Shown: positions 1-64,000 of the stretch, in pieces
Position numbering within the stretch: the first letter of the stretch is position 1
Layout of the letters: the number at the start of each line of letters is the position of its first letter
From: an uncultured Alphaproteobacteria bacterium
Lineage (GTDB): Bacteria; Pseudomonadota; Alphaproteobacteria; Rhodobacterales; Rhodobacteraceae
Direction of reading: 5' to 3'
Assembly (NCBI GenBank): GCA_902556405.1
Contig: CACDWF010000003.1
Location: 62,001-126,000, forward strand
Length of the DNA stretch: 64,000 nucleotides
Program-made: the position numbers and the translations under genes
The notes under the pieces: model-generated
Database searches by the model: none
Told to the model about the DNA's origin: nothing
The model's input: only the letters and a program-made list of their open reading frames with translations

Positions 1-312
1 TAAAATCCCTGACCCAATTCTCAATTCATTTTGATAAATAATAAATATTGATGCCATTGAATTAGCAGCTAAACCTAAAAGTATAAAGACAACTGAAAGA
101 CCAATTGAAAAGCTAATGGCACTCAGCAATACACCTCTTTTAATTATCTCATTATTATTTTTGATTTCACTAACGGTTGTCCCAGCCATGTATGCTAAAT
201 ATGGAGGGAGTATGGGTAAGACACAAGGCGAAAGAAAACTCAGAACACCTGCAAATAAACAAAGTATTGCGCTAAGAAGAATTGACGAAGAAAATATATC
301 TATCCCGAACAT
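1..312 (-). CDS. ccdA: Cytochrome c biogenesis protein CcdA/DsbD-type, N-terminal part (runs off window)
   Basis: Minus-strand reading from ATG at 312: MFGIDIFSSSILLSAILCLFAGVLSFLSPCVLPILPPYLAYMAG..., a typical CcdA FLSPCVLPLLP motif; not in the ORF track because it is truncated. Confidence 0.8.
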   Translation of the reverse strand, partial: MFGIDIFSSSILLSAILCLFAGVLSFLSPCVLPILPPYLAYMAGTTVSEIKNNNEIIKRGVLLSAISFSIGLSVVFILLGLAANSMASIFIIYQNELRIGSGIL

Positions 313-347
313 ACGCTTTTATATAGTTTGGTTAGAGCGAATTCCAG

Positions 348-3300
348 TTATTCAGCTGCTGAAAGTTTTTGATTAGGGTGATCACCAGAAATGATCTCTT
401 TAAGGTTTGATCTAATCTTGTTAGATTTCGATATTGCTTCCTCTTTAACGTGACCAAACCCTCTAATTTGTAAAGGTAGAAGAGCTAGGTTGATACAGGT
501 ATCATGATTATTTTGATTATAATTTTCAATTATATATTCAACATCTCTTTCGTATTCACTAACCAAATTCCTCTCTGTCATACGCTCCTTTGAAAAATGA
601 AAAGGGTCTAGCCAAGTACCACGTAGATATTTGCCCTTTGCTAGTAGCTTCATTAATGTAAACATCCAAGGACCAAACTCTCTTTTTATAAGATGTCCAT
701 TCTTGTCCCTCTTAGAAAACAATGGAGGTGCCAAATTAAATCTCAATTGTTTATATCCTGAGAAACTATTTTTAACTTGGTTTTCCAAATACTCGGTGTG
801 TAGTCTAGCAACTTCGTACTCGTCTTTATAAGCAATCAGCTTATAGTAACCCCGAGCAACAGCCGATCCCAAGTTGTCATTTAAGTCTTTTGCTTTTTTG
901 CAAAGCGCTTCATATTTCCTTGATAGCTTTTTACTCTGATACCCTTCAATTCGCTTAGATCTGTATGATAGAATTGATTCATAAGTATAATTGGCCTGAT
1001 TGATCTCTTCCACTTTAGTTTCCTGGAAAAAATCAGGCTGATGTACATAATATCTTCCCAATTCAAAAGCTAATAGGTTTCCATCCACAGCGGCTCCATT
1101 CAACCTAATAGCCTCTAATAGACTTTCTCTCTTTAAGGGCAACAACTTGGATTGGTATGCCATTCCCAATAGGACAGTGTTAGAAAATATAGTATCTCCT
1201 AAATACTTTGATGCAATTCTATTAGCGTCAATATACTGCACGCTATCGGGACCGACTTTGGCATTAAGAGCTAATTTCATTCCATCTGATGGCAATGTAA
1301 ACTCGGTGTCACGAGTAAAATCACCCGTAATTGCTTCCATTTCATTACAGACAACTTTAGATCTATCTCTTCTTAAAAGGGAAAGTGTTTTATCACCAGC
1401 TGTCACTAAAAGGTCGCCACCAATCAAAGTATGCGCTTCACCTGATGCCACTCTGACAACGCTTATATCTCCTGGGCTTTCCGCTATTCTACAATGAATA
1501 TGAACTGCTCCACCTTTCTGTGCAAGTCCAGCCATTTCCATTACCCCTGCCCCTTTTCCCTCTATATGTGACGCCATCCCCAACAGCGCTCCTATAGTAA
1601 CAACTCCAGTCCCACCAATTCCCGTTACAACTATGTTGTACGTTTTATCAATATCTGGCACGGTTATGTCGGGAATATCTGGTATTTTTAGCTGTTCAGT
1701 TGCCTTTTTCTTTATCTCAGCTCCAATAATCGAAACAAAACTGGGACAGAAGCCATTAACACATGAAAAATCTTTATTGCATGAACTCTGGTCAATTTTT
1801 CGTTTTCTGCCGAGCTCCGTTTCCTCCGGAAGGATCGAAACACAATTTGATTTTATACCACAATCACCACAGCCTTCACAAACTTCAGAATTTATAAAAA
1901 TTCTTTTATCTGGATCTGGAAACAAGCCTTTTTTCCTTCGGCGTCTTTTTTCAGCGGCACACGTTTGAATATAAACAATTGCAGTCACACCCGAGGTTGA
2001 AGCTAGTTCTTCTTGTATTCGCATAAGTTCGGATCGAGGCACCATTTCACATAGGTTTCGGTAATCATTGAGATCAAATTCTTCCTTTTCATCAAAAACA
2101 CCTATTACGCGCTTTACACCTGCTGCTTTTAATTCCTTGATTATCACATCTGCGCTAAGATCGCCTTCGTGCGACTGTCCTCCGGTCATAGCAACAGCAT
2201 CATTAAACAATATTTTGTAGGTAATATTAGTATTTGAAGCCACAGCAGCTCTAATAGCTAGAAGTCCAGAATGGTTGTATGTACCGTCACCAAGATTTTG
2301 AAACACATGATTTCTATTTGAAAATGGTGCTTGTCCTATCCAATTTACACCCTCTCCACCCATATGCGTTGGTCCATCGGTCGCTCTGTCCATCCATATC
2401 GCCATTGTATGACATCCAATTCCGGCATAAGCAATTGAGCCCTCAGGAACTTTTGTTGAACTATTGTGAGGACACCCAGAACAGAAATATGGTATCCTGT
2501 CAGGCGCAGGTGTATTGGCCTCACTCCTTGCACCTATAGACATTGAATTGAGTGCTTTTTCAAGCTTTTCTGATTTAGACAAACCAATTAACTTGTCGGC
2601 TATTGCCTTACCAACGATAATAGGGTCTAAGACTCCGTTTGACGGAAGTAACAAATCACCGTTAACATCGCACTTCCCAATAACTTTTGGACTATTGGCG
2701 GTTCCATATAGAGCTTCTTTTACTTGTCCCTCTACAAGTCCTCGCTTTTCTTCAACGACTAAAATCTTCTCAAGGCCCTTGGCCCATTCTTTGACAAAAC
2801 TATCATCAATTGGCCAAACCATTCCTAATTTTAAAGTAGTAAGCTTATATTTTTCTGCTTCTTTTCTATCTATACCTAAGAGGCTGAGAGCATGAACTGT
2901 ATCTAGCCAACTTTTTCCAGCTGATATTATTCCTATTTTCTTTTCTGCAGGTGAGTAGTCAACTCTATTTACGTTGTTAGCTCTTGCAAAAATCTTTGCA
3001 GCTCTGAGTTTTTTGTTATGCAATCTATCTTCTCTGGCTGGAGGAGTATCGCCTAATCTTATATTCAATTCCTCATAGTCTCTATCTTTAGGGTCAACTA
3101 TTTTTACTCTATCATATGAGGCGTCAATAACTTCTGTAACTTCTATTGTATCTTTCAAACATTTTATGCCGACCCAAAGACCAGAGTACCTACTGAGCGC
3201 CCATCCTTTAATACCAAAGTCCAATATATCTTGAACGCCTGCGGGTGAGAGGATAGGCATCATTGCATCTACAAGCGCATATTCCGATTGATGCAACTCC

Positions 3301-3767
3301 GTTGAGCTTTCTGCCGAGTGATCATCACCCATTGCTACAAGTACTCCCCCATACTTAGACGTTCCAGCTAAATTCGAATGTCTAAATACATCTCCACACC
3401 TATCAACACCTGGGCCTTTACCATACCAAAGACCAAAAACCCCATCGTATTTTCCTTCATTACGCAATTCAGTTTGTTGAGACCCCCAAATCGCCGTCGC
3501 TGCTAAATCCTCATTCAAACCATATTGAAATTTTATGTTATTTTTCTTAAGAAAATTTTCAGCTTTGCTGAACGTCGCATCGACACCACCGAGTGGTGAG
3601 CCCCGATATCCAGTAACTAGACCAGCTGAGTTTATACCAGCAATTTTATCACGAGCTGCCTGATTGAGCATCAATCTAACAAGAGCCTGCGTTCCTGATG
3701 CTATAACGATCTTTTTTTCAAGATCAAATCTATCGTTTAGAGAAACTTTATTAACGGTCATTACCAA
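348..3767 (-). CDS. Indolepyruvate ferredoxin oxidoreductase, fused alpha/beta type
   Basis: 1139 aa; TPP-enzyme region, CxxCxxC-like ferredoxin segment (CEGCGDCGIKSNC) and C-terminal gamma-type domain (GIGGTGVVTIGALLGMA). Confidence 0.9.
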   Translation of the reverse strand: MVMTVNKVSLNDRFDLEKKIVIASGTQALVRLMLNQAARDKIAGINSAGLVTGYRGSPLGGVDATFSKAENFLKKNNIKFQYGLNEDLAATAIWGSQQTELRNEGKYDGVFGLWYGKGPGVDRCGDVFRHSNLAGTSKYGGVLVAMGDDHSAESSTELHQSEYALVDAMMPILSPAGVQDILDFGIKGWALSRYSGLWVGIKCLKDTIEVTEVIDASYDRVKIVDPKDRDYEELNIRLGDTPPAREDRLHNKKLRAAKIFARANNVNRVDYSPAEKKIGIISAGKSWLDTVHALSLLGIDRKEAEKYKLTTLKLGMVWPIDDSFVKEWAKGLEKILVVEEKRGLVEGQVKEALYGTANSPKVIGKCDVNGDLLLPSNGVLDPIIVGKAIADKLIGLSKSEKLEKALNSMSIGARSEANTPAPDRIPYFCSGCPHNSSTKVPEGSIAYAGIGCHTMAIWMDRATDGPTHMGGEGVNWIGQAPFSNRNHVFQNLGDGTYNHSGLLAIRAAVASNTNITYKILFNDAVAMTGGQSHEGDLSADVIIKELKAAGVKRVIGVFDEKEEFDLNDYRNLCEMVPRSELMRIQEELASTSGVTAIVYIQTCAAEKRRRRKKGLFPDPDKRIFINSEVCEGCGDCGIKSNCVSILPEETELGRKRKIDQSSCNKDFSCVNGFCPSFVSIIGAEIKKKATEQLKIPDIPDITVPDIDKTYNIVVTGIGGTGVVTIGALLGMASHIEGKGAGVMEMAGLAQKGGAVHIHCRIAESPGDISVVRVASGEAHTLIGGDLLVTAGDKTLSLLRRDRSKVVCNEMEAITGDFTRDTEFTLPSDGMKLALNAKVGPDSVQYIDANRIASKYLGDTIFSNTVLLGMAYQSKLLPLKRESLLEAIRLNGAAVDGNLLAFELGRYYVHQPDFFQETKVEEINQANYTYESILSYRSKRIEGYQSKKLSRKYEALCKKAKDLNDNLGSAVARGYYKLIAYKDEYEVARLHTEYLENQVKNSFSGYKQLRFNLAPPLFSKRDKNGHLIKREFGPWMFTLMKLLAKGKYLRGTWLDPFHFSKERMTERNLVSEYERDVEYIIENYNQNNHDTCINLALLPLQIRGFGHVKEEAISKSNKIRSNLKEIISGDHPNQKLSAAE

Positions 3768-3873
3768 TCTTTTAAAATTTTAATTTGTTTTGTGTAGTTT
3801 ATCAGATTTAAACACTATATAAAAGAGTTGAATATTACTCACACGTAATGCAGATTTTGAATTTGGCAAGAAA

Positions 3874-4761
3874 ATGGATTGGGACAGGTTAAGAATTTTT
3901 CTATTGGTTGCAAACGAAGGGAGCCTTACCGATGCAAGTAAACGGCTCAACCTATCGCAATCCTCCATAAGTAGGCAGATAAAAAAGCTTGAGGATAGTT
4001 TGAAGGTAGTTTTATTCCATAGGCACCCAAGAGGTTTATTGCTTACTGAACAGGGGGAATTGCTTTTTAAGTCTGCAAACAAGATATATCTTGAAATAAA
4101 TTCAACTTTGGCGAAAATAAATGACAGCAAAGAGACCGCTTTTGGAGAACTTAAAGTCACAACCACAACAGGCTTCGGCACTCTATGGTTAGCTCCAAGA
4201 CTAAAGAAGCTTTATGAACGACATCCACATATCCAAATCAACCTAATGTTGGAAGAAAAACTTTTAAATCTCTCAATGAGAGAAGCTGATATCGCTATAA
4301 GACTACAATCGCCAAGTCAAGCTGACCTAATTCAAAGAAAGCTTATAAGTGTAAGAATAAAATTTTACTCTACTCAACAATATTTAAAAGTTAATGGTTC
4401 ACCGTCAACAATCGACGATCTTGCAAAAAACCATCGCTTAATCTGCTATTCTCCTAATTCAACACAAATTACTGCGGGACAAAAGTGGATTGCCCCATTC
4501 CTCGACAAACAAAACTTTTCTTTGCTTTTTCTTAACAATTACTATGGAATATTTAGAGCAGTGAGAAATGGGCTTGGCATTGGTACCTTACCTGACTATT
4601 TAGCTAGTGATTTTCCTGAATTGGTACAAGTTCTACCAGAATTTCAGTCAGACATGGTTCCAGTACACATTGCATACCCGCAAGAATTAAAAAAATCAAA
4701 ACGAGTTGAAGCGTTTAAGGATTTTATTATCGATGAGCTATCAGGGAGTAGAAATACTTGA
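3874..4761 (+). CDS. LysR family transcriptional regulator
   Basis: N-terminal HTH MDWDRLRIFLLVANEGSLTDASKRLNLSQSSISRQIKKLE; LysR substrate-binding domain. Confidence 0.92.
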   Translation: MDWDRLRIFLLVANEGSLTDASKRLNLSQSSISRQIKKLEDSLKVVLFHRHPRGLLLTEQGELLFKSANKIYLEINSTLAKINDSKETAFGELKVTTTTGFGTLWLAPRLKKLYERHPHIQINLMLEEKLLNLSMREADIAIRLQSPSQADLIQRKLISVRIKFYSTQQYLKVNGSPSTIDDLAKNHRLICYSPNSTQITAGQKWIAPFLDKQNFSLLFLNNYYGIFRAVRNGLGIGTLPDYLASDFPELVQVLPEFQSDMVPVHIAYPQELKKSKRVEAFKDFIIDELSGSRNT

Positions 4762-4842
4762 TCGACATTTTAAAAAAAATATAATGAAACTAAGACACGA
4801 TCAAATACCTGTTTTTAAATATAAAAACGCAAACGAGCTCTC

Positions 4843-5601
4843 ATGAAAACAAATGAAATTCTTGAAGATATATCAGTTGCTGTAATAGTTTTGACGCGAG
4901 TGCCAATCAATAATATTTTTGCAATTAACCAAGATATTGAGATCCATAGAGGCCAATGGGCTTATCCCTTTGTGGGAGCCTTAATTGGTTTTTTTTTATT
5001 CCTGCTGATATCTTTCTTTGAAAGCCTAGGGATCTCTCGTGAGATATCGATAGTTATCTCTTTGTCTATGGGTATTTTGTTAACCGGTGCTTTGCATGAA
5101 GACGGAGTTGCAGATTTCTTTGATAGCTTGGGAGGGAAAGACTATACAACCAGACAGAAGATTTTAAAAGATAGTAGACTGGGAACTTATGGAGTGTTGG
5201 CGCTAACGATTGTTTTTCTGTTAAAATTCTTACTAATTTCAGAATTAAAGTCATCGCTGGCCCTAGCCTGTGGGCTGATCGCATGCTCAAGCCTTGGGAG
5301 ATTTTCTATATTAATTTTGGTCAATTACTGTGACTTTTCAAAGCAGGCTGGCTTAACAAAACACCTCAAAAAGGTTACCAATAGAACAATAGTATTGTGT
5401 GGAATTTTTTGTATGCTTTGGGTTTTACCTGCAGGATTTCTTTCTATAATTATTATCATGATCATCGGATATGCATCGACATTCCTTTTTGTCAAATTTG
5501 TTGTACCTTTTAATCAAGGATTAAGCGGCGATTTATTAGGCTTAGGGGTCATTTTTATGGAGATCTTTTCTCTCATTATCATTACAGCTTCCTTCAGTTA
5601 G
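4843..5601 (+). CDS. cobS: Adenosylcobinamide-GDP ribazoletransferase
   Basis: Motif TGALHEDGVADFFDSLGG, multiple TM segments. Confidence 0.88.
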   Translation: MKTNEILEDISVAVIVLTRVPINNIFAINQDIEIHRGQWAYPFVGALIGFFLFLLISFFESLGISREISIVISLSMGILLTGALHEDGVADFFDSLGGKDYTTRQKILKDSRLGTYGVLALTIVFLLKFLLISELKSSLALACGLIACSSLGRFSILILVNYCDFSKQAGLTKHLKKVTNRTIVLCGIFCMLWVLPAGFLSIIIIMIIGYASTFLFVKFVVPFNQGLSGDLLGLGVIFMEIFSLIIITASFS

Positions 5602-5613
5602 ACTTTTCTTTAA

Positions 5614-6237
5614 ATGGAAAAATTTGCTTTTGGATTTTATTTAGGGATGAGTTTGATTTTAGCCATAGGACCTCAAAATCTTTTCGTTATTGAACAAGGC
5701 CTTAAAAGAAATCGTGTGTTCTTTGTTTGCTTAATTTGTGCTTTATCTGATTTCATATTTATAGTCATTGGAACTGCTGCGTTTCATTACTTTTCACAAT
5801 CGACCTCGTTTTTTGACCTAATGCTAAATTTATTGCTTTTGGTTTTTATATTAAATTTTATTTGGAATAAGCTTAACGCATCGTCCAATTTATACTCGCT
5901 TGATAAGACATATAAAGAAGAGCCGCTCAGCAACGTTATTATAAAAACAATTGCATTTACTTATCTAAATCCCCACGTGTATTCGGACACAATTTTCATA
6001 ATTGGAGGGTTTTCAAAGGATTTTATTTTGAACGACAAATTTTTCTTTGTAATAGGTGCGACGTGTTCATCTTTTATTTATTTCTTCTGTCTTGGATATG
6101 CATCATCTTATTTTGCAAATTTTATTAATAATAGAAGAAGCTGGCGCGTGATAGATAGAGGAGTGATTATTACAATGCTATTACTATCAATTTTCGTACT
6201 TCATAAGATTATATTAATAGTAATGTCGATGACCTAG
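5614..6237 (+). CDS. LysE/ArgO family amino acid exporter
   Basis: FYLGMSLILAIGPQNLFVIEQGLKRN N-terminus typical of LysE family. Confidence 0.85.
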   Translation: MEKFAFGFYLGMSLILAIGPQNLFVIEQGLKRNRVFFVCLICALSDFIFIVIGTAAFHYFSQSTSFFDLMLNLLLLVFILNFIWNKLNASSNLYSLDKTYKEEPLSNVIIKTIAFTYLNPHVYSDTIFIIGGFSKDFILNDKFFFVIGATCSSFIYFFCLGYASSYFANFINNRRSWRVIDRGVIITMLLLSIFVLHKIILIVMSMT

Positions 6238-6350
6238 TGAGATAGTCTCCTTAGCAAAAAATCTATGCACTTCAACGGGATTTTGAACGTTTTATTAGTA
6301 AGGAATACTGAATGTATCAAACTTCTTTATAGCTCTATCCATAAATCTTT

Positions 6351-7163
6351 TTAAGTGTTTTCAACTTTATTAATATCTTCATTGATTGCTCTTTCAATTC
6401 TTTGAACATCTTCAGGGTTATTTAGCTCCCAAAAAGTTCTACCTTTACTATCCACTAAAACGCATTTTATAGAACAACCGTTTTCAAGAAACCTTAATTG
6501 TTCTAGACCCTCCAGAACTTCAAGATTACCTTCTTTCAATATATTATAATTCAACAGCGTTTCAAACTTATAGGCATAAACTCCAACATGCTGATATATC
6601 CGACAATTGGCGGATTTCTTTGAGCGTTTTTCGTCGATATATGGGATTATCTCTTTGGAGAAATATAAGGCATTGAAGTCATGATCAAACACGACAGTAG
6701 TACCTCCTACAAGACCATGACTTCTATCAAGCTTTAACCTATTTAGAGACACTCCATCCAATCTCAATACTGGCGTTGCTATTTCCGTATCTGCATTTTC
6801 CTTGAAAATATTTAATAAGTCTTCAACAAACCAATCTGGAGTTAAGGGAGCATCTCCTTGAAAGTTAACTACAATATCGCAATCAATATTTATCTTCTCT
6901 ATTGCCTCTGCACACCTCTCAGTCCCATTTTTGCATTTTTTTGAAGTCATTACTACAGTTGCCCCGAAAGACTCCGCTTCAATTCGAATACGATCGTCAT
7001 CAGTTGCTACAAAAACCTCTTCTACATTTTTTACCTTCCGGGCAGCTTCCCAAGAAAGCTCAATGAGAGATTTTTGTGATCCACCGACAGATAGCCTTTT
7101 GAGAGGCTTGCCTGGGAACCTTTCTGATGCGAACCGCGCTGGAATGACAACAATCGTCTTCAT
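6351..7163 (-). CDS. kdsB: 3-deoxy-manno-octulosonate cytidylyltransferase
   Basis: IPARFASERFPGKPL and VNFQGDAPL motifs. Confidence 0.9.
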   Translation of the reverse strand: MKTIVVIPARFASERFPGKPLKRLSVGGSQKSLIELSWEAARKVKNVEEVFVATDDDRIRIEAESFGATVVMTSKKCKNGTERCAEAIEKINIDCDIVVNFQGDAPLTPDWFVEDLLNIFKENADTEIATPVLRLDGVSLNRLKLDRSHGLVGGTTVVFDHDFNALYFSKEIIPYIDEKRSKKSANCRIYQHVGVYAYKFETLLNYNILKEGNLEVLEGLEQLRFLENGCSIKCVLVDSKGRTFWELNNPEDVQRIERAINEDINKVENT

Positions 7164-8116
7164 TTAATACCTGATCGCAAGATATCGTGCATGCGCAAAA
7201 GACCAATAGGCTGGTCTTCTTCAATCACGATGACAGCGTAGATTTTATGTTTTTCCATTTTTTCTAAAGCAACAGATACTAAATCAGTTGGTTTTACTGT
7301 AATAGGGCTCAATGTGGCTACATCAGTTGGTAGAGAATTCAGAAGATTATTAATGTTTCTTCTCAGATCGCCGTCTGTTATTATTCCGGTGAGTTTACCT
7401 TTTTTGTCCACTAAAACTGCAACACCAAGACCAGTATCAGACATGTAAGAAACTATAGTACTCATTGTAAAGTCATGTTTCACTATAGCCATCTGACTTT
7501 TGTCCCGCATCAACTGGGACGCAGTTAACATCTGTGAACCAAGTTTACCTCCAGGATGCAAAATCCTAAAATCTTCAGGCTTAAAATCTCGTTTTTCCAT
7601 TAGTGAAACTGCTAATGCATCTCCTAATGCCATTGTAAGCATTGTCGATGTTGTAGGCGCCATTCGTATAGCACAGGCTTCCGGAGCATAGGGTAGCGCT
7701 AACTTAAAGTCAGCAGCTTGCATAAGAGAGCTATTTTTGGAAGAAGATATGACAGCCGTTGGAATGCTAAATCTTTTGGCATGCGTCAAAATATCATTTA
7801 GCTCAGATGTCTCACCAGAATTTGAAATAAGTAAACAAAAATCATCAGTAGTAATCATTCCTAAATCACCATGGCTAGCCTCCGTTGCATGCACGAAGCT
7901 CGATGGCGTACCAGTACTTGCCAAGGTCGCAGCAATCTTTCTACCGACATGACCAGACTTTCCAATACCAGAAACAATAACTCTACCCCTTGTTTTCAAT
8001 ACTGCTTCTATGGTTCGTGAAAAATCTGTTGGCAAATTGTCCGCCAATCTTAAAAGCGCTGCGGCTTCTATTTCTACAACGAGTTTGCCAACTTCCTCAT
8101 TATTTTTTTTCTTCAT
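7160..8116 (-). CDS. kdsD: Arabinose-5-phosphate isomerase (KpsF/GutQ family; SIS + CBS domains)
   Basis: VSGIGKSGHVGRKIAATLASTGTPSSFVHATEASHGDLGM; C-terminal CBS pair. Confidence 0.92.
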   Translation of the reverse strand: MKKKNNEEVGKLVVEIEAAALLRLADNLPTDFSRTIEAVLKTRGRVIVSGIGKSGHVGRKIAATLASTGTPSSFVHATEASHGDLGMITTDDFCLLISNSGETSELNDILTHAKRFSIPTAVISSSKNSSLMQAADFKLALPYAPEACAIRMAPTTSTMLTMALGDALAVSLMEKRDFKPEDFRILHPGGKLGSQMLTASQLMRDKSQMAIVKHDFTMSTIVSYMSDTGLGVAVLVDKKGKLTGIITDGDLRRNINNLLNSLPTDVATLSPITVKPTDLVSVALEKMEKHKIYAVIVIEEDQPIGLLRMHDILRSGIK

Positions 8117-8749
8117 TGCCTCTAACGGTATTACTTACTAAAAGAGTATTCTATTGAAATTGCTCAATAATATAAATTCCATACATACACTAATCATAAA
8201 ATAATGTGTTAAATGATTATTACGTTTCCTCTAAAGTTCAAAGTGCTACACCATGGGGAAAATTAAGTCAAACCCATTTGCGTGATACTTATTGCTTTCC
8301 AAAATGGTTTTGGTTTTTGTCAACTTTAGTGTTTACTTATATTCCATATTTTTCCCAAAATAAAGATAACTTAGTATAAAATAAGCATGGCTGCGCAGAA
8401 AATAGATTTAAAAATAGCACACTTGTTTCAATAGTACCTTTTAAAAAGTTGAGCTCAAAGATGAGTGAGTATATTGTACCAAAAACCTTTAATGGGCGCC
8501 TTCTTTTAAGTTTTGCAAAAGCTTACATAAAATCCTTGATTTATTTCGATCAGTCTTCAGCAGAATTATAAATGACTGAGAATAGCATAAAAAAGTAGGC
8601 CTTTATCAAATTTTTTAAGAACTCCCTGTTGAAAGAAAAAACATAAATGTAATTTTCTTAAAAAATAACACGACAGAAACGAGTTTTTGTTAAGTCTTGT
8701 AAATGGTTAAGCAAAACCAGGTTGCATTTCTAGTTTCGCTATATTTACA

Positions 8750-8804
8750 TGGTGGAGGGGATAGGATTCGAACCTATGTAGGGTTTCCCCGACGGAGTTA
8801 CAGT
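8750..8804. repeat. Distal att repeat (displaced 3' fragment of tRNA-Tyr)
   Basis: tggtggaggggataggattcgaacctatgtagggtttccccgacggagttacagt, identical to 22625-22679. Confidence 0.95.
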
Positions 8805-8957
8805 TCGACCGAGAAAACACAAAAATCAATGAAAACAATGGGTTAGACGATTATTTTTGGTTGTGTGTAACTTTTGTGTGTATAAGTTCCAAACCTCTAT
8901 ATGACCTCCTACGGATTATTCCGTCTGTAGAATAATCTACGGAATCCAATATTGAAA

Positions 8958-8994
8958 GAAAAAAGGGAGATTTCGGCAGACATTGAAACCTCCC
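8958..8994 (-). terminator. Rho-independent-like terminator on minus strand
   Basis: Minus strand GGGAGGTTTC-aatgtctgcc-GAAATCTCCC followed by TTTTTT. Confidence 0.5.
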
Positions 8995-9535
8995 TGTTGA
9001 AAGGAAAAAATATGAAAAAACTAAAAGTCATATTTTACTCTTACCGATAGAAACGACAGGAGTGAGTTTTCTATTAGGGAAGTTCAACCAAAGACCACCA
9101 GACTTTCATGGGGTATACATTTTTTTCTGGGATACTTATTGCATTTATAGATTGCAAAAGTTTGTGAGATATTGACGGGGATACTCTACGAGGTCTGGTA
9201 AGGAAAATGACTTGATCTCGTTTCCTACCAGTCCTGTATATAGATATAGCAGAATAAGTTTAGATTGCAAGTCGCCCTAATCTCCCACTTCTCATTCCAC
9301 CATTCCTTAATACCGATGAAACTATGAAGGGTAGGGATTAATAGAACTATTCCTTGAATAATAGATAAGTCCAGAAAGTTTTTTAGACTCTCCAGGAGAT
9401 ATGATTAGTAAAGTTGCAAACCAGGAACTGATTATAGATAAAGTAAAGAAAGTCTGGAAACATTAGACTATTATAATAACACTCAATATTATATTTTTTA
9501 TTAATAAATTAGATAATGGCGAAAAAGAGGAATTT

Positions 9536-9865
9536 ATGGGAACTAATCCAAAGTTAATTAATTTTACTACACAAGATTTTATGTCAGAAAAAGAGTTAGA
9601 ACTTGCAAATTTAAGGTGGGATAAAGTAAAGGCGTCTTACTATAAAAGATTAAAAGAATTAGGATTATTGCGCATTGTAAGTTTAAGAATTTGGAACAAA
9701 GAAAATGTAGCAAGATTAGGTTTTGTTTTTGAATATAAAGATGAAAAAGCATTTAAGGCGTGTCTTCCTGTTTGGAAAGAAGTTGATGCAATGGAAAGTG
9801 AAGACATGGTCATTAAGACTTTCACTAATAGAGGTATAGTTCTTGAAGATACTATTTTAGGTTAA
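9536..9865 (+). CDS. Small hypothetical protein (possible alpha/beta-barrel type)
   Basis: 109 aa intact ORF MGTNPKLINFTTQDFMSEKELELANLRW... Confidence 0.65.
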   Translation: MGTNPKLINFTTQDFMSEKELELANLRWDKVKASYYKRLKELGLLRIVSLRIWNKENVARLGFVFEYKDEKAFKACLPVWKEVDAMESEDMVIKTFTNRGIVLEDTILG

Positions 9866-10025
9866 AAATTTACTGGAAAGAAAAATAAAAATGAATAAAT
9901 GCTTTATATGTTAATACCCCAAAGAAAATAAATGAATGAGTAGATTTGCTGATGCTGGTAATCATTTTGAAAGTCTCGACAAAGTGACTGGGAAGAATTA
10001 AAGAATAATTTGTAAAGGAAAATGA

Positions 10026-10427
10026 ATGAATAACTCAACTGAAACGATGGTTAAATATTACGATGCTATTTCAAATGCCGACCTACAAACCATTTGTGAA
10101 TGTTTTGATATACCTTCAAAGTTAATCTCACTTTATGGTGTTGTTGATATGTTTAGTAAAGAGGAAATAATCGAAGCATATTCAAGCATTATTGAAACAT
10201 GGAAATCACAAAATATTTCCAACAAAATTGGATATGACAGAAACTCGTTTGATGTTTCTTCCATTCAGGAGAATATTGACTTAGTGAAAACGAGACTTAC
10301 TAATTTCGATCTAGATGGCAACTTTCTTCTAGAATGGGATTGTTCGTACATAGTAAGAAAGGAAGATCATCGTTGGTTGATCTCTGCAGGAACTACAAAT
10401 AATAAAACATCTACGAGTATGAAATGA
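10026..10427 (+). CDS. SnoaL/NTF2-like small protein
   Basis: MNNSTETMVKYYDAISNADLQTICECFD...; pattern typical of NTF2-like/DUF4440 proteins; followed by terminator. Confidence 0.65.
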   Translation: MNNSTETMVKYYDAISNADLQTICECFDIPSKLISLYGVVDMFSKEEIIEAYSSIIETWKSQNISNKIGYDRNSFDVSSIQENIDLVKTRLTNFDLDGNFLLEWDCSYIVRKEDHRWLISAGTTNNKTSTSMK

Positions 10428-10460
10428 GGGTTAGGTTTGTAACATTTCTAACCCTTTTTT
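10428..10460 (+). terminator. Rho-independent terminator
   Basis: GGGTTAG-gtttgtaacattt-CTAACCC-TTTTTT immediately after ORF 10026-10427. Confidence 0.75.
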
Positions 10461-10487
10461 ATTTTCTGTCGTTTTTAATAGGTGAGC

Positions 10488-10514
10488 AAATATGAGTTTT
10501 ATTTCATATTTTTT
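10488..10514 (+). terminator. Hairpin plus T-run (terminator-like)
   Basis: AAATATGA-gttttatt-TCATATTT followed by a T-run. Confidence 0.4.
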
Positions 10515-10521
10515 CCTTCAC

Positions 10522-10562
10522 TGGGAGAACTCTAAAGTCTGCAAGAATTCTCCCATTTTTTC
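10522..10562 (+). terminator. Rho-independent terminator
   Basis: TGGGAGAA...TTCTCCCA followed by TTTTTT. Confidence 0.65.
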
Positions 10563-10941
10563 ATCCAAATAATAAATTAATGAGAAACATAGTTGGCGGG
10601 TTTTCCAAAATACCTAAAGGGTATCCAACAATCATTAATGCCCACGCAGATAAAAAGATAAGAGTGAAAGTTTTAGTCATCAGAAATTTTCAAGAACCCG
10701 CATTTTCATTTTTCTTTTTCATCAATAAATACATTCTTTGAAGATTTATTGATATCGATAGTAAAAGAGCGAGTGCTGTAATTTCAAAATAAATACTCAT
10801 AATATACCTTTCCGTAAAATTGAGTTTTTTCATATTCTCTTAAAAATATAATGTTACCTAAATTTGATCAAAGAGGTAAAGAGACTGTTTTTAAATGGGG
10901 AAATATTGAAGGTTTGAATGAGATAGTGTACGTCTGTTTTT

Positions 10942-11217
10942 ATGAACAAAAAAATTTTTACAAGTAGTTGGTTTGTTTTTATATGTATAATCCTGTTTTG
11001 GATTTTTCTTCTTCAAAACTACATTTTTGATTACCCTTATCGTCTTAGAGATATTGTCGGTAACTGGGTTTCTTTCTTTGTTATTTTAATATATCTCTGG
11101 GGAATATTTGTAGGCGTAACGAGATACTCAAATACGGGAACGGGTATATTTGTCTATGTTAATTTAATCCCTTTAATTGTATTATTAGTAATTCAGTACA
11201 CCTTAAAAAACTTCTAA
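10942..11217 (+). CDS. Small membrane protein (about three predicted TM helices)
   Basis: 91 aa hydrophobic ORF. Confidence 0.55.
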   Translation: MNKKIFTSSWFVFICIILFWIFLLQNYIFDYPYRLRDIVGNWVSFFVILIYLWGIFVGVTRYSNTGTGIFVYVNLIPLIVLLVIQYTLKNF

Positions 11218-11310
11218 TTAAAAAAATATATTCTCAAAACAGTTAAAACGTATATGAGAAGTTAGAAAGAAACGACCCGTTTAAGTAGTTAGATTCAAGT
11301 TTGAAGGAGT

Positions 11311-11601
11311 TTAATAACCTTCGATTATAACAAAATATCCTTCAGAATTATCCTTGCGAATATCTATAATTTTTGCATATTCCTCCGAATTATAAAATGC
11401 ATTTGCTCTTTCGGTACTTTCAAACTCAACGACCACATTACGATTACCGCTTGGATTGCCCTCTTTTACGTCTTGTTCTCCTCCCCTAACCAAATATTTT
11501 CCTCCAAACTTCTTTATAATTTGTTCAGTACTAGAAGCATATGCCTTATAATTATCAGCATTTGTAATGGTTATTTGCCCTATAATATATCCCTTTTTCA
11601 T
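11311..11601 (-). CDS. DUF1330 family protein (ferredoxin-like alpha/beta barrel)
   Basis: KGYIIGQITITNADNYKAYASSTEQIIKKFGGKYLVRGG...VVVEFESTERANAFYNSEEY, DUF1330 signature pattern. Confidence 0.82.
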   Translation of the reverse strand: MKKGYIIGQITITNADNYKAYASSTEQIIKKFGGKYLVRGGEQDVKEGNPSGNRNVVVEFESTERANAFYNSEEYAKIIDIRKDNSEGYFVIIEGY

Positions 11602-11663
11602 ATATCTCTTCTCCTTTTAGTGAATATAATTGCACTTAAAATTTTAGTTTTATTTTTGAACTT

Positions 11664-11850
11664 AATCAATGAACAACAAAGGATACCTCTCCGTAAGTGG
11701 AAAGAAGTTCAAAGGTAATCATGTTCATTCAATTGTGAAGAAGAAAAGACAGAAAGATTAGAAGTTAGAAAGAGAGTATCCAGAGGTATGGTCTGATTTT
11801 AGTTTGGAGGTGGTGGATAAGACTTTGGTTAATATGTTTGAGGATTTTTA
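11664..11850 (+). repeat. Decayed copy 1 of ~200-bp coding repeat (internal deletion and in-frame stop)
   Basis: Translates NNKGYLSVSGKKFKGNHVHSIVKKKRQKD*KLEREYPEVWSDFSLEVVDKTLVNMF; shared with 13002-13204 and 14681-14899. Confidence 0.85.
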
Positions 11851-11913
11851 AAATTTGACCAACTTCTAGTAAATAATTACATTCATTTCTTATAAAAATA
11901 TTCTAGGGTTCTT

Positions 11914-12537
11914 ATGTTAACTGTATATGGAAGAAAATCTTCTGCGAATGTTCAAAAGGTTCGTTGGATTTGTAGTGAAGGTAATTTGGAGTTCAAAACG
12001 GAAATCGTTGGAGGGAAGTATGGTGGATTGACCTCTCCAGAATTTATAAGGTTGAACCCCAATAGCACTATTCCAGTTTTAAAAGATGGTGACTTTATAC
12101 TTTATGAATCCAATTCAATTATAAAATACATATCTGATAAGTTTGGTATTCTGAAATCTGATAACCCAAAAAAAACAGCATTAAACAACCAATGGATTGA
12201 TTGGTCGAGTTTCGTTTTTGGATTAAACTGCTCAATTTACACAGCACATAATATATTGCTTCCTGTAGAACAAAGAAATCCTAATTTAGTATCTGAAGCA
12301 AAAAAGAAGATCTATTCATGCTTCGAATTATTAAATAAGCAGTTAGAAAAAACTAATTATCTACTTGATAATGAACTTAGTTTAGCAGACATCCCGGTAG
12401 GTTGCTGGATACATAGATGTGTAGTTTTGGGTTTAGTCATTACAGAGTTTAAATCGTTAGAAAAGTTGTATGTTAATTTGAAAGAAAGAAGCGCTTTTAG
12501 AACTGAAGTATTCGATACACCCTTACCCCCAGAGTAA
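11914..12537 (+). CDS. Glutathione S-transferase family protein
   Basis: MLTVYGRKSSANVQKVRWICSEGNLEFKTEIV...LNPNSTIPVLKDGDFILYESNSIIKYI, GST N-domain. Confidence 0.88.
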   Translation: MLTVYGRKSSANVQKVRWICSEGNLEFKTEIVGGKYGGLTSPEFIRLNPNSTIPVLKDGDFILYESNSIIKYISDKFGILKSDNPKKTALNNQWIDWSSFVFGLNCSIYTAHNILLPVEQRNPNLVSEAKKKIYSCFELLNKQLEKTNYLLDNELSLADIPVGCWIHRCVVLGLVITEFKSLEKLYVNLKERSAFRTEVFDTPLPPE

Positions 12538-12627
12538 CATAAACTCTTTTTGAGCAAGTCCGCTTTTAATAATCTTTTATTGTTTTTAACTATAGTCTCT
12601 GAAGCATCAATCAGTTTAAAAGTTTTT

Positions 12628-12932
12628 TTATCCCAACAACCTTCCTTTCAAAAAATTTACAAGAACATCACCGCTCAAGGGATTTATTTCTTTGACTATT
12701 CCACTTAGGTAAGTTGATGTTCTAGCATTTCTAAGTTTGTCTGCATTTTGCCTATCTTCTTCTGTCGGATATACCGATATACCGATATACCGATAGCGGA
12801 GGTTTCTCCTGTTCTAACAAAAAGCGAAACATCATTATTAGGATGCGATCCAATATCTTTATACCAAGAAGCAAATTCTTCTACGGATTCCGCAGTTTGA
12901 AACTCAAACATAGTTACATTAGCGACGCTCAA
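12628..12932 (-). pseudogene. Small ABM-like protein frameshifted by an 8-bp tandem repeat (possibly phase-variable)
   Basis: Track ORF 12705-12932 leaves the family-like frame at (ataccgat)x3; removing one 8-bp unit gives a continuous 98-aa ORF ...TSAIGISVYPTEEDRQNADKLRNARTSTYLSGIVKEINPLSGDVLVNFLKGRLLG* ending at 12628. Confidence 0.75.
12771..12794. repeat. 8-bp tandem repeat (ataccgat)x3
   Basis: Direct reading: ggat ataccgat ataccgat ataccgat agcgg. Confidence 0.97.
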
Positions 12933-13001
12933 TTATTATCCTTCTCTAGGTCTATTGGTCAGAATTGCTTCATTTAATAATACCAATTCTTTCTCTATCA
13001 G

Positions 13002-13204
13002 ACAATCATTGAACAAAGAGACAAAGGTAAGACCCTTGACCGAATCGCAGAATGGTTAAACAAGAAAGGTTACCTATCTGTTCGTGGAAAGAAGTTTAAA
13101 GGAAATCATGTACATTCAATTGTGAAGAAGAAAAGACTGAAAGATGAGAAGTTAGAAAAAGAATATCTAGAGGTATTGTCTGATTTTAGTTTGAAAGCGG
13201 AATA
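13002..13204 (+). repeat. Copy 2 of ~200-bp coding repeat (open frame, no obvious start)
   Basis: Translates TIIEQRDKGKTLDRIAEWLNKKGYLSVRGKKFKGNHVHSIVKKKRLKDEKLEKEYLEVLSDFSLKAE*. Confidence 0.88.
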
Positions 13205-13205
13205 A

Positions 13206-13442
13206 TTAATTTCTTTTATAGTGTGCTACAACGTGACCATTTTGCCATTCTACTATTCCATCAAATGATTTTATAAAGTCATTCCATGTATTTTTTCCAT
13301 CATCTCGCGATTTCAAAAAATCTGTTTCAGAAGAATAAATGCCAATACCCGATATTTTACCCTCTCCCGTCTCAATAATCCTAATCTTGTAAACCAATGT
13401 TAATATTATCTTTTTAAGAAGTTTGAAACTTCTTTGAAACAT
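13206..13442 (-). CDS. Small hypothetical protein, possibly related to the 12628-12932 family
   Basis: ISGIGIYSSETDFLKSRDDGKNTWNDFIKSFDGIVEWQNGHVVAHY resembles AIGISVYPTEEDRQNADKLRNARTSTYLSGIVKEINPLSGDVLVNF. Confidence 0.55.
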   Translation of the reverse strand: MFQRSFKLLKKIILTLVYKIRIIETGEGKISGIGIYSSETDFLKSRDDGKNTWNDFIKSFDGIVEWQNGHVVAHYKRN

Positions 13443-13496
13443 ATTTATGAAAATCTATTCTTAAACCTCTTCTACCTACCATGTAAATTTCAATTT

Positions 13497-13862
13497 TTAA
13501 CATATCATGCAATGGTCAATAAGAATTTTTTCATTTTTTTCTAAGAATATTGCCTGGTTCATTAGTTCGTCATTTGATGTAGAAATATATTGTTTCCAAA
13601 TGACACCAATTGAACTTTGTCTCCTAAAAAGATATATAAATTTTCTTTCAACAAACAAAGCACGAGGTTCTTTTGATAACTGCAATTTTAGATTTTCAGG
13701 CGTTACAATTTTTCTCATTCTTTCAGTGAAATCTCTAGTATGCTTAGCATGATTATCTTCATTAGAACCATTGAGGCAGTTGTCCATTATAGGTTCTACA
13801 ATCCCTAAGATTTCGTTTTTCTCCATTTCAATAAATTTCATTATTAACCTTTTAACACTCAC
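13497..13862 (-). CDS. Hypothetical protein
   Basis: 121 aa intact ORF within the minus-strand cargo run. Confidence 0.5.
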   Translation of the reverse strand: MSVKRLIMKFIEMEKNEILGIVEPIMDNCLNGSNEDNHAKHTRDFTERMRKIVTPENLKLQLSKEPRALFVERKFIYLFRRQSSIGVIWKQYISTSNDELMNQAIFLEKNEKILIDHCMIC

Positions 13863-13911
13863 AAAATATTCTTATACATTATTTAATTATTGATTTTATT
13901 AACTTTTTTAT

Positions 13912-14052
13912 TCACTCCCATTCAACGATAATTTGTTCGGTATTTAATTCTTCTTTATCCACTTTTGGAGACCAAAAAGTTTTGGACATTGCTACGAATG
14001 CGTCCGCCTTTTCTTGCGAAGGAAACTTGATCGATGCAGTCCTTATATACAT
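13912..14052 (-). CDS. Very small ABM-like protein or fragment (46 aa; not in ORF track)
   Basis: Minus-strand ATG at 14052: MYIRTASIKFPSQEKADAFVAMSKTFWSPKVDKEELNTEQIIVEWE*. Confidence 0.45.
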   Translation of the reverse strand: MYIRTASIKFPSQEKADAFVAMSKTFWSPKVDKEELNTEQIIVEWE

Positions 14053-14163
14053 TTCCTGTCCCAGTTTTACTTTATAAAGACTAAATCATTCACTATTTTT
14101 CTTTTGCTTTCAATTACTTTAATACGACAAATCCTTGGATTTTTATTCTTTTCTTTTTTTCAA

Positions 14164-14649
14164 TCAATAACCTAAAAGAGAGAACCCAATCGCTAAAAAT
14201 ATACCTACAACTACATGACTAGAAGTAGACAGTAATTTAGTGAGAGTTGGATTTGGCGTTTTATTTCCCATAAAACCTTTTCCGGTTACAGGAAGATAAA
14301 AAAACCAAGGAATGCTTACTGATATTATTCCAAAAGTTAATCCAGATAAAATTGAAGTAGATAAAATATTAAAATCTACCATAAGAAAATAATAAGCAAA
14401 CCCGTAACCTATAGCGACACAGTAGTGAAACGCCCATCCAATTGCCAATTCATATTTTACTGGATTTTCATTATCTAAATTCTTATTAAATACTATTTGG
14501 TTCCTAAGAAACATTACAAACCATCTGCCTGCAGATGACCAGTTAGTAGGAGGGATATTAAATGCCAAAAATAGAATTCTTTGCCATATGTCCATAGCAA
14601 GGCAACAGATAATTCCTGCAATTATTGGGTCAAATATGAGGTGTCCCAT
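14164..14649 (-). CDS. DUF2938-like membrane protein
   Basis: Multi-TM; AMDIWQRILFLAFNIPPTNWSSAGRWFVMF... AIGWAFHYCVAIGYGFAYY typical of DUF2938. Confidence 0.7.
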   Translation of the reverse strand: MGHLIFDPIIAGIICCLAMDIWQRILFLAFNIPPTNWSSAGRWFVMFLRNQIVFNKNLDNENPVKYELAIGWAFHYCVAIGYGFAYYFLMVDFNILSTSILSGLTFGIISVSIPWFFYLPVTGKGFMGNKTPNPTLTKLLSTSSHVVVGIFLAIGFSLLGY

Positions 14650-14680
14650 AAATTTATAATATCAGTTTTTTCTACATGAA

Positions 14681-14899
14681 ACAATCAATGAACAAAGAGA
14701 GAAAGGAAAGACCTTTGACCAAATCGCCGTGTGGTTAAATAGGAAAGAATACCTATCCGTTCGCGGAAAGAAGTTCAAAGGTAATCATGTTCATTCAATT
14801 GTTAAGAAGAAAAGACTGAAAGATAAGAAGTTAGAGAAAGAATACCCTGAGGTTTGGTCTGATTTTAGTTTGGAGGTGGTGGATAAAACTTTGGTTAAT
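14681..14899 (+). repeat. Copy 3 of ~200-bp coding repeat
   Basis: Translates TINEQREKGKTFDQIAVWLNRKEYLSVRGKKFKGNHVHSIVKKKRLKDKKLEKEYPEVWSDFSLEVVDKTLVNN. Confidence 0.88.
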
Positions 14900-14903
14900 A
14901 ATC

Positions 14904-15266
14904 TCAATAACAGAGGACGCTATCCGATTTAATTGACTCTTCAACAAGTTTATCAGGCATGGCAAACTCTGCTTTATATCCATCAAGAAGTGTCTCATCG
15001 TAACCGCGTGCCTTAGCGGACATTCCTGAGACAAATATGGTTGCATTTGTATTCTTTAAACTTTCCAAATGTTCATATAAATCTCCAGTACCCTGACCTA
15101 CTATTTCACCAGCACTTTTGCAATTTAGAATGTGAACGCCGTCTGCCGCGAGAAAAAGAGTTACTTCGTGCCCACTTTTTTCTGCGGCAAGAGCAACCAT
15201 TAAACCTAATGTTACTTTATTTTTGAATTCCAAATCGCTATGTATATGAACGAGTACTTTAGACAT
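14904..15266 (-). CDS. DsrE family protein
   Basis: MSKVLVHIHSDLEFKNKVTLGLMVALAAEKSGHEVTLFLAADGVHIL... DsrE/F-like pattern. Confidence 0.8.
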   Translation of the reverse strand: MSKVLVHIHSDLEFKNKVTLGLMVALAAEKSGHEVTLFLAADGVHILNCKSAGEIVGQGTGDLYEHLESLKNTNATIFVSGMSAKARGYDETLLDGYKAEFAMPDKLVEESIKSDSVLCY

Positions 15267-15324
15267 TTATTTCTCCTTAAAATTTATTTATAAAATTATA
15301 GTGCTTTTTGAAACTGAGGTTCCA

Positions 15325-15975
15325 CTACACTAAAAACTCATTAATTCCATCTAAAACATATTGTACACTCAATCCCGCCAAAATAATCGCAATAATACTT
15401 GAGAATACACTTATTAATTTTTCATTAACTATTTTCTCAAATCTTGAAACTATAAAAAAGGCAACAAAGGTAATGACCATTACAAGAAGTAATGAGGAAA
15501 TTCCAATGATTTGGTTGATATAATTACCACCAATATTGCTTACAGAAACTACTACTGAAATTATGGCAGCAGGTCCCGCTAATAAGGGAATCGCAAGTGG
15601 GAATACACTTATATTATCAGAGTCAAAATTAGCATCTTTCTTCTTCCGTTCTCTTCTCTTGTTAAATAGCATTTCTAAGGAGACTAAAAACAGGATAATA
15701 CCGCCTGCTATTTTTAGAGCAGGAAAAGTTATACTCAAATGATTAAAAATGTAATTACCTAAAACAGCAAAAAATATTAGAACCAAAAATGCTATTATAG
15801 TTGAGTTGAACGCGGTTTTAACTTTTCCATTTAAATTTAAGTTCTTCGTGACTACAAAAAAGATAGGCGCACTTCCTATGGGGTCAATAACAACGAAGTA
15901 TAAAACAAAAGATTGAATGAATATTTGTACCATAGCAAGACCGACTGAAACTTTCTTATTATGAATGTAAAACAA
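15325..15975 (-). CDS. MarC family (UPF0056) membrane protein
   Basis: FVLYFVVIDPIGSAPIFFVVTKN...FPLAIPLLAGPAAIISVVV. Confidence 0.9.
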   Translation of the reverse strand: MFYIHNKKVSVGLAMVQIFIQSFVLYFVVIDPIGSAPIFFVVTKNLNLNGKVKTAFNSTIIAFLVLIFFAVLGNYIFNHLSITFPALKIAGGIILFLVSLEMLFNKRRERKKKDANFDSDNISVFPLAIPLLAGPAAIISVVVSVSNIGGNYINQIIGISSLLLVMVITFVAFFIVSRFEKIVNEKLISVFSSIIAIILAGLSVQYVLDGINEFLV

Positions 15976-16073
15976 TTGAAAATTTGCGAAATTCTTTATT
16001 AAAATTTCTAAAAATTTGGTTACGTATTATCAAACAAAAACTCTGAAATAAAGAGATTTTTAACTAAAAAAAA

Positions 16074-16159
16074 TATCAGAAACGCACCCCTACAGAAACA
16101 CTTACCCTATCACTCTGTAGGGTCAAAAAAACCCAATAAAATCAATGATTTATTCTACA
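16074..16159. repeat. 86-bp direct repeat, left copy (contains CCCTACAGA...TCTGTAGGG inverted repeat)
   Basis: About 80/86 matches to 18714-18799 by eye. Confidence 0.92.
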
Positions 16160-16383
16160 GTATCCCACTAGGTTTCCTATAAACTAACCACCTAGTGCAA
16201 CTACCTGTCTCATATTGAAATTCTATATTTTCAATAGGTTAGCACAAGCACCCTGGACTTGTTGCCAATTATATCCCATTTCCTGTTTATAACTTTTCTT
16301 TACAAAGACCAATAACTCTGTCTCATTCCTCTTCTGTTTTAAGGTTCTAGGCACCGTTTAAAAATTGTTAACTTAGTCTTCCT

Positions 16384-16677
16384 TCAATTCATAAAGTTGC
16401 AAAATTTTTCTATTTTGCCATCTAAAACCATTTGGTCGTGAATATCAAACCTATTCAACTCCCTCCATTCAATTGCACTTTCGATTAACTTTTTAGCATT
16501 TTCCTCATTATCAATCATTGCAAACGTTAACAGAGAATCTGGGGTTAGTCGACAGATGTAGAATGTTTGAAGTCCGGTACCTTCAAGCGACTCCATAAAA
16601 GGTTTATATCTTTCAATATAGTTGTCACAGTCATCCTCAGTCTTGAAGTTAACAACAACGTTTCTAAAAACACTCAT
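16384..16677 (-). CDS. Small protein, tandem paralog A
   Basis: MSVFRNVVVNFKTEDDCDNYIERYKPFMESLEGTGLQTFYICRLTPDSLLTF...; aligns full length to 16720-17013. Confidence 0.8.
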   Translation of the reverse strand: MSVFRNVVVNFKTEDDCDNYIERYKPFMESLEGTGLQTFYICRLTPDSLLTFAMIDNEENAKKLIESAIEWRELNRFDIHDQMVLDGKIEKFCNFMN

Positions 16678-16719
16678 TCAAAATCTCCCATAGTTTCTCT
16701 TTTTCACTTACAGGTGTAT

Positions 16720-17013
16720 TTAATTTCTAAGATTATAATAACCCTCTAATTTCCCATCCAAAACCATTGAGTCTGTGATTTCAAATTTATTCTCTTCTCT
16801 CCAATTATCTGCAAATTCAATAATCTTTTTCCCATTTTCTTCCGTATCAATTGTACAAAAAGTTAGTAACGAGGTATCTGACAATCGGCATATAAAAAAG
16901 TCTTCCAACCCAATTCCTGTTTGTGTTGGTACGAGTTCTTGGTACTTTTCCAAATATTCCTCAACATCGTCCTTGTTTTTAAAATTTAGAACCACGTTTC
17001 TAAAGATACTCAT
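16720..17013 (-). CDS. Small protein, tandem paralog B
   Basis: MSIFRNVVLNFKNKDDVEEYLEKYQELVPTQTGIGLEDFFICRLSDTSLLTF...; same 97-aa length as paralog A. Confidence 0.8.
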   Translation of the reverse strand: MSIFRNVVLNFKNKDDVEEYLEKYQELVPTQTGIGLEDFFICRLSDTSLLTFCTIDTEENGKKIIEFADNWREENKFEITDSMVLDGKLEGYYNLRN

Positions 17014-17052
17014 TTTGTTTCTCCGTTATTTAAATACACTTAAATTTAAAAT

Positions 17053-17421
17053 TTAATTTACCGCTACACCCTCTTTAAAAAGTTGTTCACTTCCAATAGT
17101 ACCATCTGGTTTGTAGGTTATCCATATACCATCACGTTTTCCATTCTTGGAGTTACCTTTTAAATATAAACTTCCATCCTCATAAAAGGTTTCTGTAAGA
17201 CCATTCATGATACCTCGTTTATAGGTCATATTGAGATAGGGTTGACCATCTTCATAAAAATACTTCCAAACTCCTTCCATCAATCCATTCTCATATTGTC
17301 CAGAGTGTTGGAGATTTCCATTATCGTAATGTGTTTCAGATTTGCCGGTATAAAGTTCGTTTGTACCCTCAACATATTCCAACTCACCATCCATGTTTAT
17401 TTCTACATCTTCAGACTTCAT
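17053..17421 (-). CDS. MORN-repeat-variant / YwqK-like protein
   Basis: Repeats: YDNGNLQHSGQYENGLMEGVWKYFYEDGQPYLNMTYKRGIMNGLTETFYEDGSLYLKGNSKNGKRDGIW. Confidence 0.85.
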   Translation of the reverse strand: MKSEDVEINMDGELEYVEGTNELYTGKSETHYDNGNLQHSGQYENGLMEGVWKYFYEDGQPYLNMTYKRGIMNGLTETFYEDGSLYLKGNSKNGKRDGIWITYKPDGTIGSEQLFKEGVAVN

Positions 17422-17933
17422 ACTCTAATAACCAACTTTCTAAAAACGAAAATTAATATTCCTAAAACAAATAATCCAGTACACAAATCATGCAGAGTTC
17501 CGACAGATATTACTTTGTGTAAACTATTGTAATCTGAAAAAGGAAAAAATGGAGACATATCTCTATGCATTATACTATCCAGAATTAACTGAGAATATGC
17601 ACCTATCAATGCACCAGACCAAGCAGCAAATTTTTGAATCGTTATTTCTGTTCTAAACCAACTGAACTTTTCCATTCTTAAAGTTTTATTCCATACTCTC
17701 AGTCCAAACTCACAAATGGGTTTACAAAACATCCCAACAAATATTCCGATAAAAGTAACACCAAAAAAAGTGTGAAAAAATTTATGCGATGGTATTCCAG
17801 TCATAAACAAATAGTAGAGTACTTCTGAGTCTATTATGACGTTTGTTAATGCGAACGTAGAAAAACTAAAATAATGAGGTGAGACTGATTTGGCAGATGT
17901 TCCGGCAATTAAATGAAAAGTCGTGAAGGGCAT
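17418..17933 (-). CDS. Membrane protein (putative metal-dependent-hydrolase-like/DUF4184-like)
   Basis: MPFTTFHLIAGTSAKSVSPHYFSFSTFALTNVIIDSEVLYY..., multi-TM with conserved-looking His/Asp. Confidence 0.55.
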   Translation of the reverse strand: MPFTTFHLIAGTSAKSVSPHYFSFSTFALTNVIIDSEVLYYLFMTGIPSHKFFHTFFGVTFIGIFVGMFCKPICEFGLRVWNKTLRMEKFSWFRTEITIQKFAAWSGALIGAYSQLILDSIMHRDMSPFFPFSDYNSLHKVISVGTLHDLCTGLFVLGILIFVFRKLVIRV

Positions 17934-18703
17934 TATAATTTTTGCTGTTTAAGTTTGTCTCTTAAAATACTTCTTAATGTACTTTCTGGGCGCTGGAAGA
18001 ACTCAACCAATTCATCCATTTGCGTACCTTCATCAAATTTTTCGTTTACGAGACTTACCTCTTCCATAGTTAGTGGCATGTGATAATTTAGTTTCTTACC
18101 TCTCTCCCTGTTATCATTCCGTACTTGATTTGGTTCTATCACAAAATCACACTTTTTTGGGGTCACTAAAGTAATAGTTTCGCATTCTTCAAAACAAAAG
18201 TATTGGACTCCAATATCAGGTCTTTTAGTTTTTACAATAATGTTTTCATTGGTGGGTTTTACTGTCAGATCAACTCTTGAGTTTACACCTGCGTTCGGAG
18301 TGTGGAGCAATTTAGTAAGTTTTTCTTCTGTATCCTCTTCAGTTTCCAATTCAAAAGTGGTTTTTCCATCAACATGATTGTCTGCAAGAAAATAAGTTCC
18401 TTTATATTCTATTGCTGCATTTGTTAATTTTGCCCCCGACATGGAAAATAATTCAATCCAAAATATTTCTCTAGTAAATGCTCTTTTATCAGAATCAATA
18501 TCTTTCTCTAGAAGCACAATGTCTATAGAACCTTTCCCAGATTCATTTACTTCCTTTATATATCTTTGCTTCGGACTTGTTCCTTCCCAATCCTCTAAGT
18601 GCTCTTGAAGTCGCCTATTAATATCTTTTTTTGTCTTTCCCACATAAAAAACCTCACTACTTCTAGAATCCACCAAACCATATATTTTTGTTTTACTTAC
18701 CAT
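17933..18703 (-). CDS. GIY-YIG nuclease domain protein with C-terminal HTH-like region
   Basis: KIYGLVDSRSSEVFYVGKTKKDINRRLQEH (GIY-YIG) ... C-terminal MEEVSLVNEKFDEGTQMDELVEFFQRPESTLRSILRDKL. Confidence 0.8.
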   Translation of the reverse strand: MVSKTKIYGLVDSRSSEVFYVGKTKKDINRRLQEHLEDWEGTSPKQRYIKEVNESGKGSIDIVLLEKDIDSDKRAFTREIFWIELFSMSGAKLTNAAIEYKGTYFLADNHVDGKTTFELETEEDTEEKLTKLLHTPNAGVNSRVDLTVKPTNENIIVKTKRPDIGVQYFCFEECETITLVTPKKCDFVIEPNQVRNDNRERGKKLNYHMPLTMEEVSLVNEKFDEGTQMDELVEFFQRPESTLRSILRDKLKQQKL

Positions 18704-18713
18704 TACCCAATTA

Positions 18714-18799
18714 TATCAGAAACGTACCCCTACAGAAACACTTACCCTATCACTCTGATGGGTCAAAAAAACCCAATAAAATTAATTACTTATTCTACA
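18714..18799. repeat. 86-bp direct repeat, right copy
   Basis: Matches 16074-16159 with about 6 mismatches. Confidence 0.92.
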
Positions 18800-18840
18800 T
18801 TAACAGGTGTTTCTAAACTTCTGGATTGGTTGCATCTTCA

Positions 18841-19032
18841 TTATGCAGTCATTCCCTCTAATGAGTTCCTGTATTTTCGTTGTTGAGAAATCTTTTGGAG
18901 TTTGTCTGCAATAACCATTCTTACTCCCTCGTTGATAAGACTATTGGCAGATCGTTTATCAAGTTCTTGGATTCTTTTTAGGTCATTCCAAACTTCATCT
19001 TGGACTCTCAAAGGGTAGTTATGTGTTTTCAT
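18841..19032 (-). CDS. Arc/CopG-like ribbon-helix-helix regulator (small)
   Basis: MKTHNYPLRVQDEVWNDLKRIQELDKRSANSLINEGVRMVIADKLQ, RHH-like pattern. Confidence 0.65.
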   Translation of the reverse strand: MKTHNYPLRVQDEVWNDLKRIQELDKRSANSLINEGVRMVIADKLQKISQQRKYRNSLEGMTA

Positions 19033-19262
19033 TATCTCTTCTTCTTTCTATTCTTGGATAGGGACTCTCTAATCAAACTGAATCTTGTTTTCCGTAATCC
19101 AGTATGTCTTAATCTCTTTTTACCTAACTGTTCATATAAGAAATCTAATGTCAGTTCTGGTTTGAGAGATTCACCATATTCATAGTAAATCTCAGCACCT
19201 CTAATCTCATCATCAATAGGTGTTTGTTTTTCAGTGTCTGTTATATCAGTTTTATATCTCAT
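19032..19262 (-). CDS. Hypothetical small basic protein
   Basis: 76 aa; stop/start overlap with the RHH ORF suggests an operon. Confidence 0.55.
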   Translation of the reverse strand: MRYKTDITDTEKQTPIDDEIRGAEIYYEYGESLKPELTLDFLYEQLGKKRLRHTGLRKTRFSLIRESLSKNRKKKR

Positions 19263-19451
19263 AGTGGGTTAGCAGTCCTTATCTAGTGTCTGATAATATT
19301 ATTTAGGTCTTCTTTATACTCTATTCATTCTTATCTCTCTTTTTTCCATAGTAATACTATTGGAGTAGGTTTCCCCACTCCATCTGTATTGTTTCTACTT
19401 CAGCAGTCAGTATTGTCTGGGAGAGTATCTCCACAACCTTGAAGTTTGATT

Positions 19452-19916
19452 TTAGAGAGTCCTATGGCAGTTCATAAAATCTACTTCTGCATTTGTATTT
19501 TTAGGAAATAGTTGTTTGGTGTTGTATCCGTCCAACCCTTTCCTGTCATAGACATTTGAGTCCGTATCTAACGAAACTCCGTCTTTTGTTTTCAACCAAC
19601 TTTGTTCCAGTTTTTTTAAATATCTTGCAGTTGATAGATGTTCTGGTGTTTCTACAAGACTATGAGAGTGAAACCCACCAGTTTTTCCACCTCGTTCAAT
19701 CACAACATATCTTGGTATTTTCTTCTTGGATTTTTTATAGACCTGTCGGTGGATTTCATTGAAAAAATGTTTGTGGTTTTTCTTCATTCTCTCTTTTGTT
19801 TTTTCTCCATCACCAAACTTCACATAATCATTGAAACCCAGAGTTAGATAAATGGGTCTGGTAATAGCAAACCCATTCAACCAAAGTTTATTATCATTTT
19901 TATTAGTATGTTTCAT
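19452..19916 (-). CDS. Putative HUH-type (rolling-circle) Rep endonuclease
   Basis: Motif I-like IYLTLGF; motif II-like YVVIERGGKTGGFHSHSLVE (HxH); motif III-like VYDRKGLDGYNTKQL (YxxK). Confidence 0.55.
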   Translation of the reverse strand: MKHTNKNDNKLWLNGFAITRPIYLTLGFNDYVKFGDGEKTKERMKKNHKHFFNEIHRQVYKKSKKKIPRYVVIERGGKTGGFHSHSLVETPEHLSTARYLKKLEQSWLKTKDGVSLDTDSNVYDRKGLDGYNTKQLFPKNTNAEVDFMNCHRTL

Positions 19917-19973
19917 AATGATATTATTTATACAAATAGAATTCTCTAAAATGAGGAGGACTCTATTTTTTTA

Positions 19974-20333
19974 TCAAACCACTTTCATATTCTCTTCTAT
20001 GAAATCAACCCTGTAATGGTCTTGGGTTCGTTTCAACAAGTCATCTTCATGTGGAACTGAGTTGTAATATGATGACGTGCATGGACTCCACATTACTAAA
20101 CCATATTTTCGTTTTAGAAAGTTATAGATACCACCATCTATTTCTGGGTGAGAAATGAACCTCCTAACTTTCATTTGCAAATCGAGGACGATTGGTTTTT
20201 TTACACGGTCCTGTTCTGATTTTGCATTTTTCTTTTTTAAATAAACTCTTACTCTTTTATTGACTATCCTAAACGCGCTATAATCATTCTTGCAGTCTCG
20301 TATTGCATCTTCATACAGGTCTATAACATTCAT
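19974..20333 (-). CDS. Hypothetical protein (element replication/regulation operon)
   Basis: 119 aa intact ORF overlapping the next ORF by 1 bp. Confidence 0.55.
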   Translation of the reverse strand: MNVIDLYEDAIRDCKNDYSAFRIVNKRVRVYLKKKNAKSEQDRVKKPIVLDLQMKVRRFISHPEIDGGIYNFLKRKYGLVMWSPCTSSYYNSVPHEDDLLKRTQDHYRVDFIEENMKVV

Positions 20334-20599
20334 TACAAAACCTCCTTATCTAAATCTTTATATAAATAGGAAGTAAAGTATTCCTCTAAATCATTTGGCA
20401 TATTTTCTAACTCTGTCAATTCTGTAATGTTTTGGAGTTGGTTGTTTTCCAATCCAAACTCAAACTTTATATGAATTTCTGTGTCCATTCTGTCTACTGC
20501 ATAAACTCCTACCTTTTTGATAACTTTTGATCCTCTTGGTTTATCTTTCAAGGTATAGTTTTTCTGTGTTGGATTTAGTATTGAAGTATTATTTTCCAT
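20333..20599 (-). CDS. Hypothetical protein
   Basis: 88 aa intact ORF, first gene of the apparent minus-strand operon. Confidence 0.5.
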   Translation of the reverse strand: MENNTSILNPTQKNYTLKDKPRGSKVIKKVGVYAVDRMDTEIHIKFEFGLENNQLQNITELTELENMPNDLEEYFTSYLYKDLDKEVL

Positions 20600-21087
20600 T
20601 TCTTTTCTCCTTATCAGTCATGGGTTGTGTATTATTTATATGATTTTGATATGACCGCTGCGACCAGTGGTAAGCAGTTTGGTCGTGGTGATTTCTCACC
20701 AGCATCCGTCTATTTCTTCTTTGGATATTTTGTGGTTTGATTTTTTGATTTGTTTTAGACATTAGTTGTCCTCCGTAAAATATAGTTTATTTTTACGTTC
20801 TCCCATTTGGGAGGAACAACTCTCATTCTCGCATACCCTTTTATAGCATAGATGAGTCCTGTTTGTCAATACCAAATATGCATGAAACCCAATAAAATAA
20901 GGGGTTTTAGAGTTTTTCACTATAAAAAAATGGAGTCCAGTATTTGAAATATGGACTCCGTAAGTTTCTCATAACAAAGAGGTCATCTTTCCCCAAAAAT
21001 GACGATAAATTGCAGTATTGAAAGAACACGCAAGGAGGTAAAACGCATCCTTTTTGACATTTATTATTTAGGTATATTTTTTTGATA

Positions 21088-21333
21088 CTATTTGCGTAAA
21101 AGTTCTTGGTCTTTTCCGTCAGCGTCTTTCAATTGCGTAAGATAATCCAAGTCAGTATCCATAGTTTTGAGAAAGTTGCGTATAATCTTTTGTTCTTCCT
21201 CTTTCCATCTTTTGAGTTGTTCTGGTGAAAGTGGTTTTGTTTGTGAGTAATGTTTTATGAATTTAACAAGTTTCAAATACTGATTAGTTTCCAAACGTTT
21301 GTAGGTTTTTAACAATATCGTCATTAGGATCAA
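21088..21333 (-). CDS. Hypothetical protein overlapping the integrase 3' end
   Basis: 81 aa; overlaps integrase by 50 bp. Confidence 0.4.
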   Translation of the reverse strand: MILMTILLKTYKRLETNQYLKLVKFIKHYSQTKPLSPEQLKRWKEEEQKIIRNFLKTMDTDLDYLTQLKDADGKDQELLRK

Positions 21334-22489
21334 GGTGTCTCAAGTAAAACCTTTCAAGTTGATTGACACTTGTTCCAGCATTCTTTGCCAGGACAAAGAT
21401 ATTCACTTTCCCTTTACTCTTTATCAACCTTGTTTGGAGTGAATAATGACGCAAAGAATATAAAGAACGATTTTGTCCGTCTTTTGTTTTCTTCAACTTT
21501 GCTTCTCTCAAAATAAGATCAAAACATCTCATTGCATTATCTCTTGCAGTATTTCTATTTGGGAAATGATTGAAGAATAAAAAATCTTTCTCTATAATTT
21601 TAGGTCTTCTCATGTCTCGCAATTTTGTAAAATAATCTACTGCATTCGGCATCGTTCTTACAGACCTGTAACCTGTCTTACCCGTCACTCTTATTTCCAA
21701 ATAATCGGGGTTAGAATGAACCTCAATATCTCTGTATCTAATATTGAATACTTCACTTTTTACTGGTCGCATAAATGATGCAGTAAGAAAGACAACGAAA
21801 TAATAAAACTCATTATCTATATGCATCCCCTCTATTCGCACTTTGGAGTCCGCCATTTTTCTTATTGTATCGAGTAGGTGTTTATATTCATCATCAGTAA
21901 ATGAGGGTCTGGGATTATCTCTTTTCTCCTCGAACTTCGGCATTATGATAGGTTTGTTGATTGCGCCCTCTTCATACGCAAGTCTAAAAAGTTTTGATAA
22001 AACTGATCGGTATTTGTTTCTTGTTGATGGTGCAAGGGGAACATCTCTTCTAGAGTCCAAAAATAGAAAATAGGTTCTAATATCTTTGGTAGTTATTTTA
22101 CTAATATCTCTTCTACCGAAATATGCTCTAATACCCTCCTCTGCTCTGTTTATTAGGTTTTCATCATCTCTTGCATATCGACTACTTTTACCCTTACCAG
22201 ACTCCATCCTTTGGAGATTGATAAGTTCATCTATGTAAGTATTGCAAAGTTGTTTAGTAACTACCGATGCAAAACTTACTTTTTGATTTTTAAGACTTTC
22301 AAAAACCTCTTCTGCAACTTTTGCTGCTTCTATCCTTGATGTTTCTTTTGTCGATTTTCTGTAATATTTCTTCTCTGCACCTACCCAGATCTGTGCGAAC
22401 CAATATGGTGACCGACCAGTTTTATAGAGGGATAAACCCGTCCTAATAGGTTTCTTATCAGTTATTTGATTTACTGAACTTTGATTCAT
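21284..22489 (-). CDS. Tyrosine recombinase/integrase
   Basis: Catalytic-type C-terminus LYSLRHYSLQTRLI...AKNAGTSVNQLERFYLRH; adjacent to tRNA-Tyr. Confidence 0.93.
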   Translation of the reverse strand: MNQSSVNQITDKKPIRTGLSLYKTGRSPYWFAQIWVGAEKKYYRKSTKETSRIEAAKVAEEVFESLKNQKVSFASVVTKQLCNTYIDELINLQRMESGKGKSSRYARDDENLINRAEEGIRAYFGRRDISKITTKDIRTYFLFLDSRRDVPLAPSTRNKYRSVLSKLFRLAYEEGAINKPIIMPKFEEKRDNPRPSFTDDEYKHLLDTIRKMADSKVRIEGMHIDNEFYYFVVFLTASFMRPVKSEVFNIRYRDIEVHSNPDYLEIRVTGKTGYRSVRTMPNAVDYFTKLRDMRRPKIIEKDFLFFNHFPNRNTARDNAMRCFDLILREAKLKKTKDGQNRSLYSLRHYSLQTRLIKSKGKVNIFVLAKNAGTSVNQLERFYLRHLDPNDDIVKNLQTFGN

Positions 22490-22624
22490 TAGTTACACAC
22501 TTTCTCCGACGGATTTACTTTTAGTTTAGTGTGTAACTGTGTGTAACTCAATAGTGCTGTTTTTTGAGGGTTTTTTTGCCAGCGTCAAAATAGTGTAAGC
22601 ATCTGTATTTAATACACTATTTCG

Positions 22625-22679
22625 TGGTGGAGGGGATAGGATTCGAACCTATGTAGGGTTTCCCCGACGGAGTTACAGT
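22625..22679. repeat. tRNA-proximal att repeat (3' half of intact tRNA-Tyr)
   Basis: Identical 55 bp to 8750-8804. Confidence 0.95.
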
Positions 22680-22710
22680 CCGTTGCATTTGACCGCTCTG
22701 CCACCCCTCC
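22625..22710 (-). tRNA. tRNA-Tyr (anticodon GTA)
   Basis: GGAGGGGTGGCAGAGCGGTCAAATGCAACGGACTGTAACTCCGTCGGGGAAACCCTACATAGGTTCGAATCCTATCCCCTCCACCA; long variable arm; encoded CCA. Confidence 0.95.
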
Positions 22711-22800
22711 TAACGTCGGATGGTAAAAGAGTTTTACAACCGATAAAGCTATGTGTAAACAGAAAGATGTAATTTAAAACTGGATTATTTTGAATAAATA

Positions 22801-23568
22801 ATGGGCACACATAATAAAAGATCAAAGAATATTTTAGTAAATAGCGACTACTATATGTTTGGGTTGCATGCTGTAAAAGCGGCAATTGAAAACCCCAATC
22901 GTAAGAAGCACGCTTTATGGATAAGTGAAAATGCAAGGGCTAAGGTTTTTAATAACTATAAAATACCCAAAATACCAATTTTTAACCTAGATAAATCAAA
23001 AAGTTTACCGATATCTGATAATAAAGTGCATCAGGGTGCCATTTTAAAGGTGAGTCCTTTAAAGCAACCGAGTGACATTCTCGAAATCCAAAAGTCCAAG
23101 GAGCCAAAACTAGTTGTAATTCTAGATAAGGTGAGTGACCCACAAAATGTTGGGGCTATTATAAGATCAAGTCTCTTCTTTGATTGTCATGGAATCATTA
23201 ACACTTACAACGGTGGCTCGAGTGAGAATGGGAGTTTAGTTAAAGCAGCCTCGGGAGCCTTTGAACAAATAAACTATATACAAGTTGCAAACATTTCCCA
23301 AACAATCACTAGACTAAAGAAGTCTGGCTACCTTGTTATAGCAATTGATGAAAATTCAACAAATAAAATATCTTCATTTAAGAAAAATAATGACGATATT
23401 GCTATTGTATTTGGAGCTGAGGGTAAAGGAATTAGACGTTTAACTAAAGAACAATGTGATTTGCAACTATCTATCGACGGCAATCATAACTTTTCATCTT
23501 TAAATGTATCTACAGCCGTTGGGATAACACTTTTTAATTTACAATCAAACAAATTTAAAGGTTGTTAA
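22801..23568 (+). CDS. rlmB: 23S rRNA 2'-O-methyltransferase (TrmH/RlmB family)
   Basis: LDKVSDPQNVGAIIRSSLFFDCHGII...VFGAEGKGIRRLTKEQCD SPOUT motifs. Confidence 0.88.
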   Translation: MGTHNKRSKNILVNSDYYMFGLHAVKAAIENPNRKKHALWISENARAKVFNNYKIPKIPIFNLDKSKSLPISDNKVHQGAILKVSPLKQPSDILEIQKSKEPKLVVILDKVSDPQNVGAIIRSSLFFDCHGIINTYNGGSSENGSLVKAASGAFEQINYIQVANISQTITRLKKSGYLVIAIDENSTNKISSFKKNNDDIAIVFGAEGKGIRRLTKEQCDLQLSIDGNHNFSSLNVSTAVGITLFNLQSNKFKGC

Positions 23569-23653
23569 ATTTTTCTTACCACCAATAAGTTTCCTAGTTG
23601 TCCCGAATATGGTATGTTCTGTAAGTTTTTAGGGTTCATAAAGAAAAAGTGAA

Positions 23654-25594
23654 ATGAATAGTAAACTAGCTTTAAATTTGTCGAAAACATCGATCCAGCT
23701 TTTGAAAAAAGGAAACAAGAAATCTTGGAACGTGCTTGGGTCAGTCGATCCTTCATCAAAAAGCCTTGAAAAAGACTTGGATACACTGAAAAATCAAGCG
23801 GCTGCCTTGTCAACAAAAAGACCAGTGGTAGACATCCTTCTACCTAGAGAGTTAGTCCTTTCACAAACCATCGTTATTGACGATAATTTTTCTATTGAAC
23901 ATTGTAAAAAAGTAACAGCCAAACGTTGTGGGCTAAATGAAAATGAAATCTTTATAGCGATTGGAGACTCGTCAACAAGAAGTACGCTTCCTATCGCAGC
24001 AATTTCTGCAAATTCCATAACCGAGTCTAGAAATTTTGTAAAGAGAGCAGGATTTCGCCCTGATAGATATATTGCGTCAAGTAAAATATCTGGATTTAAA
24101 AAAAGTCCAGTTTTTTTCAATGATAATAGCTCAAAACGATTTTTTGACCTCGAAGGTAAAACATTTACACGAGCCTTGGCGTTAACAAGTATTTTATTAT
24201 TTGCTGGATTCTTAACATCTCTGGCCTCTGCATTTTTTGAATATAGAGAAAATAATAAGCCTTATAAGTATTTGGTCGACTCTAAATTTTATTTACAAAA
24301 GGAAAAAATTAAGCAAAACGAACTTGCTTTATTAGAAACGGTAAAAAAAATTTCTGCTTCTCGACTAGACTTTTCAATTTTAAAGCCAAGAATTTCAAAC
24401 TTTGATTATATACTGCGTAAAAATAGCAATCAGCTTCCCAAATTGGATTCAATCAAAAAGTTCTCGATAACAGCACAACTAAAAGCCAATCAAAAAACAG
24501 CGCAAATAAAAGATCTGGCGCCTTCAGAGATGATATTTCCAATTTCAATTTCTAATAAACCGAAGCAGTTTAATGACATCAAAGAGCTTTCTAATTTAGA
24601 ACCAGCAAGTTTATTGAACCTTACTGTAAATAGCCAAATAAAAGCAACCCTATCATTTCCAAATATAGATGAAGATTTTTCTCAATTAATTGATCGAAAA
24701 AAGAATTTATCAAAAGACGGATTAAATGTTTCAAACAGCCTCGCAAACAGAATGGTTTTTGAGCCTCCAGAAAAAGAAAGTAATATAAATAATGAATATA
24801 AAAAAATAGTTATTGAAGAGATTTTTTCAGATATATCTTTGACCAAAATTTTAATTACGACAGCAAATAAACAGGCTAGTTCACTCCCATTACTTTACTT
24901 TAACACCCAAAAACCAGATATTCTTACTCCAGAAAATTTAATGGGTATCAAATTTATTGATTATAAGAGAAAAGCTTTAATTAAACCAAATGAAGCAAAG
25001 CAAGAGGAGTTTTTTATCAGCTCTCTTGCACAAAATTTTGAGAATAAATTAAATTTGAATCGGCAGTTCAATTTAAAACTTCGCCAGCAAGGTCTTGATG
25101 TTAAATTATTGAACAACTATGAGGAAGGAAATCCAATACAACTAGCGTCATGGAATGGCAAGAAGCCTTTTATAAAACCAAAGATTATAGACTCAATTAA
25201 AGTTTTAGAAGATCCTACTAAGTCTACAGGGGCAGTGACCTTTGTTGAACTTCCGCCTACAATACCGACCATTATAAGTGGATTAAAAAAAGTAGCCGCT
25301 AGCTCAGTTAAAAACTTGAGAGTCATAAGTAATCCTCCAAGCATACCTAAAAGAGCATCCATAGTTGGAAACTCAACGCTAAAAAATTTAATAGAGCTAA
25401 ATAGAACAAATTTAATTGGTATTTTTGGCAAAAGAACAGGGCGGATTGCTTTAATAAGATTATCTTCTGGTAATACGATAAAAGTTAAAGTAGGCCAGCA
25501 ATTTGGAAATGGGTGGAAGGTTATAAGTATTGATCTTGATAAAATTCATATTAAGAATGGTAGTAGACAAGAAACACTTAGAATTCCTGGTTAA
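23654..25594 (+). CDS. Membrane-anchored hypothetical protein; C-terminus resembles PilP/GspC-type domain
   Basis: 646 aa; single TM region (ALTSILLFAGFLTSLASAFF); C-terminus GKRTGRIALIRLSSGNTIKVKVGQQFGNGWKVISIDLDKIHIKNGSRQETLRIPG. Confidence 0.6.
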   Translation: MNSKLALNLSKTSIQLLKKGNKKSWNVLGSVDPSSKSLEKDLDTLKNQAAALSTKRPVVDILLPRELVLSQTIVIDDNFSIEHCKKVTAKRCGLNENEIFIAIGDSSTRSTLPIAAISANSITESRNFVKRAGFRPDRYIASSKISGFKKSPVFFNDNSSKRFFDLEGKTFTRALALTSILLFAGFLTSLASAFFEYRENNKPYKYLVDSKFYLQKEKIKQNELALLETVKKISASRLDFSILKPRISNFDYILRKNSNQLPKLDSIKKFSITAQLKANQKTAQIKDLAPSEMIFPISISNKPKQFNDIKELSNLEPASLLNLTVNSQIKATLSFPNIDEDFSQLIDRKKNLSKDGLNVSNSLANRMVFEPPEKESNINNEYKKIVIEEIFSDISLTKILITTANKQASSLPLLYFNTQKPDILTPENLMGIKFIDYKRKALIKPNEAKQEEFFISSLAQNFENKLNLNRQFNLKLRQQGLDVKLLNNYEEGNPIQLASWNGKKPFIKPKIIDSIKVLEDPTKSTGAVTFVELPPTIPTIISGLKKVAASSVKNLRVISNPPSIPKRASIVGNSTLKNLIELNRTNLIGIFGKRTGRIALIRLSSGNTIKVKVGQQFGNGWKVISIDLDKIHIKNGSRQETLRIPG

Positions 25595-25603
25595 AACGAT
25601 TGT

Positions 25604-26233
25604 TTACTTTGTACCATATAGTCTATCACCAGCATCTCCGAGGCCGGGTAATATGTACCCAATATCGTTAAGTGATCTGTCTAAAGATGCGGTAAAAACC
25701 TTTACATCAGGGTGATTTTTCTGCATGATCTCAACGCCCTCTGGCGCAGCTAACAAGCACAGAAATCGGATGTCTTTTGCTCCTTTTTTCTTCAGATAAT
25801 CGACTGCAAATGATACAGAGCCACCCGTCGCGAGCATTGGATCAACAACTATGCATACGCGATCACTTAAATCACTTGGAACCTTAGAGTAGTATTCGAC
25901 TGGCTGTAATGTTTTTTCGTTCCTATATAACCCAAGAAACCCTACTCGAGCTGAAGGTATAAGATCTAAAACACCATCAAGCAAGCCATTGCCAGCTCTC
26001 AAAATAGAAATTAAGGCTAACTTTTTTCCTGCTAAAGTCGGAGAGTCGTAACGTTCCAGAGGTGTTTCTATGGAAATCGTTTCCATTGGTAAATTTCTTG
26101 TAATTTCATAGGCGAGCAACAAACTTATCTCCTTTAAGAGCGCCCTAAAATGATTAGAAGATGTAGTCTTTTTTCGCATTTCCGTCAGTTTATGTTGTAT
26201 CAGTGGATGGTTAATTATAGTTAAGTTTTCCAT
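25604..26233 (-). CDS. upp: Uracil phosphoribosyltransferase
   Basis: [54 protein letters not shown]. Confidence 0.95.
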
Positions 26234-26243
26234 TTTTTTCTTT

Positions 26244-27239
26244 CTACAGTTGTTGAATTAATTTCTCTTTGAGTTTTGCATCACAAAAGGCAAACTCTAA
26301 AGACCTCTTATTAATTTCACTAAAGATCTCTATTCCCCAACCAAAAGCATTATGAAGACCTTCATATTCTTTTGATAAAGTTGTGGAAAAGAAAGGAGGG
26401 TCATCGGTGGAGATAGAGATTGGAAGGTTTTTATTTAATAAAAAATTTATTGGATGATCCTCGAGTGATGAATATAAGCCCATCGCTATATTTGAACCTG
26501 GGCATATTTCTAATAAAATATTTTTTTTCGTCAGTTTAGTGATGGTTTCTTCACTCTCACTTGCTCTTACACCATGACCTATTCTTGTCACACCTAGCTG
26601 TATAGCTTCATCTACAGATTTTGCTCCACATATTTCTCCTGCATGGGTCGTTATTCCAAGCCCCGAATTCCTCGCGAAATTAAAGCTCTCCATAAAATCT
26701 AAGTTATTAAATTTTTTTTCATCTCCCGCCATTCCAAACCCAACCACATTATAGCTTTTTGCTTTGGAAGCGAAGATTGAAGCTTCTAAAGCCTTTTCTG
26801 GACCAAGGTGTCTTATGCAAACAATTATAAAATAGGTATGAATTCCATATTTGTTTTTATATTCACCAGCAGCCTTGCTAGCAATTTCCAAAAACCGTTC
26901 CCATCGATTAGAAGGTGTATCACTCCACAAATGAGGGCCTAAAAAAATCTCAGAATATAATACGTTTTCTTTAACCTGTTTATCAAGCACATGTCTTATG
27001 AGCGCTTCAAAATTTTTTTCTTCTAAAAATAAGTTTGTTACTATTTCGTATATGCTTAAGAATTGGTCAAAATTCTGCCATTTATAGTTTCCAGCTTTAT
27101 CAAAAATTTCTGGTATTTGAGTGAAGTTACTTTTACATATATCTCGTACTAACTGTGGTGAAGCTGCGCCTTCCAAATGCAAGTGAAGTTCAACCTTTTT
27201 ACATGACTTCAATGAGCTCATATTAAAAAACCTACACAT
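26244..27239 (-). CDS. add: Adenosine deaminase
   Basis: [31 protein letters not shown]. Confidence 0.93.
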
Positions 27240-28416
27240 TAGTTTCTAATCTAAGGAAATTTTCTATTAGTGAACCTATATCAGAAAAATTTATTAATCC
27301 GTAACATTTATTGATTAATTTTTGGTTTTTTATTAACACAGGAACTTGCTCTCTAGTATGATCTGTTCCCGCAAAAGATGGATCGTTTCCATGATCAGCT
27401 GTTATAACCAAAAAATCGTCTTTATTTAAAATTGAAAATAGCTTTGGTAATTGCTTATCAAAATTTTCTAGCGCTCTTGCATAGCCCGGCAGATCTCTTC
27501 TATGCCCATATAAGGTATCGAATTCAACGAGGTTTGCAAAGATTAAATCGCCGGGATTTGCTTTTTTAATTATCTCTAGCATCTCGTCAAATAATTTATC
27601 ATCCGACATCCCTGATACAGATTCGCTAATTCCCCTATGTCCAAAAATGTCGGCAATTTTACCAATGCCAAAACATTTTTTTCCAGATTTTATTACCTTG
27701 TCACATAAAGTGTCTATTGGTGGTGGCGATATGAAATCTTTTCTATTCTTTGTACGAAAGAACTCATCTTTTTTTTTCCCAAGAAAAGGTCTTGCAATTA
27801 TTCGCTGTACTCTCAACTCATCAAAGATTCCAGCTGCAATTTCACAAGTTTTGTATAACTGATCTAAGGCAAAAACCTGTTCATGAGCTGCTATTTGTAA
27901 AACACTATCAGCAGAGGTATACACTATTGGGCAACCGGAATTTAGGTGCTTTTCCCCAAATTCTTTGATGATTTCTTCACCAGACGCATGTTTGTTTCCT
28001 AAAACACCAGACAACTTAGCTTTCTCGATAAGTTTCTTCATCTGTTTTTCAGGGAAAACTGGGACAACTTCGGAGAAGGTATGCCAACCAACTAGATTCG
28101 TAAAACCAACTATTTCGTGATGACCGGTAGGAGTATCTTTACCCTTAGAACGCTCTTTAGCTACAGCATAGGTTCCAATTGTGCTGTTAGTATTAGGAAA
28201 GGTCAGACCTGTTGATAGCCTTGTGGCGCTGTAAATTCCTAAAGACTCTAAGTTAGGCACCATTAGAGATCCCTTTCTTCCAATATCCGCATCACCGTTT
28301 GCACAGGCCATAGCGATAGAACCAAATGTGTTGGCCCCCTCATCATTATAAAAATTTGCATCGGGAGCACCACCTATGCCAAGTGAGTCCAAAATAATTA
28401 AAATAGCCTTACCCAT
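27232..28416 (-). CDS. deoB: Phosphopentomutase
   Basis: ILDSLGIGGAPDANFYNDEGANTFG; TADHGNDPSFAGTDHTREQVPVL. Confidence 0.95.
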   Translation of the reverse strand: MGKAILIILDSLGIGGAPDANFYNDEGANTFGSIAMACANGDADIGRKGSLMVPNLESLGIYSATRLSTGLTFPNTNSTIGTYAVAKERSKGKDTPTGHHEIVGFTNLVGWHTFSEVVPVFPEKQMKKLIEKAKLSGVLGNKHASGEEIIKEFGEKHLNSGCPIVYTSADSVLQIAAHEQVFALDQLYKTCEIAAGIFDELRVQRIIARPFLGKKKDEFFRTKNRKDFISPPPIDTLCDKVIKSGKKCFGIGKIADIFGHRGISESVSGMSDDKLFDEMLEIIKKANPGDLIFANLVEFDTLYGHRRDLPGYARALENFDKQLPKLFSILNKDDFLVITADHGNDPSFAGTDHTREQVPVLIKNQKLINKCYGLINFSDIGSLIENFLRLETNV

Positions 28417-29750
28417 TAACTTACTTTATGCAAAATTAAGTCCTTGCTTAGTTCTGGTTCTCTATCCGAGATGGAAAAGCAGCCACTGATTTCCTCTTCC
28501 AAAGAAGGGGTAAAAAATTTGTCGGCACCATGCAAAAACAAGAGGGGAGTTTTTGTATTGACCTTTTTCCCTGATTTTACCACTTTTGTAAATCCAACAG
28601 ATAGGTCAAGTTTATCCGATGCTTTCTGCCTTCCTCCACCCATTTTTATTAGAATATTGCCCAAGGCTTTTGTATTAATTTGAGTTATAAACCCTTCCTT
28701 TTTAGCCTTGATTGGCACTATCGACTCAGCTCTTGGGAGTGCTTTCTTGTAGGTTGATAAAAAGTGCTTTGGTCCTCCTAAAGCCGATACCATTTTTTCG
28801 AAGCGCTCTGCTACATGACCAGACTTAAGTAGTGAATAGATTTTCTGTTTTATTTTCTTATGGCTTTTTTCAGAGAAAACCATTGAATATAGCTCGATAG
28901 ATAAAGCTATTGTTGTGTCTAAGAGCGCCTGTTCATTTTTATTTTTACCTAATAAAATTTCAACTACTGTTTCTACTTCTAGAGAATTTCCGATAGATGA
29001 GCTTAGAGGGTCGTCCATGCTTGTTATAAGTGCTTTAGCTTTACAATTAGATGCATTTGAAACAGATACCAAACTTTTAGCTAATTTTTCTGCTTGACTA
29101 ATTTTGGTCATTAGTGCGCCTCTACCTACTTTAACATCCAGAATTAGATTTTTTATTCCAGAAGCCAACTTTTTAGAGATTATAGATGCTGTGATCAAGT
29201 CAACTGAGTCTACTGTACTTGTAACATCTCTTGTCGAATAAAGAATTCTATCGGCAGGCACTAAATCGGAGGTCTGCCCAACGATAGCACATCCTACTTC
29301 TGAAACAATTTTTCGAAACGAGGTTTCACTTTGCTCTATTTCATACCCTGGTATTGAGGAAAGCTTATCCAGAGTACCTCCAGTATGCCCTAAACCTTTT
29401 CCCGAAATCATGGGAACAAAACAATCCAAACTAGCCAATATAGGAGCGAGTATTAAAGATACCGTATCACCCACGCCACCGGTAGAATGCTTATCCACTA
29501 TTGGTCCATTTAGATCCCACTTTAAAACCGTCCCACTATTCATCATTGAATTGGTTAGATCTATTTTTTCACGTTCACTCAACCCATTGATCCATGAAGC
29601 CATCAAAAAAGCACCAATTTGAGCTGGCTCAACTCCATCGTCGCACAATTCCTGTATAAACCATTGTATTTCAGCAGAGGTTAATTGCTGGTTATCTCTC
29701 TTCTTTCTTATTAAATTTTGAATAAGCATCATCGTGCCTGCTGCATTCAC
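28416..29750 (-). CDS. deoA: Thymidine phosphorylase
   Basis: VDKHSTGGVGDTVSLILAPILAS; SGKGLGHTGGTLDKL. Confidence 0.94.
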   Translation of the reverse strand: MNAAGTMMLIQNLIRKKRDNQQLTSAEIQWFIQELCDDGVEPAQIGAFLMASWINGLSEREKIDLTNSMMNSGTVLKWDLNGPIVDKHSTGGVGDTVSLILAPILASLDCFVPMISGKGLGHTGGTLDKLSSIPGYEIEQSETSFRKIVSEVGCAIVGQTSDLVPADRILYSTRDVTSTVDSVDLITASIISKKLASGIKNLILDVKVGRGALMTKISQAEKLAKSLVSVSNASNCKAKALITSMDDPLSSSIGNSLEVETVVEILLGKNKNEQALLDTTIALSIELYSMVFSEKSHKKIKQKIYSLLKSGHVAERFEKMVSALGGPKHFLSTYKKALPRAESIVPIKAKKEGFITQINTKALGNILIKMGGGRQKASDKLDLSVGFTKVVKSGKKVNTKTPLLFLHGADKFFTPSLEEEISGCFSISDREPELSKDLILHKVS

Positions 29751-29877
29751 TCACTTTATATTTTTGCGTAGCAAATAGGTCGCTAATCATTTATTGTATA
29801 TGATTACTGTATTATTCTAAACTACCAATTTATTATCTAATATTTAACGTTCTTAAAAACTTACATAGCTAATTTTA

Positions 29878-30870
29878 ATGCCACTAGACGAAAACTTTAA
29901 TAAAAGAGAAATGGATCCAGTCATCGTTAAGAACAGTGGGATACCTCTACATCTAGAGTTCATTAACGAAGTGAGGATTAATAAAAGTGCTGTAGAAAAA
30001 AGGTGTGCTTCGGTAACAAGCCGCCGCACAGTTAAGAAACATAACCAAGCCGCATGGCTTCTCAAGGCCATTACGTGCATGGATCTTACCACACTATCTG
30101 GAGATGATACCGAAGGTAGGGTTATGCGGCTTTGTAATAAAGCAAAGAATCCTTTGCGAGATGACCTTTTGGAGAAGCTTGGGGTAGAAGATCTCAATAT
30201 TAAAGTAGGCGGAGTATGTGTTTATCATCAATTCATAAGAACCGCATTAGATAATCTTCGAGGATCCAATATTCCGGTAGTTGCTGTTTCCACAGGGTTT
30301 CCAGCAGGACATACGCCAAAAAAAACAAAAATTCTAGAGATAAAAGAATCCATAAGAAGTGGTGCTCAAGAAATTGACATTGTTATATCAAGAAGACATG
30401 TTTTATCTGGAAACTGGAAAAAGCTGTATGATGAAATATCAGAATACAAAGAAGCTTCAGGTGATGCTTGCTTAAAAACTATTTTAGCTACCGGAGAACT
30501 AGGAACGTTAAAAAATGTAGCAAAGGCTTCTTTGGTTTGTATGATGGCTGGAGCAAACTTCGTAAAAACTTCAACAGGGAAAGAAACCATAAATGCAACA
30601 CTGCCATTTACTTTGGTTATGTCCAGAGCAATAAGAGAATACTTTGAACTCACAGGGTTTGAAGTAGGATACAAGCCGGCAGGTGGTATTTCATCCGCAA
30701 AAGATTGTTTATCTCAAATGATGCTAATAAAGGAAGAACTTGGAACGAAATGGCTACATCCTTCACTTTTCAGACTTGGTGCTTCATCTTTACTTTCCGA
30801 CATTGAGAGACAAATAGAGCATTTTGCCACTGGCCAATACTCTTCATTTAATAGACACGGCATAGCATAA
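29878..30870 (+). CDS. deoC: Deoxyribose-phosphate aldolase
   Basis: VAVSTGFPAGHTPKKTK...EIDIVISR...ANFVKTSTGK...VGYKPAGGI. Confidence 0.93.
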   Translation: MPLDENFNKREMDPVIVKNSGIPLHLEFINEVRINKSAVEKRCASVTSRRTVKKHNQAAWLLKAITCMDLTTLSGDDTEGRVMRLCNKAKNPLRDDLLEKLGVEDLNIKVGGVCVYHQFIRTALDNLRGSNIPVVAVSTGFPAGHTPKKTKILEIKESIRSGAQEIDIVISRRHVLSGNWKKLYDEISEYKEASGDACLKTILATGELGTLKNVAKASLVCMMAGANFVKTSTGKETINATLPFTLVMSRAIREYFELTGFEVGYKPAGGISSAKDCLSQMMLIKEELGTKWLHPSLFRLGASSLLSDIERQIEHFATGQYSSFNRHGIA

Positions 30871-30874
30871 ATAT

Positions 30875-33247
30875 ATGATAAAGGTTAAAAACGCTCTTAA
30901 AAGAATGGATTACGAAGAAGCTCTCGAGAGTAATATTGAGTCATTGGAGTGGATAGCTGAACATAATGGTCAATTTGGGCATTTTATTGGGGGCAGATTT
31001 ACTAAACCAAAAAACTTATTTAAAACCATTAACCCCTTTAATGAAAAAGAAATTGCTAAAATTTCTCAAGGAACTGTTGCTGATATTAAAAAATCTGTTC
31101 AGGCTGCAAAAGCAGGCTTAGAAAAATGGCAATCAATCAGCCCCTTTCAAAGATCAAAATATTTGTATGCTATTGCAAGATATATTCAAAAAGAATCTCG
31201 AACAATCTCCGTTTTGGAGTCAATAGAAAATGGAAAATCAATTCGGGAAAGTAGAGACATTGATATACCTCTTGCAGCGAGACACTTTTATTATCACGCC
31301 GGATGGGCTCAATTACTTGATGAAGAATTTCAAAACTATTCTGCAATTGGAGTATGTGGGCAAATTATTCCATGGAATTTCCCAATACTGATGTTAGCGT
31401 GGAAGGTTGCTCCAGCGATTGCGGCGGGAAATTCAGTTATCCTTAAACCTGCAGAGCAAACATCTCTTACAGCTCTTTATTTCGCAGAAATATGCAAGAG
31501 AATTAAACTGCCAGCAGGTGTAGTTAACGTAGTAACCGGCGACGGAATAACTGGATCGCATCTTGTAACTGAAAAGGATATTTCGAAAGTAGCCTTCACT
31601 GGCTCAACAGCAGTTGGCAAACAAATTAAGAAAAATACGGCAGGAAGTGGAAAGAAGTTAACTTTAGAGTTAGGAGGGAAATCTCCTTTTATAATATTTG
31701 ACGATGCTGACCTAGACAGTGCTGTCGAAGGTCTAGTTGATGCAATTTGGTTTAATCAAGGGCAGGTTTGCTGCGCCGGATCTAGGCTTTTATTACAAGA
31801 GACAATCAGCACAAAGGTAGAAAAGAAGATTCTTTCAAGAATGAAAAAATTACGATTTGGTAATCCATTAGATAAAAGTATAGACATGGGACCTTTAGTA
31901 AGCCTTGAACAACAGAGTAGAGTTAGAGGTTTAGTTGATAAAGGAGTAGAAAGTGGAGCTGACATCTTCCAGTGTGTTATACCCCCTAACCTAAACGGAT
32001 ATTTTTATCCACCGACCCTACTAAAAAATGTTTCTCCTTCAATGGAAATTTTCCATAAAGAGATATTTGGCCCAGTTCTTTCTTCAACAACATTTAGAAC
32101 TCCAGAAGAAGCAGTATCTCTCGCAAATAATTCTCAATATGGATTGTCAGCAAGTATTTGGAGCGAGAATATTAATCTCGCTTTAGATATTGCTCCAAAA
32201 TTAAAAGTAGGTGTTGTATGGATCAACTCTACAAATGTCTTCGATGCTGCAGTCGGTTTTGGAGGTTATAGAGAGAGTGGCTATGGTAGAGAAGGTGGTA
32301 AAGAAGGAATGTTTGAATACCTAAGCTTGAACCCAGACAATTACAATAGAAAAAATGAATACAAAGTATTAAAGGAAAGGACTCCTCAAAAAAAGCAATC
32401 TATTCCTCATATAGACCAAACTAGAAAAATGTTTATTGGAGGCACTCAAAAGAGAGGAGATAGTGGGCACTCAATGGGGATATTTGATAACCAAAGAGAA
32501 GAGATAGCAACGGTTGGACGTGGTAATCGGAAGGATATACGAGATGCTGTAGAGGCAGCCAATAAGCAACTAAATTGGACAATACTTAGTTCCCATGCAA
32601 GAGCACAGATTATGTTCTATATTGCAGAAAATCTTTCCCAAAGAAGAGATTATTTTATTGGTTTACTTTCTTCGACATCATTATGTCAAAACCCATCACA
32701 GGAATTCGATACGACATTAAAAAGATTATTTACCTTTGCTTCATGGGCAGACAAATTTGACGGAGTTGTTCATCAAGCACCAATAAGAGCAAATACCATA
32801 GCACTGAATGAACCAGTTGGTGTAGTAGGTATCATATGTCCTGACATTGCACCGTTGGCTTCTTTTATTACGCTTATTGCGGCTGCGCTTTGTCAAGGAA
32901 ATCGCCTAATAGTAATTCCCTCAGAAAAATTTCCTTTGCCTGCAGTGGATATGTATCAAATATTCGATACTTCAGACGTTCCTGGAGCAGCAATTAATAT
33001 TGTAACTGGAAAACACAATGAACTCATTAATACACTTTCCGAGCACACATCCGTTGATGGGATATGGAATTTTGGAGATCCAAAAAACGAGGCTAGCATT
33101 GATAGAGCCTCAGTTTCAAATTTAAAACAAATATGGTCTATAAATGGAAACAACGTCAACTGGATCAAGTATCACGCAAGCTTCAACAAGTTGCTATTAA
33201 GAAAAGCGACTCAAGTTAAGAATATTTGGGTACCATATGGGGAATAA
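30875..33247 (+). CDS. Aldehyde dehydrogenase, two-domain ALDH16-like
   Basis: N-terminal complete ALDH (LELGGKSPFIIFDDAD; FNQGQVCCAGSR) plus second ALDH-like domain lacking an obvious catalytic Cys motif. Confidence 0.85.
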   Translation: MIKVKNALKRMDYEEALESNIESLEWIAEHNGQFGHFIGGRFTKPKNLFKTINPFNEKEIAKISQGTVADIKKSVQAAKAGLEKWQSISPFQRSKYLYAIARYIQKESRTISVLESIENGKSIRESRDIDIPLAARHFYYHAGWAQLLDEEFQNYSAIGVCGQIIPWNFPILMLAWKVAPAIAAGNSVILKPAEQTSLTALYFAEICKRIKLPAGVVNVVTGDGITGSHLVTEKDISKVAFTGSTAVGKQIKKNTAGSGKKLTLELGGKSPFIIFDDADLDSAVEGLVDAIWFNQGQVCCAGSRLLLQETISTKVEKKILSRMKKLRFGNPLDKSIDMGPLVSLEQQSRVRGLVDKGVESGADIFQCVIPPNLNGYFYPPTLLKNVSPSMEIFHKEIFGPVLSSTTFRTPEEAVSLANNSQYGLSASIWSENINLALDIAPKLKVGVVWINSTNVFDAAVGFGGYRESGYGREGGKEGMFEYLSLNPDNYNRKNEYKVLKERTPQKKQSIPHIDQTRKMFIGGTQKRGDSGHSMGIFDNQREEIATVGRGNRKDIRDAVEAANKQLNWTILSSHARAQIMFYIAENLSQRRDYFIGLLSSTSLCQNPSQEFDTTLKRLFTFASWADKFDGVVHQAPIRANTIALNEPVGVVGIICPDIAPLASFITLIAAALCQGNRLIVIPSEKFPLPAVDMYQIFDTSDVPGAAINIVTGKHNELINTLSEHTSVDGIWNFGDPKNEASIDRASVSNLKQIWSINGNNVNWIKYHASFNKLLLRKATQVKNIWVPYGE

Positions 33248-33254
33248 GATTTGT

Positions 33255-33653
33255 TCAGATATTAGTCAAATCAAAAGCGCCTGGAAGCAGCAATCCCATA
33301 TTTGTTTCTTCAAGAAACCCTTGAAGATTACATAGATATACCGGAGTACTAGTCTTTGAAAATTCCATTAGCTTTTGTCTACAGCCCCCACAAGGAGTTG
33401 TGGGCTTCTTAGTGTCCGCCATCACTAAAATTTCAGCGATTTCAGTACATCCGTCAGTCACCATTTTTCCTATTGCTGCGGCCTCAGCACACATCCCTTG
33501 AGGAAACGCACCGTTTTCAACATTCACGCCTGTATAAATAGTTGAGTTTATTCCCAGCAAGCTGACTGCAACACTAAACTTTGAATAAGGTGCATAGGCG
33601 TTAGAGAAAACACTTTTTGCGTTCGAAAAAAGTAAGGCTTTTTTTTGCTTCAT
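33255..33653 (-). CDS. cdd: Cytidine deaminase
   Basis: AYAPYSKFSVAVSLLG; NGAFPQGMCAEAAAIGKMV; PCGGCRQKLMEF. Confidence 0.94.
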   Translation of the reverse strand: MKQKKALLFSNAKSVFSNAYAPYSKFSVAVSLLGINSTIYTGVNVENGAFPQGMCAEAAAIGKMVTDGCTEIAEILVMADTKKPTTPCGGCRQKLMEFSKTSTPVYLCNLQGFLEETNMGLLLPGAFDLTNI

Positions 33654-33660
33654 CTTATTT

Positions 33661-35574
33661 CTAATTTCTTGGATACCCTATGATTTCTAGCGCCTCTTTA
33701 ATTTCCTCTAAAATCAGTGGATCATCGATAGTTGCTGGAACTTTAAATTCTTCGCCATCCGCAATTTTACATACGGTTGAACGCAAAATTTTTCCAGATC
33801 GTGTTTTTGGCAAGCGTTTTATAATCAGTGCTTGCTTAAAAAAAGCAACAGGCCCAAGCCTATCTCTAACCATTTGCACCAGCTCTTTTTGAACTTCGGC
33901 TTCAGGTCTATTTACCCCATCTGTTAAACAAACCAAGCCAAGTGGTACCTGCCCCTTTAATTCGTCACTTATTCCGACAACTGCACACTCAGCGACATCT
34001 TTGTGATCAGCTAGAATTTCTTCCATTGCTCCTGTAGACAATCTGTGGCCTGCAACATTAATAACATCATCCGTTCTTGCCATTATATACATATACCCAT
34101 CCTCGTCCTTCAACCCGGCATCACCTGTTTCATAATATCCAGAAAATTTTGACAAATATGCCGAAACAAATCTGTCATCAGCTTTCCAAAGCGAGGGTAA
34201 AGCTCCAGGAGCGAGAGGTAACTTGATAGCAATTGACCCTAACTGATTTGGAGGCAAAATATTACCACTATCATCTAGAACATCTATCTCAAAACCTGGG
34301 ATTGGTACAGATGGTGAACCAACTTTAATTTCCAACTGCTCGATACCCCAAGGATTTCCAATCATCACGTGTCCACTTTCTGTTTGCCACCAATGATCTA
34401 TAACAGGTATTTGGAGCAAATCCTTTGCCCAGTTTATAGTATCAGGGTCTGCTCTTTCTCCAGCCAAAAACAGTGTTCTTAAACTCGTTAAACTATACTT
34501 TTTCAGAAAATTACCTTTTGGGTCAGCCCTTTTTATTGCCCTAAAAGCAGTAGGGGCGGTAAAGAGCGACACGACGTTGTGATCACTTATTACTCGCCAG
34601 AAAGTACCAGCATCTGGCGTTCCAACAGGCTTTCCTTCAAAAAGAATACTAGTAGTACCACTTACCAAGGGAGCGTATACTATGTAGGAATGACCTACAA
34701 CCCAACCTACATCAGAAGCGGCCCAAAAAACTTCGCCAGGATGAACATCATAAAAGTTTTTCATAGTCCAATTTAGACTTACCAAATGCCCGCCTACAGG
34801 TCTTATTACACCTTTAGGCTGCCCTGTTGTGCCAGAGGTATAAAGAATATATAAAGGATCTTCTCCACTCACTGGAACGCAATCAGCTTCATCAGCCTCT
34901 GAAACTAAATCATTCCAGTCAAAATCTTGGCCCTCTATCAAATTCGCTCTCAACTCCTCTCTCTGGTAAACAATACAAAAATCGGGCTTATGCTCAGCCA
35001 ATTTGATTGCTTCGTCGAGCAAGGGCTTATAGGCAACAATTCTGCCAGGCTCTAAACCGCAGGAGCCCGCAATTATCGCTTTTGCGTTACAATCATCAAT
35101 TCTTACGGCTAACTCACTTGAGGCAAATCCTCCAAAAACTACAGAATGAATAGCTCCAAGCCTAGCGCACGCAAGCATAGAAACTACCGCCTCTGGGATC
35201 ATTGGCATATATATAATAACTCTGTCACCTTTTTTAATGCCCTTTACTTTTAGAGCTCCAGCTAGCTTTGCCACGTTTTGCTTAAGCTCTAAGTAGGAAA
35301 TTTTTCTTACTTTTTTACACATAGCGCTATCATAAATAATTGCGATATCTTCCCCTTTTCCATTCTCTATATGTCTGTCAACGCAATTATAGCAAGCGTT
35401 TATTGCCCCACCCGTAAACCAATTATAAAATGGCTTTCTGCTATCATCCAAAATTTTGTCAGGAGCTTTGTACCAAGTAATTTCTTTTGCTTGGTTTTTC
35501 CAAAATCCTAAAGGGTCTTGCTTCCAATCGTCATAAACTTTTTGATAACTCAATTGATCCTCCTGGCTAACCAT
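33661..35574 (-). CDS. prpE: Propionyl-CoA synthetase
   Basis: YNWFTGGAINACYNCVDRH; YILYTSGTTGQPKGVIRPVGGH. Confidence 0.9.
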   Translation of the reverse strand: MVSQEDQLSYQKVYDDWKQDPLGFWKNQAKEITWYKAPDKILDDSRKPFYNWFTGGAINACYNCVDRHIENGKGEDIAIIYDSAMCKKVRKISYLELKQNVAKLAGALKVKGIKKGDRVIIYMPMIPEAVVSMLACARLGAIHSVVFGGFASSELAVRIDDCNAKAIIAGSCGLEPGRIVAYKPLLDEAIKLAEHKPDFCIVYQREELRANLIEGQDFDWNDLVSEADEADCVPVSGEDPLYILYTSGTTGQPKGVIRPVGGHLVSLNWTMKNFYDVHPGEVFWAASDVGWVVGHSYIVYAPLVSGTTSILFEGKPVGTPDAGTFWRVISDHNVVSLFTAPTAFRAIKRADPKGNFLKKYSLTSLRTLFLAGERADPDTINWAKDLLQIPVIDHWWQTESGHVMIGNPWGIEQLEIKVGSPSVPIPGFEIDVLDDSGNILPPNQLGSIAIKLPLAPGALPSLWKADDRFVSAYLSKFSGYYETGDAGLKDEDGYMYIMARTDDVINVAGHRLSTGAMEEILADHKDVAECAVVGISDELKGQVPLGLVCLTDGVNRPEAEVQKELVQMVRDRLGPVAFFKQALIIKRLPKTRSGKILRSTVCKIADGEEFKVPATIDDPLILEEIKEALEIIGYPRN

Positions 35575-37846
35575 AGATTTGAACAGGTGTTCCTGCCAGA
35601 GCTGAAATATTTAAAAGTCCTCTGGTAGTTATTGATGGGCTAACAATATGTGCTTTATTTCCCATCCCCATTAAGATAGGCCCTACTTCAATCCCATTAG
35701 ATCTCATTTTTAAAATGTTACGCACACCACTCGCTGCATCTATATTACTGAATACTAGGACATTTGCTGAGCCTGTAAATCTACTGCCCCTAAAAATTCT
35801 CAGCCTTAAATCCTCATCAAGGGCCGAGTCAGAATGCATTTCACCCTCATATAAAAAATCTAATCCTTTACTATCAAGTATGTGAAGAGCTTCTCTCATT
35901 CGTCTTCCTGAGTCAGTATCTAAACTTCCAAATTGAGAGTGAGAACAAAGAGCAATTTTAGGAGTAATACCAAAACGTTTAGTATGTCGTGCCGCTCCAA
36001 TAACGATCTCAGCTATCTCTTCCGCGGTAGGGTTTGGATGGATATTGCAATCAGCTACAAACAAGACATCTGACTCTAAGATCATCATTGATAATGCCCC
36101 GACGGGCTTCAATCCGTCACCAGATAAAATTTCTTCAATATATTTTAGGTGCCATAGATATTGTCCAAAAGTTCCACAAATCAAGCTGTCGGCCTCGCCT
36201 CGTTTTACCATAATTGCACCGATAGCTGTCGTGTTTGTTCTCATAATTTCTCTAGCTAAAGCTGGTGTAACGCCTTTTCTCTCCATTATTCCTAAATATG
36301 CTTCCCAGTATTCTCTGAACCTAGGGTCATTTTGGGGGTTTACCAGCTCAAAATCCTTACCATGCACTAGCGGCAAACCATATCTCTCAATTCTATTTTC
36401 AACTACTTCTGGTCGCCCAATCAGTATGGGTTTATCATTCGTTTCCTCTAACAAAGCTAAAGCAGTCCTCAGTGTTCGCTCATCTTCTCCTTCAGCAAAA
36501 ACAATCTTACGAGATGATGTTTTTGCTGCTTCGAAGACCGGCTTCATTAAGATAGTAGATTTATAAACTGATCCCTCCAATTTTTGTTTATAAGCCTCCA
36601 CATCTTTCAAGGGACGAGAAGCGACGCCACTCTTCATTGCAGCCTCTGCTACTGCCACTGCAACATTCGGCAATAGTCTTGGATCAAAGGGTTTCGGAAT
36701 AAGATACTCTTTGCCAAACTTTAAAATTTCTCCCTGATATGCTTCTACAGTTTCTGCGGTTGAAGTTTGTCTCGCTAGATTGGCTATGGCATGTATACAG
36801 GCTAATTTCATTTCATCATTTATTTGTGTGGCTCCAACATCTAGAGCTCCTCTAAAAATGAAGGGAAAACATAAAACGTTGTTTACTTGGTTTGGATAAT
36901 CAGATCGACCTGTAGCTATAAGCGCATCAGGTGCCACCTTTAGTGCATCAGCTGGATTGATTTCTGGATCAGGGTTTGCAAGAGCAAAAATTATTGGTTG
37001 CTTATTCATTTTGAGAACCATTTTACTGGTCAATACACCTGGGCCTGAAAGCCCTAAAAACATGTCGCAATCTTTAATCACATCATCTAATTTTGACAAA
37101 TTACTATCTTGAGCAAACCGTTTTTTCTCTTCATTTATTTCGCTTCTATTTTTTGTAATTAAACCCTTACTATCGCTGAGCCATATATTTTCTCTTTTTA
37201 CACCCAATTTCACCAACATTTCTAAGCAAGCTATTCCAGATGCTCCTGCCCCGACTGCAACGATTTTAGTGTTTTCAATTTTCCTATTTGAGAGTTCTAT
37301 CGCGTTGACGGCTGCTGCACCTACCACTATCGCTGTTCCATGTTGGTCATCATGGAAAACAGGTATTTTCATCTTTTCTTTGCAAAGTCTCTCAACTTCA
37401 AAACAGTCTGGCGCCTTTATATCTTCTAAATTTATCGCACCAAAAGTTGGCTCTAAAGACGCTACTATCTCAGCAAGTCTTTGTGGGTTATCTTCATCCA
37501 CTTCAATATCAAAACAGTCGATATTTGCAAATTTCTTAAATAGAACGGCTTTTCCTTCCATCACAGGTTTAGAGGCACCAGGTCCTATATTTCCTAAACC
37601 TAAAACGGCTGTACCGTTAGAAATCACTGCAACTAAATTCGCTTTCGAAGTATACTTAGAGGCAGTGTTTTCATCTTCCTTTATTTCCAAACAAGCTTCA
37701 GCAACTCCAGGAGAGTATGCCCTTGAGAGATCTCTTTGATTAGCCAAAGGTTTTGTTGCTCTAATTTCTAACTTCCCCGGTTGTGGAAACTCATGATATT
37801 CAAGTGCTGCTTTTTTAGAACTATTTTCTTTTGAATTCCTTGCCAA
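35567..37846 (-). CDS. maeB: NADP-dependent malic enzyme with C-terminal phosphotransacetylase-like domain
   Basis: AYSPGVAEACLEI; FHDDQHGTAIV; PTA-like second half. Confidence 0.93.
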   Translation of the reverse strand: MARNSKENSSKKAALEYHEFPQPGKLEIRATKPLANQRDLSRAYSPGVAEACLEIKEDENTASKYTSKANLVAVISNGTAVLGLGNIGPGASKPVMEGKAVLFKKFANIDCFDIEVDEDNPQRLAEIVASLEPTFGAINLEDIKAPDCFEVERLCKEKMKIPVFHDDQHGTAIVVGAAAVNAIELSNRKIENTKIVAVGAGASGIACLEMLVKLGVKRENIWLSDSKGLITKNRSEINEEKKRFAQDSNLSKLDDVIKDCDMFLGLSGPGVLTSKMVLKMNKQPIIFALANPDPEINPADALKVAPDALIATGRSDYPNQVNNVLCFPFIFRGALDVGATQINDEMKLACIHAIANLARQTSTAETVEAYQGEILKFGKEYLIPKPFDPRLLPNVAVAVAEAAMKSGVASRPLKDVEAYKQKLEGSVYKSTILMKPVFEAAKTSSRKIVFAEGEDERTLRTALALLEETNDKPILIGRPEVVENRIERYGLPLVHGKDFELVNPQNDPRFREYWEAYLGIMERKGVTPALAREIMRTNTTAIGAIMVKRGEADSLICGTFGQYLWHLKYIEEILSGDGLKPVGALSMMILESDVLFVADCNIHPNPTAEEIAEIVIGAARHTKRFGITPKIALCSHSQFGSLDTDSGRRMREALHILDSKGLDFLYEGEMHSDSALDEDLRLRIFRGSRFTGSANVLVFSNIDAASGVRNILKMRSNGIEVGPILMGMGNKAHIVSPSITTRGLLNISALAGTPVQIYG

Positions 37847-37860
37847 TTTTTCCTCTTAAA

Positions 37861-40005
37861 TTAGTGGTTGCGACCTTTTTTATTGAACAATAACTGAATA
37901 ATCTCATCTGCTGCTCTTGGAATATTAGTACCAGGTCCAAATATTGCGCTAACCCCACTGTCTTTCAGAAATTTATGGTCTTGATGTGGAATAACACCGC
38001 CACAAATTACCAGCATATCTTGTCCATTTCTCTTTTCTAGCTCCTCGATTAGTTGTGGGGCCAGTGTTTTATGGCCTGCCGCCTGTGTTGAAATACCGAT
38101 GATATCAAATTTTCCATTCAGCGCATCCTCAGCAGCCTCAGCTGGTGTCTGAAATAAAGGTCCTACTTTTACATCAAACCCAAAATCGATAAATGCTGAA
38201 GCAATTACTTTTGCTCCTCTATCATGCCCATCTTGCCCCATTTTCACAACTAGCATCTTAGGCTTCCGCCCCTCCATTCTGGTAAAGCTGTCCACAATGT
38301 CTATTGTCTGCTCGATCTCCTTTTTATTTTTGAACGACTTAACATATTTCCCTTTACCGACTTCACTTGTCGTTGAATACCTAGTGTAAACTTCCTCTAA
38401 AGCATATGACATTTCTCCTACAGTGGCTCGCTCTCTAGCGGCCTCAATTGCTAACTCTAAGATGTTTCCGGTACCGTCTCTTGCAGCTAATTTCATATTA
38501 CTAAGCGCAGCTAGACATTTTTTTTCATCTCTGGAACTTTTTATATTTTCTAGTCTTTCAATTTGCTCAAGACGAACTTTTAAGTTATCTACATCTCTGA
38601 CTTCGACGTTCTGTTCATCCTCCCCAACATATTTATTGACTCCAACAATGACTTCCTCACCACTATCTACCTTAGCCTGACGAATTGCTGCTGATTCTTC
38701 TATTCGTCGCTTAGGCAGACCCAGCTCAACCGCCTTAGTCATACCTCCTAATTCTTCAATTTCCTGTATCTGTTCCCATGCCTTTTCACAAAGTTCGTTA
38801 GTTAAAGTTTCCACGTAATAACTGCCGGCTAGCGGATCAACCACATTTGTTATTCCAGTTTCTTCTTGAAGAATTAATTGAGTATTTCTAGCAATTTTTG
38901 CCGAGAACTCTGTCGGTAAAGCAATAGCCTCGTCTAGAGCGTTTGTATGAAGGCTTTGAGTCCCTCCTAGCACAGCTGCTAGTGCCTCATATGCAGTTCT
39001 AACCACATTATTGTAGGGGTCTTGTTCCTGTAAGCTTACACCTGAGGTTTGGCAATGTGTCCTTAGCATCAATGAGCTAGATTTGTTTGGATTAAATTCC
39101 TTAATAATCCTTGCCCATAAAATTCTAGCAGCTCGAAGTTTTGCTACCTCCATAAAGAAATTCATACCGATCGCAAAAAAGAATGAAAGCCTTCCAGCAA
39201 AATCATCAATGTTTAAGCCCTTAGATAAGGCCGCTCGTACGTATTCTTTCCCATCAGCTAAAGTGAATGCCAGTTCCTGTACTAAATTAGCTCCGGCCTC
39301 TTGCATATGGTAGCCAGATATTGATATAGAATTGAATTTTGGCATCTCTTTGCTCGTAAATTCTATTATATCAGCAATCAATTTCATAGAGGGCTCGGGA
39401 GGGTAAATATAGGTATTTCGGACCATAAACTCTTTTAGTATGTCATTCTGAATAGTACCCGTTAATTTCTCTCTTGTTACCCCTTGTTCCTCTCCTGCAA
39501 CGATAAAGCTTGCCATTATAGGTATAACTGCTCCATTCATCGTCATAGAGACAGACATTTGATCCAATGGGATACCCTTAAACAAGATTTTCATGTCTTC
39601 TACAGAGTCAATAGCGACACCTGCTTTACCCACATCCCCTTCAACTCTTGGATGGTCACTGTCGTATCCACGGTGAGTGGCCAAATCGAATGCAACCGAA
39701 ATCCCTTTCTGCCCAGACGCAAGATTTTTTCTATAAAACTTATTACTCTCTGCAGCTGTAGAAAAACCAGCGTACTGTCTTATTGTCCACGGCCTACCAG
39801 CATACATCGTTGCTCTTGGTCCTCTCATGAACGGCTCTTTACCCGGAATACTATTTAAGTGTTCGAGTCCTTCAAGATCAGTCTTCGTGTACAAAGGTTT
39901 TATATCTATCCCCTCTGCTGTTTCAACATTAAGGGATTCTAACTTTTTTCCTCTTAATTCTTTTTCGGCTAAATGCTCCCATTCAGAAAGTTTTTTGTGC
40001 TGCAT
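37861..40005 (-). CDS. mcm: Methylmalonyl-CoA mutase
   Basis: B12-binding [41 protein letters not shown]. Confidence 0.95.
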
Positions 40006-40013
40006 GTTATACC

Positions 40014-42011
40014 TTATTCAAACTCAATAATTACATCATCTACTGCCAAACTGTCACCAACTGCCACATTGACTTTTTTAACTTTACCTTTTTTCTCAGC
40101 TCTAAATACATTCTCCATCTTCATTGCTTCAACAGAACATAAAATTTGACCTTCCTCAATAAAATCTCCATCTCTTACACTCACAGAAACCAAGAGCCCC
40201 GGCATAGGACACAAAAGAAATTTCGATGTATCAATAGTTTCAGGCTCCTTTATAAATTTAAACAACTCTTTTTCAGTTTCATTACATACGATTACTGTAT
40301 CCAAAAAACCTCGGTACTCTACAGAAATGCCTTCATCCTTAAATCTTAGATTTGCGACAATATTTTTTTTGTTAAAAATTGCGCTTATCAGGGCATCGCC
40401 CGGTTTCCAACTAGTGACAAACTTTAACTGCGTGTCATCTACAAGAGCATTATGCTCATGGTCACCTATATAAATTTTAACAGAAACCCATTTATCCTCA
40501 AACTTTATAAAATATTCACCATCCGTATTCCTCTCAGAAGGGTTCATTCTTCCTGAAATTTTTTGATCTCTCATATTTATTGTATGCTGTGCAAACCCGA
40601 CTAAAGCAGCTAATTGGTTGCGTTCCTCTTTAGAAAGTTTCTCACCGTTAAATCCTTCAGGATAGTTTTCTTCTATGAAAGCTGTTGAAATATTGCCTTC
40701 GCGAAAATTAATATTCCTATAAACACTATGTAGAAAAGGTATATTTTGTCCTATTCCCTCAATTTGATAACTATCCAAAGCTTCCTGCATGTAGCAAATA
40801 GCATGTTCCCTAGTTTCTCCCCAAGAACATAACTTAGATATCATCGGATCATAATAAATACTGATTTCTCCACCTTCAATTACACCGCAGTCATTTCTAA
40901 TTACTTTATCCTCGTCATCGGATACTTGAGGGGGTTTAAACTTGGTTAATCTTCCGGTAGATGGAAGAAAGTTTCTGTAGGGATCTTCGGCATAAATTCT
41001 ACTTTCTAAAGCCCAACCCTTTAGTTTTACTTCGTCTTGCTTTAAATTTAATCGCTCCCCATACGCGACTTTTATCATTAATTCTACAAGGTCTAGGCCG
41101 GTTACTAGTTCCGTAACAGGGTGTTCTACTTGCAAACGGGTATTCATTTCTAGGAAATAAAAATTTTTATCTCCATCAACTATAAACTCTACGGTTCCAG
41201 CAGAGCAGTAGTTTACTGCCTTTGCCAAGCTTACAGCTTGATCTCCCATCTTCACTCTTAGCTGGCGGTCAAGGAAAGGACTTGGGGCTTCTTCAATAAC
41301 CTTTTGATTTCTTCTTTGAATCGAACATTCTCTTTCCCCCAAATATATACAATTTCCAAACTTATCAGCTAGCACTTGGATCTCTATATGCCTAGGATTA
41401 GTTATATACTTCTCAATAAAAACTCTTTTATCACCAAAGGATTTTTCTGCCTCGTTTTGAGAGGAAATTAAACCTTGTTTCAATTCGCTCTCAGAACTAA
41501 CAATTCTCATACCTTTACCACCACCACCTGCTGATGCTTTAATCAAAACTGGAAACCCAATATCTTTAGCGATTTTTTCTGCCTGATTTTCATCAGAAAT
41601 TTCACCTAGAAACCCAGGTACGATGGATACTCCTGCTTCTTCAGCGATTTTTTTTGATGATATTTTATCACCCATTGAATCTATTGCGGAGCTTGGAGGT
41701 CCTATAAAAACTAAATTATTTTTTTCTACTTCTAGAGCAAAAGCTGAATTTTCTGAAAGAAATCCATAGCCTGGATGAACTGCCTCTGCTCCCGTTTGTT
41801 TCATAGCAGAAATAATTTTTTCTTTATCGAGATAAGAACTTTGTGCAGGACTTTCTCCTATATATATTGACTCATCGGCCATCAAGGCATGCGGGGAATA
41901 CCTGTCTGCGTCTGAATAAACAGCAACTACTTTTATACCCATACCTTGAGCTGACTTTATTACACGACAGGCAATTTCACCTCTGTTTGCGACAAGTATT
42001 TTTTTAAACAT
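40014..42011 (-). CDS. pccA: Propionyl-CoA carboxylase alpha (biotin) subunit
   Basis: Biotin carboxylase domain; biotinyl motif [12 protein letters not shown]. Confidence 0.93.
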
Positions 42012-42017
42012 TTTAAT

Positions 42018-42320
42018 TCACAACCCTATTACATCAGGAAAATTTTTTTCTATTTCCTTTATATCTAAAACCAAAAGAGCCTCATAGGATTTGGGATCGA
42101 AGTTTTTTTCTGCACTTTTAATCTCCCTATCGAATAACCAGCTAATCCTTCCAGCATCAAGGTTTCCTCTCAGAAATGGCTTATCACCAAAAAAATCATA
42201 AAGATGAGAGAGAAAAACCGTATCAGCAATTATGTCATTTTTTCGTCGATCTGCATACCTTTCTCTTCTGAAAATTTTAGCAGGCTCAGCTTTATTTTCG
42301 CGCCGTATAGTAAAGTGCAC
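42018..42320 (-). CDS. Hypothetical protein between pccA and pccB
   Basis: 100 aa; intact ORF in the same-direction operon. Confidence 0.65.
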   Translation of the reverse strand: MHFTIRRENKAEPAKIFRRERYADRRKNDIIADTVFLSHLYDFFGDKPFLRGNLDAGRISWLFDREIKSAEKNFDPKSYEALLVLDIKEIEKNFPDVIGL

Positions 42321-42376
42321 CTTCGTTTGCTTTATGCCCGATGGGAATCCCCTATGCTTTAAAATCTTATACCTCG

Positions 42377-43909
42377 TTATAGTGGAATATTGTCATGTTT
42401 TTTCAGTGGGTTTGATAATTTTTTATTCCTTAGGCTGGAAAATGCTCTCGCAATTCTACGCCGTGTATTTCTTGGCATAATGACCTCATCTATAAATCCC
42501 TTTTCAGCCGCAACAAAAGGGTTAGCAAATCTCTCTTCATAAACTTTTCTATGATTTTCTAGCTTTACACTATCACCAAGATCCGCTCTATGTATTATCT
42601 CCACAGCTCCCTTTGCCCCCATAACTGCAATCTCAGCAGTTGGCCAAGCATAATTGAAATCACCTCTAAGGTGCTTAGATGCCATAACATCGTATGCTCC
42701 CCCGTATGCTTTTCTTGTTATAACCGTAACTTTAGGCACTGTAGCTTCTGCGTAAGCGAATAAAAGTTTAGCGCCATGCTTAATTACACCGCCATATTCC
42801 TGTGAGGTGCCAGGTAGAAATCCTGGAACGTCTACGAAAGTTAAGATTGGTATCTCAAATGCATCACAAAAGCGAACAAATCGGGCAGCTTTACGAGAAC
42901 TATCTATATCAAGACAGCCTGCTAGCACCATAGGTTGATTTGCTACAACTCCCACAGTCGACCCATTCACCCTAATAAAACCAACTAAAATGTTCTTTGC
43001 AAATTCCTTCTGAATTTCAAAAAAGTCATTTTCATCAGCTATTTTAATTATCAATTCCTTCATATCATATGGTGTATTGGGGTTTTCAGGAACTAATGTA
43101 TCCAGGGACATTTCTGATCGATTTATGGAGTCGAATACTTCTAGAGTAGGACTTTTGTCAGTATTATTGAGTGGAATAAAGTCGAAAAATCTTCTCACTT
43201 GTTTAAGCACAATGATATCATTGTCATACGCCGCATCAGCAACACTTGATTTGCTGGTATGCGTCTTTGCTCCGCCAAGTTCTTCTGCAGTTACCACTTC
43301 ATTTGTAACAGCTTTTACTACATCTGGACCGGTGACGAACATATAGCTTGAATTTTTTACCATAAAAATAAAATCAGTCATAGCAGGCGAATAAACTGCG
43401 CCGCCGGCACAAGGCCCCATAATTACACTAATTTGTGGAACAACACCGGAAGCCAATGTATTTCTCTTGAATACCTCCGCATATCCAGCGAGAGAAGCTA
43501 CACCCTCTTGTATTCTTGCACCACCGCTATCATTCAATCCGATCACTGGCGCCCTGTTTTGAACGGCCATATCCATAATCTTACAAATCTTTTTTGCGTG
43601 ACTTTCCGATAAAGATCCACCTAAAACAGTAAAATCTTGACTGAAAACATATACCAATCTACCGTTTATAGTTCCCCACCCAGTGACTACACCGTCACCC
43701 GGGATTCTTTGAGTTTCCATACCAAAATCAGTACAATCATGAGTTACAAACATATCAAATTCTTCAAATGAATTCCTATCAAGCAAAACCTCTAAGCGCT
43801 CCCTAGCTGTAAGTTTTCCTTTCTCATGCTGTGCTTCTACCCGATGCTTTCCCCCACCAAGTCGTGCCTCTTCCCTACGTTTCTCAAGTTGCTTTAAAAT
43901 GTTTTCCAT
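42377..43909 (-). CDS. pccB: Propionyl-CoA carboxylase beta subunit
   Basis: Carboxyltransferase; [24 protein letters not shown]. Confidence 0.94.
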
Positions 43910-43939
43910 AATCGTCCTTACACGATAATATTTTTAACT

Positions 43940-44695
43940 TCAAAGAGCTTCAAGATCTTCATCTGAAGCCTCAAAGTTGCAAGTAACAGATCTCACGTCA
44001 TCATCGTCTTCCAAGGCTTCGATCAATTTGGCCACTTTTTGTAATTGCTCGACACCTATTTTGATTGGTTCTTTGGCTTTCCATATTATCTTACTACTTA
44101 TATCTCCAAAATGACATTTCTCCATAAAGTTCGCAATGGTGTTTAATTCTTCCGTAGAACAATAAATAAATGCCCTTTGATCATAAAACTCAACATCGTC
44201 TGCCCCTGCATCTATTGCTTTTTCAAAGACTTCATCCTCACTTTGTGCCTTTAGGTCAAATGCGATTAACCCACACTGATCAAATAGGAATCCAACAGAC
44301 CCGCTTTCACCGAGGTTCCCACCATACTTAGTAAATAAAGAGCGCACATTAGATGCTGTTCTATTTCTGTTGTCAGTTAATGCTTCTACTATCACTGCAA
44401 TGCCGCCAGAGGCATAGCCTTCGTATCGAATCTCATCCATATTTTCAAAATCTGAACTTTGAGACTTTTTAATTGCCCGATCTATAACATCTTTTGGCAC
44501 TGAGTTAGATTTTGCCTCTCTTACGGCTAAACGTAATCTAGGGTTTTTTTCTGGATCAGGATCACCCATTTTTGCTGCAACCGTTATCTCCTTGGACAAC
44601 TTGGAGAATAACTTAGATCTGGCCGCATCTTGTCGACCCTTTCTATGCTGAATATTTGCCCATTTACTATGACCAGCCATGTAAGTTTGTACCAT
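43940..44695 (-). CDS. YebC/PmpR family regulatory protein
   Basis: [32 protein letters not shown]. Confidence 0.95.
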
Positions 44696-44737
44696 AAAAA
44701 TTTTTCATAAAACAACAAAAAAAACTATTATCCGTTA

Positions 44738-45541
44738 TTATGCTGAGCGCCCTAAAACTCCGCCGATCCTAATTGCTTTTATCTTTTTTGCCGTACCGTT
44801 TTTATTCAATTCCACTGTTACTCCACAGAGAGTGGCCTCTCCATTTGCTGGTGTAAATCTTCCACTAATTTGATTTTTCAAAAATCTTCGCATTGGTTCG
44901 GCTTTATCCATACCAATGATACTATTATAGTCACCAGACATTCCTGCATCAGACTGAAATGCCGTTCCACTTTCTAAAATTCTTGTGTCTCCTGTAGGCA
45001 CATGTGTATGAGTACCAATTACTAAACTTGCTTTGCCATCACAAAAATGGCCGACGGCCATTTTCTCGGAGGTTGCCTCTGCATGTACATCTACAATTAT
45101 ACAATCCACATTCAGGCCAAGCTTATATTGAGAAAATATATTCTCTAAGAACGGAAATGGGTCAAGGAATTTTTTTTTCATAAACACACGTCCCAAAACC
45201 TGCAACACAAGTATTTTCTTATCATTTACTGAAAAAATTTGCCAGCCTTGCCCAGGACAATCATCTGAATAATTAATTGGTCTAACTATTTGTTTTGTGT
45301 GTGCTAATAAAGGTATTATTTCTTTATTGTCATAGGCATGATCTCCTAGAGTGATGCAATCGACGGAAGCATTCAGCAAATCTTCTGCGTGGTTTGCAGA
45401 TAGTCCCGCTCCAGAAGTGGCATTTTCTGCATTAACCACAACAAAATCAATTTTTTCAGAAGAAACGAATTGATGAAGACTACTCTCTATTTTTTGCCTT
45501 CCTGTTTTCCCAACAATATCACCAAAAAAAGCTACTCTCAT
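44738..45541 (-). CDS. TIGR00282/YmdB family metallophosphoesterase
   Basis: MRVAFFGDIVGKTGRQKIE...VVNAENATSGAGLS...IVDVHAEATSEK...IGTHTHVPTGD. Confidence 0.92.
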   Translation of the reverse strand: MRVAFFGDIVGKTGRQKIESSLHQFVSSEKIDFVVVNAENATSGAGLSANHAEDLLNASVDCITLGDHAYDNKEIIPLLAHTKQIVRPINYSDDCPGQGWQIFSVNDKKILVLQVLGRVFMKKKFLDPFPFLENIFSQYKLGLNVDCIIVDVHAEATSEKMAVGHFCDGKASLVIGTHTHVPTGDTRILESGTAFQSDAGMSGDYNSIIGMDKAEPMRRFLKNQISGRFTPANGEATLCGVTVELNKNGTAKKIKAIRIGGVLGRSA

Positions 45542-45564
45542 GTTCTAGGTTTCTTCATTTAAAA

Positions 45565-46146
45565 TTATTGGAAATAATCCATTCCTGTTTCAGTTAAAAC
45601 TGCGTCTAGAGGAACATCATGAACCTCTGATGGTAGATCGTGATAACTTTTTTGCCCTGAAAACGCAAGTCCGATATATTTTACTTGCTTATTTCTTCTT
45701 AAATATTTTATTGTTCTATCATAAAAGCCTCCACCATAACCTAGCCTCATTCCCTTTGAGTCATAAGCTAGAAGAGGACAAATAATTAGGTCAGGAATTA
45801 AGGTCTGGTCATTATCAGGTACGGATATTCCGTAATGTCCAATAACCATTTTCTTTCCTGGACGCCAAGGCTTGAATATTAAAGGTTGTTTTTTATTTGT
45901 AACCATTGGCAAGCAAATGGTTTTATTTTTGGTATCAAGATACTCCACCAACGAGAGGGAATTTATTTCGCTATTTATGGGGTGATATAAAGCTACGACA
46001 AAAACAGACTTTTGACCTGAAATCCATTCATGGAAAAAGTGTGTAATTCTTTTGGCATATTCTTCGTGGTGCAAAGCTTCATAGATTTTCCTTCTTTTAC
46101 TAATCGCAATTTTTCTATGTTGTACTTTATCGATTTCAAACAACAA
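45565..46146 (-). CDS. fau: 5-formyltetrahydrofolate cyclo-ligase
   Basis: RLGYGGGFYDRTIKYL; family-typical C-terminus; near a 6S RNA candidate. Confidence 0.88.
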   Translation of the reverse strand: MLFEIDKVQHRKIAISKRRKIYEALHHEEYAKRITHFFHEWISGQKSVFVVALYHPINSEINSLSLVEYLDTKNKTICLPMVTNKKQPLIFKPWRPGKKMVIGHYGISVPDNDQTLIPDLIICPLLAYDSKGMRLGYGGGFYDRTIKYLRRNKQVKYIGLAFSGQKSYHDLPSEVHDVPLDAVLTETGMDYFQ

Positions 46147-46147
46147 A

Positions 46148-46330
46148 CCACCTCTTTAAAAAGGTGAGAACCAGCAAAACCGTAGTTGTTTTATCCTCGA
46201 GAGCCTGAATTAACAGGTGGGCATCGGTTATCAGAGGCCACGACCTTGACAGAGCCAACTCCCTTTCGAGATTTTAAGGCCACTAGGATTAAACTTTTAC
46301 AAGAAAGCCAGAACTCACAACCATGACCAT
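46148..46330 (-). ncRNA. ssrS: Candidate 6S RNA upstream of fau (ssrS-fau arrangement)
   Basis: Conserved-looking 180-nt gap upstream of fau; minus strand contains TCTCGAAAGGGAGTTGGCTCTGTCAAGG...CCTTAAAATC and a CACCTttttaaagAGGTG hairpin at its 3' side; -10-like TATATAT just upstream. Confidence 0.5.
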
Positions 46331-46516
46331 ATATAATCTAAAAAAAATTTAAACAAATTTTTAAATTAGCAATTTTTATAGGTCTCATAGGACTTTAAAA
46401 TGAAATAACGCATGTATATCTAGCCACCAAACTAATATTCTAAAATAACTTTGTGTCTTACAAAAAAAGCTGTTAATTAGTTCTTTTTTAACTTACTAAT
46501 TACGGATGTAAGTTAT

Positions 46517-46593
46517 GCCGATGTAGCTCAGTTGGTTAGAGCACTAGATTGTGGATCTAGGGGTCGTTGGTTCGAATCCAACCATCGGTACCA
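46517..46593 (+). tRNA. tRNA-His (anticodon GTG)
   Basis: GCCGATGTAGCTCAGTTGGTTAGAGCACTAGATTGTGGATCTAGGGGTCGTTGGTTCGAATCCAACCATCGGTACCA. Confidence 0.95.
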
Positions 46594-46617
46594 CTCTCGA
46601 AAAAATAAGTACACAAT

Positions 46618-47181
46618 ATGGTCAAAATAAATGGAAATGAAATAAGAAAAGGCAATGTTATCGAACATAAGAATGGTTTATGGATTGCAGTGAAAACATC
46701 TCATGTTAAGCCAGGCAAAGGTGGTGCTTTTGCTCAGGTAGAATTAAAAAATATTAGAACAAACTCTAAATTAAATGAACGGTTCAGGTCAGCTGATAAG
46801 ATTGAAAGAGTAAGACTTGAACAAAAGGACTTCCAGTTCTTATATAAAAGTGACGGAGACTTCATATTTATGGATAATGAAACCTTCGAACAAATCACCA
46901 TCAAGGAAGATGCCTTAAACGTCATCACCAATTTTCTTATAGAAGGGTTAGTAGTTCAAATTGAATTTTTTGAAAATGAAGCTTTAAACGTTTCATTGCC
47001 GGAAAAATTGTCCTGCATTGTAAAAGAAACTGAACCTACAATTAAGGGACAAACAGCTGCAAACAGCTCTAAACCAGCAATCCTCGATAACGGTTTGCGA
47101 ATTATGGTTCCGCAATTTATTGCTGAAGGGGAAGCAATAATAGTTTCCACTGAAACATGCGAATATCTTGAGAGATCTTAA
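46618..47181 (+). CDS. efp: Elongation factor P
   Basis: VKINGNEIRKGNVIEHKNGLWIAVKTSHVKPGKGGAFAQVELKNI. Confidence 0.95.
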   Translation: MVKINGNEIRKGNVIEHKNGLWIAVKTSHVKPGKGGAFAQVELKNIRTNSKLNERFRSADKIERVRLEQKDFQFLYKSDGDFIFMDNETFEQITIKEDALNVITNFLIEGLVVQIEFFENEALNVSLPEKLSCIVKETEPTIKGQTAANSSKPAILDNGLRIMVPQFIAEGEAIIVSTETCEYLERS

Positions 47182-47199
47182 GCATCACAAAGGCGACTT

Positions 47200-48003
47200 A
47201 TGCAAAACAATACTGCCAATTTGAACGTAATGACAAAAGCTGCGAGGAAAGCTTCTAAATCACTTATAAGAGATTTTAACGAAATCGAAAAGCTTCAGGT
47301 TGTATCAAAAAAAGCAGGTGACTTCGTATCAAAAGCTGATTTGAGAGCAGAAAAGATTATCAAAGAGGAATTACTGTCTGCGCGACCAAATTACGGTTGG
47401 TGCGCTGAAGAAAGTGAGGAAATAGAGGGAGAAGACCCTACCAGGAGATGGATAGTGGATCCATTAGATGGAACAACCAATTTTTTGCATGGCATTCCTC
47501 ATTGGGCAATATCTATCGCTTTGGAACACAAAAAGGAAATCGTTGCAGGAATAATTTACGATCCTATTAAAGATGAATTGTTTTCTGCGCAGAAGGGCGG
47601 TGGGTCTTGGTTAAATGAACAAAGATTAAGAGTATCTAATAGAACTACGTTCCAAGAAATGCTGTTTTCAACAGGTATTCCTTTCGGTCACAATGATAGT
47701 CTAAAAAATTCTCTTTCATCTATTGGTAATCTTATGCCTAGTTGTTCAGGGATAAGAAGAAATGGTGCAGCTGCACTGGATTTAGCATACGTTGCTGCTG
47801 GCAGATTTGATGGCTTTTGGGAACAAAACTTATCTCCCTGGGATATGGCAGCGGGAATAATTCTTGTGAAAGAGGCAGGAGGGATTTTAGAAAGTATAGA
47901 AACAAATAACACCCCCTTGGAGACCGGAAATATTATTTGCTCAAACAATCAGGAGACAGTGTTTAAAAAATTTTCTGAAATTATTAGATCCTCAATCCAC
48001 TAG
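47200..48003 (+). CDS. suhB: Inositol monophosphatase family protein
   Basis: WIVDPLDGTTNFLHGIPHWAISIAL; WDMAAGIILVKEAGG. Confidence 0.93.
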   Translation: MQNNTANLNVMTKAARKASKSLIRDFNEIEKLQVVSKKAGDFVSKADLRAEKIIKEELLSARPNYGWCAEESEEIEGEDPTRRWIVDPLDGTTNFLHGIPHWAISIALEHKKEIVAGIIYDPIKDELFSAQKGGGSWLNEQRLRVSNRTTFQEMLFSTGIPFGHNDSLKNSLSSIGNLMPSCSGIRRNGAAALDLAYVAAGRFDGFWEQNLSPWDMAAGIILVKEAGGILESIETNNTPLETGNIICSNNQETVFKKFSEIIRSSIH

Positions 48004-48792
48004 AGTGAGTGGTTGTCCAAAAACAGTTAATTTCTCCTGTTTGAAATCTTCCTTAATTTTAATCAAACAGTAACTATTAGAGATACTGTAAATTTCTCCC
48101 ACAACCTTGCCATTAAAATAAATTTTTTTGTCCACTTTGTTTTCAGGATTGGCTAAAATACGTCCACAATAAAGTTTATTTTTTAACTTCGCCTTATGTT
48201 TCATTCGGGCAGTCACTTCTTGGCCAATATAACAACCTTTTTTGAAGTCCACACCTTTAATTTTCTCAAAGTTCAACTCTAAAATATATGATTTCTCAGG
48301 GATTAATTCTATACCTGTTTCCGGAATAAGACTTTTTATTCTATTAGTCTCAAACTCCTCAAACCCTCTTCTCTCATTTGTAAACTCCTTTTTGAAATCA
48401 TAACAACGCCAGCCCAAAATATATGCTCTTGGGTCAGCAAAAGAACAGATTTCTTGCTGCACAGAACTCAGCACAACCTGACACGCTTTATCAAAAATAG
48501 TCACATCTGAATTTAGTTTATAAAATTCTAGAAATTTTTTGAAGGCTACAGCTCTAGACTGATGAATGTCGATAAAGAGTTCCTTATTACCCAAAGAAAA
48601 AACAAAAAAATCAAACAAATATTTGCCTTGGGGGGACAAAATCGCAGTGTAAATTATACCCTCTCTCGATACTTTCTCAATATTGTTCGTAGTTAGTGCT
48701 TGTAGAAAATCAATTTTATCCTCTCCTTCTATGGCTAGAGTGGATCTATTATCGTCAACAAAGAAAAAATCAGCAACACCAGTTTTAACCAT
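47992..48792 (-). CDS. ygfZ: YgfZ/GcvT-domain folate-binding protein
   Basis: KGCYIGQEVTARMKHKAKLKNKLY. Confidence 0.9.
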   Translation of the reverse strand: MVKTGVADFFFVDDNRSTLAIEGEDKIDFLQALTTNNIEKVSREGIIYTAILSPQGKYLFDFFVFSLGNKELFIDIHQSRAVAFKKFLEFYKLNSDVTIFDKACQVVLSSVQQEICSFADPRAYILGWRCYDFKKEFTNERRGFEEFETNRIKSLIPETGIELIPEKSYILELNFEKIKGVDFKKGCYIGQEVTARMKHKAKLKNKLYCGRILANPENKVDKKIYFNGKVVGEIYSISNSYCLIKIKEDFKQEKLTVFGQPLTLVD

Positions 48793-50542
48793 CGTTTTTC
48801 TCTTCTACTTGTGATTTGAATAAATTAGAATAAAGAGAATTCTCCAGCAATAATTGACTATGCTTACCCTGTCCCACAATTTTTCCATTGTCCAAAACCA
48901 GTACTTTGTCGCTATCAACTATAGTAGATAATCTGTGCGCTATTGTAATTGTAGTTGAATGTTTTGCAAGATTACTTAAAGATTTTTGAATCAACTCCTC
49001 TGACTTACTGTCTAAGGCCGAGGTTGGTTCATCTAAAAGAAGAAGGGGACTAGCCCTAAGGAAGGCACGGGCTATAGATATTCTTTGGCGTTGCCCCCCT
49101 GATAGGGTTGATCCTCTTGGGCCAACGACTGTGTTTAAACCATCTTTTAACTCATTAGTAAATTCGTCGACATAAGCCATTTTAGCTGCCTCTGTGATTT
49201 CTCCGTCAGAAGCTGTTGGCTTTCCAAATCTTATGTTTTCGAGTATCGTTTCGTCAAACACCATCCCATCTTGACGTACAACAGAAATTAGGGAACGTAG
49301 GTCATTCAAACGAAAGTCTTTAATATTAATTCCGTTAAGCTTTATAAGCCCACTACTTGGGTCTATCAACCTTGTAATAAGATTAAATAAAGTTGTTTTT
49401 CCGCTACCCGAATAGCCAACAATCGCATTTGATGTGCCCTCTTCAATCCCAAAAGTTATATTTTCAAGAACTTTTTTATCTTCATAAGAAAAGTGTACGC
49501 TATCGAAGTCAATTCCTATCTTATCAAATTTTTTTTCAACGCTTGACAATGTTGGAAAAACTATAGATGGTTTTTCCTCAAAAATTTTAAATACGCGTTC
49601 TAAGCTAGCCATGGCAACCTGAATATTACCCGAGACATTACTCAATCTTCTGAGAGGTTCAAAAATTAATGCCATAGCAGTGAAAAAACTCATGAACTCT
49701 CCTATAGTCTTAGACCCTGATGTGATATCGATAGCGCCAAAAACCATTACAGCTAAAAACCCAATTGCCGCTATGACATCAATCATGGCTGGGATACCCG
49801 CCATTCCAGCCTCGAGACGAAGCCTTACTTTATGCGTAAGCTGGAGAATAGCAAAAAATTTGTTGCGTTCACGCCCCTCAGCGCGGTTAAGCTTAATATC
49901 CGTTATGCCGTGGAATATCTCATCCAACCGAACGTTCGCTTTCGACTCATAGTCCCTATTTTCTCCTGCTCTGAATCTTACTAAGCCTTGTAGAAGCAAA
50001 ATTGGTAACACTAAAAATGGAATTCCCAAAAAAGCAATCAACGACCATTTCCAATCGATAAAAAACACAACGGCAAGCAAAGATATTAATGAAAATCCAT
50101 CTCTTCCAATCGTCATAAATGCTTCTCCAACGGACTCAGATAAAGCTTTGCTATCAGCTCTTACCCGATCCATAAGAATACCTGGTGAATTTTTTTGATG
50201 GAACCCAACATCCATATTTAAGAGATGTGCTACCATTCGATCCTGAATAACTTTAATAATTTTCTGGCAAACATTTACTGTCAGAAGCCTGTGAACAAAT
50301 CCTGCTATGGCCCTAACTGAAAAAATGGAAAAGATTACAACTGCAACAATTAAAATGCTTGATGTATCTTTAGAAACCAAAACATTATCAAATAAAAATT
50401 TAATTGAATAAGAAAGCAGCCCCAACATCGAGCCTTCTATTGACATAAAAATCAATGCCGTAGATAGAAGACCGAAATGCTGTCTTACGTATAAACTCCA
50501 GAACCATTTAAAAAGAGGTTTTTTGTCATCTTCAATATTCAT
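48785..50542 (-). CDS. MsbA-like ABC transporter, fused permease/ATPase (start moved to internal Met)
   Basis: Walker A GYSGSGKTTL; LSGGQRQRISIARA; start at MNIEDDKKPLFK removes the overlap with the upstream ORF. Confidence 0.92.
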   Translation of the reverse strand: MNIEDDKKPLFKWFWSLYVRQHFGLLSTALIFMSIEGSMLGLLSYSIKFLFDNVLVSKDTSSILIVAVVIFSIFSVRAIAGFVHRLLTVNVCQKIIKVIQDRMVAHLLNMDVGFHQKNSPGILMDRVRADSKALSESVGEAFMTIGRDGFSLISLLAVVFFIDWKWSLIAFLGIPFLVLPILLLQGLVRFRAGENRDYESKANVRLDEIFHGITDIKLNRAEGRERNKFFAILQLTHKVRLRLEAGMAGIPAMIDVIAAIGFLAVMVFGAIDITSGSKTIGEFMSFFTAMALIFEPLRRLSNVSGNIQVAMASLERVFKIFEEKPSIVFPTLSSVEKKFDKIGIDFDSVHFSYEDKKVLENITFGIEEGTSNAIVGYSGSGKTTLFNLITRLIDPSSGLIKLNGINIKDFRLNDLRSLISVVRQDGMVFDETILENIRFGKPTASDGEITEAAKMAYVDEFTNELKDGLNTVVGPRGSTLSGGQRQRISIARAFLRASPLLLLDEPTSALDSKSEELIQKSLSNLAKHSTTITIAHRLSTIVDSDKVLVLDNGKIVGQGKHSQLLLENSLYSNLFKSQVEEKNDG

Positions 50543-50552
50543 ATTAATAATT

Positions 50553-51266
50553 TTATCTGGGAATTTTGAACCAATGAGAATTTTTTCTAAAATCAACATA
50601 TCTTTGTGTCATCTCTTCTCTATGGTAACGTTTCTCTACCCAATCCAAAAAGTTAATCCTGTCTTTTTTGAAAGCATGCCTATATTCCATAAGCATAAAG
50701 TCTAATATTCCGGCAGTCCAACCGCCCAGGTGTAAAAACTTAAAGGAAAGTTGCTTTTGAGCTATTTCCACAGATGTATTTAGAACCAATAAGAAATAAA
50801 GAGCTGAACCTAAACCGGCTCTATCAGAGCCTGACTTACAGTGCATCAAAAAAGGTTTTTTAATGGTTTTAAAAACTTCATTTATTTCAAAAATTTTTTC
50901 TTTTTCAGGCAATTTTGATGAGTATAATTTTACGTTGATCAGTTTAATCCCGATCTCCTTACATATATTTTTTTCAATAAAAAATGCTCCTTGGTTAGAC
51001 TCACCTCTAAAATTTATTATAGATTGAATCCCTTTTTCTTTTTGCCATTCCAATATCCGCTTCTCAGAGGGCTGATTAGATCTGAACACTCCGGGCGCTA
51101 TCTGAAAATTATTATGGTATAAAATTCTGAGAAACTCATGGTCTATCCAAAAAGCATGCTTTTCAGCAGATTTCTTATTTGAGGAAGAGAAAGTTTTTTC
51201 TAAATCACTTCTCCAGTTTTCATCAAACTTTTCAAACTTTTGCTTTAAGTTAAACAATATGTTCAT
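50553..51266 (-). CDS. Protein tyrosine/dual-specificity phosphatase family
   Basis: FRSNQPSEKRILEWQKEKGIQSIINFRGE; active site MHCKSGSDRAG (CxxxxxR). Confidence 0.85.
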   Translation of the reverse strand: MNILFNLKQKFEKFDENWRSDLEKTFSSSNKKSAEKHAFWIDHEFLRILYHNNFQIAPGVFRSNQPSEKRILEWQKEKGIQSIINFRGESNQGAFFIEKNICKEIGIKLINVKLYSSKLPEKEKIFEINEVFKTIKKPFLMHCKSGSDRAGLGSALYFLLVLNTSVEIAQKQLSFKFLHLGGWTAGILDFMLMEYRHAFKKDRINFLDWVEKRYHREEMTQRYVDFRKNSHWFKIPR

Positions 51267-51378
51267 CCTTTCCCGCGATTAGTATTACAACCCTTCCAAA
51301 CCAGCAAGACTTTTTGATTGCAAATAGCTATAACTTTTGTTTATAGGTTACATTAGTAACCCAAATTGGTGAATAATA

Positions 51379-52590
51379 ATGAAATTTTCTAACGGACGCA
51401 TACACAGAGCTCTTCCCGGACCATCGATAATACCAGATAGGGTACTTCAAGCTATGCAAAGACCTGCTCCCAACATTTACGGAGGCGAGCTCGAAGAGAT
51501 TACTATAAGCATATTATCGGATATTTCTAAATTAGCTGGTAGCAAGGGCAGAGTAGCCCTGTATATATCAAATGGTCATGGGGTGTGGGAAGCGGCCTTA
51601 ACAAATCTCTTTAATGAAGATGACAAAATCCTAACTATTTCAAATGGTGTATTTGGCAAGCACTGGGGTAATATTGCTTCAAAGCTTGGGATAGAGGTAG
51701 TTCATTTAGAATACGGAATGGACAGGCCTTTTGAATTCAATGACCTCGAAAAAGCTCTTTCCGAGGATAAAGATAAAAAGATCAAAGGTATTTTGGTTGT
51801 TCAAACAGACACTGCTTCTTCTATGCTCTTAAACATAGAAGAAATAAGTAAATTAAAAAAAAGTTTGAATCATCCAGCTTTGTTATTAGTAGATAGTATT
51901 GCATGTTTTGGATGCGATGATATGAAAATGGATGAATGGGGTGTTGATCTACTATTAACAGCATCACAAAAAGGTCTAATGACTCCGCCTGGCTTAGGAT
52001 ACCTAGTGATAGGAGAGAGAGCTGAGATCCAAGCAAAAAAAGTTACAAAAAAATCAGCTTACTGGGATTGGGGTCCTAGACTTGATCCAACAAATTTTTA
52101 TGAAATTTATTTTGGAACTGCACCAACACACTTACTATTTGCTCAACAGGCAGCACTAGAGATTATGAACGAAGAAGGTAAAGATAATATAATAAAAAGA
52201 CATGAAATACTTGCCGGTACAGTCTGGAAAGCCGTTGATATATGGAGTCAAGAAGGCGTGTTGAAATTTAATGTTCCTAAAAAAGAAAACAGATCTCATG
52301 CTGTCACCACACTTGTTGCAAAAAACTATGATCTTCTCCCATTTAAAAAATGGGTAGAGAAAAATACTGGGGTTGAGTTGGGGATTGGATTAGGATTTGA
52401 GGGTCCAGAGTACTTTGATGGGAATTCTGCGTTCAGAATTGCACATATGGGCCACCTTAATCCTCACATGCTTCTTGGGGTTTTAGCTTCGTTAGAAATG
52501 GGTCTTATAGCCTCTAATATACCATTTAAAAAGGGCGGCCTAGACAATGCTATTGATTACTTGGCAGATTCTATAAATAATGCGAGCTAA
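51379..52590 (+). CDS. Class V aminotransferase (serine-glyoxylate aminotransferase-like)
   Basis: PLP-lysine region LLLTASQKGLMTPPGLGYLVIG. Confidence 0.87.
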   Translation: MKFSNGRIHRALPGPSIIPDRVLQAMQRPAPNIYGGELEEITISILSDISKLAGSKGRVALYISNGHGVWEAALTNLFNEDDKILTISNGVFGKHWGNIASKLGIEVVHLEYGMDRPFEFNDLEKALSEDKDKKIKGILVVQTDTASSMLLNIEEISKLKKSLNHPALLLVDSIACFGCDDMKMDEWGVDLLLTASQKGLMTPPGLGYLVIGERAEIQAKKVTKKSAYWDWGPRLDPTNFYEIYFGTAPTHLLFAQQAALEIMNEEGKDNIIKRHEILAGTVWKAVDIWSQEGVLKFNVPKKENRSHAVTTLVAKNYDLLPFKKWVEKNTGVELGIGLGFEGPEYFDGNSAFRIAHMGHLNPHMLLGVLASLEMGLIASNIPFKKGGLDNAIDYLADSINNAS

Positions 52591-53684
52591 AGATACTTAA
52601 TTATCCTATTCATTGCATCATCTAAGGCCCTTAAATCGTTATTTGTGCCTGCGGTAATTCTTATAAACGAATTGAGAGGATTAACACTTGGCATGCGGAC
52701 AAAAATCTTTTCTTGAATTAAACTGTTCATTAACTTTGCCGCAAAGTTACAATCACCACCACTATTTATAGGCACGAAATTTGTTCTAGACGCCAACGAC
52801 GTAAAGCCAAATTTCTTAAAAATCGCTGCAATATCTTTTTTTGATTTGTCAACTTTTTTCAAAACAACCTGTAAATACTTCTGATCTTCCAACGCTACTT
52901 TGGCAGCGATTTGACCAAGTCTGTTTACTCCGAAGTGATTTCTTACTTTATTAAAAGCCTCAACCAATTTCCTATTTCCAATTCCGTAGCCTATCCTTAA
53001 CCCTGCCAAGCCATAGGCCTTAGAAAAAGTTCTAAATCTAATAACGTTTTCCCGCCCTATGTCAATCGGAGCTAATTCATTCACATCTACGAAGTCTGAG
53101 TATGCTTCGTCGAGACAAAGTATTGTTTTGTCAGGTATATTATCTATGAAGTTCTGTATTCTTTCTTTAGAGTGAAAAGTTCCCATTGGGTTGTCGGGAT
53201 TAGACAAGTATACAATTTTCGCCTTACTTTTTTTTGTGGCACTTAGCAACGCATCAAGATCCTCATAATTATTGTTATAAGGAACGAGAGAAATATTACC
53301 TCCAAAGCCATCCACATGATATTTAAAAGTTGGGTAGGCACCAAGGGAAGAAACAACCTTATCGCCTGGTTCTATAAAAAGCCTCACGAGGTTTCCTAAA
53401 AGCCCATCAATACCCTCCCCTACTGTAAAACTGTCTCTGGGCATCTTATAGAACTCTGACAATGTCTGTAAAAGATCAAAACTCTCAGGATCTCCATATT
53501 TCCAGACATGTTCAGATTGAGTCTTTATCGCATTTATAACCCTTTTAGAGGGACCGAACACACTCTCATTAGCGCCCATTCTAGCATCGAAACTTAATTT
53601 ATTTTCTCTCTCCTGACTTTCTGGTCCTACGAAAGGTACAGATACGGGTAAGCCATTCGCTATATTAGTAAACTTAGCTTTCAA
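52587..53684 (-). CDS. hisC: Histidinol-phosphate aminotransferase-like class I/II aminotransferase
   Basis: LDEAYSDF; RTFSKAYGLAGLRIGYGIG. Confidence 0.8.
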   Translation of the reverse strand: MKAKFTNIANGLPVSVPFVGPESQERENKLSFDARMGANESVFGPSKRVINAIKTQSEHVWKYGDPESFDLLQTLSEFYKMPRDSFTVGEGIDGLLGNLVRLFIEPGDKVVSSLGAYPTFKYHVDGFGGNISLVPYNNNYEDLDALLSATKKSKAKIVYLSNPDNPMGTFHSKERIQNFIDNIPDKTILCLDEAYSDFVDVNELAPIDIGRENVIRFRTFSKAYGLAGLRIGYGIGNRKLVEAFNKVRNHFGVNRLGQIAAKVALEDQKYLQVVLKKVDKSKKDIAAIFKKFGFTSLASRTNFVPINSGGDCNFAAKLMNSLIQEKIFVRMPSVNPLNSFIRITAGTNNDLRALDDAMNRIIKYL

Positions 53685-56419
53685 TTGTTAATTTTCTCCA
53701 ATCCTTCTAACAAAGATTTCTGTTTGTTTAATTTTGACTTAAGATCTTCATGATCAGACTCAAACTTTTCTATAACAGTTTTTGGAGCTTTATCTCTGAA
53801 GTTTTTATTGTTAAGTTTTTCTGACAATTTTATATTTTCACTCTCTAACTTTTTTAATATTACATTTACTCTCTCTTTCTCACGCTCCAAATTAAAATCC
53901 GATTGAACAGAAACAAAGGCCTCTACTTTACCTCCTGAAATTGCCAAAGCATTCTCAGGTTTTCTTTGAACTTGCTTGATTTCTAATAGCCTGGCTAACT
54001 TGCAAATAATTTTTTCGTTCTCTTTGATATAACTATATTGCTTGGCTTCCAGATCACGCACGAGTAAATCTGTTTTTCCACCTGAAAGTAAATTAAAATC
54101 TGACTTGGTAGACCTTATATCCTCAATAAAAGATATAACATTTTCTATTTTATTAACCTGATTTTTGTCTATGGAATTAACATCTATTGTAGGCCAATCA
54201 CTGTTAGATAAGAGTCCTTTATCCTTGCTAAAATGCTCCCAAAGCTCCTCAGTCACAAAGGGCATTATAGGATGAAGCATCTTCAAGCACGCTACAAAAG
54301 CCCAGGACAATGTTTTTCGTGTTTCTTGAACAGTTTTTTCATCTTCATTATCTAAAAGAGATTTGGAGAACTCAATATACCAATCACAGAAAATACCCCA
54401 AGTGTGATTGTAAAGATTATTAGCGATATCGTTAAACCGAAATCTTTCATAACTTTGATTAACTGAACCCAAAATGTCCTGAGTTTTACCTATTATCCAC
54501 TTATTTGGTGGTGCCTCAACACTTGAAATATCAAACTCATCATCAAAATGACAACCATTCATTTCCAAGTATTTTGCTGCATTCCAAATCTTGGTTACGA
54601 AATTTCTATATCCCTCAATTCTTGATTCAGATAATTTTAAATCTCGTCCGGTAACTGCCATAGCTGTTAATGTAAACCTGAGAGGATCAGCCCCATATTT
54701 TTCAATTAGGTCTAGTGGATCAAGCACATTACCAAGAGACTTAGACATTTTTTTTCCATGCTCGTCTCTTACCAAAGCATGAACATAGACTTTTTTGAAA
54801 GGAATTTGTTTTACCGTTGCAAGTTGCATCATTATCATTCTTGCAACCCAGAAAAAAATAATATCGAAACCTGTTACTAAAACACTTGTGGGGTAGTATC
54901 TTTCCATGAAGCCTTTTTCATCGGGCCATCCAAGCGTTCCAATAGGCCAAATGCCTGAAGAAAACCAAGTATCAAGTACATCTGGATCTTGATAAATATT
55001 GCTATGTCCTGCCAATTTTTCAGCTTCTTCAAAACTTTCTGCGCAATATTCATTTCCTTCATCATCATACCAAACGGGTATCTGGTGTCCCCACCATAAC
55101 TGTCTTGAAATACACCAAGGCTCAATATTTTCGAGCCAGTTGAAATAAACTTTTTTATCTCGTTCTGGGATAATTTCTATTTCATTCTCCCTAACAACAT
55201 TAATAGCTTCTTTAACAATTTTTTTTGAGTCAACAAACCACTGGGTCGTTAAAAAAGGCTCAACTACCACTTTTGATCTATCACCATGTGGTACAAAGTG
55301 TACGTCCTCCTTCTCTGCTTCAAAAGAACCTTCTTCTTTTAGTAATTGTAAAATTTTTTTTCTTGCCTCAAATCTTTCAAGTCCATTTAATTGGTAAATA
55401 TCAACAGACGGCTTAATTTCATTTGCAAAATCTTCATTATTTTTGATTTGAATCTTTGCACTTGTATCAAAAACATTAATCACTCTTAAACCATGCCTTG
55501 TACCAACCTCCCAATCATTAAAGTCATGGGCAGGAGTAATCTTAACAGCACCTGTGCCTTTCGCAGGATCCGCATAATCATCTGCTATCACTGGGATCTT
55601 TCTTCCAACCAATGGTAATATTACTGATTTCCCAATCAAATCCCTGTACCGCTCATCACAAGGGTTAACAATCACGGCAGTATCTCCAAGTAGTGTCTCT
55701 GGTCTCGTAGTTGCAATAACTACATGATCCGTAGGCATCCTTTTTAAAACCACTCCATTCTCATCAGTTTCTACTCCAAAATTGAATACACCTTCCTCTA
55801 AAAAATACTTTAATTCCCAGATTTTTCCTCGAACCTCTACTTGCTCAACCTCTAGATCTGAAATGGCACTTTGAAACTTTGGATCCCAATTTACCAATTT
55901 TTTACCCTTATAAATTAATCCTTTATTGTAGAAATCTACAAAGACCTTCATTACAGCCTTATGAAAATCAGGATCCATGGTAAATCTATTTCGGCTCCAG
56001 TCGCAAGATGCTCCCAACCTCTTCAACTGATCAATTATAGTGTTCCCAGATTTTTCTTTCCACTTCCAAACCTCTTCAAGAAACCTATCTCGACCCATTT
56101 CCTGTCTGCTTTTATTGTTTTTTTCTAATTCTCTTTCAACCACCATTTGAGTTGCAATTCCTGCATGATCCTGACCAGGTTGCCATAAAACATCATAACC
56201 ATTCATTCTATGATACCTCACCAATACGTCCTGAATTGTATTATTAAATGCATGACCAATATGTAAGCTGCCGGTAACGTTAGGTGGCGGTATCATTATT
56301 GAAAATGGTGGTTTACCTTTTTCGCTTTTTTTACCTGACTTAAAAGCACCGGCCTCCGCCCAACGATGATTTATTTTTTTTTCAGCCTCTATAGGACTGA
56401 ATCTATTTGGAAGGCTCAT
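53681..56419 (-). CDS. valS: Valyl-tRNA synthetase
   Basis: PPPNVTGSLHIGHAFNNTIQD; GKKMSKSLGNVLDP. Confidence 0.96.
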   Translation of the reverse strand: MSLPNRFSPIEAEKKINHRWAEAGAFKSGKKSEKGKPPFSIMIPPPNVTGSLHIGHAFNNTIQDVLVRYHRMNGYDVLWQPGQDHAGIATQMVVERELEKNNKSRQEMGRDRFLEEVWKWKEKSGNTIIDQLKRLGASCDWSRNRFTMDPDFHKAVMKVFVDFYNKGLIYKGKKLVNWDPKFQSAISDLEVEQVEVRGKIWELKYFLEEGVFNFGVETDENGVVLKRMPTDHVVIATTRPETLLGDTAVIVNPCDERYRDLIGKSVILPLVGRKIPVIADDYADPAKGTGAVKITPAHDFNDWEVGTRHGLRVINVFDTSAKIQIKNNEDFANEIKPSVDIYQLNGLERFEARKKILQLLKEEGSFEAEKEDVHFVPHGDRSKVVVEPFLTTQWFVDSKKIVKEAINVVRENEIEIIPERDKKVYFNWLENIEPWCISRQLWWGHQIPVWYDDEGNEYCAESFEEAEKLAGHSNIYQDPDVLDTWFSSGIWPIGTLGWPDEKGFMERYYPTSVLVTGFDIIFFWVARMIMMQLATVKQIPFKKVYVHALVRDEHGKKMSKSLGNVLDPLDLIEKYGADPLRFTLTAMAVTGRDLKLSESRIEGYRNFVTKIWNAAKYLEMNGCHFDDEFDISSVEAPPNKWIIGKTQDILGSVNQSYERFRFNDIANNLYNHTWGIFCDWYIEFSKSLLDNEDEKTVQETRKTLSWAFVACLKMLHPIMPFVTEELWEHFSKDKGLLSNSDWPTIDVNSIDKNQVNKIENVISFIEDIRSTKSDFNLLSGGKTDLLVRDLEAKQYSYIKENEKIICKLARLLEIKQVQRKPENALAISGGKVEAFVSVQSDFNLEREKERVNVILKKLESENIKLSEKLNNKNFRDKAPKTVIEKFESDHEDLKSKLNKQKSLLEGLEKINN

Positions 56420-56568
56420 CTTAAATTGTATCCTACTTGGTGCTCCACACGACGATAGACGTTAACTTTACTCGGGTATTAAAATTTCTTTTTAAACGGT
56501 TCATTAATTTTGCGTGTTGATCAATATAAATCTTCAATAACATTGTAGTTAAACTTCTTTCCACTTAA

Positions 56569-57051
56569 CTAAGGAGCATTTACACTAATTTTTTTTAATT
56601 CTTTTATTATTACTGCCTTCGTATCTCGACTACTCAAACCTAATTTATTTTTTTTTGATAATGCAAGAAGTTTAGCTTTTGTTAACGAGTTTAAGTCAGG
56701 ACTCATTGTTGTTTCATTACTGGTTTTTGTTTTTTCTGACTTTAAAGCATCCGCTTTATTCTTTGTCTGAAAATTCTTAAGTTCACTTTTTACAATTTTT
56801 CTTATTAAGTGCGCCAGCTTCTTTTCATTAATGTCGATAAATTCAGTAGACTGTCTTTTATTACCCTTTGCTACCAAATTTTCTTTCTTAAGATTAATTG
56901 TTTTATATTCACTAACTTTGAAAAGATTTTCTTTCTCCCCTGAAACGACAGTTTTAATATCACCAAGAATTTCCTGAAGATCAACTTGACTATTCTCTAT
57001 TTTCTCTTTTTTTACCGTCTTTTTATCAGCCATTAAATATTCCTCATACAA
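56569..57051 (-). CDS. Hypothetical protein in the position usually held by PopZ/DUF2497
   Basis: 160 aa lysine-rich; located between tolC-like and valS genes. Confidence 0.55.
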   Translation of the reverse strand: MYEEYLMADKKTVKKEKIENSQVDLQEILGDIKTVVSGEKENLFKVSEYKTINLKKENLVAKGNKRQSTEFIDINEKKLAHLIRKIVKSELKNFQTKNKADALKSEKTKTSNETTMSPDLNSLTKAKLLALSKKNKLGLSSRDTKAVIIKELKKISVNAP

Positions 57052-57060
57052 GGTAATCTC

Positions 57061-58320
57061 TTAGCGTAGCTGGATCTCACTTCTCAGACTACCGATCTCG
57101 GCTAGTAAGTCAAATTTTGCTATTAATATATCTGTCGTTGCCGTCACTAATTCAAGTTCAGAATTAAGAAAATTTTGATAGGCTTGGTCAGTATCCAACG
57201 AAGTCTTTCCTCCAAGCTTCCATTCTTCAAATACGCTCTCGTATAACTCATTCAAAGCGTTGGACTCTTCTTGCTTTGCAATAACCGAAGATCTTAAGGC
57301 ATTTAAATCCAGCCACTTTGTTGTAATATCCCTTTGCAACAATTTTTTTCTAACTGAAATATCGATTGCCTTTGCTGCCAATTTGTTTGATGCAATCTTA
57401 ACTTGAGCTTTTTTTTGACCCCCACTATAGAGAGTGAGATTTGAAGTTAAAGAAATACGTCCGGAACTAATGTTGTTTCCCAGGGTCTGGCTATCACCAT
57501 AAGCTAAACTTCCAGAAAGGTTTAGATTTGGTAACCGAGATTTTTCGGTAGATCTTAATTCTTCTTTGAGTGCTTTCTCCTCAAGCATAAGGATTTTTAA
57601 ACTGAGATCATTCTCCATACCAACTCTAATTTTAGTTTCTAATTCAGAAGGTTCTTTTGTTTCTATTTGTGGAAGTATCGGATTATCTGGGAATTTACCC
57701 ACTAAAGTCTTATAACTTTCTCTAAACTTCTTAACATTTGCTTGGCCCACCTTTAGTTGCGCCTCAGCGCCAGAAATAGAAGCTTTGGCTCTCAACAGAT
57801 CTGATCTTGTGGCTTCACCTAAATCGAACCTATTCTTTACTGCCAAAAATTGCTGCTTTCTTATTTCGAGACTACTTTCATAAAGCTCTACTATCTTTAT
57901 CGCCTTAAATAATTCTAGGTGCACTTTAGCCACACTCAGTATCAGATCATCTTCAAACTTTTTAAAGGAAAGTTTTGAGGCTTCATTCAAACGACTAGAT
58001 GATCTCTTCTTTGCATCAAGTACTCCAAAGTCAAATAATGTAAACGAGGAATTCAGGGAAATACTGTAGCTATCTGAGTCCTGGTTTGTTTGAAAGTTAG
58101 ATGATCGGGTCCCTGTACCACTTAATGATAGGCTTGGTAACATTGTTCCTTTTTGAATTAAAAAATTCTGATAACTATTATCGAGCAATGCTTTTTGGCT
58201 CTTCAAACTCTCATTATTTTCTAGTGCCGTTTGAATCGATTGTTTAATACTCTGTGAGAAAGCCACCTCGCAGAAACATATAATCATCGAAATTAATATT
58301 ACAAAAGTCTTAGCATTCAT
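57061..58320 (-). CDS. tolC: TolC family outer membrane protein
   Basis: Signal peptide plus TolC-like repeats: SLKSQKALLDNSYQNFLIQKGTMLPSLSLSGTGTRS...NRFDLGEATRSDLLRAKASISGAEAQL. Confidence 0.88.
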   Translation of the reverse strand: MNAKTFVILISMIICFCEVAFSQSIKQSIQTALENNESLKSQKALLDNSYQNFLIQKGTMLPSLSLSGTGTRSSNFQTNQDSDSYSISLNSSFTLFDFGVLDAKKRSSSRLNEASKLSFKKFEDDLILSVAKVHLELFKAIKIVELYESSLEIRKQQFLAVKNRFDLGEATRSDLLRAKASISGAEAQLKVGQANVKKFRESYKTLVGKFPDNPILPQIETKEPSELETKIRVGMENDLSLKILMLEEKALKEELRSTEKSRLPNLNLSGSLAYGDSQTLGNNISSGRISLTSNLTLYSGGQKKAQVKIASNKLAAKAIDISVRKKLLQRDITTKWLDLNALRSSVIAKQEESNALNELYESVFEEWKLGGKTSLDTDQAYQNFLNSELELVTATTDILIAKFDLLAEIGSLRSEIQLR

Positions 58321-58335
58321 TTAATTTTGACCTAT

Positions 58336-58986
58336 TCACAGAGTAAATTCCTTGGCTCTTTTAAACTCATCTAATAGAGCACAATTTGCTTCAAAAAGAT
58401 TACTCCACTGTACCCCTGATTTTATTTTTGTTCCTAACCTGCATTGACCTAAATATTTTTCTCTAAATACGGTTATGATTTTACCATCTAGCTTAAGCTG
58501 ATTTATGATTTCTTCATTTACATATTCAACAGCGCCCTCGATTAAAATTGCATCATAAGGACCCTCTGTTTTTGCTCCTTCGTTAATATTACCTTCTTTA
58601 ACCAAAATATTGTCATACCCGTTTTCAATTAACCTATTTTGAGCTTCTTGGGCAAGGTCATGTCTCTCAACAGCAACCACAAAATTTACAAGTGACGATA
58701 ATAGAGCACAACTGTAGCCAAAACCTGTAGCCAGACTGAGAACATTATCTGTCGGTTTGAGATCTAAAAATTGTAGCATCTTAGCTAGCAGCCAAGGACT
58801 TATGGATATTCTATCATTTTGTATTAGTAAATCCGTTTCACTATAGGACAAGCTAGAGAGGTTACTTGGTAAAAACTTATCTCGTTGTACATCTTCCAAA
58901 GCTAAGAGAAGTTTTGGATTTGTTACGTTTGCTGGTCGAATTAGGTTATCTACCATATTTTTTCGTGCTTTTTTATAGTCAAACAT
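58336..58986 (-). CDS. pcm: Protein-L-isoaspartate O-methyltransferase family
   Basis: MVDNLIRPANVTNPKLLLALEDVQRDKFLP; VLSLATGFGYSCALLSSLV. Confidence 0.88.
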   Translation of the reverse strand: MFDYKKARKNMVDNLIRPANVTNPKLLLALEDVQRDKFLPSNLSSLSYSETDLLIQNDRISISPWLLAKMLQFLDLKPTDNVLSLATGFGYSCALLSSLVNFVVAVERHDLAQEAQNRLIENGYDNILVKEGNINEGAKTEGPYDAILIEGAVEYVNEEIINQLKLDGKIITVFREKYLGQCRLGTKIKSGVQWSNLFEANCALLDEFKRAKEFTL

Positions 58987-59100
58987 TTGATGAACTCAAC
59001 CAATAATTTAAGAAGAAAATTTATCTCTGAAAGATTTACATAATATTATATGTTCTTGCAATGAATTAAATTATTTTATATTGCTATTTTCTAATGAATG

Positions 59101-59174
59101 GGCGACGTGGCGGAGTGGTTACGCAGCGGACTGCAAATCCGTGGACACCGGTTCGAATCCGGTCGTCGCCTCCA
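59101..59174 (+). tRNA. tRNA-Cys (anticodon GCA)
   Basis: GGCGACGTGGCGGAGTGGTTACGCAGCGGACTGCAAATCCGTGGACACCGGTTCGAATCCGGTCGTCGCCTCCA. Confidence 0.95.
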
Positions 59175-59208
59175 TCTATAATATCTAAAGAAAGCACAGT
59201 TTATTTAA

Positions 59209-60261
59209 ATGCCCGATCTCGTGAATAAAGAATACGTCATTGATATTATAAAGAAAATTAATTATCCCGGCAATCTAGATCTTATCGATCGGATTGAATA
59301 CCTTGATGTATCCAGACGGAATGTGAAAATAATCGTAAACTCAGAATTGACCAGTAAGACAGAAAAGTTAACAAAACTATGGCAATCTCTTATTGAAAAA
59401 GATGGCAAAATTGAGGGCTGCTCTGTAATTCACACTAGGCACAGTGTCCCAAACCTAAAAAAAAATATGTCTGAAAAAAATACCCAGTTTTTGAATAAAT
59501 ATGACTTATCTCATTTAGGGAAAATAATATTTATTGCCTCTGGAAAGGGGGGTGTAGGAAAATCCACGGTCTCAAGTAATATAGCTGCACAAATAGCACA
59601 AATGGGATTCAAAGTCGGTTTAATGGATGCAGATATCTATGGGCCCAGCCAACCAAGAATGCTTGGGCTAGATAGGTCAAAGGTCCAAATCATTAACAAA
59701 AAAATTCATCCAAAAAAAATAGGTAATTTAAGTATGATGTCCATGGGTATGTTATTCCCAGAACATGAGGCTATTATCTGGCGAGGGCCTATGCTTATGA
59801 AAGCTATACAACAGCTTCTTCTTGAAGTTGCTTGGGATAATCAAGATTATTTCATAGTCGACTTACCCCCTGGAACTGGCGACATACACATAACTTTAGC
59901 ACAAAAGGTGTCGGCATCTGGAGCGATTGTTGTATCAACACCACAAGATATTTCTTTGATAGATGCAAAAAAAGCTATTGCCCTTTACAAAAAAACAGAT
60001 ACTAGAATTCTGGGCTTAATTGAGAATATGTCATATTTTGAATGTTCAAAGTGTGGAGAGAAACATAATATATTCAGCAATGGCGGTGTAGAAAAAGTCA
60101 CTATTAGTGAAAACCTTCCTTATTTAGGCAGTATACCTCTGTCAAAAAAAATAATGGAGTGCGCGGAGAATGGAACACCCTATGCTTCAAAACACCCAGT
60201 AGGCAAAACAATTTTCAATGAAATTGTGAATAATATTTTTAAAGAATTGAATTCCCTTTAA
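59209..60261 (+). CDS. mrp: Mrp/NBP35 (ApbC) family iron-sulfur carrier ATPase
   Basis: IASGKGGVGKSTVSSNIAAQIAQMGFKVGLMDADIYGPSQPRMLG. Confidence 0.94.
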   Translation: MPDLVNKEYVIDIIKKINYPGNLDLIDRIEYLDVSRRNVKIIVNSELTSKTEKLTKLWQSLIEKDGKIEGCSVIHTRHSVPNLKKNMSEKNTQFLNKYDLSHLGKIIFIASGKGGVGKSTVSSNIAAQIAQMGFKVGLMDADIYGPSQPRMLGLDRSKVQIINKKIHPKKIGNLSMMSMGMLFPEHEAIIWRGPMLMKAIQQLLLEVAWDNQDYFIVDLPPGTGDIHITLAQKVSASGAIVVSTPQDISLIDAKKAIALYKKTDTRILGLIENMSYFECSKCGEKHNIFSNGGVEKVTISENLPYLGSIPLSKKIMECAENGTPYASKHPVGKTIFNEIVNNIFKELNSL

Positions 60262-61481
60262 AAGAATACCTCATACGGAATAAAGTCTACGAGATCGCCC
60301 TTTTCTATGTTTTGCTCCCCGTCGGGAAGCTCAATTAGGCCGTTTGACCAAGATAGGCTGGATAGCCTACCCGATCCCTCAAATGGATAAATTGAAACGA
60401 ACCCGTTTTCTTGATTAAATTTAGCTCTCAAAAACTCAGCCCTTCCAGGCCTCTTATATTTGATAAAATTTGCCTTTGTTTTAAAAGAAAAAGGCTTGAA
60501 CCAGGTTTTCCCCCCACCAATCCTACTGAGGGCAGGACGTAAAATAACAAGAGCACAAATAAATGCCGCTACTGGGTTTCCTGGTAACCCAAATACATAC
60601 TTGGTTCCTAACTTTGCACAAATAAATGGTCTCCCGGGTTTGATTGCAATGCGCCAACTAATTACTTTCCCCTCTTTGTTAAGGAATTGCGAAACAAAGT
60701 CTTCTTGCCCTGTCGAAACACCGCCTGTGGTTATAAAAACATCGACAAGGTCCATGTTATCATGGACCTTGTCTCTCAATAAACCTAGATTATCTCCCAA
60801 TGCTCCTAAATTTATTACAGTATGACCCCAATTTTCCAATAGTACCTTTAACGGAATCAAATTTGTATCAAAAATAACGCCGCTACTTTGCCTTTCAATA
60901 TTAGTCCTGAGTTCATTCCCGGTGGTTATAAGCCCAACTTTAAGTGGTTTAAATACAGATACATAAGAATTCCCAGATCCTATTAGCGCAGCTAAATCTG
61001 TTAATTTGATTTGGCTACCTTTTTCAAATAAAAGATCGCCTTTTTTAAAATCCTCGCCTTTCAGTCTTACATTATTTTCTTTGTCATCATCCTGAACAAA
61101 ATATATCTTTTGATTTTGTTCATTTGTATTCTCCTTGAAAATAATTCTGGTTGTTCCAAGTGGAATAGGTGCCCCTGTTAAAATTTTAATTCCCTCGTTT
61201 TTTTTTAGAATAACATTAGGTTCAGCTCCCGGTTTCAACAAACCCTCTCGAAGAGAGAAGTTCTTTGTGGCTGATTTAGTGTCTTCATTTAAGGCAAAAC
61301 CATCTATAGCCGAATTATTAAATGGCGGGTTATCATATTTAGCGAAAATATCTTTTGACAATATTCTATTAACGCAACTGTCTACACTAACTTTGGTTTC
61401 CCTTGATAAAACTTTCAGTTCATCCTTCAGATTAGAAAATAACTTACTAAGGGGAGTTAATTGAAAATTTGGTGAGCTCAC
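60258..61481 (-). CDS. moeA: Molybdopterin molybdenumtransferase
   Basis: NPPFNNSAIDGFAL; FITTGGVSTGQEDF; FGLPGNPVAAFIC. Confidence 0.93.
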   Translation of the reverse strand: MSSPNFQLTPLSKLFSNLKDELKVLSRETKVSVDSCVNRILSKDIFAKYDNPPFNNSAIDGFALNEDTKSATKNFSLREGLLKPGAEPNVILKKNEGIKILTGAPIPLGTTRIIFKENTNEQNQKIYFVQDDDKENNVRLKGEDFKKGDLLFEKGSQIKLTDLAALIGSGNSYVSVFKPLKVGLITTGNELRTNIERQSSGVIFDTNLIPLKVLLENWGHTVINLGALGDNLGLLRDKVHDNMDLVDVFITTGGVSTGQEDFVSQFLNKEGKVISWRIAIKPGRPFICAKLGTKYVFGLPGNPVAAFICALVILRPALSRIGGGKTWFKPFSFKTKANFIKYKRPGRAEFLRAKFNQENGFVSIYPFEGSGRLSSLSWSNGLIELPDGEQNIEKGDLVDFIPYEVFF

Positions 61482-61484
61482 TCT

Positions 61485-61979
61485 TTAATTAACTCCTAAA
61501 GTTGTTTCTATAAAGTCACAGATCTCCTGAATATCATCTCTGTTAAATTGTGGTAATACTGTATTTTGGATTTTATGTTTATTGAATACTAGTCCGCATA
61601 TCGTTTGGTCAGTTTTATATAGCGGTGTTTTCTTGCTCACGCCATCTACAACTTCAATTTTTTTGTGTCCACTTAATTTGAACCCCTCTACCATAACAAT
61701 ATCGACAGGAATGATCTGTTTAATTAAATCATTCAGGTTCGCTTCACATAGTTGTCTAGAAAATTTGATCCATTTTTTATCAGAAGCTAGTATTGTCTCT
61801 TTTGCACCCGCATTAAAGTGCCTAAAGGAGTCTGTACCCTGCTGATCTATTGAAAAATTGTGATGGGAATGCTTAATAGTGGATATGGAAAGATTTCTTT
61901 TATTGAACTCCTTTATTAATTTTTCAATCAAAGTTGTTTTTCCCGTATTCTTCCATCCCACTACCACTATAACTTTCAT
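61485..61979 (-). CDS. mobB: Molybdopterin-guanine dinucleotide biosynthesis protein B
   Basis: VVGWKNTGKTTLIEKLIKEFNKR. Confidence 0.92.
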   Translation of the reverse strand: MKVIVVVGWKNTGKTTLIEKLIKEFNKRNLSISTIKHSHHNFSIDQQGTDSFRHFNAGAKETILASDKKWIKFSRQLCEANLNDLIKQIIPVDIVMVEGFKLSGHKKIEVVDGVSKKTPLYKTDQTICGLVFNKHKIQNTVLPQFNRDDIQEICDFIETTLGVN

Positions 61980-62602
61980 TTTTTTATTATATACTCCTTG
62001 AGTAGTTCAATATCGTCTGGGGTATTGATATTAAAGAATGGGTCTACTAGATCATTAGCAAAACATACACTTGAAGTTTTCTGGTTCGCACTCCAAAGCG
62101 TAACTTTTCTAATGCCTCGTTCCAATTCCTTCCTTAGATCATCACACAGATCTGTTTTCCACAAACCAAAAACTGGGTGTAAAATCTTCTTCTGCTTTCG
62201 GTCCGCTGAAGAAGCTGCGAAAACAATATCAGAATTACTCACTTCCATCTTTTGATAGAGTTCGTTTACCAGATTTAATGGGAATAATGGTGTATCAACA
62301 GCAACTGTAATTACCTTTTCATAACCTTTATCTTTTGCCCACTTCATTGAAGTTAATATTCCTGCCAAAGGACCTAAGTATCCCTCCATATGATCGTGAA
62401 TAATTGGCAAGCCGTATCTTTTATACTTAGAGGAGTATGAGTTAGTATTTATAGCCATTTTATCAGACTGCAAGCTAAGTCTTTCAATGGTCATATCTAA
62501 AAGTGTTCTTTCGCCAATTTCGAGAAAGGACTTATCTTTACGGTTCATTCTTCGTGATTGCCCACCTGCTAAAATAACGCCAGGAACATTAATATCGAAC
62601 AT
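61976..62602 (-). CDS. mobA: Molybdenum cofactor guanylyltransferase
   Basis: GVILAGGQSRRMNRKDKSFLEIG. Confidence 0.93.
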   Translation of the reverse strand: MFDINVPGVILAGGQSRRMNRKDKSFLEIGERTLLDMTIERLSLQSDKMAINTNSYSSKYKRYGLPIIHDHMEGYLGPLAGILTSMKWAKDKGYEKVITVAVDTPLFPLNLVNELYQKMEVSNSDIVFAASSADRKQKKILHPVFGLWKTDLCDDLRKELERGIRKVTLWSANQKTSSVCFANDLVDPFFNINTPDDIELLKEYIIKK

Positions 62603-62625
62603 AGCAAAAACCTTATTTCTGAATG

Positions 62626-63447
62626 TTAAAGCAAAATTCTTTCAAACCCACTTACACACATAAATCTTTTTCCTTTAAACCTTCCAATCATAGATAGGTT
62701 GAACTTTCTTGCAAGATGCACTGCTGACTTTGTAAACCCTGAGCGAGACACTAATATTGGAACACCCATGCTTATTGCCTTTAACACCATCTCAGATGTT
62801 AGTCTACCTGTTGTATACAAAATCTTATCGGTTGGATCAATTTCTTCTAGTACAAGCCACCCACTTATTTTGTCAATTGCGTTGTGCCTACCAACATCCT
62901 CCATGTATACTAAAATACGATCTTCTTCACAAAGCACACTACCATGGATTGCACCAGCCTCCATATACAAGCTGGGCAAACTTATGATATTTTTAACTAA
63001 GTTTCTCATATCCTCTATCGAATATTTTTTTTTGTTTTGTTTTGGAATTGGTTTTAACTTGTCATACATGTCCCCAAATACTGTCCCCATCGCACACCCA
63101 GATGTTTTTATTTTCCTAACATTTTTATCCTCAAAAAGAGTTTTTTGGAAAGTTCTAACCACAACGGCTGAGAGTTCCTGATTAAATTCAACTCCCCTGA
63201 TTTCAGCTTTTGAATTGATAATATTTTGATTATGTAGAAACCCAACAGCCAAATACTCTGGGTAATCACATACTGTTAAGGCGGTAAGCACTTCCTGAGA
63301 ATTGAGGTAAATAGTTAATATTTTTTCATCGATTAAATTAACGTATTTTACCTTATTTTCTTCATTAAAAACTCTTACCTTTGACACCAACTTAGAAATA
63401 TTTACTTCCGGCGTTAAAAAATTGACTTTTTTTCGATATGCATCCAT
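62626..63447 (-). CDS. fdhD: Formate dehydrogenase accessory sulfurtransferase (start at internal Met)
   Basis: FdhD motifs KTSGCAMGTVFGD; MEDVGRHNAIDKISGW; TGRLTSEMVLKA. Confidence 0.92.
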   Translation of the reverse strand: MDAYRKKVNFLTPEVNISKLVSKVRVFNEENKVKYVNLIDEKILTIYLNSQEVLTALTVCDYPEYLAVGFLHNQNIINSKAEIRGVEFNQELSAVVVRTFQKTLFEDKNVRKIKTSGCAMGTVFGDMYDKLKPIPKQNKKKYSIEDMRNLVKNIISLPSLYMEAGAIHGSVLCEEDRILVYMEDVGRHNAIDKISGWLVLEEIDPTDKILYTTGRLTSEMVLKAISMGVPILVSRSGFTKSAVHLARKFNLSMIGRFKGKRFMCVSGFERILL

Positions 63448-63509
63448 ATATGAATACTTGTTTATCTCTGAAGCATTGTCCACCAAATTGTTTCTTGTAG
63501 GTCTATTTA

Positions 63510-63757
63510 TGAAAAGCCAGCAAAAGTACTCACTTGTCATCAACACATCGGGATTGAGGTGCCCGCTACCTTTATTAAAGGTTCAAAAAACAATTAAATC
63601 ACTCAGAAGGGGTAATGAGGCTCTTATTATCGCTGATGATCCTATGGCGGAAATAGATTTAAAGCATTTCTGTTTAAACAACGAGTACATACTAACAGAA
63701 GTGAAAAATGAGCAAGATGGTGGAAGGCGATTCTTTTCGTTAAAAAAGGATCAATAA
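63510..63757 (+). CDS. tusA: TusA family sulfurtransferase
   Basis: LVINTSGLRCPLPLLKVQKTIKSLRRGNEALIIADDPMAEIDLKHFC. Confidence 0.9.
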
Positions 63758-63814
63758 ATATGCTAAACAATATAGATAAGGAGTTTGTTGATAACATAAA
63801 AAGAAAGGTTTTAC

Positions 63815-64000
63815 GTGTTTAGATTTTTCACAACGAGAAAATGGGCTTTGTGGGCTTGGTTAGGGTCTGCATTGATTTTATCATCCCTTTGGATTCAAGT
63901 AGAAATTGATGTTAAAATCAACGAATGGTTTGGCGAATTCTATGATATGATTCAAAAAGCCCTGGCGACACCCAATGCTGTTACTTTAGAAGAGTATTGG
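63815..64000 (+). CDS. SbmA/BacA-like transporter, N-terminal fragment (runs off window)
   Basis: GTG start: VFRFFTTRKWALWAWLGSALILSSLWIQVEIDVKINEWFGEFYDMIQKAL... Confidence 0.55.
   Translation, partial: MFRFFTTRKWALWAWLGSALILSSLWIQVEIDVKINEWFGEFYDMIQKALATPNAVTLEEYW

Follow-up and report, generated by a model that had tools for sequence, protein, structure and literature searches.

Introduction

Small rolling-circle plasmids of the pMV158 type combine an HUH Rep (RepB) with a small ribbon-helix-helix (RHH) protein, CopG, and have repeats or hairpins near rep. Another family of replication proteins is REP_ORF2-G2P (PF23343), to which microvirus ORF2/VP4 and inovirus G2P belong. In marine bacteria, tycheposons, VEIMEs and PICMIs have been described as satellites or cargo elements (PMC11389934, PMC10872708, PMC10803314). 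HUH Reps are known, and so are tRNA elements and cargo islands of marine bacteria; little is understood of how small tRNA-bound cargo islands in streamlined marine bacteria are copied after excision. Here, one such island is described from a 64,000-nucleotide stretch of Rhodobacteraceae DNA (the whole of which is called the window). A compact HUH Rep, together with a recurring candidate nick motif before its gene, may provide a short and testable account of the copying of one group of these islands.

An integrative element in tRNA-Tyr

Judged from its gene and repeat organization, the island is an integrative mobile element inserted in tRNA-Tyr and carrying host-type cargo. It extends over 13.9 kb (8750-22679) between att direct repeats that match exactly along 55 bp. 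One att copy (22625-22679) belongs to the tRNA-Tyr (gta) gene that forms the integration site (22625-22710, minus strand), and the distal one (8750-8804, plus strand; D3 repeat family) is a partial copy corresponding to the 3' end of this tRNA. The gene of a tyrosine-recombinase integrase of 401 aa (21284-22489, minus strand; phrog_1 integrase, 5.8e-27) adjoins the tRNA, and the site is empty in related genomes: tRNA-Tyr and a kdsD-like gene are about 70 bp apart in G014 and G005. The integrase is 96-98% identical to those of two relatives at the same tRNA, and the insertion point is shared by the elements L005 and L006, in which no second att copy is recognizable. Just downstream of the int operon, at 20932-20959, there is a hairpin with a T-run after it on the int strand; for these reasons this hairpin is taken to be the int terminator.

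What the window element, L005 and L006 have in common is the integrase end, rep block and one cargo block; the genes that lie between int and rep are replaced. Among the latter are two ORFs with no assigned function, of 88 aa (20333-20599, minus strand) and 119 aa (19974-20333, minus strand). A conserved small protein of 76 aa (19032-19262, minus strand), on the other side of rep, is retained in L005 and L006. It is followed by an RHH (Arc/CopG-like) protein of 63 aa (18841-19032, minus strand; weak phrog_582 match, 0.089), a probable regulator, and RHH/CopG-like proteins occupy the equivalent position in other elements. Smaller inserts also occur between the same tRNA-Tyr att repeats: those of G003 (L075) and G007 (L074) measure 1.5 kb, and their coding content is limited to a serine resolvase and a protein of 59 aa. 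The Rep element L005 has a like resolvase/59-aa pair at its far end, and L006 likewise has the resolvase.

The cargo (9536-18703) includes genes for a GIY-YIG nuclease, DUF4184/YdjM-like, MORN, MarC, DsrE, DUF2938, GST and DUF1330 proteins, and others. The GIY-YIG domain protein (17933-18703; PF01541, 3.7e-6) has a weak PADLOC match to PD-T4-3 (0.0015) and is a possible defence gene. In a Rep element of another genus, the cargo (L021, 11088-16937) resembles a type I restriction-modification system at the level of its protein sequences. Three copies of a repeat named D1 (135-220 bp) are located at cargo gene boundaries (11672-11834, 12974-13193 and 14653-14900). This repeat reaches 14 copies per genome and is present in 16 of the 22 genomes of the genus, and it was found in no other genome searched. 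Its copies separate small cargo genes, among them those for DsrE, GST, DUF1330 and MORN proteins, whose order varies where they recur (L063-L068). Several D1 copies are inside ORFs of 97-126 aa that resemble the C-terminal part of serine recombinases, which suggests a genus-wide cassette-shuffling pool. Finally, a 90-bp repeat, 92% identical between its two window copies (16073-16162 and 18713-18802), borders cargo blocks, and occurs in L005 at 9115-9205, just past the RHH gene.

A compact, probable HUH Rep

The ORF at 19452-19916 (minus strand, 154 aa) very probably encodes an HUH endonuclease of the rolling-circle Rep type, for which nicking itself is predicted. A first-pass annotation of this DNA had pointed out the sequences IYLTLGF, GGFHSHSLVE and GYNTKQL as resembling motifs I, II (HxH) and III (YxxK), and all three are present in that order. 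In an alignment of nine members (the window protein, two close relatives and six proteins from other genera, with 21-94% identity to the window Rep), 15 columns are invariant: T25, L26, N47, H50, F51, N53, H83, H85, P91, W107, T110, Y131, K134, D146 and N149. Motif I is thus represented by T25 and L26, on a hydrophobic strand ahead of the HxH strand, the metal-binding HxH motif by H83 and H85, and the YxxK motif that comes after it by K134 and Y131, the latter predicted to be the single catalytic tyrosine. Alignments of four and five sequences place motif III less cleanly. Since coincidence of the conserved residues of homologs with the HxH and YxxK positions was the test on which the first-pass annotation had staked its reading, and this coincidence is what the homologs display, the Rep call is well supported.

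Two genomes from the genus of the window encode homologs of this protein that are 94 and 88% identical to it. Further homologs were detected in other genera of the same family, probably Rhodobacteraceae (of which at least 396 genera were sampled), by means of a profile built from the close homologs, and also on IMG/VR contigs. Every homolog scanned matches PF23343; the window Rep does so below the gathering cut-off of 27.8 bits (4.4e-5, 24.1 bits), and the homolog L023 above it (1.9e-8, 34.9 bits). In addition, the replication initiation protein family phrog_3584 matches the homologs L023, L021 and L027. When phage and plasmid proteins were searched directly with the Rep, matches were weak or lacking, two viral-contig scans queried with Rep homologs gave no matches, PDB sequence searches returned no Rep, and NCBIfam profiles showed no meaningful match.

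The AlphaFold model of the Rep has a pLDDT of 58 and a pTM of 0.60, with residues 113-144 below 50, and predicts strands at 21-27 and 82-89. The best PDB match of this low-confidence model is to the origin-binding domains of AAV Rep (E 3.7e-3); against viral models the best value is 9.6e-6, and the matches include named microvirus replication initiators. A second model, with one homolog added, did not gain in confidence, its PDB matches were weaker and AAV Rep was no longer at the top. The likeness of the predicted fold to AAV and microvirus Reps is suggestive only. Because both models are of low confidence, the Rep call was based on motif conservation and profiles; any support from the fold is inconclusive.

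Recurrence of the integrase-Rep module

The association of integrase and Rep recurs outside the genus. In four other genera, both genes are found at tRNA-Phe (L019, L020, L022 and L023), with a related integrase, and RHH/CopG-like genes accompany some of these modules. Three IMG/VR contigs (L027/L050, L051 and L052; 8.6-10.8 kb) also encode Rep relatives, accompanied by serine recombinases, an RHH-like gene and genes resembling those of DNA methyltransferases. These contigs have no terminal repeats, and no phage structural genes were found among the ORFs read; their viral label is doubtful for these reasons, in view of the serine recombinases and methyltransferases found instead, and they are probably misassigned mobile elements.

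A rejected and a candidate origin

The first-pass annotation had proposed as origin a hairpin-rich region upstream of the rep operon, whose start it had placed at 20599. The two inverted repeats are indeed there, namely CGACCA-13-TGGTCG (20661-20685) and TGGTGA-4-TCACCA (20686-20701). However, they are not upstream of the operon. A promoter-like sequence, TTGACA-18-TATAAA (20840-20869, minus strand), largely conserved in L006, precedes an ORF of 57 aa (20589-20762, minus strand) that has a strong ribosome-binding site of its own (GGAGGACAACTAATG, 20760-20774, minus strand) and would be the first gene of the operon. Both repeats fall within this ORF, which also runs into the start of the next gene. 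Its probable coding status is in line with L006, in which an 88-aa ORF starts at the corresponding codon and shares its first residues; the leader is largely conserved there, and the ribosome-binding site region is shared.

That the hairpins at 20661-20701 form the double-strand origin is favoured by the juxtaposition of two perfect inverted repeats and by the folding of 20600-20720, which is mildly better than that of shuffled sequences (z of -2.1 and -3.2 for the two strands). On the other hand, inverted repeats of 6 bp with loops of 3-20 occur at an ordinary 8.9 per kb in the window DNA, and 7.1% of random 60-bp stretches have two or more of them. The TGGTGATTTCTCACCA repeat is absent from the loci of other genomes compared, and the region 20661-20701 aligns with neither close relative, though their Reps are 88-94% identical to that of the window. 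The origin call for these hairpins fails: they sit within what is probably a small gene, relatives do not conserve them, and repeats of this kind are ordinary in the window. We regard such a function as highly improbable.

A better candidate, on sequence grounds, is the putative Rep site or origin at 19925-19967 (minus strand), directly before rep. It consists of a hairpin with arms of 8 bp (19960-19967 and 19935-19942) followed by ATAAATA (19925-19931), and the rep block shared with relatives starts next to this hairpin, at 19971-19974. The hairpin is kept in L005 and L006, and the window copy has one G-T pair. ATAAATA, which had been noticed by eye in distant homologs before any scan, is found upstream of rep in eight of ten independent homolog loci and upstream of other ORFs in 2 of 74 cases (Fisher, 4e-8). 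In one of the eight, L047, the background rate is high. The motif does not precede int (0/6) or the RHH genes (0/6). In a 7-mer scan upstream of rep it ranked first, and random stretches of the same loci share a 7-mer in at most four. It is absent before the rep homologs L024 and L035, and the window element has further copies of it. The surrounding arrangement varies: L019 and L020 have GATAAA copies spaced by 11 bp and a hairpin immediately before rep, L022 and L027 show a similar spacing, and in L036 the hairpin comes after the motif. Alternatively, ATAAATA could be the -10 box of the rep promoter or the operator of a regulator.

Proposed mechanism and alternative readings

The account that we favour, and hold to be reasonably likely as a whole, is that of a tRNA-Tyr element that copies itself after excision. 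The tyrosine integrase would excise the element as a circle, and the HUH Rep would nick one strand immediately ahead of rep, in the vicinity of ATAAATA and the hairpin next to it. The protein would become attached through Y131, and host enzymes would carry out rolling-circle copying. The RHH protein may limit rep expression, like CopG in small rolling-circle plasmids. Host-type genes would travel as cargo, and might by some route reach other cells.

Other readings start from the same genes. The first-pass annotation had spoken of an autonomously replicating satellite, a term compatible with an att-bounded, integrase-bearing Rep element but not matched by any terminase, capsid or AlpA-type gene in the scanned proteins. 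As a phage satellite, the island would be excised on phage infection, replicated by the Rep and packaged in helper particles. Its 13.9 kb, its integration in a tRNA and its pairing of an integrase with a replication gene, with structural genes lacking, agree with this, as does the presence of Rep relatives on the IMG/VR contigs. However, the lack of terminal repeats and structural genes and the recombinases and methyltransferases of those contigs tell against it; neither the scanned window proteins nor the neighbours of the homologs include a terminase, capsid-remodelling, AlpA or other hallmark gene; no packaging or helper-hijacking gene was found among the proteins scanned; and 50,697 phage records hold Rep relatives as weak matches at most. 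We consider a phage satellite rather unlikely.

It is less probable still that the HUH protein acts chiefly as a relaxase nicking an oriT, so that the island would be moved by the conjugation machinery of another element. HUH relaxases and Reps have motifs in common, and integrated elements that have a relaxase and an oriT but lack a mating apparatus form an established class (PMC11389934), with which the island shares the combination of integrase, HUH nuclease and cargo. It differs from such integrative mobilizable elements in that no window protein scanned matches a MOB-family Pfam profile, and no accessory mobilization or coupling protein was seen among the ORFs scanned. The best profile matches are instead to replication proteins (PF23343 and phrog_3584), and the order of the motifs and the YxxK fit Reps. 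The island could also be degenerate, with integrase and Rep as relics and the element kept only as a chromosomal cargo island. The lack of a recognizable second att copy in L005 and L006 is consistent with such decay, as is the situation in G003 and G007, which at this tRNA keep no more than a 1.5-kb insert between att repeats, with a resolvase in it. In the window, however, the two att copies still match along 55 bp. Neither int nor rep is disrupted, both are 88-98% identical to their relatives, and every motif residue is retained. We find degeneration an unlikely explanation.

Comparison with known systems

The combination of a minimal Rep, a tRNA integrase and a frequent RHH gene, in several genera and with a common motif, was not described in the open-licence literature searched. 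Tentatively, and with more doubt than confidence, these loci might represent an undescribed, family-wide class of Rhodobacteraceae elements, replicated after excision by a minimal HUH Rep of 155 aa under a CopG-like regulator, sharing an ATAAATA nick site and transferring cargo for host adaptation and defence, perhaps inside phage particles. The Rep plus ATAAATA could be used as a marker to find more such islands.

The element resembles tycheposons in its tRNA site, its tyrosine recombinase and its cargo, the comparison being confined to these three features; ecological cargo in marine bacteria is also common to VEIMEs and PICMIs. In contrast to these systems, the only replication gene recognized here is an HUH Rep, and satellite packaging would be hypothetical. 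The Rep is similar to the REP_ORF2-G2P family in the order of motif I, HxH and YxxK and in its profile match, and the fold predicted for it at low confidence resembles that of microvirus initiators. However, the Reps described here are short: at 149-168 aa they comprise hardly more than the nuclease domain. Most of them score under the family cut-off, and they belong to integrated, recombinase-bearing elements that lack phage structural genes. Finally, pMV158-type plasmids are similar in the association of an HUH Rep with an RHH protein and in the repeats or hairpins by rep, whereas the element described here uses a tyrosine integrase to insert into tRNA genes, has a Rep of a different family and, in most loci read, carries its RHH gene downstream of rep.
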